A DNA stretch of 45,923 bases, from the NCBI GenBank assembly GCA_029561455.1, contig JAKQIY010000077.1, positions 1-45,923 on the forward strand. Direction: 5' to 3'. The DNA comes from a bacterium (lineage in GTDB: Bacteria > Zhuqueibacterota > Zhuqueibacteria > Residuimicrobiales > Krinioviventaceae). Positions within the stretch are counted from its first letter, which is position 1. Each line of letters begins with the position of its first letter. Below, in pieces: positions 1-45,923 of this stretch. The translations under genes were made by a program, and so were the position numbers. The notes beneath the pieces were generated by a model. The model was not told the origin of the DNA. It searched no databases and saw nothing but the letters and a program-made list of their open reading frames with translations.

Positions 1-76
1 GTCCTTCAAGAACGAGTTTAACGGTTCTTACTTTAAATTCTTTACTATAAAATTTTCTTGATTTAGTTTCGCTCAT
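1..76 (-). CDS. transposase, N-terminal fragment (IS3-type OrfA-like), cut by window edge
   Basis: Only the first 25 codons are in the window. The ATG lies at 74-76 on the minus strand and has an excellent ribosome binding site (AAGGAGGTG, complement of 81-89). The peptide begins MSETKSRKFYSKEFKVRTVK, the basic 'R-x-F-x-x-E-F-K' opening that starts the helix-turn-helix domain of IS3/IS66-type OrfA proteins (HTH_Tnp_1), which bind the element ends. The rest of the gene and the element's other end lie outside. The sequence around 111-143 may hold the nearby terminal repeat, but with one end only this cannot be shown. The family call is from a short stretch and is moderate. Confidence 0.6.
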   Translation of the reverse strand, partial: MSETKSRKFYSKEFKVRTVKLVLEG

Positions 77-187
77 GACACACCTCCTTGGTTATAATAT
101 ACGAACTTTTCGGTGTGTCCACAATAATGGGTAAAGGTTAGAAAAGACTAAAACTCCGTAACTTTCCATACATTTACCGGATTTGTG

Positions 188-380
188 GCGAGGTGGGCTA
201 CACTTTGTTGCATACTGCCCAGCAAATGTCGTCTCGATACGTCCGGGATTGCTATTCATCCGGGCGAAGCATCTTTACCGGGATCGGTTGACATGAAAAG
301 TTAGTTCGGAACAGATGCTTCGCCCCTACGAAAAAATTGTTTCTCCGGCGCGATTATAGCCTGGTCATCGAGTAGTCCCG
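188..380 (+). repeat. dispersed repeat unit A, copy 1
   Basis: This 193-bp stretch matches 34231-34423 in the same orientation and with the same length, differing at scattered positions only. Both copies start GCGAGGTGGGCTACACTTT and end GGTCATCGAGTAGTCCCG. It contains a pair of inverted segments (GCGAAGCATC ... GATGCTTCGC), so a transcript would fold into a hairpin. No reading frame is conserved between the copies. Confidence 0.85.
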
Positions 381-551
381 TTGCTTCACCTTTCGGGACG
401 TATCGAGATGACTGTAGATCGCGTTACCAGGTTCCACCCCTAACGGGGTTGCGAGTTTTTTTTATTCTTCTAGCTATAAACAGTTCACCCCTGACGGGGT
501 TTAGCCTGTAGGTCGGGCCTGCGGCCCGGCAGAATATCAGTGTGGTCCACC
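363..551 (+). repeat. dispersed repeat unit B, copy 1
   Basis: This roughly 189-bp stretch is repeated at 1083-1270, 720 bp downstream, nearly base for base; the second copy has one T fewer in the T-run near 456-463 and small changes near 473-484. It includes two ACCCCT-N-ACGGGGT palindromes, the hairpin at 512-530 (GTCGGGCCTGCGGCCCGGC), and the tail CAGTGTGGTCCACC, which also recurs near 34147. Confidence 0.85.
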
Positions 552-645
552 AGCGGGTAGATTCCTGCTCAACGCAATGCTCTATGAATTCGAACCGAGT
601 TGGGTTTATATAAAATCTACAGCGAGGTGGGCCGGGGAGCAGGTA

Positions 646-745
646 AGTGCTACGCACCTCGGTTGTATGCGGATTAATATATATGCAAACTGGCCGGAAA
701 TCCATTGCTTTTATTTGTATATGAAATATCAGGAGTGTAGCACAT
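646..745. repeat. 100-bp element with terminal inverted repeats, copy 1
   Basis: The ends AGTGCTACGCACCT (646-659) and AGGAGTGTAGCACAT (731-745) are imperfect inverted repeats. Read on the minus strand, the interior (CAATGGATTTCC preceded by TTTCATAT) matches the element at 19039-19139. The size, inverted ends and lack of coding capacity resemble a MITE-like element; no transposase partner is identified. Confidence 0.65.
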
Positions 746-1082
746 GGTTTCGTTTCCCAAAACCATTTACAGTCCTAATCGACGACCGGTGTTATTGATA
801 ACCCCATCATTGCCACGACATTCAGGTCGTGGAATAAATAAAGCAAAAACAGGGCTTTAGCCTGAAAGAGTATTTGACTAAAGTCAATTTTGTCTGGTTT
901 TGGAAACCCACGTCATAAATGACGTGGCAATGAACAAAAAGATTAGTGCTCACCCCAAGTCAATTCGTCTCGATACGGGCCGAATCTACATCTGCTGTAA
1001 TGCTGTTATATGCCCGGTGCAGTTCGCCACTCAAGACCATGTACGGCCCTAATCGACGACCGGTTATTCAAAAATATATTAC

Positions 1083-1270
1083 GGTCATCGAGTAGTCCCG
1101 TTGCTTCACCTTTCGGGACGTATCGAGATGACTGTAGATCGCGTTACCAGGTTCCACCCCTAACGGGGTTGCGAGTTTTTTTATTCTCCTAGCTATAAAC
1201 ATTTCACCCCTGACGGGGTTTAGCCTGTAGGTCGGGCCTGCGGCCCGGCAGAATATCAGTGTGGTCCACC
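1083..1270 (+). repeat. dispersed repeat unit B, copy 2
   Basis: Near-identical direct copy of 363-551. The flanking sequences on both sides differ between the copies, so the shared block is a discrete unit rather than part of a longer duplication. Confidence 0.85.
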
Positions 1271-1333
1271 TGCGGCACTATTCCGGTTGAGCGAAATGTC
1301 CTTTAATTATCGGCAAAGCCCCCTTATTCCTCT

Positions 1334-2548
1334 TTACCTGATCTTTTCCAGCTCTTCCCCCTCCAGGTGGGCGACGATCACCGCGCCGCAGGAATCGCTC
1401 AGCACATTGACGGTGGTGCGAAACATGTCCAGAATCCGGTCAACCGCCAGGATAATACCCACGCCTTCCAGCGGCAGATTGACGGCGCGCAGGATGATGG
1501 ACATCATCACCAGTCCCACCATAGGAATACCGGCGGCGCCGACCGAGACCAGCAGCGACATCATAACTACAACCAGTTGCTGGCTGAAATTCAGTTCGAT
1601 ACCATACACCTGCGCGATAAAGATCACCGCCACACATTCGTACAGCGCCGTGCCGTCCATATTCACCGTAGCGCCGATGGGCAGGGTGAAATTGGTGATC
1701 TTGTCCGAAACCCCGGAGCCCTTGTGCGTACATTCGAGGTTGACCGGCAGGGTGGCCATAGAAGAACTGGTCGAGAACGCCGTAAAGAACACCGGTAAAA
1801 GATTGCGATAATGTTTAAAGGGCTTGACCCGTCCCACTAGTTTCAGCAGCAATGGCAGGGAGACCAGGGCGTGGATGAATAATCCCGCCAGGACAATGAG
1901 AAAATAAAAGCCCAGCGATTTGAACGCGCCAATGCCGGTAGTGGCGACCAGTTTGGCATTAATGCCAAACACACCCAGCGGCGCCAGCCACAACACCAGG
2001 CGAGTGATCTGCATCATCGCCTCAAAAGCGCCCTGTATTACGCGCGTCAACGGCAGGCGATAGTCGTCCTCCAGCCTGGTAATGAAAAACCCGAATAAAA
2101 TGCAGAAAAAGATCACCGGTAACACATCGCCGTTAGCAATGGACTGGAACGGATTTTCCGGAATGATGCGAAACAAAAGATCTTTAATGCTTTGATCCGC
2201 AGCCGGCAATTCCGTTACCTGCTCCTGCAAGCCAATACTGGCGCCCGCGCCGGGACGAAAAATATTCACCAAAAGCTGCCCTGTGCAAATTGCCAGCAGA
2301 CTGGTAGTTATATAATAAATCCCTGTTTTAAGCCCCAGCGAACCGAGTCCCCGCGCCGTACCGATGCTCAGAACACCCGACAAGATCGAAGTGATGATCA
2401 ACGGCATAATGACCATACGCAACAGCCGCAGGAACAGGGTGGCCAGCGGTTCGGCAACCGGCAGAATTGCCGGGCCCAGCAGGCTCCCGCCGGCAATTCC
2501 CAGGATAATACCGGCAAAGATAGTATGAGTCAGGGTAATTTTTTTCAT
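1334..2548 (-). CDS. dicarboxylate/acidic amino acid:cation symporter (DAACS family)
   Basis: This 404-residue integral inner-membrane protein belongs to the glutamate/aspartate/C4-dicarboxylate symporter family, which imports substrate with Na+ or H+. The family landmarks are present: the serine-rich hairpin 1 (FSTSSSMATLP, about residues 258-268), the NMDGT motif (296-300), hairpin 2 (GAAGIP, about 337), and a last helix with D370, D374, R377, T378, N381 and D385. An arginine at the 377 position is what archaeal GltPh uses to hold the side-chain carboxylate, which favours glutamate or aspartate; the substrate remains inferred. It starts 6 bp after the pepT stop with little ribosome binding site of its own, so the two are probably cotranscribed and coupled: peptide breakdown next to amino-acid uptake. 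Confidence 0.92.
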   Translation of the reverse strand: MKKITLTHTIFAGIILGIAGGSLLGPAILPVAEPLATLFLRLLRMVIMPLIITSILSGVLSIGTARGLGSLGLKTGIYYITTSLLAICTGQLLVNIFRPGAGASIGLQEQVTELPAADQSIKDLLFRIIPENPFQSIANGDVLPVIFFCILFGFFITRLEDDYRLPLTRVIQGAFEAMMQITRLVLWLAPLGVFGINAKLVATTGIGAFKSLGFYFLIVLAGLFIHALVSLPLLLKLVGRVKPFKHYRNLLPVFFTAFSTSSSMATLPVNLECTHKGSGVSDKITNFTLPIGATVNMDGTALYECVAVIFIAQVYGIELNFSQQLVVVMMSLLVSVGAAGIPMVGLVMMSIILRAVNLPLEGVGIILAVDRILDMFRTTVNVLSDSCGAVIVAHLEGEELEKIR

Positions 2549-2554
2549 TCGCTG

Positions 2555-3808
2555 TTACACTGCCACACTCTTTTCCGCCCAAATCTGCGCCAGATGCACG
2601 ATCACCCGCACCGCGCTGTGCATATCCTGGATCGAGATCCACTCTGTGCGGGCGTGAAAATTGTGCCCGCCGGTAAATATGTTCGGGGTGAGCAGACCCT
2701 TGTACGAAAGCTGCGCGCCGTCGGTGCCGCCGCGGATGATATTGCGTTTGGGCGTCAGTCCGGCCCGTTTCACCGCTTCCAGGGCGTATTCAACCACTTT
2801 GGGGTCCTCATCCAGTTTATACTTCATGTTGCGGTAATATTCATCGACCTTGAATTCAAACGCCGCGCCGGGATGGGCGGCAATCACTTCTGTTAGCAGC
2901 TTTTGTAAATACGCTTCTTTTTCTTTCAGACCGGGCACGGTAAAATCGCGGATCAAAAATTTTATTACCACCTGCTCAACATTTCCGGATATCTGGTGGG
3001 GATGAACATAGCCTTCCCGTTTTTCGGTGGTTTCGGGGGACAGCGTATCTTTGGGCAATTTATCAATCAGTTCAACGCTTATCTTGACGGCGTTAATGAG
3101 CTTGTTCTTGCCATAACCGGGATGCACATTTATGCCTTTAATCGTCATCGTTACGGCATCGGCGCAAAAGGTTTCGTCCTCGATCTCGCCGGCGGTTTCG
3201 CCATCGATGGTATAGGCATAAGCCGCGGCAAATTTTTTAATATCGAAATGTGAACTGCCCTGGCCGATCTCTTCATCCGGCATAACGGCAATCTTTATAT
3301 CGCCATGTTTAATTTCCGGGTGTTTTAAAAGATGGTTAAAGGCGTCGATAATTTCGGCAATGCCGGCTTTGTTGTCTGCGCCGAGCAGGGTCGAGCCGTC
3401 CGATGTGATGATATCATGCCCAAGCTGTTGCGCCAGGTGCGGATTTTCAACGGCTTTGAGCACGATCAGCGGATCGCTGGAGATGACAATATCGCCGCCC
3501 TGGTAATTGCGGTGAATTTTTGCTTTAACATCCTTGCCGGAGACATCCGGCGAGGTATCGAGGTGGGCGATAAAACCGATTGCCGGAACCGGGTAACTGG
3601 TATTTCCCGGCAGGGTAGCGGTTACATAACCCCATTCATCCATAGCCGCATCTTTTAAACCCATTTCCTGTAATTCCGCCACCAGGTACAGGGCCAGGTC
3701 TTTTTGCTTTTCAGTGCTGGGAAAGGTAGTGGATTCTTCGGAAGACTGGGTATCAAAGGTGACATATTTTAAAAACCGTTCCACACAGGTATGTTGTATT
3801 TGCGTCAT
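2555..3808 (-). CDS. pepT: peptidase T (tripeptide aminopeptidase, M20 family)
   Basis: Cytoplasmic di-zinc aminopeptidase removing the N-terminal residue of tripeptides. The 417-residue length is typical of PepT. The metal and catalytic set is visible: H82 and D84 in FIAHLDTSPDVSG, bridging D145 in LLGADNKAG, E179/E180 in MPDEEIG, D202 in IDGETAGE, and H382 in GGHNFHARTEW. The substrate-handling stretch IIRGGTDGAQLS (about 357-368) is also intact. The start has a clear AAAGGAG site. It is the first gene of a two-gene unit with the symporter downstream. Confidence 0.95.
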   Translation of the reverse strand: MTQIQHTCVERFLKYVTFDTQSSEESTTFPSTEKQKDLALYLVAELQEMGLKDAAMDEWGYVTATLPGNTSYPVPAIGFIAHLDTSPDVSGKDVKAKIHRNYQGGDIVISSDPLIVLKAVENPHLAQQLGHDIITSDGSTLLGADNKAGIAEIIDAFNHLLKHPEIKHGDIKIAVMPDEEIGQGSSHFDIKKFAAAYAYTIDGETAGEIEDETFCADAVTMTIKGINVHPGYGKNKLINAVKISVELIDKLPKDTLSPETTEKREGYVHPHQISGNVEQVVIKFLIRDFTVPGLKEKEAYLQKLLTEVIAAHPGAAFEFKVDEYYRNMKYKLDEDPKVVEYALEAVKRAGLTPKRNIIRGGTDGAQLSYKGLLTPNIFTGGHNFHARTEWISIQDMHSAVRVIVHLAQIWAEKSVAV

Positions 3809-3921
3809 AACTCGCTCCTTTTATAATGGTACAACCTGATATTCATGGCAAAAAAATAGTATAAACATATATGCCGCTTTACAGCAATATAATTATTTTT
3901 AACTAAAAAAGAAGGCTTTTT

Positions 3922-5901
3922 TTACAAGCGCCAGTCAAATTGCAGAGAAAAAACCTCTGTATGGTTACCGCTTACCCGGTCATATCCCGAACCGATAGAA
4001 TCTATATTATCGTAGACTGTTTGCTCGTATTTGGCGGTTATTTGCATAGAGTTTGTAATTTTCGCGTTTAAGATAAAATACCAGCGCGAACCGCGCCGGT
4101 ATAACATTTTCATCCGCATAACCCCGGGGAGATCGTTTTCGTACAGATAAAAGGCGGTGTCGTATAATGGTGAATCGAACATGATCCAGCGGGCGCGGCA
4201 ATTAAAACGGTTATCAATTTTGTAATGCAGGTCGTGATACAGCATAACCGCGCTGCTGTCGGGCAGATAAGCGCACAAGCCATAATCAACGCCGCGCAGA
4301 TTGTGATATTCAAACCGGCTGCGTAGTTGCAAAGTGGTGTGAAATTGATAGTCAACCTGGGCGCGTAGCAAAAATTTTTTCTGTGTGATAATTTTTTTAG
4401 CTAAATTGCCAAAATTGTCTTCAACAGCAACCATTTCATCCCGGCTGCGCCATTGCCCGCGCAACATTCCGGCTAGTTGCGGGTTAAATTTGTGTTCAAG
4501 GATAACCATAACATCCTGGTACTGTATAGCGCCTAAATCGCTGTTATCATAATAGGGTTGTTTAAAGTGGTCATAATAACAGGCAAGCGAGGTTTTTCGG
4601 GTCGGCTGCCATTTCCAGCCGCTGTAAAGTCCGGTTTCATTCACCATATCGTCATTGGCGCCAAAAGCGCAGCCGTGGCGGTTCAGAAACCCGGGCCGGT
4701 AGTCTCTCCATAAAACCAGGTATTCAAAGCCCTGTTCGCGAAACAGGATGCTATGTAAATGATTAAAACCGGAATGATTGCTTTGCGCGCACTCGCCGAA
4801 CACCTGCCAGCCGGATCGGGTTATCCCATAATCCATACTATAAACAGAGTATGATGTTCCGGCAATCCGTGTTGCCGGACGCTCGACGATGAAAGGTTTG
4901 CTTGTGGCGGCGGATAAACCTTGTAATCCCAAATAAATAAAAGGGGTTACCGGCCATTTAATGTAACCACCGTACACCGTTTCTGTAACCGAATCCCGGT
5001 TTTTAATTTCGCTGCCGTAACGATGATAGCCGGAACTCTGAAAGGAAACGATCGTATCGTTTTCCACGTGGGCGTCGAGCGGGTGGTTGCTATAAAAGAC
5101 CGCGAGTTCCACTTTTCCCAATCCGGTTAACACCCCGCCGCCGCGGTAACCGCTGTTTTCAGCAACAGAAGCGGACCCTTTAATACCCCGTCCGGCAGGA
5201 GTTGCCGCCATTATCGGTTCGTATCCCTTGTTCTTTTGGTAATACCCATGATGCACCAGCCCCTGTCCGGACTCGACATAAAAATTACCGATCACCAGTT
5301 TACCATGTAACCGGGGCGCCAGCCATTCCCCATAGCCGCCGCAATAATCATAATAACTTTTTTCTCCGGGATCCTTTTCCGTCACCAGGGCAAACCGGCA
5401 TTGGCCGGGCAGCGAGCCGTTTATTTTATGATAAACTTGGGCTCGTTTTCCGGCATAAATGTTTTCTTTATAGGCCCGGCTTTTCTGTACATCGGTAATA
5501 AACCGGTGTCGCCCGGAAACAGTGAATTGTGGATGGGTTTTTTGTTTAACCATAAAGAATGTTTTTATTAAAGCGGTCGCCGGTTCCAGAACGGGGATAT
5601 TATCCAGTTCATCAACAGACCTGAATTCGCGATGCTGGCGACGATACTGTATTATAGCTTGTGCTCCCGCCTTGGTGATCCAGGGAATGTCTTCAAGTTC
5701 CTCGCCAGATACCCGGTTCAAATCCAGCGGTTGTTCCTGTAAATTTTGCAGGTAATCGAGCAGCACATTAATATTATCGCCATTAGCCGGGGTTTCAAAT
5801 AACCTTTCGACGTCAATTTCCTGCGCATGACCCGTCCGCCAGGTTAACCCAAGCACACACAATATTGCTAAAACCGGTTTGTTTAGATAAGTCAGGTTCA
5901 T
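3922..5901 (-). CDS. helix-hairpin-helix domain outer-membrane beta-barrel protein
   Basis: 659 residues. A signal peptide (about 1-26) is followed by a ComEA-like helix-hairpin-helix region (about 55-115: LDLNRVSGEELEDIPWI, then a second 'FRSVDELDNIP' half). The remaining 530 residues are rich in aromatic, alternating strands (YGGYIKW, YHRYGSE), and the protein ends in FSLQFDWRL, a typical outer-membrane C-terminus ending in a strand. So I see a periplasmic HhH module fused to a predicted barrel. Proteins of this architecture occur in FCB genomes without a settled function; DNA binding or a role in DNA uptake would be inference from the HhH fold. It lies 5 bp after the PorV-like gene and is surely cotranscribed with it. 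Confidence 0.8.
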   Translation of the reverse strand: MNLTYLNKPVLAILCVLGLTWRTGHAQEIDVERLFETPANGDNINVLLDYLQNLQEQPLDLNRVSGEELEDIPWITKAGAQAIIQYRRQHREFRSVDELDNIPVLEPATALIKTFFMVKQKTHPQFTVSGRHRFITDVQKSRAYKENIYAGKRAQVYHKINGSLPGQCRFALVTEKDPGEKSYYDYCGGYGEWLAPRLHGKLVIGNFYVESGQGLVHHGYYQKNKGYEPIMAATPAGRGIKGSASVAENSGYRGGGVLTGLGKVELAVFYSNHPLDAHVENDTIVSFQSSGYHRYGSEIKNRDSVTETVYGGYIKWPVTPFIYLGLQGLSAATSKPFIVERPATRIAGTSYSVYSMDYGITRSGWQVFGECAQSNHSGFNHLHSILFREQGFEYLVLWRDYRPGFLNRHGCAFGANDDMVNETGLYSGWKWQPTRKTSLACYYDHFKQPYYDNSDLGAIQYQDVMVILEHKFNPQLAGMLRGQWRSRDEMVAVEDNFGNLAKKIITQKKFLLRAQVDYQFHTTLQLRSRFEYHNLRGVDYGLCAYLPDSSAVMLYHDLHYKIDNRFNCRARWIMFDSPLYDTAFYLYENDLPGVMRMKMLYRRGSRWYFILNAKITNSMQITAKYEQTVYDNIDSIGSGYDRVSGNHTEVFSLQFDWRL

Positions 5902-5906
5902 GCTGT

Positions 5907-6731
5907 TTATTTCTCTCGTGTAAACACCAGTGAAAATAAATGCGTTATGTCGAGGTAAGGATGTGTATTAAAGGCATAATCTATGGCAAGCCACTGCCAG
6001 TTCAGGCCGAATCCGGCCGTGAACCGGGAAGGCGTAGTAGCAAACCCGGAACTGACCCGCAATCCGGCAACCGGCTCAATTTCAGCGCCGCAGCGATAAT
6101 CAACCGGAAAGCGGGTATCTTTGTACAACTCCAGGTTCATCTTAACCGCCTTAACGGGTAAAATTTGTACGCCGGTAATAATGCTTTGCGGCAGCTTTTC
6201 CCGGCACTGACCGATAGCGGCATAGCCGAAATTTCGAACTACCCAGCCCCATTGCAGCCGCGGATGCGGCTTTATAATGCCGCCTATATCGGCCAGAACG
6301 CTTACAGCTTGTCCGTACCCCTTTATTGCCAGACCTACATACCTGGCAGCCGCGCCGATATATATAAATTGGTCAATTTTATAGCACAGCCCGGCGCAAA
6401 CCGTGCTTTCCCGGTAATTACTTTTACCAAACGCCTGCGCCCCCAGGCCGCAGGTAACCCGCCGGACATGAAAGACCCCGGCAAAGCTGCCATATTGTAA
6501 CTCATCCAGGCCGAACAGTTTACCGGTAAAAGCGCCCATTTGTATTCCGGCATCACGCCAGATACCGGCGGGATTATAAAACAGGTTTTCATAACTAAAA
6601 CAAGCGGAAGCGGCGCCGGCAAACCCATACATCCGGGCCCCGGCCGGCATATCCTCAAAGGCAGCCAAGCTTGGCCGGAACATGACTAGCGTCAGTATGC
6701 AGGCAATAATGGAACGTTTCCCTGGGTTCAT
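5907..6731 (-). CDS. PorV/FadL-like outer-membrane barrel protein
   Basis: 274 residues with a signal peptide (about 1-23, ending SLAA). The N-terminal motif GARMYGFAGAASACFSYENL followed by FYNPAG (about 31-58) is the signature start of the PorV/PorQ/UPF0164 group, FadL-fold barrels used by FCB bacteria; PorV itself is the shuttle/lipid-modification partner of T9SS. The rest is strand-rich and ends LFSLVFTREK. The gene leads a two-gene operon with the HhH barrel protein (5 bp apart) and is transcribed away from the PorD-like gene across a 94-bp promoter region. Whether it is the true PorV or a paralogue cannot be decided here. Confidence 0.72.
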   Translation of the reverse strand: MNPGKRSIIACILTLVMFRPSLAAFEDMPAGARMYGFAGAASACFSYENLFYNPAGIWRDAGIQMGAFTGKLFGLDELQYGSFAGVFHVRRVTCGLGAQAFGKSNYRESTVCAGLCYKIDQFIYIGAAARYVGLAIKGYGQAVSVLADIGGIIKPHPRLQWGWVVRNFGYAAIGQCREKLPQSIITGVQILPVKAVKMNLELYKDTRFPVDYRCGAEIEPVAGLRVSSGFATTPSRFTAGFGLNWQWLAIDYAFNTHPYLDITHLFSLVFTREK

Positions 6732-6825
6732 GCGTTTATCCTGTAGAACAATTTACTTGACTAAAACCATAAAATAACGGATATTTATGAAAGAAATTTT
6801 TAGTATGTTTGTCCCGGAGGAATAA

Positions 6826-7707
6826 ATGTATAAATTGTGTAACAAACCTGGTCAGGCAATAATAGCCGGCCTGGTTTTGGTGATTGTTTTCATTATAGCA
6901 AGTTCTGCCTTTGGCCAGCGTATTGAAGCGCGGGTAACAACGACCCTGGAATCGCTGCCTATTGATAAAAAGGAAAAACTGGCTGATTTTGCCGACAAGG
7001 TAGAACATTATATCAATAGCAACAGCAATAATCGCTGCAATAACGAGTGGCAAACCGATGTGTTTGTTGATATTACCATAGTTCCCACCGACCGAAGTTC
7101 CGGAGCTGAAGAAAAATACAGCGCCGATTTTCTGATCCATAACAATTATGATCAGCAATTTCACGACGACAGATGGACCTTTGCCTACCAAAGCGGCAGC
7201 ACCTTGTCTTATAATGAAAACATACAAGATTCTTTTACCAGCCTGGTAGAATTTTACCTGTTCATGATCCTCGGCGGCGAATTTGATAAATGGGGAACAC
7301 TGGCCGGCACTGTATATTATGAAAAAGCCAGAAATATTGCCGAGCAAAGTAAATTTGGACTGGGTCGTTTCCAGGAAGGCTGGGATCGCCGCCTTGATCT
7401 GGTCAATTTTTTTCTGAGCGACAGGCACAAACCGTTCCGTGAAATGGTTGACTATTATTATTATGGTATTTCATTTGTAAAAAACGATAATGAAAAAACC
7501 CGTAAATATATTGCTACAGCCATTAAAATGCTGGATAAACTTCTTGCCAACGATCCGGATAATGATTATGCCAAAAAATTTATCAGCGCTCATTATATTG
7601 AACTGGTTGAAGTGTACCGGCGCGCCAGGGACAAAGAACCGTTGCGTACCTTGTTGGTCATCGATCCCGAACATGAAACTATCTATCGGGAACTGCTAGC
7701 TAACTAG
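6826..7707 (+). CDS. DUF4835/PorD-like secreted protein (T9SS-associated family)
   Basis: 293 residues, with a membrane-spanning signal segment (about 11-30, ending SSAFG-QRIEA). The body matches the pattern I know for DUF4835, the family that includes PorD, a T9SS-associated protein in Bacteroidetes: an N-terminal region of short beta strands with the 'W-x-x-D-V-F' element (near 77), the 'SLVEFYLFMILGGEFDKW' segment (about 140-157), 'G-G-T/T-x-Y-x-x-KA-x-NI' (about 161-172), and 'F-L-S-x-x-H-KPFR-x-x-x-Y-Y' (about 195-211). A GGAGG ribosome binding site precedes the ATG. In many FCB genomes the family is unlinked to other T9SS genes; here it faces a PorV-like gene, which supports the assignment. 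Family recognition is from memory. Confidence 0.75.
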   Translation: MYKLCNKPGQAIIAGLVLVIVFIIASSAFGQRIEARVTTTLESLPIDKKEKLADFADKVEHYINSNSNNRCNNEWQTDVFVDITIVPTDRSSGAEEKYSADFLIHNNYDQQFHDDRWTFAYQSGSTLSYNENIQDSFTSLVEFYLFMILGGEFDKWGTLAGTVYYEKARNIAEQSKFGLGRFQEGWDRRLDLVNFFLSDRHKPFREMVDYYYYGISFVKNDNEKTRKYIATAIKMLDKLLANDPDNDYAKKFISAHYIELVEVYRRARDKEPLRTLLVIDPEHETIYRELLAN

Positions 7708-7765
7708 TCTATCTACAAGTAAAATTTTCCCCGCCACCCCGTGTTCTTCCACCCTGTAACAATTT

Positions 7766-7797
7766 ACCTGGGCTCTGATCAGGGCCCAGGTTTTTTA
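7766..7797 (+). terminator. rho-independent terminator after the PorD-like gene
   Basis: Perfect 8-bp stem ACCTGGGC (7766-7773) / GCCCAGGT (7784-7791) with a 10-base loop, followed by TTTTT. It lies between the convergent PorD-like gene and clpC and may serve both strands weakly. Confidence 0.85.
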
Positions 7798-7801
7798 TTG
7801 C

Positions 7802-10288
7802 CTAATTTTCAATTATTTCAGTTTTTGGGGACTCGTCGGTTTCCAGGTTCTGTTCATCCCTGGTAACTTCAATAAACTCGAGTCCGTCGCCTTTCTTTTT
7901 CACCCGAATAAAACTGCCGTCCGTAAAATTGCCTTTGAGTAATTTCTCAGCAATGGGGTCTTCGACCAGTTTTTGAATGGTACGCTTTAAGGGACGGGCG
8001 CCATATATCGGATCAAAAGCATGTTCCGCCATATATTCCTTGGCGCCTTTGGTCAGTTCTATGCTGATATTCCGGGTGGCTACTTTTTTCAGCATTTCAT
8101 CGATGACTATATCAATAATTTGCAACATATCATTCTGGCTGAGCTGCCGGAAGACCACCAACTCATCGACGCGGTTGATAAACTCCGGATTGAATAATTG
8201 CTTAACCTGTTCCAGGATCCGATCCTTCATGTTTTCGTAATTCGATTCATCATCGGACTTGGCAAAGCCATAGCCGCCGCCTTTGGTTACCTGACGTGCG
8301 CCGATATTGCTGGTCATGATCAGAACGGTATTTTTAAAATCAATTTTCCGGCCCAATCCATCTGTAAGGTGGCCTTCATCGAGAATTTGTAACAAAATAT
8401 TAAAAACATCGGGATGCGCTTTTTCAATTTCATCGAACAGGATTACGGAATAAGGATGCCGCCGCACCCGTTCGGTCAACTGACCGCCTTCTTCAAAGCC
8501 AACATATCCCGGAGGGGCGCCGGTTAAACGCGAAACGGCAAACTTTTCCATAAATTCGGACATATCGATACGGATCAGCGCATCTTCACTTTCGAACAGG
8601 TATTTGGCCACTTCTTTGGCAACATAGGTTTTCCCTACGCCGGTAGGCCCTAAAAATATAAAAGAGCCGATTGGTTTGTTGGGATCTTTTAAACCGGCCC
8701 GGGTACGCTGAATAGCTTTGCTGATTATTTCTATGACTTTTTCCTGGCCGATGATCCGTTTCTTTAATTCTTCCGGCATTCGCAATAACTTTTCCGATTC
8801 CGATTGCGCCACGCGCGACACGGGTATTCCCGTCATCATCGAAACAACATCGGACACATCCTGCAACGATACGTTGGCAAAAGTGTCGTCCTGCTCTTCG
8901 TTCCAGCGTTGTTTGGTACGTTCCAGTTCTTCCAGCAGGGATTTCTCGCGATCACGCAATATGGCGGCTTTTTCAAAATTCTGCGTACGGACCACCGTTT
9001 CTTTATCCTGCCTCACTTTTTTAATTCTTTCTTCCAGGTCGGTGATCTCTTTGGGAACTACGATATTGGCCAAATGCACCCGCGCGCCGGTTTCATCCAT
9101 AACATCTATAGCTTTATCCGGCTGAAAGCGGTCGGCAATATACCGGTCGGAAAGAAAGACTATATCGCGGATGATATCATCGGCAAAGCGAACATGGTGA
9201 TGCGATTCGTAACGGCTTTTCAACCCTTGCATGATTTCCATGGTTTCGTCAAGACTGGGAGGATCGACCATTACTTTCTGGAAGCGCCGTTCCAGGGCGC
9301 CGTCTTTTTCAATAAACTGACGGTATTCATCCAGGGTCGTTGCGCCGATACATTGCAGTTCACCGCGCGATAACGCCGGCTTGAACATGTTGGAAGCATC
9401 CAGCGACCCGGAAGCGCCGCCGGCGCCGACTATGGTATGTAATTCGTCTATGAATAATATAATATCCTTGGTTTTAGCCAGTTCATTCATGATCGCTTTC
9501 ATGCGTTCTTCAAATTGGCCACGATATTTGGTGCCGGCAACTATAGAACCCAGATCCAGGGTAACCACGCGCTTGTTATGTAATATACGCGGCACTTTCT
9601 TTTCTACAATCCGCAGCGCCAGGCCTTCGGCAATGGCGGTTTTACCAACGCCGGGTTCGCCAATGAGCACGGGATTGTTCTTTTTGCGGCGGCTCAGGAT
9701 TTGCGCTACACGCTGTATTTCATTTTCCCGGCCGATGATAGGATCCAGCTCGTTTTTTCGCGCCAGTTCCGTCAAATCACGCCCGAAATGATCCAGCGCC
9801 GGGGTTTGCGACTTGGACTGGGGGGATTCGGTTTCGGGTTGGGGATTGGGAGTTCCTTGCATAACTCTTTCTAATTCCTCCGTTGCGTTTTCATAGGTAA
9901 CACCAAAACTCTTTAATATTTGCGCGGCCAGGCCTTCTTTTTCCTTGACCAGCGCCAGTAATAAATGTTCGGTACCGATAATATCGGACTTGTGATGATC
10001 CGCTTCAATATAAGCGCTTTTTAAAATTTTTTCCGCACGTTTGGTAAAAGGAATGTTGCCGATGGTCATGGTATCCCCGGAAGCTCTGCCGGCGTCTTCA
10101 ATCGCGCTTTTGATCTCTTCCAGGTCGCATCCCAGGGCCATTAATATTTCAATCGCAATTCCTTCTCCCTCGCGGATGATTCCTAATAATAAATGTTCCG
10201 TACCAATATAATCATGTCCAAGTCGTAACGCCTCGTCACGGGCAAATTGTATGACCATTTGTACACGACTTGAAAAATTATTCTTCAT
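7802..10288 (-). CDS. clpC: ATP-dependent protease ATP-binding subunit ClpC
   Basis: An 828-residue AAA+ unfoldase that feeds proteins to ClpP and is typically active under heat or protein stress. Order: double Clp N-domain (1-145) with two 'IGTEHLLL' repeats; first AAA+ module with Walker A GEPGVGKT (210-217) and Walker B LFIDE (278-282); UVR-type middle domain (about 425-460), which marks ClpC rather than ClpB; second AAA+ module with GPTGVGKT (547-554); and a short acidic tail. I start at the ATG at 10288, which has GGGAG 6 bases upstream; an upstream in-frame ATG at 10324 would add an unrelated 12-residue leader. No mcsA, mcsB or ctsR gene adjoins it, so the regulator is not evident. Confidence 0.95.
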   Translation of the reverse strand: MKNNFSSRVQMVIQFARDEALRLGHDYIGTEHLLLGIIREGEGIAIEILMALGCDLEEIKSAIEDAGRASGDTMTIGNIPFTKRAEKILKSAYIEADHHKSDIIGTEHLLLALVKEKEGLAAQILKSFGVTYENATEELERVMQGTPNPQPETESPQSKSQTPALDHFGRDLTELARKNELDPIIGRENEIQRVAQILSRRKKNNPVLIGEPGVGKTAIAEGLALRIVEKKVPRILHNKRVVTLDLGSIVAGTKYRGQFEERMKAIMNELAKTKDIILFIDELHTIVGAGGASGSLDASNMFKPALSRGELQCIGATTLDEYRQFIEKDGALERRFQKVMVDPPSLDETMEIMQGLKSRYESHHHVRFADDIIRDIVFLSDRYIADRFQPDKAIDVMDETGARVHLANIVVPKEITDLEERIKKVRQDKETVVRTQNFEKAAILRDREKSLLEELERTKQRWNEEQDDTFANVSLQDVSDVVSMMTGIPVSRVAQSESEKLLRMPEELKKRIIGQEKVIEIISKAIQRTRAGLKDPNKPIGSFIFLGPTGVGKTYVAKEVAKYLFESEDALIRIDMSEFMEKFAVSRLTGAPPGYVGFEEGGQLTERVRRHPYSVILFDEIEKAHPDVFNILLQILDEGHLTDGLGRKIDFKNTVLIMTSNIGARQVTKGGGYGFAKSDDESNYENMKDRILEQVKQLFNPEFINRVDELVVFRQLSQNDMLQIIDIVIDEMLKKVATRNISIELTKGAKEYMAEHAFDPIYGARPLKRTIQKLVEDPIAEKLLKGNFTDGSFIRVKKKGDGLEFIEVTRDEQNLETDESPKTEIIEN

Positions 10289-10613
10289 ATCATCTCCCAC
10301 ACTACAGGCATAACAGGATGTCACTCATTATTGTTAATGCCTGTTTTCCATTTCCTTTCGTTTCATAACAAGATAACATCACCAGCTAGTGTAAAGATTC
10401 CTGATTTTTCTGTTACCTAGTATCTGATTTAGAATTGCTTAATATAAAAAAATGACAACTAGTAATACAAGTGTTTTATTTATGTGACATTTATAAGACA
10501 AACCACAAACGTGCAAAGCGATAACTGATTATAAATTATGTAATTGCCCGCTTGTTCACATATCTGAAAAACTGTACAAATAATTAAAGACAATTATTAT
10601 GCCAAACTAAGAG
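10289..10613. other. intergenic region upstream of clpC
   Basis: 325 bp without a gene, AT-rich, between the clpC start and the lolD stop. It should contain the clpC promoter, but I see no convincing heat-shock or CtsR-type operator and no T-rich hairpin after lolD. Confidence 0.5.
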
Positions 10614-11297
10614 CTAGTCCAGTTTATTATTAATTTTACCATCGTACAATTCTATTATACGATCCGCCCGTTCGGCAAGTTCAATATTATGGGTAACAAT
10701 GATCAGCGTTTGGTGCAGCGTGCGGCTTAAAGTCCAGAGCAGGTCGTGCAGGGAAGCGGCGGTTTTGGGGTCCAGGTTGCCCGATGGTTCATCCGCCAAT
10801 AATAGCCTGGGTTCATTGCATAGCGCCCGCGCTACAGCAACGCGCTGCAATTCGCCTCCCGATAGTTCGGCAGGTCTGTGTTTGGCCCGGTGTTGCAAGC
10901 CGATATGTTCCAGCAGGGTCATGGCGCTTTTTTCCAACCCGGTGGTACTTTTTCGCGCGATCATACCCGGCAGCATAATATTTTCCAGGGCGGTAAATTC
11001 CGGCAGTAAATGGTGCGCCTGGTAAACAAATCCTATTGTGCGGTTACGGATTTGCGCCAGCTTTTGATCGTTATATTTATAGATATTCATGCCGTCAATT
11101 TCAACAACGCCTTCGGTAGGTTTATCAAGCGCGCCGATGACATGCAGCAGGGTACTCTTGCCCACGCCAGACGGCCCAATTACGGCAACGATTTCCCCCT
11201 CCGCAATCTCCAGGTCGATACCTTTGAGCACATCAACCTGCGCCGGAGTGCCAATACTATAACTTTTCTTTAAATTTGTGGTTTTTAATACACTCAC
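10614..11297 (-). CDS. lolD: LolD-like ABC transporter ATPase (lipoprotein release)
   Basis: 227-residue ATPase of the LolD/MacB subfamily. Walker A GPSGVGKST (41-49), signature LSGGE (145-149), Walker B LLLADEP (165-171), and the H-loop histidine in IIVTHN are all present. With the permease 21 bp upstream it should form the inner-membrane complex that releases lipoproteins toward the outer membrane, which fits a bacterium with predicted outer-membrane lipoproteins and barrels. It is the last gene of the prfB-alr-lysS-lolC-lolD run. The exact substrate is inferred from the family and the partner. Confidence 0.88.
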   Translation of the reverse strand: MSVLKTTNLKKSYSIGTPAQVDVLKGIDLEIAEGEIVAVIGPSGVGKSTLLHVIGALDKPTEGVVEIDGMNIYKYNDQKLAQIRNRTIGFVYQAHHLLPEFTALENIMLPGMIARKSTTGLEKSAMTLLEHIGLQHRAKHRPAELSGGELQRVAVARALCNEPRLLLADEPSGNLDPKTAASLHDLLWTLSRTLHQTLIIVTHNIELAERADRIIELYDGKINNKLD

Positions 11298-11318
11298 CTG
11301 TTTATCCCGAATTTTATA

Positions 11319-12569
11319 TTATTCATACCGGATCGATTCAACCGGGTCGAGTTTGGCGGCTTTAACTGCCGGGTATACGGCGGCGATAAAGGTAATCAGC
11401 ACAGAGGCTACGGAAATCATTATAAAATCCTGCCATTTCATCAGCACCGGCAACCAGTCGATAATATAAACATCACCCGGTAAAGCAAAAAATTTATAAT
11501 GTAGCTGCGCCCAGCATAACAGGTAACCGACCAGGCAACCTAAAAGGGTTCCGGCAATGCCAACAAACAAGCCTTCAAAGGTAAAGATCTTGCGGATGCT
11601 GACCGAGGTTGCGCCCATGGATTTTAAAATACCAATGTCTTTGGTTTTTTCCATTGTCACCATGATCATGGTGCTGACAATATTAAAAGCGGCGACCATG
11701 ATGATCAGGCATAACACGATAAAAGCGGCCCAGCGTTCCAGCTTCATCCAGGTAAACAGGGTGTGATTGAGATCGAACCAGGTTTCTGCGGTATAGGGAA
11801 AGCCCAGTTTGGCGCGAATGGTATCGGCAATAGCTTCGGAACGTTCATAATCATCCAGCACCAGTTCGATACCCGATATTTTGTTGCCCATCTGGAACAA
11901 CTTTTGCGCGGATTCGATAGAGATAAATGCCATGTTGGCGTCGATATCAAACAGACCGCTTTCAAAATACCCGGCCACGCGGAAAGGACGCATGTTGGGA
12001 ATATCCATAAAATTGCGGACGCCGACAAAACTGGCCAGTGTCACCCGGTCGCCAACGGTAACCATCAGGCGGTCGGCCAGGCTAAAGCCCAATACAATAC
12101 CCGGATAGGATTTACCGTCAACTTCTTCCTCCGGGGGATCGACCATGCCCAGGTTCAGTTCACCGAAGACAATTTTATCCAGTATTGTGGAGACATGCAC
12201 GGCGGTTTCCGGTTCGATACCGCGCACCATTATCCCTGCGGTCTGTTCTTTGGAAAGGATCAGGCCCTGGTTATCGATATATGGCGATGTGGCTTTAATA
12301 TGCGGCACGGTTTTAAGCAGTTCCAGCACCGCGCTCTGGGTTTCCATCCCTTTGTGGTGAAAAGAGCGCACTTTGATATGGGAATTGATGCCAATAAAGC
12401 GCGACCGCACTTCGGATTCAAAGCCGTTCATCACCGACAGCACAATGATCAGCGCCGCCACGCCAATGGTCACCCCGGCGACGGAGATAAAAGTAATAAT
12501 GGAAATAAAGCCCACCCGCCGTTTGGATTTCAAATAGCGCAGGGCGACAAACAATTCAAAAGGCATCAT
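11319..12569 (-). CDS. lolC: LolC/LolE-like ABC transporter permease (FtsX/MacB fold)
   Basis: 416 residues. It starts 'FELFVALRYLKSKRRVGFIS', the conserved opening of lipoprotein-releasing permeases; one membrane helix follows (about 20-48), then a large periplasmic MacB-like domain (about 50-265), and three C-terminal helices (about 273-300, 318-350, 370-400) with the FtsX coupling motif 'GILKSMGATSVSIRKIF'. The protein ends 'KLDPVESIRYE', typical of LolC/E. Its ATG overlaps the lysS stop by 4 bp (ATGA), so translation is coupled. One permease gene suggests a homodimer (LolF-type) rather than separate LolC and LolE. Confidence 0.88.
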   Translation of the reverse strand: MMPFELFVALRYLKSKRRVGFISIITFISVAGVTIGVAALIIVLSVMNGFESEVRSRFIGINSHIKVRSFHHKGMETQSAVLELLKTVPHIKATSPYIDNQGLILSKEQTAGIMVRGIEPETAVHVSTILDKIVFGELNLGMVDPPEEEVDGKSYPGIVLGFSLADRLMVTVGDRVTLASFVGVRNFMDIPNMRPFRVAGYFESGLFDIDANMAFISIESAQKLFQMGNKISGIELVLDDYERSEAIADTIRAKLGFPYTAETWFDLNHTLFTWMKLERWAAFIVLCLIIMVAAFNIVSTMIMVTMEKTKDIGILKSMGATSVSIRKIFTFEGLFVGIAGTLLGCLVGYLLCWAQLHYKFFALPGDVYIIDWLPVLMKWQDFIMISVASVLITFIAAVYPAVKAAKLDPVESIRYE

Positions 12570-14074
12570 TTAATTTCCGGCCTCATGGTTGGGAACAGGA
12601 TGACATCACGAATTGACGGCGAATCGGTGAGCAGCATGATGAGACGATCTATGCCCATACCCAGACCGGCGGTCGGCGGCATGCCATATTCCAGGGCGCG
12701 CAGAAAATCTTCATCCAGCATTTGCGCTTCATCGTCGCCGGCGTCTTTGAGGGCCATTTGGCTTTCAAAGCGTTCGCGCTGATCGATAGGATCGTTCAGT
12801 TCCGAAAAAGAGTTACCGATCTCGCGCCCGGCGATGAACGGCTCAAACCGCTCCACCAGTTTGGGATCGTTACGATGCCGTTTGGCCAACGGCGAAAGTT
12901 CCACCGGGTAATCGATAATAAAAGTGGGTTGGATCAGGAATTCCTCTACTTTTTCACCGAATATCGCGTCGAGAATTTTACCGCTGCCCCAAAAACTTTC
13001 AATTTCAATGTGCAGGCGTTTGGCTACTTCTTTCAACTCTTCAGTGCTTTTGCCATACAGATCCAGCCCGGTGTGCTGTTTGATGGCGTCGAACAGGGTA
13101 ATGCGCTTCCAGGGCGGGGTCAGGTCGATCTCCTGTCCCTGGTATGTGATTTTCAAAGTGCCGAGAGCTTTTTGGGCGATGGTGGTCACCATATCTTCGA
13201 CCAGATCCATCATATAATAATAATCTTTATAGGCAACATACAGTTCCATCATAGTAAATTCAGGATTATGGGTGCGGTCGATGCCCTCGTTGCGAAAGTC
13301 CTTGCTGATCTCGTACACGCCGTCGTAGCCGCCAACGATGAGGCGTTTTAAATACAACTCATCGGCAATGCGCATATACAGCTTCATGTTCAGGGCATTG
13401 TGATGCGTGGTAAAGGGCCGCGCGGTGGCGCCACCATAAATGGGCTGCAACACCGGGGTTTCCACTTCCAGAAAGCCTTTTTCATCCAGGTATTGTCGTA
13501 TACCGGAAATGATTTTGGCGCGTTTTACAAACACATCGCTGACATTGCGGTTCACCACCAGGTCGACATAGCGCTGCCGGTAACGCGCTTCGGTATCGGC
13601 AAAGGCATCGTAGGTGATGATCTTGCCGTCCTCTTCTTTTTCCTTGACGATGGGCAGGGGACGTATATTTTTAGTCAACAATTCCAGCACAGATACATGA
13701 ATGGTAATTTCCCCGGTATGGGTCTTGACAACTTTGCCCTGCACGCCGATGATATCGCCAATATCCAGCAGTTTAAACACTTCATAACTCGCTTCGCCAA
13801 CATCGTCGAGCCGCACATAAATCTGAATCCGCCCGCTGCTGTCCATAACATTGGCGAATGCGGCTTTGCCCATACGCCGCAGGGACATAATACGACCGGC
13901 TAACGAAACCTGCTGGTTTTCGTATTCGGCATAATGCTGAATGATATCTTGCGCAAAATGTTCCCTAGCAAAACTATAGGTAAACGGGTTGACGTTCTTT
14001 TCTTTGAGCTGCGCCAGCTTTTCCAGGCGCACTTGCATTAACTGGTTTATATCGTGTAACTGTTCTTCGCTCAT
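12566..14074 (-). CDS. lysS: lysyl-tRNA synthetase, class II
   Basis: 502 residues, normal for bacterial class II LysRS, which charges tRNA-Lys. An N-terminal OB-fold anticodon-binding domain (about 55-160) precedes the catalytic domain, with motif 2 around FRNEGIDRTHNPEFTMMELY (about 260-279) and motif 3 GLGMGIDRLIML (about 470-481). A GGAG ribosome binding site precedes the ATG. It sits between alr (80 bp upstream) and lolC (4-bp overlap). The linkage lysS-lolC-lolD recurs in many bacteria. Confidence 0.97.
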   Translation of the reverse strand: MSEEQLHDINQLMQVRLEKLAQLKEKNVNPFTYSFAREHFAQDIIQHYAEYENQQVSLAGRIMSLRRMGKAAFANVMDSSGRIQIYVRLDDVGEASYEVFKLLDIGDIIGVQGKVVKTHTGEITIHVSVLELLTKNIRPLPIVKEKEEDGKIITYDAFADTEARYRQRYVDLVVNRNVSDVFVKRAKIISGIRQYLDEKGFLEVETPVLQPIYGGATARPFTTHHNALNMKLYMRIADELYLKRLIVGGYDGVYEISKDFRNEGIDRTHNPEFTMMELYVAYKDYYYMMDLVEDMVTTIAQKALGTLKITYQGQEIDLTPPWKRITLFDAIKQHTGLDLYGKSTEELKEVAKRLHIEIESFWGSGKILDAIFGEKVEEFLIQPTFIIDYPVELSPLAKRHRNDPKLVERFEPFIAGREIGNSFSELNDPIDQRERFESQMALKDAGDDEAQMLDEDFLRALEYGMPPTAGLGMGIDRLIMLLTDSPSIRDVILFPTMRPEIK

Positions 14075-14154
14075 GCTCTTTCTCCACAGACGCCGGGGGC
14101 GCCGGTTTTTTTAATATCAATTTTTATTTATATAAATATCAGGAAACAGGACGG

Positions 14155-15273
14155 TTATTTATCCTTGTTGACGTAAACCCTTTGCACCCGTTCCGAGATA
14201 TAACACAATACTTCATAAGGAATGGTCATACTTTTATCAGCCAGGTCAACTGCTGAAATCGTTTCATCGCCCTGTGTGCCCATCAGCATTACCTCGTCGC
14301 CGACCTGTATGTCGCGGTTGTCCAGCAAATCCACCATTACCAGGTCCATACACACCTTGCCGATGATCGGGTAGCGCTGACCGCGGATCAACACTTGTCC
14401 GTTATTGGAAAGTAGCCGGTTATAGCCATCGCCATAACCGACCGGCAGCGAGGCCACCAGGGTCTTTTTTTCGGCAATAAAAGTACGGTCATAGCTGACA
14501 CTTTCGCCACGGTCAATTTCTTTGATGTACAACACTTTGGTTTTAAACGTCATAGCCGGTATCAGGTTCAAACTTTTCGCCATGTGCGGATTGGGATAAT
14601 AGCCATAGATCAATATACCCGGTCTAACGATGTCGAAATAGGTATCCGGCAAATCAAGGATCGCGCCGCTGTTGGCGGCATGTTTCAGGGGAACAGGGAT
14701 GCCCTTTTCTTCCAGCCGGGCAATGACCTGCTTAAAGCGCTGCAATTGCAGCAGGGCAAAACTCTTATCCAGGCTATCGGAATTGGCAAAGTGGGTGTAC
14801 AGTCCCTGCACCTGGATTCCGGGGGTGTTGATAACCTTTTCCACAAATTCCGGGGCCTGCCGCCAGTTTATGCCCATGCGGTTCATGCCGGTATCGACCT
14901 TGACATGAACCACCGCCGGTTTGCCCATCCGCTTGGCGGATTGCGTCAGGTTATACAGTCCTGCTTCATCGAACACGGTCGCTTCCAGGTTATACTCCAG
15001 GTACGGATCGGTGCGGTTCAACCCGGAACTGCTGAATACCAGGATCGGCGCGTCGACGCCGGCTTTGCGCATCGCAACGCCTTCTTCACCACAGGCTACT
15101 CCCAGGTACTCCACACCGCTGCGAATTGCCTGTTTACAAATTTCCAGTGAGCCATGTCCATAGGCATTGGCTTTAACTACGGCCATTATTTTAGCGGGCT
15201 GTACCCGCTTTTTTATTTCACGGATGTTATAAGAAATGGCCGATAAATCTATTTCCGCAACGGTCGGCCTCAC
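14155..15273 (-). CDS. alr: alanine racemase
   Basis: 372-residue PLP enzyme interconverting L- and D-alanine for peptidoglycan. The PLP lysine is K34 in VVKANAYGHG, the second catalytic base is Y261 in VSYDRTF, and the conserved 'GKVCMDLVMVD' (about 305-315) closes the active site. The length is typical and no C-terminal extension is present. It lies 29 bp downstream of prfB. Confidence 0.96.
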   Translation of the reverse strand: MRPTVAEIDLSAISYNIREIKKRVQPAKIMAVVKANAYGHGSLEICKQAIRSGVEYLGVACGEEGVAMRKAGVDAPILVFSSSGLNRTDPYLEYNLEATVFDEAGLYNLTQSAKRMGKPAVVHVKVDTGMNRMGINWRQAPEFVEKVINTPGIQVQGLYTHFANSDSLDKSFALLQLQRFKQVIARLEEKGIPVPLKHAANSGAILDLPDTYFDIVRPGILIYGYYPNPHMAKSLNLIPAMTFKTKVLYIKEIDRGESVSYDRTFIAEKKTLVASLPVGYGDGYNRLLSNNGQVLIRGQRYPIIGKVCMDLVMVDLLDNRDIQVGDEVMLMGTQGDETISAVDLADKSMTIPYEVLCYISERVQRVYVNKDK

Positions 15274-15302
15274 TGTTGAACTCCAGTACTTTTTTTACTC
15301 AA

Positions 15303-16407
15303 TTACTCGTCACCTTTGGTTTGCATGAGGAATGCCTGAATAAAAGCGTCAATATCGCCATCCATCACGGCCGCGGTGTTGCTGGTTTCGTGGTCGGTGC
15401 GGTGGTCTTTGACCATGTTATAGGGATGAAACACATAGGAACGGATCTGGCTGCCCCAGCCGATATCCTGTTTTTTATTTTCCAGTTTGGCCAGTTTTTC
15501 CTTGTCTTCTTCCAGTTTTTTCTGATAGAGTTTGGAAAGCAGCATTTTCATGGCCGAATCTTTATTGCGATGCTGCGAGCGTTCGTTCTGGCATTGCACC
15601 ACAATCCCGGTGGGAATGTGGGTGATGCGAATAGCGGAACTGGTTTTGTTGACGTGTTGGCCGCCGGCGCCGCTGGCGCGATAGGTGTCGATGCGTAGGT
15701 CTTTTTCATCCACGTCGATCTCGGCGGTATTATCCACTTCAGGGTAGACAAACACTGAAGCGAACGAGGTATGGCGGCGGCTGTTGGCGTCGAACGGTGA
15801 AATGCGCACCAGGCGGTGCACGCCGGTTTCCGCTTTTAAATAGCCGTAAGCGTATTCGCCAACGACTTCGATGGAAACGCTTTTCACCCCGGCTTCATCG
15901 CCGGCCTGAAAATCGAGAACATCATATTTATAGCCCTGCCGCTCGAACCAGCGCGTGTACATACGCATCAGCATTTGCGCCCAGTCCTGCGATTCCGTGC
16001 CGCCGGCGCCGGGGTGGATGGTAACAATGGCATTTTTGGCGTCTTCGGGTTGACCCAGCATTTTACGGAATTCCAGTGCGTCGATGGCTTTTTCCAGGGT
16101 TTGCGCGTCCTTTTCCAGGTCTTTGAGCATCCCGGCGTCTTTTTCGTCTTCGGCCAGCAGAATTAATTCTTCCAGGTCGGTACAGCTTTTGTTGATCTTT
16201 TGCCAGCTATCCACCCAGCTTTTGCGCTCGCTGATCTCGCGCATTACCTGTTGGGCGGCTTCATTATCGTTCCAAAAGCCGGGAACCTGGGTTTTTTCCT
16301 GCAGGGCGTTTATTTCGCTTTGTTTAATATCGATGTCAAAGGAACCTCCGCAAAGCTTCGGTTCTCTTTTTATATTCGCGCAGGTTATATTTTAAATCTT
16401 CTATCAT
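15303..16407 (-). CDS. prfB: peptide chain release factor 2, with programmed +1 frameshift
   Basis: Release factor for UGA and UAA codons. The gene is read in two frames. The first runs from the ATG at 16407 for 23 codons (MIEDLKYNLREYKKRTEALR...) to an in-frame TGA at 16336-16338; shifting +1 at CTT-TGA-C opens the long frame ending at 15303, for about 367 residues, the usual RF2 length. The shift site has the classic parts: a Shine-Dalgarno-like GGAGG just upstream and CTTTGAC. The main frame carries the SPF tripeptide (ISPFDANS) that reads UGA/UAA and the catalytic GGQ (SGAGGQHVN). A good promoter lies at 16454-16482. Annotators that ignore the shift will start it inside, near 16244. Confidence 0.96.
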
Positions 16408-16453
16408 AAAGTTTTTCCGGATTAAAAAACAGGCTAACTGAATGCAAACATAA

Positions 16454-16482
16454 AATATACAACAACTTTGCGAAATAGTCAA
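16454..16482 (-). promoter_or_regulatory. sigma70-type promoter of prfB
   Basis: On the minus strand, TTGACT (16477-16482), 17 bp, then TATATT (16454-16459), about 45 bp before the prfB ATG. The spacing and both hexamers are near consensus; it is the likely promoter for the prfB-to-lolD run. Confidence 0.7.
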
Positions 16483-16569
16483 GGAATGAAAAAGCCAATT
16501 CTGTCATTCCGACGAGGGCAGTGAGGAGGAATCTTGTGCGCATAAAATGGCTGGGATGGGCACAGCCAT

Positions 16570-16756
16570 GGGGCTGTATCAAAAGGGATAGTACGGGAAA
16601 GTGTCGTACACCTGCGAATGTTTTTCGCTATAAATTTTTAATCTACATATTAGAATATGGCATTATTTTTATGGAATTTGCGAAAAGGCGTACTATACTT
16701 TCCCGGTACTTGTTTCCTGGAAAACTAGAACAATAAAGACCTTTTGATATAGCCCC
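16570..16756. repeat. MITE-like element with terminal inverted repeats (GGGGCTGTATCAAAAGG)
   Basis: The ends GGGGCTGTATCAAAAGG (16570-16586) and CCTTTTGATATAGCCCC (16740-16756) are inverted with one mismatch. A second inner pair (around 16589-16609 and 16690-16710, sharing GGGAAAGT/ACTTTCCC) would extend the hairpin. The same terminal sequence occurs at 32311-32326 and 32506-32521 and near 31189-31204. Confidence 0.7.
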
Positions 16757-16865
16757 TTTATTTTGCGTCCTGTGGTAAAACACCACCAAAGGCGGATCTT
16801 GGACCCGGGACGAAAATAGATTTTTACTATTATATTACTTAGTAGAAATTAAAAGATACTTAAAT

Positions 16866-17045
16866 CTAAGCACGTGTAAAAGTAATAGGTTCATCATTAT
16901 TAATTTGTTCATAATATTCTTTAATATAATTTATTTCTTCAGACATCAATTGAACATCTTTTATTCCCTTCATGACAACATCATCCTTGCTTCTATAATC
17001 CTCTATTTTTTTAAAAATCAATTCGAAGTTATATTTTGATTCCAT
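16866..17045 (-). CDS. small hypothetical protein (59 residues) coupled to the Clp-fold protease gene
   Basis: ATG at 17045, stop TAG ending at 16866. The ribosome binding site (AGAGGA) overlaps the protease stop codon, and the gap is 8 bp, so the pair is translationally coupled. The product begins MESKYNFELIFKKIEDYR and is charged and helical (IKDVQLMSEEINYIKEYYEQ); no cysteines, no signal peptide, no family I recognise. Its composition is as AT-rich as the protease gene's. Existence rests on coupling and composition; function is unknown. Confidence 0.6.
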   Translation of the reverse strand: MESKYNFELIFKKIEDYRSKDDVVMKGIKDVQLMSEEINYIKEYYEQINNDEPITFTRA

Positions 17046-17053
17046 ATTTTCCT

Positions 17054-18229
17054 CTACTTTACTATTTTTTTCCCTGATTGTGATTCAATTTGCATTCTTA
17101 ATTCTAAAATATTATTTTCAGAACCACAATAAGGACATTTAAAAACATTATTTTCAACAGGATAAGGAAAAAAATTTGGCCTTGTCATGTGACTTTTCTC
17201 AAGATTCGCTTGAATTAAAGATTCTTTCTTACAATTAGGACATTTAAAATGAATTTCAACTATTTCATTGTTTTGTTTTATTGGTTCTTTAATTTTTGTA
17301 TCATCTTTTTGACTTATTGCAAATTTATAAATTTGTGATTCAATTGTTTCATAAATCTTTACCATATTTGATACTTCAAAACTCATTCTCATCAATGTAT
17401 AATACTTCATAATTGCATCATTTAATTCTTTATTTTTACTATAATCATAAATTTGTAATTTTAATTCCTCAAAATCATCTATTTTTATTGACCTGCTATG
17501 TGTTAACCATTTTGATTGTTTACATAGTTCATTTGCTATTTCTTTTGCTCTTTTTTCTTTTTCCTCTTTTGTGACAACTTTCTTGGATGACTTATGGGTA
17601 TCCCAAAATTTAAATTTATAATTTGATAACCAATCTGTAACTAATTTTTGTGAAAAGTTCTGTGCATTTTCACAATGTTGAATTTCACCAGGTGAAATAT
17701 TTTGTAATATTGGAATGTATGCTGGATTTAATTTCCCAGTTTTTTCGATTTCCTTTTTAATTTTTTCCAAGCCCTCTAAAAAAGCTTCTGCTGAATATTT
17801 TTTGTTATTTGATAATATTATTTGGGCGTCTATTGGTCCTAATCCAGATGTCGGGCCCATTAATATCTCATCTCCTGCTAAAGCAAAAATTGTACCAGCA
17901 CTTTTTGCCCATCCTGGTATTATTATACCGACTTTATCATATTTTTTTCGTACTAATTTTACTAAATCCTCGACAACTTCAGCATAACCACCAGGAGTTT
18001 CTAATATTATATCAATGCTTTCTCCATTTAAATTTGATAGTTGATCTTGAAATGGTAGTATATCAGAATAATCAATAGAATTAAAAATGTTTTTTGTAAG
18101 ATCACTAGCAAAAACTAATATGTCTCTATTATTTCTTAATTTTGAAATAGTTTGTAATTGTTTTTTTCTCTCTTTATTAAGATCGTCAAAAGATAAATTT
18201 TTATTTAAAAAATCAGAATAAAAACCCAT
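17054..18229 (-). CDS. Clp-fold serine protease (SDH/SppA-like) with C-terminal zinc ribbon
   Basis: 391 residues. The crotonase-like Clp fold is shown by IDIILETPGGYAEVVEDLV (about 72-90) and by GWAKSAGTIFALAGDEILMG (106-125), where S110 in the SAG motif is the expected nucleophile, followed by SGLGPIDAQ, the S49/SDH substrate strip. A conserved-looking WLTHSRSI (H244) lies beyond. The C-terminus has two CxxC pairs (C330/C333 and C365/C368), a zinc ribbon. There is no signal peptide, so it is likely cytosolic, unlike exported SppA relatives. Codon use is strikingly AT-rich (AAA, AAT and ATT dominate) compared with the GC-balanced genes on both sides, a sign of recent acquisition. The role is unknown; 'serine dehydrogenase proteinase' is only a family label. 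See findings. Confidence 0.75.
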   Translation of the reverse strand: MGFYSDFLNKNLSFDDLNKERKKQLQTISKLRNNRDILVFASDLTKNIFNSIDYSDILPFQDQLSNLNGESIDIILETPGGYAEVVEDLVKLVRKKYDKVGIIIPGWAKSAGTIFALAGDEILMGPTSGLGPIDAQIILSNNKKYSAEAFLEGLEKIKKEIEKTGKLNPAYIPILQNISPGEIQHCENAQNFSQKLVTDWLSNYKFKFWDTHKSSKKVVTKEEKEKRAKEIANELCKQSKWLTHSRSIKIDDFEELKLQIYDYSKNKELNDAIMKYYTLMRMSFEVSNMVKIYETIESQIYKFAISQKDDTKIKEPIKQNNEIVEIHFKCPNCKKESLIQANLEKSHMTRPNFFPYPVENNVFKCPYCGSENNILELRMQIESQSGKKIVK

Positions 18230-18482
18230 AATTATTGAACCCCTTTAAAATTATATAATATTTGATTTGTTAAACATATTTAATATTTATAAATAATGCA
18301 AGGGAAATTGTGTAAAGTTCTTTTATTGTTTAACTTATTTCAATAATTTCTTTACATTTTCTTATTCACGAACCCAACCTTAAGTACTTAATAATACATA
18401 ATATTAAACTATTTCAAGTACTATTAATTGTTATTTTAAAAAAATTTTTTTATTTAGGAATAATCAATTTATAAATGGGGAG

Positions 18483-18695
18483 TTATTCCTTCCAGGACAT
18501 TGATGGTTTGAGTTCCTTATCTGCGCAAACCCGTAAATAAAGGTTGATAAGCTTTTGATATGGAATATCAATATCGTCGGCGATCTTTTTAAAATATTCT
18601 ATTGTCTCTTTTTCCAGGCGAATTGTAATTTGTTGTTTCAGTCTTTTCACATAGGGATTGGCGGCAGACCTGGGAAAATCATATTCTTTTCGCAT
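18483..18695 (-). CDS. brnA: BrnA-like antitoxin
   Basis: 70 residues. The pattern 'EYDF...NPYVKRLKQQITIRLEKETIEYFKKIADDIDIPYQKLINLYLR' is that of BrnA/ribbon-helix-helix antitoxins that bind BrnT-type RNase toxins and repress their own operon. It starts 1 bp after the upstream brnT-like gene, the usual toxin-first order for BrnTA. The frame looks intact. Confidence 0.8.
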   Translation of the reverse strand: MRKEYDFPRSAANPYVKRLKQQITIRLEKETIEYFKKIADDIDIPYQKLINLYLRVCADKELKPSMSWKE

Positions 18696-18696
18696 A

Positions 18697-18924
18697 TTAT
18701 TTACCTTTATAATATTTTGCAGATTCCCTGTTTACAACTTTACGCGCAGAAATAATTCTGATCAAGTCGTCATCCTCCCAATAGCTATGGACAACCACCA
18801 AAAGGCGGAGTTTAAAACTCATGCCTAATAGAATATAGCGATCTTCCTGTCTGGAATGATCGGGATCATGAATAATGCGCGCTGCTTCATCATAAAACAC
18901 CGTTTTCGTTTCGGCAAAAGACAT
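18697..18924 (-). CDS. brnT: BrnT-like toxin, N-terminus lost by frameshift (probably inactive)
   Basis: 75 residues matching the BrnT family from 'MSFAETKTVFYDEAARIIHDPDHS' through 'LLVVVHSYWEDDDLIRIISARKV'. BrnT proteins are about 90 residues and begin '(M)xFxWDxxKxxxNxxKHG'. That beginning is present just upstream but in another frame: SFKWNEIKNLANQ is encoded at 18974-18936, and the NKHD that should follow lies in the downstream frame. Between the W codon and the K-H codons there are 29 bases where 30 would be in frame. The expected start codon position reads ATA (18975-18977). The internal ATG at 18924 lacks a ribosome binding site. Confidence 0.7.
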   Translation of the reverse strand: MSFAETKTVFYDEAARIIHDPDHSRQEDRYILLGMSFKLRLLVVVHSYWEDDDLIRIISARKVVNRESAKYYKGK

Positions 18925-19038
18925 GTCATGTTTGTTTGATTAGCGAGATTTTTGATTTCATTCCATTTAAAGGATATTTTTTCATATTTACAATATAATT
19001 ATTTTTCAAGGGGTTTTCTTGTTTCACATTGTATAATC

Positions 19039-19139
19039 ATGTGCTACGCACCTGGAATTTCATATCTAAAACAATACCAATGGATTTCCCGCCAGTATAC
19101 ATGGAAAAAATCTACTTGGAATCAAGGTGCGTAGCACAT
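19039..19139. repeat. 101-bp element with perfect 15-bp terminal inverted repeats, copy 2
   Basis: ATGTGCTACGCACCT (19039-19053) and AGGTGCGTAGCACAT (19125-19139) are perfect inverted repeats. The interior resembles, in opposite orientation, that of the element at 646-745. No coding capacity. Confidence 0.8.
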
Positions 19140-19192
19140 ACTGTTCACAAACAGATAAAACTTTTAATAATTAAAAAGCCCCTTTACCCCTG

Positions 19193-20584
19193 TTACATCT
19201 CCCGATCTTTAATCGCCAGCAGGTATGCAAACGCCGCGTCATGGTCGTTGGGGATTTCGCCGTTCAGAATGGCTTCCTCGATGGCTTTTTTCAGCTTGCC
19301 GACCTGCGGGCCGGGCTGCAAATTCAAAGTCTTCATGATCTCGTCCCCCTTTACCGGCGGCTGGAATTCGCGCAGACGATCTTTTTCTTCTACTTCCTTC
19401 ATCCGTTCTACCACCCGGTCGAAATTATGCAGATGCTCTTGCACCCGGCCGGGATTTGCTGATGTAATATCCGCCCGGCAAAACAACAGCAGGTCGTCCG
19501 CTTCCGGGCCTGCTTCGAACAACAGCCGGCGAATAGCGGAATCGGTCACTTCCTCCTCGGCCAGGTGGATAGGCCGCAGGTGCAGGCGCACCAGTTTTTC
19601 AACATATTTCAGCATATCGTTGGGCAGTTTCAGTCTTTTAAAAATCTCGGGCAGCATGCGCGCACCCAGGTCTTCGTGGCCGTGAAACGTCCAGCCCAGT
19701 TTGGAATTATATTGTTTGGTAGCCGGTTTGGCAATATCGTGAAACAGCGCCACCAGCCGCAGGCGCAGGTCGTCCGAAACCCTGGCGACATTATCGATGA
19801 CCTTGATGGTATGATCAAACACATCTTTGTGGCTGTGCTTGCCGATTTGCTCAACCCCTTTGAGGGCAGCGATTTCCGGTAAAATGACCTGCAGAATACC
19901 GGTTTCGAACATAATTTTAAAACCAATAGACGGTTTGGTGCAGGCGAGGATCTTGATCAATTCATCGGTGATACGTTCCTGGGAGATGATGCGCAGCCGG
20001 TCTTTTTCAGTTTTCAGACCCTCCAGCGTGAGCGGATCGATCTTGAAATGTAACTGACTGGCAAACCGCACCGCCCGCATGATACGCAGGGGATCGTCGT
20101 AAAAGGTGTGCGCCGGTTCCAGGGGAGTGCGGATCAGTTTATGCTTTATATCCTGGCGACCGTTGTAGGGGTCGATAACCTCGCCGGGAGAATCCTGGTT
20201 CAGGGATATGGCAATGGCGTTAATGGTAAAATCGCGGCGGGAAATATCGGTCAACAGATCGGCGCTTTCCACCTCGGGTTTACGCGATGATTCCCGGTAA
20301 CTCTCTTTTCGGGCGCCGACAAATTCCAGCACCTGGTCATCATATTTCAGCATGGCCGTGCCGAACTTTTTATAAATGGTATAATTGGTAATCTTTAATG
20401 TTTTAGCCAGTTTGGCGGCAAAACGGGGGCCGTTGCCTACTACCACAAAATCGATATCTTTGGATTGTTTTCCCAGTAGCAGATCGCGCACATAACCGCC
20501 GACGGCATAGACCTGCACATCATTTTCCCGCGCTACTACGCCAATGGTCGTAAAAAGATGATTGTCGAACAGTATTTTTTCCAT
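19193..20584 (-). CDS. cca: CCA-adding/poly(A) polymerase-type nucleotidyltransferase with HD domain
   Basis: 463 residues. The class II nucleotidyltransferase head has G29-G30 in VGGYVRD, the metal-binding D43 and D45 in KDIDFVVV, the RRDFTINA motif (116-123), and the ERhxxE-like PLRIMRAVRFA (165-175). An HD phosphohydrolase domain follows with H282-D283 in ALFHDIAKP. This head-plus-HD order fits tRNA CCA-end addition and repair; poly(A) polymerase or a split A-adding enzyme cannot be excluded from sequence alone. No second copy is in the window. Confidence 0.88.
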   Translation of the reverse strand: MEKILFDNHLFTTIGVVARENDVQVYAVGGYVRDLLLGKQSKDIDFVVVGNGPRFAAKLAKTLKITNYTIYKKFGTAMLKYDDQVLEFVGARKESYRESSRKPEVESADLLTDISRRDFTINAIAISLNQDSPGEVIDPYNGRQDIKHKLIRTPLEPAHTFYDDPLRIMRAVRFASQLHFKIDPLTLEGLKTEKDRLRIISQERITDELIKILACTKPSIGFKIMFETGILQVILPEIAALKGVEQIGKHSHKDVFDHTIKVIDNVARVSDDLRLRLVALFHDIAKPATKQYNSKLGWTFHGHEDLGARMLPEIFKRLKLPNDMLKYVEKLVRLHLRPIHLAEEEVTDSAIRRLLFEAGPEADDLLLFCRADITSANPGRVQEHLHNFDRVVERMKEVEEKDRLREFQPPVKGDEIMKTLNLQPGPQVGKLKKAIEEAILNGEIPNDHDAAFAYLLAIKDREM

Positions 20585-20861
20585 TCATTCCAATATTTAT
20601 TAATCCGGTAGTATCTGGAAATATACTGAAAAAGCTGTTAAAAACAAACCCTTTTACAGTTAGTAAAAAGCGGAATGAATAACGGTTTGGCAGAGTTGTT
20701 GCTCTTGATAAGCTGCTGTACCGGCGCTAAAACGTCGGTCAGTATACAAATCAATTAAAAACATAAAGTTGTGTTTGTTGTGTCTTTACATATAACCACA
20801 TTTTTGTTACTTGTAATCCACATTTGGTAATCAACATGTCCCGCTTGACTGGAAAAAGCTG

Positions 20862-22940
20862 TTGAAAAAGTCACAGATTCAATTCAGAAACAAAAAAGCA
20901 ATTAATACCTATACTGTTCATACAGTAATGTTCATCCTGTCTCTGCTGCTCGGCTCTTGTTCGTTGCCCAAACAGCCTTGTGTGCCGGAGTGGACTGTTA
21001 CCATGAAGCGGCTGCCGTTGCTGGCCGCCGATACCCTGGCCCTTGCCGATGCCATACCGGATTCCAGTTTTATCATCGACGATAATGACCTGTACCACAT
21101 CTTTTTCAGCGGTGAAAATGAAATTTCTTTTCGCAGCCAGCTGCATTTGGGCAGTATTATCCCTGACCCGGTTAATGGTGAGATCGGCAGCTTTAAAATA
21201 ATGAATACCGCCGGACGGCATGTACATTTTAATATTTATGATGTATTCCCGGGATTGGAACGATATAATAATACCACTACACCGGTACCGGAAATAAAAT
21301 GTAATACAAGTCAAAATATAGTGTTTGATAATTATTTAACGGTCACTTTTGAATCCGGGGCAATTCATGTGCGCATTGTCAACAATCTGGCATTCCCACT
21401 GGGCAAACCGGTTTATATAACATTGTACGACCACACCTTTGGCGTAACAATCAGCGAGTTGTTGTTTGATCAATATATCCCGGCCAACGGCGGAGAAGGC
21501 GAAGCAACCTTTGACCTGGCCGGCAAAACCATTTCCAATGATATGCGCGTCTCCATAGCGGGTACTGTTGCGGGAACCGGCGCGCAATCCGTTTACCTGG
21601 CGGAAAACCAGGGATTTGATGTATATGTAGAAATGGAAGATTTGATCGCAGTTGCCGCCGAGGCAAAAATACCGAGCCAGTCCTATTCCACCATGCAGTA
21701 TCTTGATCTCAGTACAGATTCAATGGTAATTGAAAAGGCTCATGTGACGAGCGGGTCTATCAATTTGTCGATAGGCAGCAATTTTTACCTGCCCATTGAA
21801 CTGGATATTACTTTCCCGGGAGTTGTGGACGGTCGCTCTCAACCCATGCACAAGGTATTTACTATTCTTTCCGAATCCACCCAGGATATTTTGTTTGACT
21901 TGACCAATACTACCATTACAATGACCGAAGGACTGCTGGCGATGGATATTACCACGACCTTGTTGCCACGGCAGGATGATTATATACGAATTAGGGCGGG
22001 GGACAGGTTTGCCGCATCCGCTATGGTCTCCGATCTGCAATTTTCGGAAATAACTGCCGCACTGGATCTAGTTAAAACCTTTCCCGCTGTAGAAAAAGAG
22101 ATCGTCAAAGCCGGAATGGAACTTCCGCAAATCCTTTTACAGCAGGCGGTTTTGACGATGGATTTTTATAATAATCCCGCCGCAATGACGGTTAATTTGG
22201 ATTTTGAAGGTAAAAACAGCGGCCGCCAGTTTGCAGGATCGCACTATACCTTTGCTATACCGCACGGCGCGCATAACCGTTTGACGATATCGGGTAATGA
22301 TGTTCTGGTGAACGGCGTTCCCGGCGGTTCCGGCAGCGGCCTGCTGGATCTGGTGAACCTGATGCCGAACCGTATCGTGTTTAGCGGCATGGCCGATATA
22401 CATGATGACCATGTGACTTTGAGTGAAACACCGGTTGATATACATTATTCTGTGGATGTGCCAATGATTTTTGGCCTGCCGGATCATACAATAATGCAAA
22501 GTGATACCATTGCCTTTGATTTCAATAATTCTCATCGGGAGCAAATTGAACGCCTGCAGGATGTGAAACTGGAATTTTCAATTGTAAACGGTCTGCCTTT
22601 GGGTGGATTGCTGCAGGTACGGGTGGCGGATTCTACCATGCTGGCAAACCGGGCAGTGGAAGAATGGCCGGTGTTAAGCAGCCTGACCTTTAGACCGGCA
22701 GAGGTTGATAATAACGGCAATGTAACGCTGATCAAAGAGGAACGGTTACAGTCCGGCCTGAATAGCGATCAGTTGGAGCTGTTGCTGGCCAGTGAGGCTT
22801 ATTTTTGGTCCGTAGAGTTTGATTCCCTTACCATAGCCCGGCTCAAATGTAGTGATCAATTTATTTTACAAAGAGCTTATTTGTCCGGTACGGTGACGGT
22901 GAATGAAGATACTTTCAAGGGAGAAAATGATTCCGAATAA
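20862..22940 (+). CDS. hypothetical lipoprotein, beta-rich, 692 residues
   Basis: No family recognised. The N-terminus is basic, then hydrophobic, ending in a lipobox (LLLGSC, C33), so it should be a lipoprotein. This reading needs the TTG at 20862 as start; the first ATG (20928) would leave no charged region before the hydrophobic core. The body is a succession of strand-forming segments, with two similar-looking 'N-L-x-x-P-L/I-x-x-x-I/V-T' modules (near 170-190 and 295-325), and no catalytic motif. The last 14 bases overlap the next gene, whose product is an outer-membrane barrel, so the two probably act together at the outer membrane. Confidence 0.7.
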   Translation: MKKSQIQFRNKKAINTYTVHTVMFILSLLLGSCSLPKQPCVPEWTVTMKRLPLLAADTLALADAIPDSSFIIDDNDLYHIFFSGENEISFRSQLHLGSIIPDPVNGEIGSFKIMNTAGRHVHFNIYDVFPGLERYNNTTTPVPEIKCNTSQNIVFDNYLTVTFESGAIHVRIVNNLAFPLGKPVYITLYDHTFGVTISELLFDQYIPANGGEGEATFDLAGKTISNDMRVSIAGTVAGTGAQSVYLAENQGFDVYVEMEDLIAVAAEAKIPSQSYSTMQYLDLSTDSMVIEKAHVTSGSINLSIGSNFYLPIELDITFPGVVDGRSQPMHKVFTILSESTQDILFDLTNTTITMTEGLLAMDITTTLLPRQDDYIRIRAGDRFAASAMVSDLQFSEITAALDLVKTFPAVEKEIVKAGMELPQILLQQAVLTMDFYNNPAAMTVNLDFEGKNSGRQFAGSHYTFAIPHGAHNRLTISGNDVLVNGVPGGSGSGLLDLVNLMPNRIVFSGMADIHDDHVTLSETPVDIHYSVDVPMIFGLPDHTIMQSDTIAFDFNNSHREQIERLQDVKLEFSIVNGLPLGGLLQVRVADSTMLANRAVEEWPVLSSLTFRPAEVDNNGNVTLIKEERLQSGLNSDQLELLLASEAYFWSVEFDSLTIARLKCSDQFILQRAYLSGTVTVNEDTFKGENDSE

Positions 22941-24219
22941 ATTCTGGCGATTTCTGGCGCTGGCGCTTATTGCCTGCGCTCAAACGCTGCCGGCGCAAAG
23001 CGGCACAAGTCAGGGGCATGGCGACGCCTGGTCCGCCCTGGCACGGGGTACAGATGCAATATTCTGGAATCCCGCCAACCTGGCGCTGCATGACCGGCGG
23101 GAAGCGCTGGTATCATTTTCCCTGTATGGTTGGCGCATGGCGGTCGGCAACAACGCCCTGAACCGTAAAATGTACGAGGATTTTTTTACCAATCCGAACC
23201 GGGTATTGTCCCGGGAGGATGTTGAAAAATTGTTGTCCTGCATTCCGGATCAGGGCATAAAACTGCATGGCGATAACCGGGTGTCGCTTTTCTCCGCTGC
23301 ATTTAACAATTTCGGAATCTCTTTATCATCAAACACCCGGCTGTATTCCGGCATACCGAAAGCAATGCTGGAAATTCCGCTCAGGGGACTGGAACCGCAA
23401 ACCAACCGCTTCTATCTGCACGGGGAAGCGGAAAGCGCCGCAGAGCTAACCCTGGCGTATGGTCATACGTTGTACCGGCAGCGCACGTTGTTGATATTTA
23501 ACCGTCCGGCGCTGGACTTTACCGAAATAATCGTCGGCGCCAGTGTGTCGGTGTTATTTGGCCTGGGATCGTTTTATACCCGGCAGGCGGAAATGCTGAC
23601 CAGTATCAGCGATGCGGGAATTACCGTCCAAGGTGAATATTATGGCGTTGGCGCTTTTATGAAAAACGGCCACCTTCCCGGCCGGGGCGTGGGACTCAAC
23701 CTGGGCATCTCCGGCAGAACCCCGGATCGTTACATTATCTCAATTGTGTTGCGTAATGTATTTCATCATATCACCTGGGATAAAAACGCCAAAGGTTATA
23801 AAGGCTCACTGGATACCGGGCTGCCGAAATTTATTCTCGGCAGTGGCCAACTAGCGGGTCTGGAGGGGGATGAGATCGCCGACAATTCGGAAACCGACCT
23901 GGCTTCATTCAACAGCGCCAGGCCGTTTGATGTTCGCCTGGGGGTGGGCCGCAAGCTGAAAAAGTATGATTATGCTGTGGAAACCGGTACGGAAGATCAT
24001 AAATTTCTATTGGCTTTTGGCGGCGGCCTGCATTATAATATTGTGCACCTGTTTTCTGCGTATCGTTATTATTCCGCGCATTTTTTCAACGTCGGCCTTG
24101 GCCTGGGTGGGAGATCAATGTATTTCGATATTAGCCTCGGTATGCAGGACGGTTTGACGGCAAGTTATTACAAAGGACTGGTGATTGCCAGCAGTTTGCA
24201 ATTCGGCTGGAATTATTAA
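22927..24219 (+). CDS. outer-membrane beta-barrel protein (PorV/DUF5723-like)
   Basis: 430 residues from the ATG at 22927, chosen because of the GGGAG 4 bases upstream; an earlier ATG at 22903 is weaker. A signal peptide (about 1-24, ending LPAQS) is followed by 'GHGDAWSALARGTDAIFWNPANLAL', the 'D-A-x-x-x-NPA-x-L' hallmark of PorV/DUF5723 barrels. The rest alternates hydrophobic residues in strands and ends SSLQFGWNY, with a terminal aromatic as in many barrels. It overlaps the lipoprotein gene by 14 bp. The function (transport or assembly) is unknown. Confidence 0.75.
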   Translation: MIPNKFWRFLALALIACAQTLPAQSGTSQGHGDAWSALARGTDAIFWNPANLALHDRREALVSFSLYGWRMAVGNNALNRKMYEDFFTNPNRVLSREDVEKLLSCIPDQGIKLHGDNRVSLFSAAFNNFGISLSSNTRLYSGIPKAMLEIPLRGLEPQTNRFYLHGEAESAAELTLAYGHTLYRQRTLLIFNRPALDFTEIIVGASVSVLFGLGSFYTRQAEMLTSISDAGITVQGEYYGVGAFMKNGHLPGRGVGLNLGISGRTPDRYIISIVLRNVFHHITWDKNAKGYKGSLDTGLPKFILGSGQLAGLEGDEIADNSETDLASFNSARPFDVRLGVGRKLKKYDYAVETGTEDHKFLLAFGGGLHYNIVHLFSAYRYYSAHFFNVGLGLGGRSMYFDISLGMQDGLTASYYKGLVIASSLQFGWNY

Positions 24220-24230
24220 AAAAATATTTT

Positions 24231-24653
24231 TTAATCCGTTTTGGGCTTGACAGTTGCAACCGAATTATTCCAGGTACGACGACCCATAGTTAGAAAAGGG
24301 GTCATCATGGGCAGCAGGAACAACAAATTATGCCACTGACCGGACAAATCTTCTCCCGGGAAACCGATAAAAAACAAAATGATTATTCCTGGAACCAGGC
24401 AAATATAACTGGGCAGCAACAGTTTCCAATATGGTGTGTCGGGGTATTTCCAGGGACTAAGTTTTAATGTAAAAAATATCAGCAAAATATAACAAACCAT
24501 GGCAACGCATCCCGCCCGTAAGTTGCCGGACACCAACCACAACACTGCGCCGATAAACAAAAAACAAGACCCGCCGATCCAGCCGATGGTCCAGCCCAGT
24601 TTTTCGCCTTTATATAGCATTATAGACCGCCTTAAATATTCTTTATTATTCAT
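24231..24653 (-). CDS. small integral membrane protein of unknown function
   Basis: 140 residues from the ATG at 24653; another ATG at 24620, with AAGGCGG upstream, may be the true start. Four hydrophobic segments are visible: GWTIGWIGGSCFLFIGAVLW, RAGCVAMVCYILLIFF, LLLPSYICLVPGIIILFFIG, and LLFLLPMMTPFLTM. No motif or family recognised. It is convergent with the barrel gene (11 bp between stops) and has no cotranscribed partner. Confidence 0.6.
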   Translation of the reverse strand: MNNKEYLRRSIMLYKGEKLGWTIGWIGGSCFLFIGAVLWLVSGNLRAGCVAMVCYILLIFFTLKLSPWKYPDTPYWKLLLPSYICLVPGIIILFFIGFPGEDLSGQWHNLLFLLPMMTPFLTMGRRTWNNSVATVKPKTD

Positions 24654-24690
24654 TGTCGGCAAAGGATGGTAAAACTTGATTTTTTACTTA

Positions 24691-24915
24691 CTACCGGACA
24701 CTTTTTATAAGTTCCCGACATATCACCCCTACGGGGTTAGATTGTGCTGAGATGGCTCTCTACAAACATTTCACCGCTTCGCGGTTATTTTAAAGTCAAT
24801 TAAATGAAATTAACCCCCGGTAGGGGGTGATATGTTTATAGAATAACACATAAATACAAGCTCAACCCCTGTAGGGGTGGCATGTTTGAAACCGAGTCCA
24901 TAAAGTGTCCGGTAG
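24691..24915. repeat. 225-bp element with 14-bp terminal inverted repeats and internal palindromes
   Basis: Ends CTACCGGACACTTT (24691-24704) and AAAGTGTCCGGTAG (24902-24915) are perfect inverted repeats. Inside are palindromes ACCCCTACGGGGT (24725-24737), ACCGCTTCGCGGT (24771-24783), ACCCCCGGTAGGGGGT (24813-24828) and ACCCCTGTAGGGGT (24865-24878). The same ACCCCT/ACGGGGT motif occurs at 436-500. No open frame is credible. Confidence 0.75.
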
Positions 24916-25073
24916 TGAGATTTTTTATTGAAAGCGAAATGAATCCAAATCGGTCAGAGAATGAGCCGTTATAGAGCTAGAGCAGTTATTCCAGCTTGGC
25001 AAATTAAAGTAAATTTTGTCCGGCTTTAATTTGTCGTTCGATGGCGGGGCATCAACCAATATTGTTTATCAAT

Positions 25074-25120
25074 ATCCCTGAAAGGGACAAGAGACGGGAA
25101 TCTCTTGTCCCATCAGGGAT
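25074..25120 (-). terminator. large hairpin just after the PKD surface protein gene
   Basis: ATCCCTG (25074-25080) pairs with CAGGGAT (25114-25120), and GGGACAAGAGA (25084-25094) with TCTCTTGTCCC (25101-25111), around a 6-base loop. It begins 3 bases after the stop codon. No strong T-run follows on the minus strand, so it may protect the 3' end rather than act as a standard terminator. Confidence 0.55.
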
Positions 25121-25122
25121 TG

Positions 25123-28100
25123 TTATTTCAAAAGTAGCACTTTTTTTTCTGCCGTATACTCTGGTGTTTTAAACTGGATAATGTATAAACCGGATGTACA
25201 GACTTTACCGCTTAAATCAGTTCCCTGCCAGTCAAGTTTATATGTTCCTGCGGATTGCTGCCCTTCCTGCAACACATTCACCAGCTTGCCGTTCATATCA
25301 TACACCCGGATACTCACTCGGCTGTGTTTTGGTAGTTGATATTCAAGGGTCGTTTGCAAATTAAACGGGTTGGGATAATTTTGCGAGAGGGCAAACTCGG
25401 TTGGCAATGCCTCTTCTGTTTGAATACCTGTAAAAGGGCGTGCATGGATCATATCCGGGATCGTCAGAGTATCGGCGCCATCCGGTCCGGAAACAACCAG
25501 GGTTACAGTAAACAAGCCTTCCCAAAAATAGATATGCTGGGGATTTTGATTATAGGTAAAAGTATTGTCGCCAAAAGACCAAAACCAGGTAGTGATATTG
25601 CCCTGTGAAGAATCGGCGAATTGCACGGACAGAGGGACATTGCCTTCTATGGGCGTAGCTCCAAACCTGGCCACCGGTGGCGGTAGTGTTACAATAATAT
25701 AATTTTCTTTAATCAACGAATGCGTTCCCGCTGGACCAGTAACTTTTAATTTTACAGTAAAAGTACCAGTTGTAGTATAGGTATGTTCCGGGTTTTGCAG
25801 ACTGCTTTTCTGCGAATCGCCAAAATCCCATTCCCAGGCGGTAATATCACCCTGCGAGCTGTCCGAAAATTGTACGGTCAGCGGCGCCGAGCCGGTACGC
25901 GGAGCTGCGCCAAAAGCGGGTATCAGTTCGGAATTGTACACATTGATATAGTCCTGCCGCAGCAGCGAATCGCTGCCGGTCGGGCCGGTTATTTTTAATT
26001 TTACTGTGTATGCTCCGGGATTTATAAAAGTGTGTTCCGGGTTTTGCAAGGTACTCCGGGTAGAATCGCCAAAATCCCACACCCACGAAGATATTTCACC
26101 CTGTGAACTGTCGGAAAATTGCACAGTAAGAGGAGCGAGACCCTGTCGTGGTGTAGCGGCAAAATCGGGAACGAGTTCAGAACTGAATACATTGATAAAA
26201 TCATGTTGTACCAGTGAATCGCTGCCGGCCGGCCCGATAATTCTTAATTTTACTGTGTATGCCCCGGCAAGAGCATAGGTGTGCTGGGGATTTTGCAAAG
26301 CGCTGCCGGTTGAATCGCCAAAGTCCCATTGCCAGGCGGTGATGTCGCCCCGTGAGCTGTCTGAAAATTGCACAACCAGGGGCGCCGGGCCGGTTGCCGG
26401 GTAAGCAGAAAAATTAGCAGTTAAAACAGAATTATAAACCCGAATAAAGTTCTCTTTTATTATAGACGTGTTCCCGGCAGGCCCGGTGACCGATAAGGTG
26501 ACGGTGAAAATACCGGTTTTTGTATAGGTATGCTGCGGATTTTGCAAGGAACTTGTGGAAGAATCGCCAAAATCCCATTGCCAGGCAGTTATATCGCCGG
26601 TGGATAGATCGGTAAAGGAAACCGTAAACGGCGCCAGGCCTGTGGTATTGTCGGCTGTAAACTGCGCGACAGGCGGTGTATAGATTTTCGTGACAGTTAA
26701 TGTAAAACTTTGCGTGTCTTCTGCGTTTTTTGTATCTTGTGCTTTTACGGATACACTGTGTCCGCCAATTTGAGCGTTGCCGGGAGTCCAGGTCAGCAAT
26801 CCTGTAGTAGAATTGATGACCATGCCGGTTGGCCCTTGTTGCAGCAAAAAAGTGATGGCGTCGCCATCTTCATCTTCTGCCGTTACCTGGTATTGATACA
26901 ATGAATCTACAAATGCTTGTGTGACCGGCGTCGAAGTGATTACCGGGGAATGATTTGTTTCAATAACAGTCAGCCAGAAATATTGCGTTGTGAATCCGCC
27001 ATCCATATCCTTAACTTTGATACCCACCAGGTGCACACCGGCGCCCTTGTTCCAAACATCTTCCGCCATTTGTGATAGAGATGGAGTCCAGGTAACATTG
27101 CCGCTGGCGGCGTTAATAGTCATACCAGCGGGGTGGAATACCAGGGACCAGGTTAAGGGTGTAACGCCATCATCCGTGGCATTACACGAATACGACCACA
27201 ATGTGTTCGCGGCCGCCAGGGTGTCCGGATTGGCGCTGATAACCGGATTGGCATTGGTAAAATTGTATTTGGCGGCATCGGTATTGCGAATACCGGTGAC
27301 CGACACTTCATCGGCTTGAGTGGAAATACAGGAAGCAATAATCCAGGCGGTTCGGCCGTCACAGGCGACCTGCGTATAACCCTCTTTCCAGGCCAGGCCC
27401 CTGGTTTTGCTCCAGGCCAAGCCATCCCAAACCGTAAAGCGTGGATTTCTTCTACGCCCGTTAAACAAGATCATTTTTTCATCGGAAAACACCGCGTTTC
27501 TTATAATCGGCATAGATGTGTTTTCGTAATAAAGCGGCGCGCCCAGCCCCAGCTTGCTGGTCCAGGTCAACCCCGGTTCGTCGGCGACGGCGCAATAAAT
27601 GGGTGATTTAAAGTCTCCGCTCAGTTCCGAGTTGTTATTCCAGCCCAGGTAGATTTTATCGCTTCCCACAGCCATTGCCAGTGATCCCCCAAGTTCATCG
27701 GCGGCATCGGTTACATTATCATTGTAAATCCAATCGGTTTTGCCCGGTACGCGGTAAGCAAAGCGAGCGTTTTTTTGCCCGCTCGCGGAACGATAAACCA
27801 GGTAGACCAGTCCGTTTTTACCCCGTGTTAATGAGGGAAAGGAACCCGGACCAAGGGCAACTGCCGGCTGCCAGACGCCATTTTTCTTTTCCGCCATGTG
27901 AATTGTGCTACCGGCAACATCCTGGTAAACGATATAAATGTAATTTCCACTGGTGATAATATCGGGATACAGGGTATATTGCGGCCGGTCTTCAATTAAT
28001 AATGGCGTACTCCAGTTCCCCGGTTCGCCATTCATATAATAAACATCGCCGTCATCGGTATTAAAAACGAGATGCGTCTTGCCCTGTTCGTCAACATCCA

Positions 28101-29487
28101 TAGCCAGGCATTGCTGGGGCAAGTCGAATTGATCTTTACCGAACACATCGAGATTATTAACCGGTAAAGTCTCCGTTGTTCCCCAGTCACCGTCATGATC
28201 TTTTACACGAAAACGAATGCTTTTATTGTGTACCCAGGTGGTTTGTACATCTCCGTTGACCGGATTGAGAGCAATATCGCCGCTAAAACCGCCGCTATCG
28301 AAAATATTTTTAGCAATGATTTGAAACGAGTCGGAAATATCGGGCTGCGGCAAGCTAATGCCGGACACGGACACTTCGGTGCCCGGCAGATCGGCTACCG
28401 CCACCCAAATGGTTTGCCCGTCGCTCACCAGGTTGGGCTTGCCGCTTATCCACGGGGCCTCGCGGGTTTCGCTCCATTTCTTACCGTTCCATATCATATA
28501 CCGGGGGCTCATTCTGCGACCGTTCATAAACAAAACCGTACCGTCGTCGAAAATTTCCACACGGGGATGCGGCGAGCCGGTATTTTCCCAATACAACGGG
28601 TCGTCGCCACCCAGTTTGGTCGTCCAGGTTGTGCCGGGTTCTTTGGCATAACCGCAATGCAGGGCCACTTTTTCCGGGCCGTCCACGCCGGTTACATCGC
28701 CCCAGGCCAGGAACATTTTACCATTGCGCGCCGCGACGTTGGGGGCGTCGCATAGGCGCACAACCGCATTGGTCGCGCCGGAAATCCAGGTGAGGGATGT
28801 TTGTCCTGCCTGCAGGTAGCCAAAACGGGCGTTGCGAATGGTGTCGCGGGAGCGACCCAGAAAATACACCCTGCCGGATTCGTTTTTAGTCAAAAAAGTA
28901 TATTCCCCGCGACCCAGATTCTTTGGTGTACCCCATACACCGTTAATGTTATAACACATGTACTGATAGTCCGTCACGCCTTCTTCCCAGGTGACATATA
29001 GACTGCCGTTGGCTTCCACCATGTCGAAATTAGACTTTAGAGAAGAAGACGTACTGATGGTAATTGGCGTACTCCAGTTCCCGGCAGTTCCCTTGATATA
29101 CCAAACTTTACCGGCTTGTTCCGTAAGGACAAAATGCACGGCGCCATCCGGCGAAGCGGCTATGGTAGAACAGGTGCCCTGGTTACCGTGGTCATCCTGG
29201 CCGTATAGCACAATGCCGCCATCGGGAATTTGTTCCGGGGACGTCCAGTTGCCGGTAACATTACGATATGAATAGTACAGGTCACCATCGCGGACCCAAG
29301 CGACGTGAAGGGATTTGTCCGTTTCATTGAGCGCAATATCCACGCCATAACCGTTGGTGTCCAGAACAACTTTGGGAACGATTTGCAGATCGTCAATTTC
29401 AAGAGCAAAAAGGTGATGAATAGGTAATAACACGAATAAAAATAACCAAACAAGCGATGTTCTACAAATATTGTTTACTAGCTTCAT
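25123..29487 (-). CDS. giant surface protein: two propeller-like regions, cadherin-like and five PKD domains, T9SS sorting domain
   Basis: 1454 residues. Order: signal peptide (about 1-29); two related propeller-like halves (about 30-385 and 390-755) with repeated 'GDLYYS/GDVYYMNG-x-x-GNWSTP' blades; two cadherin/He_PIG-like domains (about 760-935, 'SPVITSTP...YQYQVTAEDEDGDA'); five PKD domains (938-1352) with WDFGDS cores in four of them and WSFGDN in the last; and a C-terminal sorting domain (1353-1454) with FALSQNYPNPFN at 1365-1376 and 'GLYIIQFKTP' near the end. The tail marks export by T9SS and surface anchoring. The two halves share a 'GGFSGDIALN / NGYGVDIALN' opening, so the first 750 residues arose by internal duplication. 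Probably adhesion or glycan binding; no catalytic motif seen. Confidence 0.85.
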   Translation of the reverse strand: MKLVNNICRTSLVWLFLFVLLPIHHLFALEIDDLQIVPKVVLDTNGYGVDIALNETDKSLHVAWVRDGDLYYSYRNVTGNWTSPEQIPDGGIVLYGQDDHGNQGTCSTIAASPDGAVHFVLTEQAGKVWYIKGTAGNWSTPITISTSSSLKSNFDMVEANGSLYVTWEEGVTDYQYMCYNINGVWGTPKNLGRGEYTFLTKNESGRVYFLGRSRDTIRNARFGYLQAGQTSLTWISGATNAVVRLCDAPNVAARNGKMFLAWGDVTGVDGPEKVALHCGYAKEPGTTWTTKLGGDDPLYWENTGSPHPRVEIFDDGTVLFMNGRRMSPRYMIWNGKKWSETREAPWISGKPNLVSDGQTIWVAVADLPGTEVSVSGISLPQPDISDSFQIIAKNIFDSGGFSGDIALNPVNGDVQTTWVHNKSIRFRVKDHDGDWGTTETLPVNNLDVFGKDQFDLPQQCLAMDVDEQGKTHLVFNTDDGDVYYMNGEPGNWSTPLLIEDRPQYTLYPDIITSGNYIYIVYQDVAGSTIHMAEKKNGVWQPAVALGPGSFPSLTRGKNGLVYLVYRSASGQKNARFAYRVPGKTDWIYNDNVTDAADELGGSLAMAVGSDKIYLGWNNNSELSGDFKSPIYCAVADEPGLTWTSKLGLGAPLYYENTSMPIIRNAVFSDEKMILFNGRRRNPRFTVWDGLAWSKTRGLAWKEGYTQVACDGRTAWIIASCISTQADEVSVTGIRNTDAAKYNFTNANPVISANPDTLAAANTLWSYSCNATDDGVTPLTWSLVFHPAGMTINAASGNVTWTPSLSQMAEDVWNKGAGVHLVGIKVKDMDGGFTTQYFWLTVIETNHSPVITSTPVTQAFVDSLYQYQVTAEDEDGDAITFLLQQGPTGMVINSTTGLLTWTPGNAQIGGHSVSVKAQDTKNAEDTQSFTLTVTKIYTPPVAQFTADNTTGLAPFTVSFTDLSTGDITAWQWDFGDSSTSSLQNPQHTYTKTGIFTVTLSVTGPAGNTSIIKENFIRVYNSVLTANFSAYPATGPAPLVVQFSDSSRGDITAWQWDFGDSTGSALQNPQHTYALAGAYTVKLRIIGPAGSDSLVQHDFINVFSSELVPDFAATPRQGLAPLTVQFSDSSQGEISSWVWDFGDSTRSTLQNPEHTFINPGAYTVKLKITGPTGSDSLLRQDYINVYNSELIPAFGAAPRTGSAPLTVQFSDSSQGDITAWEWDFGDSQKSSLQNPEHTYTTTGTFTVKLKVTGPAGTHSLIKENYIIVTLPPPVARFGATPIEGNVPLSVQFADSSQGNITTWFWSFGDNTFTYNQNPQHIYFWEGLFTVTLVVSGPDGADTLTIPDMIHARPFTGIQTEEALPTEFALSQNYPNPFNLQTTLEYQLPKHSRVSIRVYDMNGKLVNVLQEGQQSAGTYKLDWQGTDLSGKVCTSGLYIIQFKTPEYTAEKKVLLLK

Positions 29488-29780
29488 TATTCCTCCAGGT
29501 AAAATTTACATTACCAAAAGCGCCGTTGCAAACATCACACCTGCAAGGCCGGTTTTTGTGAAATTATTGTATATGTAACTATTTGATTTTATTAATATAA
29601 TATTTTTTAATTTTTCAGAAAAAATTCGCTATATACGCAAGTCCAAAATCTGTAATATTATGAGACAATTTTCAAATTGCAGGAACACATTGAGATTTCC
29701 AAAATATATTATTATATTCCTCTTGTACTACCGGTTGCATACCGGTAAAGAGTTGATGAAAGACAGAGATTGAGACAGGT

Positions 29781-30932
29781 ATGGATTATAAAGGATATTT
29801 TGACCGGGAAATCGAACGCCGCAATACCGGCAGTATCAAATGGGATCGCTATAAAGATAAAGATATTATACCCTTATGGGTGGCGGATATGGATTTTGCC
29901 TCGCCGCCGGCTGTCATCGAGGCGCTGCAACAGCACGCCGCGCATGGCGTGTTCGGCTATACCCATGCGCCGGAGGAACTACTTGAAATAATAATTCACC
30001 GCTTGCAAAAGCTGTATAACTGGGCCATTGCAAGGGACTGGCTGGTGTGGCTGCCGGGCCTGGTGAGCGGTTTGAATGTGGTGTGCCGTACCGCCGGTGA
30101 TGACGGCGACGCGGCGTTGACGAACACGCCGATCTATCCGCCGTTTCTGTCCGCACCGGGACTGTCCCGGCGCAAGTTGGTTACGGCGGATTTATGCAAA
30201 GTAAATAACCGCTGGGAGATGGACTTTGATATTTTGAATAATGCGGTTACACCGGAAACCAGGCTGTTTTTATTCTGTAATCCCCATAACCCGACAGGTA
30301 GAATATATACCAAAGCAGAACTGCAACAAGTGGCGACTTTTTGTGAACAACACGATCTGGTTATTTGTTCGGATGAAATCCACTGCGACCTGCTGCTGGA
30401 TGCGGACAAGCGGCATATTCCCCTGGCTTCACTGGATGAAGCGATTGCCCAACGTACCATAACGTTGATGGCGCCGAGCAAAACCTACAATATGCCGGGA
30501 CTCGGCTGCGCTTTTGCCATTATACCCAACGCCTATCTGCGGACAAAATTCCGTCGGGTAATGGAGGGAATCGTGCCTTATATTAACGCGCTGGGTTATA
30601 CTGCGGCGCAGGCTGCCTACCGGGATGGCGGCCCCTGGCTGGAGGCATTACTGGCGTACCTGGCAGGTAACCGCGATCTGCTGCAGGAACGCGTCGCCGC
30701 GCTGCCGGGCATTACCATGACGCCAGTGCAAGCCACCTACCTGGCCTGGCTGGATGTGCACGATTTAGGACTAGAGAACCCGGCCGCATTTTTTGAAACG
30801 CAGGGACTGGGATTTTCCGATGGCGCGGAATTCGGCGCCCCCGGTTTTTTGCGGCTGAATTTTGGCTGTCCGCGTTCACTGTTAACGGAGGCGTTGAACA
30901 GACTGGAAAAGGCAGTTGGTGCAATAAAGTAA
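29781..30932 (+). CDS. MalY/PatB family PLP-dependent C-S lyase/aminotransferase
   Basis: 383 residues, fold-type I PLP enzyme. MalY/PatB hallmarks: 'IPLWVADMDFASPPAV' (30-45), 'GVFGYTH' (56-62), N170 in FCNPHNPTG, D198 in ICSDEIHCDL, the PLP lysine K234 in MAPSKTYNMPGL, and the carboxylate-binding arginine in FLRLNFGCPR. Such enzymes are usually cystathionine beta-lyases (cysteine-S-conjugate to pyruvate, ammonia and thiol); some also act in regulation. It stands alone, so the physiological substrate is not suggested by neighbours. Confidence 0.9.
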   Translation: MDYKGYFDREIERRNTGSIKWDRYKDKDIIPLWVADMDFASPPAVIEALQQHAAHGVFGYTHAPEELLEIIIHRLQKLYNWAIARDWLVWLPGLVSGLNVVCRTAGDDGDAALTNTPIYPPFLSAPGLSRRKLVTADLCKVNNRWEMDFDILNNAVTPETRLFLFCNPHNPTGRIYTKAELQQVATFCEQHDLVICSDEIHCDLLLDADKRHIPLASLDEAIAQRTITLMAPSKTYNMPGLGCAFAIIPNAYLRTKFRRVMEGIVPYINALGYTAAQAAYRDGGPWLEALLAYLAGNRDLLQERVAALPGITMTPVQATYLAWLDVHDLGLENPAAFFETQGLGFSDGAEFGAPGFLRLNFGCPRSLLTEALNRLEKAVGAIK

Positions 30933-31228
30933 GAACTATTTATGTATGTCGGGCCTGTGGCCCGGCAATTTAAAATTTATGCAGGACAGCATGTCCTGCC
31001 TTATTTTGCGACCTGGGGTTCAACCCCGGGACGAGCTTGAAAAAATCCATTCTTGTCATTCCGAGGAGCGAAGCGACGAGGAATCTTTCCTTGCTAACGT
31101 ATTGAAAAACAAGATTTTTCGCTTTGCTCGAAATGACAATTTGATCGAATATGCTTTTATTTATAAATCACTTCATCTTAAATCTGGATTTTTGATACAG
31201 CCCCGATCATTAAATACAGGAGTTTTCT
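30933..31228. repeat. composite repeat left of the secreted protein gene
   Basis: In order: hairpin GTCGGGCCTGTGGCCCGGC (30948-30966), palindrome GCAGGACAGCATGTCCTGC (about 30979-30997), GACCTGGGGTTCAACCCC hairpin (about 31010-31030), 'GTCATTCCGAGGAGCGAAGC', and TTTTTGATACAGCCCC (31189-31204). The same modules, partly inverted, lie at 32275-32563 on the other side of the gene. Confidence 0.75.
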
Positions 31229-32197
31229 ATGTTCAATAAAAAGCATGGTTACGGATTATTAATTGTACTGGTGGTTGCGTTTTGCGCATTGTTTATCCTT
31301 TCCCTGTACGCCCAGGATCAGGTAAAACTGGAAGACCTGACAGTATCACAGTACAGCGCCGCGGTGTTGAGCGGTACCCTGGCAAATAAAAAAGTTGATG
31401 AGGCGAGCGGTATGACGGCTTCGCGTATACATGATAATGTTCTGTGGTTAATAAACGACAGCGGCGGGGCGGCCGAGCTTTATGCAGCCGGCACAGATGG
31501 CGCCGACCTGGGAACGTACCCCATTACCGGGGCAACCTGCCGGGACTGGGAAGACATTGCCTCGTTCACCCTGGACGGCGTCCCTTACCTGCTCATTGCC
31601 GAAACCGGCGATAACGATTCTGTTCATGAGCGGTGTATTTTGTATTTCATTAAAGAGCCGGATGTGAAAAAGGCGCAGGAAACCGGGATGTATAATGTAT
31701 CCGTCGATTATACCCTGGTATTTCAATACAGCGACGGCCCGCGCGATGTCGAGTCCGTTGCCGTGGATGTGGCTAATAAATTGATTTTACTGTTGAGCAA
31801 GCGCACCAACCCGCCGGTATTATATAGCCTGCCGCTCGATCTTACCACGCCGCCGGGGGTACAAATTGCGCAAAGGATCACTACCGTGCCCGTACTCCCG
31901 CAGCCGACCAAAGAAGAGTTAGAGATGAAAAAACGCTATGGCGTAAACGGCGTCCAGCCGGTTGCTATGGATATTTCGCCGGATGGGCAATTTGCTGTGG
32001 TCCTGACCTACACCAAAGCATTCCTGTTCCCTTTTAAAACGGATTGGCAGACCACTTTTACAACCATTCCGCAGTTGATCCGCACACCGCTGCTCAAGCA
32101 GTCCGAATCCCTTTGTTTTGCGCAGGACGGGCGAACATTGTATATGACTTCGGAAAAAGTACCGACTCCGTTGTACCGGTTGACGTTAAAGGAATGA
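31229..32197 (+). CDS. secreted propeller-like protein of unknown function
   Basis: 322 residues. A signal segment (about 10-28, ending LSLYAQ) precedes a body with 'ASGMTASRIHDNVLWLINDSGG' (about 59-80), 'YPITGATCRDWEDIA' and 'YLLIAETGDNDSVHERCILYFI', 'GPRDVESVAVD', and 'VAMDISPDGQFAVVLTY', a WD/propeller-like alternation of strands and 'D-x-S-P-D-G' turns. It resembles periplasmic propellers of the esterase-like-phytase or SdiA-regulated kind, but I cannot assign one. An AGGAG site precedes the ATG. The gene is alone and bracketed by inverted composite repeats. Confidence 0.65.
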   Translation: MFNKKHGYGLLIVLVVAFCALFILSLYAQDQVKLEDLTVSQYSAAVLSGTLANKKVDEASGMTASRIHDNVLWLINDSGGAAELYAAGTDGADLGTYPITGATCRDWEDIASFTLDGVPYLLIAETGDNDSVHERCILYFIKEPDVKKAQETGMYNVSVDYTLVFQYSDGPRDVESVAVDVANKLILLLSKRTNPPVLYSLPLDLTTPPGVQIAQRITTVPVLPQPTKEELEMKKRYGVNGVQPVAMDISPDGQFAVVLTYTKAFLFPFKTDWQTTFTTIPQLIRTPLLKQSESLCFAQDGRTLYMTSEKVPTPLYRLTLKE

Positions 32198-32638
32198 GAT
32201 GATATTTCCCTTTGGCTTTCTGGTCGTCGAATGGGCCCGCACTGCGAGACGTGCGCTAAAGCAAAAGTTAGTAGGTCGGGCCTGTGGCCCGGCAGTTTTA
32301 AAATTTATGAGGCTGTATCAAAAGCCTCAATTTATAAAAGGTCATTCAAAATACAATGCATAAATAACAAACTTGTCATTTCGAGCGAAGCGAGAAATCT
32401 TGTTTTTTACAATATGTCAAAGACGTAAGATTCCTCGTCGCTTCGCTCCTCGGAATGACAAGAATGGCTTTTTTTCTTATTCTTGTAACTTATTTTTATT
32501 TTTGGGGCTTTTGATACAGCCCCCTTATTATGCGTCCTGGGGTTCAACCCCAGGACGAGCTTGAAATAGAAAAGCTACTCTTAAAGAAGCAGCGCTCCGA
32601 AAGAAAAAGTAAAATTATTATAAAACAAGGAGTCCGTT
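32198..32638. repeat. composite repeat right of the secreted protein gene
   Basis: Contains hairpin GTCGGGCCTGTGGCCCGGC (32275-32293), the element bounded by GGCTGTATCAAAAGCC (32311-32326) and GGCTTTTGATACAGCC (32506-32521; perfect 16-bp inverted repeat), inside it 'GTCATTTCGAGCGAAGCGAG' and 'TTCGCTCCTCGGAATGAC', and then the TCCTGGGGTTCAACCCCAGGA hairpin (about 32530-32550). No gene is seen. An AAGGAG site for the next gene is at 32627-32632. Confidence 0.8.
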
Positions 32639-32944
32639 ATGTTTATCGTTCATGTATTCGTTCATGTTAAACCGGAGCAGGTGGATAATTTTATTCGCGC
32701 CAGCCTGGAAAACGCCAGAAACAGCGTCAAAGAACCGGGTATTGCCCGTTTCGATGTGGTGCAGCAACAGGATGACAAAACCCGCTTTGTGCTGGTTGAA
32801 GTATACCGCACTCCGGATGATCCTGCCCGGCACAAAGAGACTGACCATTATAAAAAATGGCGTGATACGGTGGAAAGCATGATGGCCGAACCGCGCAGCA
32901 GCATAAAATTTAACAATCTGTACCCGGACGACAACGGCTGGTAA
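32639..32944 (+). CDS. antibiotic biosynthesis monooxygenase-fold protein (LsrG/quinol monooxygenase-like)
   Basis: 101 residues, ferredoxin-like dimeric alpha/beta barrel fold. The opening '[21 protein letters not shown]', central '[25 protein letters not shown]' and '[22 protein letters not shown]' follow the ABM/LsrG pattern, with the HxxTxHYxxW stretch typical of LsrG-like members. LsrG degrades phospho-AI-2, others oxidise quinols; which applies is unknown. A good AAGGAG site is present. The gene is 18 bp upstream of the alcohol dehydrogenase gene and must be its operon partner. Confidence 0.8.
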
Positions 32945-32962
32945 TAATTAGCGAGGATAAAT

Positions 32963-34117
32963 ATGCAATTCGAGTTTGTTACTGCCGGGCGTATCATATT
33001 TGGGCCCGGCAAAATACAGGAACTCGGCGCAATTGCCGCTACGCTGGGTAAACGCGCTTTTATTCCTGCAGCAAAGAATTCTTCCCAGGCGCGGCTGGTA
33101 TGCGACCTGCTGGCAAAACACAATATCCGCGCCGAGGTGTTTCCGGTCGAGCACGAGCCTAACACCAAATTGATCCTGCAAGCGGTGCAGCGGGCGCGAC
33201 GACTGCGGAGCAACCTGGTAATCGCTATTGGCGGCGGCAGCGTCATCGATACCGGCAAAGTAGTCGCGGCCATGTTGACCAACAAGGGCGACTTGGCGGA
33301 TTACCTGGAAGTGATCGGCAAGGGACGCAGCCTGGCCAAACGAGCGGTACCCTGCATTGCTGTTCCCACCACCGCCGGCACCGGCGCGGAAGTGACCCGC
33401 AATGCTGTTATCGCTTCGACAGAGCACAAGGTCAAAGTCAGCATCCGCAGTCCCTACCTGCTGCCGCACGTGGCGCTGGTCGACCCGGAACTGACCATGT
33501 CGATGCCCCCGGAAGTAACCGCCAGCACCGGTCTGGATGCGTTGACGCAGTTAATGGAAGCGTATGTTACCCACAAAGCCAATCCCCTGACCGACGGCTT
33601 GTGCCGCGAAGGACTGGCGCGGGCCGCCCGGTCGTTACGCGCGGCTTTTCATCATGGCGCCGATCCGGCTGCGCGCGAGGATATGAGCGTTGCCGGGCTG
33701 TTCAGCGGGGTTGCCCTGGCCAATGCAGGACTCGGCGCGGTACACGGCTTTGCCGGGCCCCTGGGCGGTTTGTTTGACGCCCCGCATGGCGTTATTTGTG
33801 CGCGGCTGCTGCCGTTTGTGATGGAAGCCAATGTCCGGACGCTGTTTGCCAGCCAGCCCAGCTCGGTCAGTTTGCAGCGCTATGAGCAAGTGGCGCAAAT
33901 CTTAACTGGCGATGCGCAGGCCGGGGCTGCAGCCGGGGTGCAATGGGTAAAAAAGGTATGCGCGGAACTGAATGTGGCGCCGTTGTCTTTTTATGGTATG
34001 CAGGAAAGCGACATTCCTACTGTAGTTGAAAAAGCGCGGCAGGCCAGCAGCATGAAAGGCAATCCTGTGGAACTGGATGCGGCAACCCTGGCGGAGATCT
34101 TGCACAAAGCGTTATAA
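32963..34117 (+). CDS. iron-type (group III) alcohol dehydrogenase with an altered metal site
   Basis: 384 residues, NAD(P)-dependent dehydrogenase. The dinucleotide motif IAIGGGSVIDTGKV (87-100), PTTAGTGAEVT (135-145) and the metal-site region are clear. Compared with FucO-type enzymes (D, H, H, H), I see D192, H261 and H275, but the second ligand is Q196 (DALTQ for DALTH) and the nearby HPLG histidine is G265. Three remaining ligands resemble the zinc glycerol dehydrogenase pattern, so a different metal or substrate is possible. A GAGGA site precedes it. Paired with the ABM-fold gene; a small aldehyde/ketone pathway is likely, the substrate unknown. Confidence 0.85.
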   Translation: MQFEFVTAGRIIFGPGKIQELGAIAATLGKRAFIPAAKNSSQARLVCDLLAKHNIRAEVFPVEHEPNTKLILQAVQRARRLRSNLVIAIGGGSVIDTGKVVAAMLTNKGDLADYLEVIGKGRSLAKRAVPCIAVPTTAGTGAEVTRNAVIASTEHKVKVSIRSPYLLPHVALVDPELTMSMPPEVTASTGLDALTQLMEAYVTHKANPLTDGLCREGLARAARSLRAAFHHGADPAAREDMSVAGLFSGVALANAGLGAVHGFAGPLGGLFDAPHGVICARLLPFVMEANVRTLFASQPSSVSLQRYEQVAQILTGDAQAGAAAGVQWVKKVCAELNVAPLSFYGMQESDIPTVVEKARQASSMKGNPVELDAATLAEILHKAL

Positions 34118-34578
34118 GAGTATTTAACCCGGTAACCGGCAGCATGTCAGTGTGGTCCACCTGGGGCACAGGACTGCTATAAAGGAAATGCTATGACTCC
34201 GAACCTGACCGTGCTTGTGTTGTATGTGCGGCGAGGTGGGCTACACTTTTTAGTACACCGGTCAGAAAATGCCGTCTCGATACGTCCGGCATTGTTATTA
34301 ATTCGGGCGAAGCATCTTTGCCGGGATCGGTTGACATAAAAAGTTAGTCCGGAACAGATGCTTCGCCCCTACGAAAAAATTGTTTCCCCGGCGTGATTAT
34401 AGCCTGGTCATCGAGTAGTCCCGATACGTCCGCCGGGACTGACTAATCGAAGATCGGTTTTTTAAAATATATTACAGTCATCGGGCAGGACAGTCGAGCA
34501 CAGTGGTAATCTGCCCCTCATTTTTTCAATTTACACCGATTACTACTAATAGCTGATAACTGTCAACTGATAGCTTAA
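34118..34578. repeat. repeat region with unit A copy 2 (34231-34423)
   Basis: Starts with a CAGTGTGGTCCACCTG segment (about 34147) shared with 538-552 and 1257-1272, then the 193-bp copy of unit A in the same orientation as 188-380. The rest to 34578 shows no gene. Confidence 0.8.
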
Positions 34579-34614
34579 CAAAAAATCCCCCGGTTAATAC
34601 AACTTCCGGGGGAT
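34579..34614 (-). terminator. rho-independent terminator of the glutamine synthetase gene
   Basis: On the minus strand the stem ATCCCCCGG/CCGGGGGAT (34606-34614 and 34585-34593, 12-base loop) is followed by a T-run (complement of the As before 34586), 30 bases past the stop codon. Confidence 0.9.
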
Positions 34615-34644
34615 GGTTAGTTATTTAGGTATTACAGGAGCATT

Positions 34645-36843
34645 TTACATAATAAAGAGCATTTCCGAATATTTGGGCAGCGGCCACAAACCATCCGGAA
34701 GTATGTTTTCCAAGTCGTCGGCGTAATGGCGTACATCATTCAACAGATCGGAAACATTATCGGAAATGAATTTAGCTTTATCGGCCACATTTTCAATGCC
34801 TTCGGCTTTTTCCAGTTTGGTTTTTATCTGTTCACAACCCAATTCCAGGGAGTCGATATTCTTTACAATTGCTTTGAAAATCTCTACCTCGGTTTTTGCA
34901 GAACCGGCTGGCAACAAGGTGCCGAGTTCTTTAATGCCCTGAATTACATTTAGCAGTTCGTTTTTATAAGTAATTGCCGCCGGTAATATCTGGGTGTTGA
35001 CCATGTTACAAAAAGTTTCGGACTCGATTTCCAGGGCGGTGATATATTGTTCCTGTTTGATCTTGTAACGACCTTCAATTTCCTGTTTGGTAAACACTTT
35101 TTGACGTAACAGCATATCAATGTTTTCCGGTTTTACCAGGGCGTCGAGGGCGTGCGGGGTTTTTTTGATATTCGGCAAACCGCGTTTTTTAGCTTCTTTT
35201 TCCCATTCCTTGCTGTAATTGTTGCCTTCAAAACGAATGGGTTCAGTTTCCACGACATATTTATTTATCACAAAAATAACCGCCTCTTTTAACTCGGTAC
35301 CTGCGGCTCTTTTCGCCTCAATTTCTGCAACGATTACATCAATACTGTCCGCAACGGCCGCATTTAATACGGTATTGGCCAACGATACGGAGGCGCTGGA
35401 ACCGATAGCGCGGAACTCGAATTTTTCGCCGGTAAACGCAAAAGGCGAAGTGCGGTTACGATCGGTATTGTCTCTGGAAATGGCCGGCAGTTTGCTGATG
35501 CCGAGGTCGATCAGGTATTTATCAACCGATTGGGAAACCCGCCCGGCCTTGATGTCGTCCAGAATATGGCTCAACTGTTCACCTAAAAACACCGAAATGA
35601 TCGCCGGCGGGGCTTCGTTGGCGCCTAAACGGTGATCGTTACTGGCTGAAGCAATAGCCATACGCAGCAGGTCACCATATTTATGTACTGCCCGCAGAAT
35701 CGAGACCAGGAACACCAGGAATTGCAAATTCTTTTCCGGGGTGGCGCCGGGATCGAGCAGGTTATGTCCTTCGGAATCCGCCATGGACCAGTTATTGTGC
35801 TTGCCACTGCCATTGATGCCGGCAAACGGTTTTTCATGCAGCAACAAGGCCAAACCATGACGAAGAGCTACCTTTTTCAATACTTCCATGATCAGATGAT
35901 TACGATCCGCGCCGACATTGGCTTCGGCAAATATGGGCGCAATTTCAAACTGGTGCGGCGCCACTTCGTTGTGGCGGGTCTTGGCCGGAACGCCCAGTTT
36001 GTACAATTCGGTTTCAGAATCCTGCATAAACGCCAGCACCCGTTCCTTGATCGAACCGAAATAGTGATCTTCAAGTTGCTGACCTTTGGGTGGTTTGGCG
36101 CCCTGCAGAGTACGTCCGGTTATCTGTAAGTCGGGACGTAAATTATAAAAAGCTTTATCAATTAAAAAATATTCCTGCTCGGTGCCGATGGTTGTAACCA
36201 CACGGGAGGCTATAGTATTGCCGAACAACCGCAGTACTTTCAAGGCAGATAAGGAAATCGATTCCATAGAGCGCAGCAACGGCGTTTTTTTATCCAGCGC
36301 TTCGCCGGTGTAGCTGATAAAAACCGAAGGAATACAGAGAATGCTGCCTTTGGGGCCTTCCATGATAAATGCGGGACTGGAGGGATCCCAGGCCGTATAA
36401 CCACGCGCTTCAAAAGTGGTGCGGGAACCGCCGCTGGGGAACGACGAGGCGTCGGGTTCGCCCTGAACTAACTGGTTGCCGCGAAAACGTTCCACAACGC
36501 CTTCTTCATCCAGTTCGAGAAAAGCATCGTGTTTTTCAGCAGTCAGGCCGGTTTGCGGCTGAAACCAGTGGGTAAAATGACTGACGCCCTTGCTCATCGC
36601 CCATTCCTTCATGGCGTGCGCTACGGTGTTGGCTATGGTTATATCCAGCTTTTCACCTTTTTTAATTGTATCACGCAATTTCTTGTAAACATCCTTGGGC
36701 AATCTTTCGCGCATAACATGATCATTAAAAGTGTTTTCGCCAAACCGACTGGAATTGGTCATTTTCTGCGGTTCAAAGTTAATGTGACCATTTGCCGCTA
36801 TTTTCAGCAAAACACTTTGACGGGGGTTTGAATTTGAATACAT
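34645..36843 (-). CDS. glnN: glutamine synthetase type III
   Basis: 732 residues, the large GSIII class common in Bacteroidetes and cyanobacteria; makes glutamine from glutamate, ammonia and ATP. Landmarks: GSIII N-domain with 'FGENTFNDHVMRERLPKDVY'; catalytic 'IGTEQEYFLID'; 'NEVAPHQFEIAPIF'; 'HEKPFAGINGSGKHNNWSM'; 'NDHRLGANEAPPA'. The ATG at 36843 is the start: AGGAGA lies 5 bases upstream, while an upstream TTG would add 7 residues through that site. It is monocistronic with its own terminator. The upstream region carries a sigma70-like promoter abutting a TTTTACA-N4-TGTAAAA palindrome, and the gene neighbours amt and glnB. Confidence 0.95.
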   Translation of the reverse strand: MYSNSNPRQSVLLKIAANGHINFEPQKMTNSSRFGENTFNDHVMRERLPKDVYKKLRDTIKKGEKLDITIANTVAHAMKEWAMSKGVSHFTHWFQPQTGLTAEKHDAFLELDEEGVVERFRGNQLVQGEPDASSFPSGGSRTTFEARGYTAWDPSSPAFIMEGPKGSILCIPSVFISYTGEALDKKTPLLRSMESISLSALKVLRLFGNTIASRVVTTIGTEQEYFLIDKAFYNLRPDLQITGRTLQGAKPPKGQQLEDHYFGSIKERVLAFMQDSETELYKLGVPAKTRHNEVAPHQFEIAPIFAEANVGADRNHLIMEVLKKVALRHGLALLLHEKPFAGINGSGKHNNWSMADSEGHNLLDPGATPEKNLQFLVFLVSILRAVHKYGDLLRMAIASASNDHRLGANEAPPAIISVFLGEQLSHILDDIKAGRVSQSVDKYLIDLGISKLPAISRDNTDRNRTSPFAFTGEKFEFRAIGSSASVSLANTVLNAAVADSIDVIVAEIEAKRAAGTELKEAVIFVINKYVVETEPIRFEGNNYSKEWEKEAKKRGLPNIKKTPHALDALVKPENIDMLLRQKVFTKQEIEGRYKIKQEQYITALEIESETFCNMVNTQILPAAITYKNELLNVIQGIKELGTLLPAGSAKTEVEIFKAIVKNIDSLELGCEQIKTKLEKAEGIENVADKAKFISDNVSDLLNDVRHYADDLENILPDGLWPLPKYSEMLFIM

Positions 36844-36874
36844 ACGATCTCCTAAGCTTGTCAATTAATTATAT

Positions 36875-36901
36875 ATTATAAAAAATTTTATCATTTTCCA
36901 A
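36875..36901 (-). promoter_or_regulatory. probable sigma70 promoter of the glutamine synthetase gene
   Basis: Minus strand TTGGAA (36896-36901), 15 bp, TATAAT (36875-36880). The spacer is short. The palindrome at 36902-36919 touches the -35 box, placing its centre at about -42 if transcription begins near 36868, the position used by class II activators of the CRP/FNR fold. Confidence 0.5.
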
Positions 36902-36919
36902 TTTTACATTGTTGTAAAA
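36902..36919. promoter_or_regulatory. TTTTACA-N4-TGTAAAA operator-like palindrome (glnN upstream)
   Basis: Perfect 7-bp arms, TTTTACA and TGTAAAA, around TTGT, 59 bp before the glutamine synthetase ATG. It is the best member of a motif family repeated at 38056, 38298, 38328, 38357, 40430 and 40638. Confidence 0.6.
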
Positions 36920-37060
36920 ATATTAATATCGCTAACACGACTCGCTTTTTGTTAACCTGTTTGTTTCCTGATTGACGGGGTTAAGTTTATAGCGGGGAAT
37001 ATTAATGGTTACGTGTAAAAAAGTCTTGTATTTTACCAATAAAATTCTTAATTAATACGG

Positions 37061-37135
37061 TGTCTGCCCGGTATTCAGGTTAAGTGTGTTCCCGTCAGTT
37101 CACAATCTTAAACCTTCCCGAAACCCGGGCAGACA
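37061..37135. other. long inverted repeat between the porin and glutamine synthetase genes
   Basis: TGTCTGCCCGG (37061-37071) and CCGGGCAGACA (37125-37135) form a perfect 11-bp stem enclosing 53 bases. On the plus strand TTTTT follows. It lies downstream of the porin stop (37167) and upstream of the glnN promoter. It could end the porin transcript or be part of a small plus-strand RNA; no promoter was identified. Confidence 0.5.
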
Positions 37136-37166
37136 TTTTTATATTATACTACAACAGGGTACTTTC

Positions 37167-37859
37167 TTAAAATCCATAACCAGCGGTCATCCAGAAACAA
37201 TTATCCATATCGTCGTCGAGCGCGAGAGAGTAATTCCATTTGACGGAAGTGTTTTCAGTCAAACCTTTTCCGGCAGAAAGCACCAGGATGCTTACGGCAT
37301 CCTTTTTGGGAGTGGCCAGGTAACGGGCCGAATAAGTACCGTAACCGAAAACCAGGCCAAGATCGGCGCCGGCTAATGTGGTTTTGCCGGACAGTTCCAG
37401 CCAATAATCCGATTCATTCGGGGTATTTTCGGTGCTGCTCTGACCGGGGACAAAAAAAGCCGCCAAGCCTGCCGGGCCGTAACCGGCTTTACCGTATATT
37501 TCATACTCATAATCGGCGTCGGCGTTGAACGCTTCAAACAGATCATACGAGTAAACAGTAACGCCTAACGATGAAGCGACGGAACCCGTCGGCAACGCTA
37601 CTTCAAGATAAGGGTCGGTTTCCACTTCAATATCGCCGGCGGACATGCTCGAGGTCCATAAACCGAATAACACCGGGCCGGCGTTGAAAGCTGCGGTGCC
37701 CTGCAAAGCCGGGCCACTATATTGTTTTACACCGCGCCACACATAGGTGGAAACACCGGTAACATCTCCGGCAAAGGATACTTTTGCTGCCGAGTTGTTT
37801 ATTAAAGAAACAAGTAAAAGAACAATTAAAAGCGACAACAAATTTGTACTGAATTTCAT
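37167..37859 (-). CDS. TorF-like putative porin (Gcw_chp family)
   Basis: 230 residues. A signal peptide (about 1-25, ending NNSAA) leads into 'FAGDVTGVSTYVWRGVKQYSGPALQG', the characteristic start of the TorF/Gcw_chp family, then a strand-rich domain (SDYWLELSGKTTLAGADLGLVFGYG) ending WMTAGYGF with a C-terminal phenylalanine, as expected for an outer-membrane barrel. The family is often found beside amt genes, as here, which suggests ammonium or small-solute passage. A consensus sigma54 promoter (37918-37932) stands 59 bp upstream and operator-like palindromes lie farther up, so it should be induced under nitrogen limitation. Confidence 0.82.
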   Translation of the reverse strand: MKFSTNLLSLLIVLLLVSLINNSAAKVSFAGDVTGVSTYVWRGVKQYSGPALQGTAAFNAGPVLFGLWTSSMSAGDIEVETDPYLEVALPTGSVASSLGVTVYSYDLFEAFNADADYEYEIYGKAGYGPAGLAAFFVPGQSSTENTPNESDYWLELSGKTTLAGADLGLVFGYGTYSARYLATPKKDAVSILVLSAGKGLTENTSVKWNYSLALDDDMDNCFWMTAGYGF

Positions 37860-37917
37860 AAAGCCTCCTGCATTGACAAGATTTGGGCCGATTCAATTCA
37901 AATACACCATTCCTTTG

Positions 37918-37932
37918 GCAAAGGTTGTGCCA
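37918..37932 (-). promoter_or_regulatory. sigma54 (-24/-12) promoter of the porin gene
   Basis: Minus strand TGGCACAACCTTTGC: TGGCAC, 5 bases, TTGC, exactly the sigma54 consensus and spacing. Predicted start of transcription near 37906, leaving a leader of about 47 bases. Confidence 0.85.
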
Positions 37933-38055
37933 TTATCCAGAAATCGACCTGTAATTGATTGTTTTTTAGTTTTTCATAGTTGTTTGTTTTTAAAGCAATT
38001 AACTTGATTTGTTTTATAATAAAAAATTTTTTGGTTTTTAATATGATTCCAAAAT

Positions 38056-38071
38056 CATACATTATTGTATG
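38056..38071. promoter_or_regulatory. CATACA-N4-TGTATG operator-like palindrome
   Basis: Perfect 6-bp arms around TTAT. Its centre is about 158 bp upstream of the predicted porin transcription start, a usual distance for an enhancer site of a sigma54 activator. Confidence 0.6.
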
Positions 38072-38297
38072 TTATTTAAAAAAAAGATACATTTTTGAAT
38101 GAAACCAACGATGATCTGATTGTTGCACTCTTTTGAAAATGGTTGTTAATATTTTTCTGGTTCGGCTTTATAGTTGCAAGCAAAGATTTTTTTCTATATC
38201 ACAAGTTAATGCGCAGGTTTTATAAAAGCCGACCGGTAAAGAGGCCGATTTTTCCAAATAAGGTTATTGGTATGTGCCTACAAAGTGAACCAATTCA

Positions 38298-38368
38298 TAC
38301 AAAATTGTAATTTTTTTATTTATTTCATACATTTTTGTTGGTCGTCGTTTCATCTTTACAATTTTGTA
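38298..38368. promoter_or_regulatory. three phased TACA-N4-TGTA-like sites
   Basis: TACAAAATTGTA (38298-38309), TACATTTTTGTT (38328-38339) and TACAATTTTGTA (38357-38368). Start-to-start spacing is 30 and 29 bp, close to three helical turns, so bound dimers would lie on one face of the DNA. Confidence 0.55.
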
Positions 38369-38432
38369 TCCATACTTTGACCGTGCCGGCTTGTATTTTT
38401 CCACACACTAAAATATTGTTGCAATTATTCTA

Positions 38433-39845
38433 TTACTGAGTAGTAAAAATCTGGAATCCATGATACGCTTCCATACCATGTTCACCAATATCCAGGCCGC
38501 GCAGTTCTTCTTCTTCCGATACACGCAAGCCGACAGTCTTTTTAATAATAAAGAACAGAATCAAACCCAAGCCAAACGCCCAGGCAAAAGCGGACAATGC
38601 GCCTATTGTCTGTACACCTAATAATTTTAAGCCACCGCCATAGAACAATCCGCCGTCATAATTGAACAAGCCTACCGCTATTGTTCCGAACAGACCGTTA
38701 ACGGCATGCACGCTGACCGCACCCACCGGATCGTCAACTTTAAGAACGCGGTCGACAAAGTATACACTGAAAACTACGAGTACGCCGGCAATAGCGCCGA
38801 TAATTAACGAGGCAACTGGAGTTACTGTGGCGCAGCCTGCTGTAATCGCAACCAGTCCGGCCAACACACCGTTCAGAGCCATCGAGGCATCCGGCTTTTT
38901 GGTAATCATCCAGGCGGTAAACAGAGCAAAGAGCGCTCCAGCCGCTGCTGCGAGATTGGTTGTTACGGCAATACGACCAACATCACCGCCGGCAAAGGTT
39001 GTGCTGCCGGGATTAAAGCCGAACCAGCAGAACCACAAAATAAACACACCCAGAGTAGCAAGGGGAATGTTATGTCCCGGAATAGCGCGCGGTTTACCGT
39101 CCGGTCCGTATTTACCGAGACGCGGTCCGACCATGATGGCGCCGGCCAGAGCTAACCAACCACCTATCGAGTGCACAACGGTAGAGCCGGCAAAATCAAC
39201 AAAGCCCATTTTTTCCAGCCAACCGCCGCCATCCAGCAGTGAGCCCCACGCCCATGAACCGAATATCGGGTAAATAATTGCGCTGATAAAAACACTATAG
39301 ATCAGGTAGCCGGAAAATTTGGTTCGTTCCGCCATAGCGCCGGACACAATAGTGGCAGCCGTACCGGCAAACACGGTCTGAAAGATCAGAAATGTCCAGT
39401 TCCAGTCGCTGCCCATCACATCCGTACCGCGCAATAAAAAGTGGGTTGTACCGAAAAACCCGTTTGACACACCGAACATCAGGCCAAAACCAACCAGAAA
39501 GTAGACCGGCGAAGCCATACAGAAATCCATTAAATTTTTCATCATAATGTTGACATTATTTTTAGCGCGGGTAAAACCGCCCTCAACCAGGGCAAAGCCG
39601 GCCTGCATAAAGAACACCATAAATGCGGCAATACAGGTCCAGATAATATTCATATTCAGTTGTAATTTTTCTTCGAGGGCTGCCAGTTCCGGGGCGGGGC
39701 CGCCGGCATCCGTGGTCGGGGTTGCTTCTGCCGCAACCGTATCGACCGGGGCAACTGTTTCTTCGGCAAAAACGCCGGAGGTCATCAGCAAGACCGTCAA
39801 TAAAACCATAATTACCGGTGTAAGCCGGATTATTTTTTTTAACAT
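38433..39845 (-). CDS. amt: ammonium transporter (Amt family)
   Basis: 470 residues from the ATG at 39845, chosen for the GGGAGA 5 bases upstream (an earlier ATG at 39887 lacks one). A cleavable-looking leader (about 1-27, ending GVFA) and a 30-residue periplasmic stretch precede the usual 11 membrane helices. Key residues are present: D217 in VDFAGSTVVHSIGG (the substrate-site aspartate), the pore histidines H225 and H380 (in SVHAVNGLFGT). The cytoplasmic tail 'GLRVSEEEELRGLDIGEHG' is the usual PII-facing segment. It follows glnB by 54 bp in one operon, the standard pairing in which PII plugs the channel when nitrogen is ample. Confidence 0.96.
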   Translation of the reverse strand: MLKKIIRLTPVIMVLLTVLLMTSGVFAEETVAPVDTVAAEATPTTDAGGPAPELAALEEKLQLNMNIIWTCIAAFMVFFMQAGFALVEGGFTRAKNNVNIMMKNLMDFCMASPVYFLVGFGLMFGVSNGFFGTTHFLLRGTDVMGSDWNWTFLIFQTVFAGTAATIVSGAMAERTKFSGYLIYSVFISAIIYPIFGSWAWGSLLDGGGWLEKMGFVDFAGSTVVHSIGGWLALAGAIMVGPRLGKYGPDGKPRAIPGHNIPLATLGVFILWFCWFGFNPGSTTFAGGDVGRIAVTTNLAAAAGALFALFTAWMITKKPDASMALNGVLAGLVAITAGCATVTPVASLIIGAIAGVLVVFSVYFVDRVLKVDDPVGAVSVHAVNGLFGTIAVGLFNYDGGLFYGGGLKLLGVQTIGALSAFAWAFGLGLILFFIIKKTVGLRVSEEEELRGLDIGEHGMEAYHGFQIFTTQ

Positions 39846-39899
39846 CTTTTTCTCCCTTAATAGTATAAAGTGATTGATAATTTTCATTATTTATTAATA

Positions 39900-40241
39900 T
39901 CAGCCAATCGCGTCATGGCCGGTCTCGCCGGTGCGGATGCGGATGCACTCTTCGAGATTTTGAATAAATATTTTACCGTCGCCGATATTACCGGTTTTAG
40001 CGCCGGCAATAATACCCTCAATGGTCGGCTTGACAAAAGCATCATTGACGGCAATTTCCAGTCTTACTTTTTTCAATAGATTTACTTCGAGATCCGCGCC
40101 ACGATACGTTTCGTGGTAGCCCTTTTGCTGACCGCAACCCAGGGCATTGGTAACGGAAATTTTAAATATCTCCCGTTCATACAGCGCCTGCTTGACTGCA
40201 TTCAGTTTGGCAGGTTGTATGTAAGCAATTATCAGCTTCAT
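39900..40241 (-). CDS. glnB: nitrogen regulatory protein PII
   Basis: 113 residues, trimeric sensor of 2-oxoglutarate and ATP/ADP. The C-terminal signature '[11 protein letters not shown]...RIRTGETG' (about 83-108) and the T-loop '[16 protein letters not shown]' (38-53) are clear. Two changes from the enterobacterial form stand out: residue 51, the uridylylated tyrosine, is leucine, and residue 38, an arginine near the nucleotide phosphates, is glutamine. So control by GlnD-type modification at Y51 is not possible; ligand binding should still act on Amt. First gene of the glnB-amt operon, under a consensus sigma54 promoter. Confidence 0.95.
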
Positions 40242-40305
40242 TTTTTACTCCTTTTAATTTGTTATATAATGAATGAATTTTGCGTTAATTATAATTTGTC
40301 GTCAG

Positions 40306-40320
40306 GCAAGGGCTGTGCCA
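40306..40320 (-). promoter_or_regulatory. sigma54 (-24/-12) promoter of glnB-amt
   Basis: Minus strand TGGCACAGCCCTTGC, a full consensus match with correct spacing. Predicted transcription start near 40294, about 53 bases before the glnB ATG. Confidence 0.88.
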
Positions 40321-40344
40321 CCATCGCATAATACAAATAACATA

Positions 40345-40358
40345 TTGATATATATCAA
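40345..40358. promoter_or_regulatory. TTGAT-N4-ATCAA palindrome (FNR-box-like)
   Basis: Perfect match to the FNR/ANR-type consensus, around ATAT, just upstream of the glnB sigma54 promoter (about 58 bp before the predicted start). The region is AT-rich, so chance is possible. Confidence 0.45.
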
Positions 40359-40429
40359 ATTATGTTATTTTCCCCTTTTGTGAATTTTCAAATTATTCCC
40401 ACAAAAAAGAGGGGCGACTTTACAATTCA

Positions 40430-40441
40430 TACAATTTTGTT
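40430..40441. promoter_or_regulatory. TACA-N4-TGTT operator-like site in the glnB/regulator divergent region
   Basis: TACAATTTTGTT, one base from the site at 38357. Its centre is about 141 bp upstream of the predicted glnB transcription start, suitable for an enhancer-type site. Confidence 0.5.
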
Positions 40442-40637
40442 AGAAATGAATAAATTTCCGCTTTGGAGATTATGCAAAACTACAAAATACAGGTTAAAAA
40501 CCAGGCCGGCCTTGTAAAACGACCACAGAAAAGAATGGCAGAGATAAAAATATTTTAAAAAAAGTTCCGGTTTTTCCAATCTGCGGAATAAAGATTGCAT
40601 TTATGCAGAAAAAATGGCAAATTGGAATGTGTTTTAA

Positions 40638-40649
40638 TACAATTATGTA
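40638..40649. promoter_or_regulatory. TACA-N4-TGTA operator-like site before the regulator gene
   Basis: TACAATTATGTA, about 92 bp upstream of the regulator ATG; possible autoregulatory site. Confidence 0.5.
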
Positions 40650-40740
40650 GCTTTTACAACAAGACATTACTAAAATGTATGTTCCTTTTAAATAAAATAT
40701 ATGCTGTTTTTGTTATATATATACAAAGGAGTTTGTAACC

Positions 40741-42306
40741 ATGCCTGTAACCCCGGTTAAAGCAAAAAATGTCAAGTCGGAAAATCTGCTGCGCAAGCTA
40801 TCCATGTTAATAGAAATTAACCAGGCTTCCAGCCGCACCACGGACCTGCAGCAATCACTCAAAGCCACCCTGCAAATTCTACAAAAATCATTTAACATAA
40901 AATCAGGCGCAGTGTTTTTATGTAAAGATGAAAACAATACCCTGGAAATGGCCGCCTCAATCGGCTACCGTATCGACATTGCCAAAACCAAGTATAGAAT
41001 GGGCGAAGGGCTGACCGGACGCATTGCCGAAACCGGCAAACCCATAATTGTCCCACAGGTTAGTAAAGAGCCGCTGTTTCTCAACCGCATGAGTTCGTGG
41101 GATCCTGAAAGCGACCGCGAACAATCTTTTCTGGGCGTGCCGATCGAACTGGATTACAAAACTCTCGGCGTCCTCATTGTCAATTTACCTTATAATCCGC
41201 GCCGGGACTATGACAGTTATATCAAATTTCTCACCCTGGTTTCCTCGGCGCTGGTGCAATCCATACGCCTGCAAAACGTAATAACCCAGGAACGCCAGCG
41301 CCTGGTTGATGAAAATGTTATGCTTAAACAAAAACTGCAGGATGAATACAGCCTGCAAAACATTATCGGCACCAGTCACGAAATGCGGGATGTTTATGAC
41401 AAAGTGACCCAGGTAGCGCGGGCCAACACCACAGTTCTCATTCGCGGCGAATCCGGCACCGGCAAGGAACTGATCGCCCAGGCTATTCATTATAATTCGC
41501 TGCGCAACGAAAAGCCGTTTATCCGCGTCAACTGTGCAGCAATACCGGAGACATTGATAGAATCCGAATTTTTCGGCTATGAAAAAGGAGCTTTTACCGG
41601 AGCCGTGGCGCGTAAAAAGGGCCGTTTTGAACTGGCCGACGGCGGCACTATTTTCCTCGATGAAATCGGCGATCTGACCCCTATGACCCAGGTGAAATTA
41701 CTGCGGGTGCTGCAGGAACAGGAATTTGAGCGAGTCGGCGGCACTGAAACCATCAAAGTGGATGTGCGGGTCATTACCGCCACCAATGCCAACCTGGAAA
41801 AACTGATGCAAAGCGGCAAGTTCCGCGACGATTTATATTATCGCTTGAATGTGTTTTCCATTTTCCTGCCGCCGTTACGCGACCGCCATGAAGATATTCT
41901 GCTGCTGGCCGATCATTTTATGTTGAAATATGGCCGCCAGCAGAGCAAGTCTATCAAACGTATTTCCACCCCGGCCATCGATATGCTGGTGCGTTATCAC
42001 TGGCCCGGCAATGTGCGCGAACTGGAAAACTGTATCGAGCGCGCCGTAGTGTTGTGCGACGACCAGGTCATTCACAGTTACCATCTGCCGCCCACCCTGC
42101 AAACTGCGGAAAGCAGCGGCACCATTACCCGGTTGTCGCTGGAGGAATCGGTAGCCTCGTATGAAAAAGAACTGATCCAGGACACCCTGAAATCGACGCG
42201 CGGCAACCGCGCCAAAGCCGCCCGTTTATTAAATACGACCGAAAGAATCATTGGCTATAAATTAACCAAATACGAAATCGATCCGGAAAGATTTAAAAAC
42301 CGATAA
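40741..42306 (+). CDS. sigma54-dependent enhancer-binding regulator with GAF domain (NifA-like architecture)
   Basis: 521 residues. An N-terminal GAF sensor (about 15-178) and a short coiled linker (about 180-203) precede the AAA+ sigma54-interaction domain with Walker A GESGTGKE (236-243), the sigma54-contacting GAFTGA (283-288) and Walker B FLDE (305-308). A Fis-type helix-turn-helix closes the protein (NRAKAARLLNTTERIIGYKL, about 492-511). No phospho-receiver domain is present, so it is not NtrC; the layout is that of NifA, but no nif genes are here. It is transcribed divergently from glnB-amt and most likely activates that promoter and the porin promoter. AAGGAG precedes the ATG. Confidence 0.92.
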   Translation: MPVTPVKAKNVKSENLLRKLSMLIEINQASSRTTDLQQSLKATLQILQKSFNIKSGAVFLCKDENNTLEMAASIGYRIDIAKTKYRMGEGLTGRIAETGKPIIVPQVSKEPLFLNRMSSWDPESDREQSFLGVPIELDYKTLGVLIVNLPYNPRRDYDSYIKFLTLVSSALVQSIRLQNVITQERQRLVDENVMLKQKLQDEYSLQNIIGTSHEMRDVYDKVTQVARANTTVLIRGESGTGKELIAQAIHYNSLRNEKPFIRVNCAAIPETLIESEFFGYEKGAFTGAVARKKGRFELADGGTIFLDEIGDLTPMTQVKLLRVLQEQEFERVGGTETIKVDVRVITATNANLEKLMQSGKFRDDLYYRLNVFSIFLPPLRDRHEDILLLADHFMLKYGRQQSKSIKRISTPAIDMLVRYHWPGNVRELENCIERAVVLCDDQVIHSYHLPPTLQTAESSGTITRLSLEESVASYEKELIQDTLKSTRGNRAKAARLLNTTERIIGYKLTKYEIDPERFKNR

Positions 42307-42379
42307 TTATTCTGAATCCTTTTTACTATTCCACATCTAACCATTAAAAGAAATATTTTACTAAAGTAATGGAGGATTT

Positions 42380-43024
42380 ATGGAACAGGAAATTACCGGA
42401 TTACCGCGTCTGAACGCCCCGGCGCCGGACTTTACAGCAAAAACAACTCACGGCGTCATAAAGCTGTCCGATTTCAAAGGCAAGTGGGTAGTATTATTCT
42501 CGCACCCGGCGGATTTTACCCCGGTTTGCACCACCGAATTTATTGCTTTTGCCAAAAAGAATGATGACTTTAAAAAGATTAATACCCAGGTGATAGGCCT
42601 GAGCATTGATAGTATCTATTCACACCTGGCGTGGGTGAGGAATATCAAGGATAATTTCGGTGTGGAAATTCCCTTCCCGGTGATTGAAGACCTGAAAATG
42701 AATGTGGCCCATTTGTACGGCATGATCCACCCCGGCGCCGCCGACACTTCCGCCGTTCGCGCCGTGTTTGTGATCGATGATAAAGGTATTCTACGCGCTA
42801 TGGTTTACTATCCGCTCAGCAACGGCCGCAGCATCGATGAAATTTACCGCCTGGTCGTTGCCCTGCAAATCACCGATAAAAACGGCATAGCTACACCTGA
42901 AAACTGGCATCCTGGCGATAAAGTTATCGTGCCGCCGCCGCAAACCCAGGAAGCCGCCGCCAAACGCCAGGGCGAAGGTTATGATTATACGGACTGGTAT
43001 TTCAGCAAAAAAAGTCTTTCGTGA
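42380..43024 (+). CDS. peroxiredoxin, 1-Cys (Prx6-type)
   Basis: 214 residues; reduces hydrogen peroxide and organic hydroperoxides. The catalytic motif is PADFTPVCTTEF with the peroxidatic C50. There is no second cysteine in the protein, so it is a 1-Cys enzyme needing an external reductant. The C-terminal extension after residue 165 ('TPENWHPGDKVIVPPPQT') is the Prx6/archaeal-type arm. GGAGG ribosome binding site; its own terminator follows. Confidence 0.93.
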   Translation: MEQEITGLPRLNAPAPDFTAKTTHGVIKLSDFKGKWVVLFSHPADFTPVCTTEFIAFAKKNDDFKKINTQVIGLSIDSIYSHLAWVRNIKDNFGVEIPFPVIEDLKMNVAHLYGMIHPGAADTSAVRAVFVIDDKGILRAMVYYPLSNGRSIDEIYRLVVALQITDKNGIATPENWHPGDKVIVPPPQTQEAAAKRQGEGYDYTDWYFSKKSLS

Positions 43025-43036
43025 CCCCGATGAACT

Positions 43037-43069
43037 CAAAAGGCTGCCCGCACAGGCAGCCTTTTTTTA
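43037..43069 (+). terminator. rho-independent terminator after the peroxiredoxin gene
   Basis: AGGCTGCC (43041-43048) pairs with GGCAGCCT (43055-43062), then seven Ts; AAAA before the stem allows use from the malic enzyme side as well. Confidence 0.9.
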
Positions 43070-43127
43070 ATAACAATTTTATCAATAACTATCCATCGAA
43101 CAACCGGCAAACATAAGCTGTAAAAAA

Positions 43128-44858
43128 TTAATACTGATTTCCTTCCGCTCTCGCATACCGATACGGCAAATACTTGGGCTGCCACATGGCGTTGCGGATC
43201 ATCTTGAGTAACGCATCGTCATCCTGTTGTAAACCCAGGTCGCTGTCGCGCGCCTCTTTGGCCACCGCCAGCGCCACCTGCTCGGAAACGAACCTGATCT
43301 TTTGAATGGCCGGCAGCATCCGCCCGGAGGCCAGTTCATCGTGAGTTACCAAATTGCTCAACGCCTGCGAGGCGGCAATGAACATTTCATCAGTCACTAT
43401 TGGTGTGCCGGAGACCAGGGCGCCAAGACCCACGCCCGGGAAAATGTACAAGTTATTACATTGCGAAATCACCTGTTCGCGGCCTTCAATTTTTACCGGC
43501 GCAAAGGGACTGCCGGCTGCTACCAGGCATCTGCCGTTAGTAGCTTTGAGCGCCGCTTCAGGCGTACATTCTGCTTTGGCGGTGGGATTCGAAAGCGGCA
43601 TGACCATCGGCAGTTCGGTGTTCTGCGCCAGTTGTTTCAGTATTTCTTCGTTAAAAGCGCCGCTTTGTCCGGTTACACCTATCAGTACGGTAGCCCCGGT
43701 ATTTTTCAGGGTATCCAGCAAGGTTATTTTATTAGTGTCGGCAAGGGACCAGTTGGCAACCACACTTTTATCCTTGAGCAGGAATTTTTGTTCTTCGGTA
43801 ACCGCCATGCCCTCCACCAGCAGGCCGTCCTTATCGATTCCGAACATGCGGGCGCGCGCTTCCTGTTCGCTCAAACCTTCAGATTTCAATCCGGAGACTA
43901 CCTGCCGGGCTATACCCAGTCCGGCCTGACCTTGTCCGAAAATGACAAATTTCTGATCGCCCAGCTTTTGTTTTTTTATTTTCATGGCGGAAAGGAACAC
44001 CGCCAGCGCTACCGAACCGGTGCCCTGAATGTCGTCGTTAAAGGAGCAAATGCGCGCCTGGTAGCGATCCAGCACGCGGAAGGCGTTATTCTTGCCGATG
44101 TCTTCCCATTGCAGCAGGGCGGTAGGGAAGCGCTTGCGCACCGCGGCGACAAATTGTTCGATAAAGGCATCATAAACCTCGCCGGTTGCCCGTTTTTGCC
44201 GCACCCCGATGTAGAGAGGATCGTTAAGCAGCTCTTCATTATTGGTGCCCACATCCAGCATTACCGGCAGGGTAGAAGCCGGATGCAAGCCCGCGGCGGC
44301 AATATACAAACTCATTTTACCGATGGGTATACCCATCCCATTGGCGCCCAGATCGCCCAGACCGAGGATGCGTTCGCCATCGGTAGCGACGATCAGGGCA
44401 ACATTGCTGAACGAAGCATTTTGCAATATTTCATCTACATGGTGGATATTGTTCAGCGTTACATACACGCCCCGCCGCCGCCGGTACAGGTGGCTGAATT
44501 GCTGGCAGGCTTTGCCGACTGTGGGGGTGTAAACGATTGGCAGCATCTCTTCCAGGTGGTCGAGCAGCAGACTGTAATAGAGCGTTTCATTACGATCCTG
44601 CAGCGACATCATATAGATGTATTTCTCCAGGTCGTCCGGCTTGCGGCTGAAACTTGCGTATGTCCGTTGTTTTTGAATGGACAGGGTCGATACGGCGTCG
44701 GGCAGCAACCCGCACAAGCCCAGCGCATAGCGTTCATTGGCCGGGAAGGCGGTGCCCTTGTTATAAATGGGGTGTTCGGTTAAAAACATTCCTTTAAAGG
44801 GAACCTGGACATATTCTTCACCTGTAAAGGGATCAATCTTTTTAGTATATTCTAACAT
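43128..44858 (-). CDS. maeA: NAD-dependent malic enzyme
   Basis: 576 residues, the long bacterial/eukaryotic-type malic enzyme: malate to pyruvate and CO2 with NAD(P)H. Y110 in IVYTPTVGKACQ and K181 in GIPIGKMSLY are the catalytic pair; E252-D253 and D276 in CSFNDDIQGTG bind the divalent metal; FGQGQAGLGIA (307-317) is the nucleotide fold. Strong AAGGAGGG ribosome binding site. Monocistronic. NAD rather than NADP preference is inferred from the subfamily. Confidence 0.94.
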   Translation of the reverse strand: MLEYTKKIDPFTGEEYVQVPFKGMFLTEHPIYNKGTAFPANERYALGLCGLLPDAVSTLSIQKQRTYASFSRKPDDLEKYIYMMSLQDRNETLYYSLLLDHLEEMLPIVYTPTVGKACQQFSHLYRRRRGVYVTLNNIHHVDEILQNASFSNVALIVATDGERILGLGDLGANGMGIPIGKMSLYIAAAGLHPASTLPVMLDVGTNNEELLNDPLYIGVRQKRATGEVYDAFIEQFVAAVRKRFPTALLQWEDIGKNNAFRVLDRYQARICSFNDDIQGTGSVALAVFLSAMKIKKQKLGDQKFVIFGQGQAGLGIARQVVSGLKSEGLSEQEARARMFGIDKDGLLVEGMAVTEEQKFLLKDKSVVANWSLADTNKITLLDTLKNTGATVLIGVTGQSGAFNEEILKQLAQNTELPMVMPLSNPTAKAECTPEAALKATNGRCLVAAGSPFAPVKIEGREQVISQCNNLYIFPGVGLGALVSGTPIVTDEMFIAASQALSNLVTHDELASGRMLPAIQKIRFVSEQVALAVAKEARDSDLGLQQDDDALLKMIRNAMWQPKYLPYRYARAEGNQY

Positions 44859-45145
44859 TGACCCTCCTTATGAATTAATAAAGTTAGTTTGATACTGACA
44901 CCTGGAGTTGCCTTGTGCAGAGCAAATTGGGAATATTAGGCTGGTGTCATTGTAAAATATAGAGTTTTATCATAAAAAGATACAAAAATCTTGCAATGGA
45001 TAAACTTTTTTTCTGTTAATAAAGAAATATCTGCTTTAAAATTGTCATTGAATTATGTAAATTTACCTGGTCATAAGGAATTCATTTTCTCATTGACCCC
45101 GTTGTAACACTTGCTTGTTTTTATCACAATAAGAAAGGATATTAT

Positions 45146-45706
45146 ATGCAGCAGGCATTATTGATAGTTGATATGCAAAACGATTACTTCCCCGACGGTT
45201 CCATGCCGCTGGTGAATATTGAAAACGCCGCAGCAAATGCAAAAAGTTTACTGGAACGGTTTCGGGCCGATAACCTGCCGGTGATCCATGTTCAGCATAT
45301 CAGCAACCGCAGTGGCGCCACCTTTTTCTTGCCCGAGACCAGCGGCGCAGAAATCTGTTCCGCTTTACGGCCGCTACCCGGCGAAACGGTTGTGATCAAA
45401 CATTACCCCAACAGCTTTCGGGAAACCGGACTGGCCGATTTGCTGACGCAACAGCACATCAAACACCTGGTGGTGTGCGGCGCCATGTCGCACATGTGTA
45501 TCGATACTACCGTTCGCGCTGCATTTGATCTGGGTTTCCTGTGCACCCTGGCTGCGGACGCCTGCGCCACCCGTGATCTGCACTTTATGGATACCCCGGT
45601 TCCGGCCGCCCAGGTACACAATGCTTTTATGGCCGCATTGAACGGCCTGTTTGCGCGGGTGATGACAGCCGATGATTATTTAACCACCAAACACCGGGGC
45701 AGATAA
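45146..45706 (+). CDS. isochorismatase-fold cysteine hydrolase
   Basis: 186 residues. The catalytic triad of the family is visible: D9 in LLIVDMQNDYF, K85 in VVIKHYPNSF and C118 in SHMCIDTTVRAAFDLGF, with the cis-peptide stretch 'VVCGAMS'. Members hydrolyse isochorismate, nicotinamide or other amides; nothing in the neighbourhood indicates which. An AAAGGA site precedes the ATG. The gene is alone, followed by the terminal repeat region. Confidence 0.9.
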   Translation: MQQALLIVDMQNDYFPDGSMPLVNIENAAANAKSLLERFRADNLPVIHVQHISNRSGATFFLPETSGAEICSALRPLPGETVVIKHYPNSFRETGLADLLTQQHIKHLVVCGAMSHMCIDTTVRAAFDLGFLCTLAADACATRDLHFMDTPVPAAQVHNAFMAALNGLFARVMTADDYLTTKHRGR

Positions 45707-45803
45707 ACAGAGTTTTAGCGTAGAGTCGGTTCCTGCGCCGTGGATAGTTACGGATTTAGAAAAGTACGGTCGTCGGGTAGTTCGTCCCGCCAAGCGGGAC
45801 GGA

Positions 45804-45923
45804 CGTATCGAGACGACTTGACCTGGGGTGAGCGTTAATCGTTTTGTTCATTGCCACGTCATTTATGACGTGGATTACAAAAACTAAAAAATTGACTTTA
45901 GTCAAGTACTTCCTTAGGCTAAA
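45804..45923 (-). repeat. inverted copy of the 856-975 repeat, cut by window edge
   Basis: The reverse complement of this segment matches 856-975: CGTCTCGATACG end, TGAACAAAA, the CCACGTCAT-N2-ATGACGTGG hairpin (45854-45873; counterpart 908-927), TTGACTAAAGTCAA and TTTAGCCT. The copies are in opposite orientation about 45 kb apart. Confidence 0.8.

Follow-up and report, generated by a model that had tools for sequence, protein, structure and literature searches.

A mobile, mainly prophage-borne cassette encoding a ClpP-fold protease and a small partner protein, a possible phage exclusion module

Related proteases, partners and exclusion systems

The SDH-type ClpP-like proteinases (PF01972, NF047768) share their core fold, the TPGG motif, the SAG serine, and the GPIDxQ and HxR motifs with the protease described in this study, which is encoded in the window, the whole stretch of 45,923 nucleotides of bacterial DNA that was analyzed. 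The window protease differs from these proteinases in carrying an additional C-terminal ribbon and a dedicated partner, in its mobility, in belonging to a separate clade, and in scoring under the NF047768 cut-off. The phage family PHROG 11747, to which no function is assigned, matched residues 17-299 of the protease (E 5e-54) and ended before the ribbon. Several SDH-type proteinases of the same fold are also present in giant viruses (Hyperionvirus, Klosneuvirus, and others; BFVD).

In B. subtilis, SppA is inhibited by SppI, a product of the sppA operon, and the 25 C-terminal residues of SppI take part in this inhibition (PMC7568657). SppA has a fold related to that of the window protease and likewise has an operon partner, and the involvement of the C-terminal part of this partner is a candidate likeness. 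However, SppA and SppI are membrane proteins, whereas the window pair appears soluble by sequence and the partners of its family comprise 53-75 aa. Two prophage systems are also comparable. The rexAB genes of lambda and its relatives occupy a lysogen-expressed slot directly behind cI; they adjoin cI, are transcribed from PRM, and also influence the CI/Cro switch (PMC11077077). A pair homologous to that of the window occupies exactly this slot in E. coli. RexAB consists of the DNA-binding RexA and the membrane protein RexB, whereas the pair described here consists of a protease and a small soluble protein; in the window, it lacks the RexAB make-up, comprising an SDH protease and a charged small ORF without a Pfam match. 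The Lit protease of prophage e14 is a prophage-encoded latent protease that serves phage exclusion, but it belongs to the zinc metalloproteases and has an EF-Tu-bound phage peptide as its activator, and a co-encoded small regulator is not mentioned in the account of it (PMC3014915).

No description of the protease and partner pair was found in the open-licence literature on SDH/ClpP-like proteases in phage exclusion, and the PADLOC 2023 profiles matched neither protein up to E 1, which ruled out a known defence family. The original remark that no described system with this pair was known is supported as far as PADLOC is concerned.

The two-gene unit and its products

Both predicted ORFs were present in the window (Table 1). 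The protease stop codon TAG is followed by the 8 nt AGGAAAAT and then by the partner ATG, with AGGA as the ribosome binding site; because the gap is this short, the Shine-Dalgarno sequence overlaps the protease stop region, in agreement with the predicted tight coupling. The GC content of the unit was 26.1%, versus 49.1% in the 5-kb flanks and 46.8% in the whole window, and a value as low occurred in just 4 of the 446 sliding windows with the length of the unit. The unit is thus far more AT-rich than its neighbors, as originally proposed.

The unit lies between prfB and cca. An empty-site comparison revealed that cca and prfB are located on different contigs in a sister species (G001), and since the unit stands at this synteny break, its insertion is not datable. 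No flanking direct repeats of at least 11 nt were found around the unit. In the sister species, two genes encoding 227 and 1248 aa lie beyond cca (L075, 8346-12860), neither of which is beside cca in the window; by eye, the 1248-aa product resembles a large ATPase.

The repeat element and the toxin-antitoxin remnant that had been predicted beside the unit were both found. The dispersed, MITE-like repeat occurs in nine copies in the genome (71-100% identity). Upstream of the unit, the BrnA ORF is open, and the BrnT toxin gene is apparently broken: its ORF starts at profile residue 15, and the absent N-terminal codons are found by eye upstream in another frame. A REP-like short sequence around ATTCTGTCATTCCGACGAGGG recurs in the genome as approximately 30 additional partial copies, two of which are in the window. 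This setting had been read as that of acquired accessory or defence genes. An acquired accessory cassette is supported, but the defence setting at the window itself is weak, consisting of just the broken BrnT/BrnA pair and the dispersed repeat. The window copy stands alone in the chromosome, outside any recognizable prophage, and may be domesticated or stranded.

Table 1. Positions of the unit, its landmarks, and neighboring features in the window
Feature	Position	Strand	Remark
Protease gene	17054..18229	(-)	391 aa; cytosolic ClpP/SppA-fold (SDH-type) serine protease
S110 codon, nucleophile position (KSAG)	17900..17902	(-)	Ser in 44/45 SDH relatives
D134 codon, GPIDxQ motif	17828..17830	(-)	In 45/45 relatives; putative role
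H244 codon, candidate catalytic histidine	17498..17500	(-)	In 45/45 relatives; putative role
C-terminal ribbon C330xxC333...C365xxC368	17126..17242	(-)	
Spacer AGGAAAAT	17046..17053	(-)	8 nt; Shine-Dalgarno of small gene
Partner gene	16866..17045	(-)	59 aa; equivalent or homologous ORF at all 20 ribbon-type loci
Partner C-terminal tail ITFTRA	16869..16886	(-)	Family-conserved feature
prfB	15303-16244		Flanking gene
cca	19193-20584		Flanking gene
BrnA	18483-18695		Upstream of unit; ORF open
BrnT toxin gene, apparently broken	18697-18985		Upstream of unit; N-terminally broken ORF 18697-18924
Dispersed MITE-like repeat	16560-16770		Adjoins unit; 17-nt inverted ends 16570-16586 / 16740-16756
REP-like sequence around ATTCTGTCATTCCGACGAGGG	16489-16536		Further partial copies at 31038-31087 and 32427-32473

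The predicted Clp-type fold of the protease was borne out by profile and structure comparisons. The protein matched the Pfam family SDH_protease PF01972 (61.3 bits vs gathering 31.3, E 1e-16) and missed both the equivalog cut-off of NCBIfam NF047768 Clp_like_SDH (73.7 vs 250 bits) and the gathering score of CLP_protease PF00574 (15.7 vs 20.2 bits). Its AlphaFold2 model (mean pLDDT 88.8) aligned with ClpP and PH1510 at Z about 13 via structure comparison, and the close structural matches included PH1510 3viv, the K138A mutant with a substrate peptide. TPGG is present at residues 78-81, and S110, within KSAG, falls in the alignment column of PH1510 S97 (S97A mutant structure 6m4b). Judging from the conserved residues, S110, D134, and H244 may form the catalytic set, and we infer both catalysis and the oligomeric state of the enzyme. 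By eye, no signal peptide was seen at the protease start (MGFYSDFLNK...), as predicted, and the cassette contains no AAA+ unfoldase gene. The predicted C-terminal ribbon, which may bind nucleic acid as originally suggested, is also present. All four of its cysteines are retained in 18 of the 19 ribbon-type rows of the alignment, the nineteenth (L002) being a row that stops short of the ribbon, and they are missing from the other SDH rows; Pfam zinc-ribbon matches to this region were below cut-off.

The small gene had been proposed to accompany the protease, and a search beside homologous proteases revealed that it does so throughout the ribbon type. A partner ORF of 53-75 aa was found on the same strand, -4 to +52 nt downstream of the protease, at 20 of 20 distinct ribbon-type loci, and another genome from the order of the window (G021) encodes a 41%-identical homologue of the 59-aa protein at the equivalent place. 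Both findings show that the small gene is genuine. In the pairs for which it was computable, dN/dS of the ribbon-type partners was 0.11-0.38, indicating purifying selection. The partners share a layout of a helix with [FY]xxxF..[IVL]E, a second helix, and a tail, in which the body is variable and the tail conserved: the C-terminal residue is A, S, G, or T in 16 of 20 ribbon-type partners (background 17%), and 18 of 20 carry an aromatic residue (F or Y) between positions -6 and -2; the binomial p-values calculated for these features take no account of relatedness among the sequences. The partner of L030, the least certain member of the family, has no tail. No match to the partner was found in Pfam, NCBIfam, PADLOC, or PHROG.

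Distribution, genomic settings, and the lambda rex slot

The 20 ribbon-type loci represent at least four phyla and are mostly prophages; their sources are the window genome, G021, Bacteroidota and Aminicenantes MAGs, a Leptospira interrogans plasmid, and many IMG/VR contigs. The type is rare and patchy: it is present in 2 of the 82 genomes from the window's phylum, in 1 of 395 Bacteroidia, and in 1 of 247 genomes from the phylum to which G084 belongs. A tree was built of 45 proteins, including 19 of the ribbon type and 10 of a ribbon-less phage type with partner ORFs of 56-79 aa; a branch with 100/99 support placed both of these types on one side and the partner-less SDH type on the other. A long, uncertain row (L050) fell on the partner-bearing side, and the support for the ribbon type as a single group was just 78/59. 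Of 11 partner-less chromosomal SDH loci (MPNW type), just one (L065) had an ORF that reached 50 aa and lay no more than 60 nt away (51 aa). Stable housekeeping contexts, the setting that would have spoken against the original interpretation, were not what the ribbon-type proteases displayed; they are mobile and mainly carried by prophages, which had not been foreseen. Overall, the underlying observation was confirmed, and its earlier interpretation was partly supported.

The cassette was more AT-rich than its surroundings at 14 of 15 loci. It immediately follows a CI/S24 repressor in both L031 and L025, and likewise in E. coli, and adjoins genes for tail or other structural proteins in L012, L018, and L024; in L030, a 196-aa gene with a regulator-like look and no database match lies upstream. 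A head-maturation protease was rejected as an identity because PHROG matches to such families were weak and there was no consistent portal-capsid placement. Known defence genes occurred nearby at 3 of 18 loci, a raw neighbor count: a type II R-M pair adjoins the cassette in L024, a DrmMI-type methyltransferase lies near it in L026, and PD-Lambda-1 lies one gene upstream in L032. Most phage copies have no known defence gene alongside. In L032 (5740-9376), PD-Lambda-1, a 269-aa protein of no known kind, the ribbon protease, and the partner are all co-oriented, and this four-gene run is possibly one defence operon.

Among 5,426 complete E. coli genomes, 17 encode a ribbon-less homologue with a 56-aa partner. 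In L015, the pair is preceded by sequence with 94% identity to the end of cI in a rexAB prophage (L090) and followed by 121 bp with 90% identity to the stretch downstream of rexB; the pair therefore stands exactly in the rexA-rexB place. In lambdoid E. coli prophages (L015, L079), it has replaced rexAB precisely between cI and the rexB terminator, a position that the window copy, outside a prophage, does not share. In another prophage type (L078), the pair again lies behind a LexA-type repressor. The small gene is retained without the protease in two E. coli strains, one of which is JNEC-KY176; in its prophage (L080, 4014-4184), the 56-aa partner gene stands behind the repressor and the protease is absent. 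An IS cuts the protease start in one E. coli strain and leaves the small gene intact. Retention of the small gene alone is represented by few events, two or three in number. The protease without the small gene was seen in none of the E. coli strains. A motif comparable with the tail is internal, not C-terminal, in the ribbon-less partners, and hhalign detected no homology between them and the ribbon-type partners, and a single partner family was rejected accordingly. The rex-slot evidence consequently reaches the window through the protease only.

Proposed mechanism and alternatives

Our preferred reading, which we advance tentatively as having nearly as much for it as against it, is that the pair is a mobile, mainly prophage-borne cassette of a protease and an obligatory small regulator that acts as a lysogen-expressed exclusion module with a tail-restrained protease. 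The lysogen would express both genes, which in several phages stand directly behind a CI-like repressor; the repressor-adjacent position suggests such expression, as for rexAB (PMC11077077). The small protein would bind the protease and place its short C-terminal tail in or at the active-site groove in the manner of a product, and would thereby silence the enzyme. If a second phage infects the cell, or if the labile partner is lost, the protease might be freed; it would then cut host or phage proteins and abort the infection. The placement of the tail in the groove is proposed from the SppI precedent, from PH1510 with its substrate peptide, and from B. subtilis SppA 4kwb, whose C-termini are bound in the active sites and which was the best Foldseek match of a fused model of L024. 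In this AlphaFold2 model of an in-frame protease-partner fusion, with stops read through, the partner was mostly below pLDDT 60 and was given no docking placement. In favour of the reading are the constant pairing, the well-supported split between partner-bearing and partner-less proteases, the purifying selection on the partner with its conserved tail, the positions behind repressors and in the rex slot, the defence genes near three loci, the AT-richness of the cassette, and the retention of the small gene alone; Lit, moreover, is a precedent for a latent protease of a prophage that acts in exclusion. Against it stand the low-confidence partner model, the lack of homology detected between the two sets of partners, the internal motif of the ribbon-less ones, the small number of retention events, the many phage copies with no known defence gene alongside, and the location of the window copy outside a prophage.

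We favour an inhibitor as the candidate role of the partner over a substrate or an adaptor. As a substrate, the small protein would be cleaved close to its conserved tail, so that a peptide or the protein itself is released or activated in maturation or signalling. A parallel is the PH1510 protease, to which a peptide from its stomatin partner binds, with 3viv among the close structural matches; aromatic-x-x-small tails resemble ends recognized by proteases; and in the ribbon-less partners the motif lies within the chain. However, the conserved residues of the ribbon family form the very C-terminus, leaving little to release, and two E. coli prophages retain the small gene without its protease, and we regard a substrate role as unlikely. 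An adaptor would dock by its C-terminal tail and deliver a host or phage target to the protease, which accords with the constant pairing and with a conserved tail (a common dock) on a variable body (variable recognition). Nevertheless, this body is short, mostly two predicted helices without a recognizable binding domain, and the ribbon could perform the recognition instead, so that this role appears quite unlikely.

The pair could also serve phage regulation rather than defence, for example, by influencing lysogeny through cleavage of a repressor or antirepressor. CI-like repressors adjoin it in several phages, and it replaces rexAB, which itself acts on the CI/Cro decision (PMC11077077), but many copies lie far from any repressor, among tail genes, on the Leptospira plasmid, or, in the window, in a bacterial chromosome; we consider regulation improbable. 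That the protease is an ordinary chromosomal SDH protein-quality enzyme with a fortuitous small neighbor accords with its Pfam family, which is the same, yet is disfavoured given the distribution and pairing. The patchy occurrence in its own phylum and in Bacteroidia, the separate clade, the mobile contexts, and the score far under the NCBIfam SDH cut-off all argue against it, and it has very little probability in our judgment.

Returning to the exclusion module, the occurrences across phyla may belong to one hitherto undescribed prophage exclusion family, in which a soluble ClpP-fold protease is silenced through the C-terminal tail of a small protein and which displaced RexAB in some lambdoid phages; we offer this wider reading as a possibility, with some reserve. 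If true, the known means of prophage exclusion would come to include a protease-based module under the control of a partner, PHROG 11747 would gain a function, and the lambda rex slot would be home to two kinds of two-gene system. Because the pair is present in E. coli, the question is directly testable in laboratory strains.
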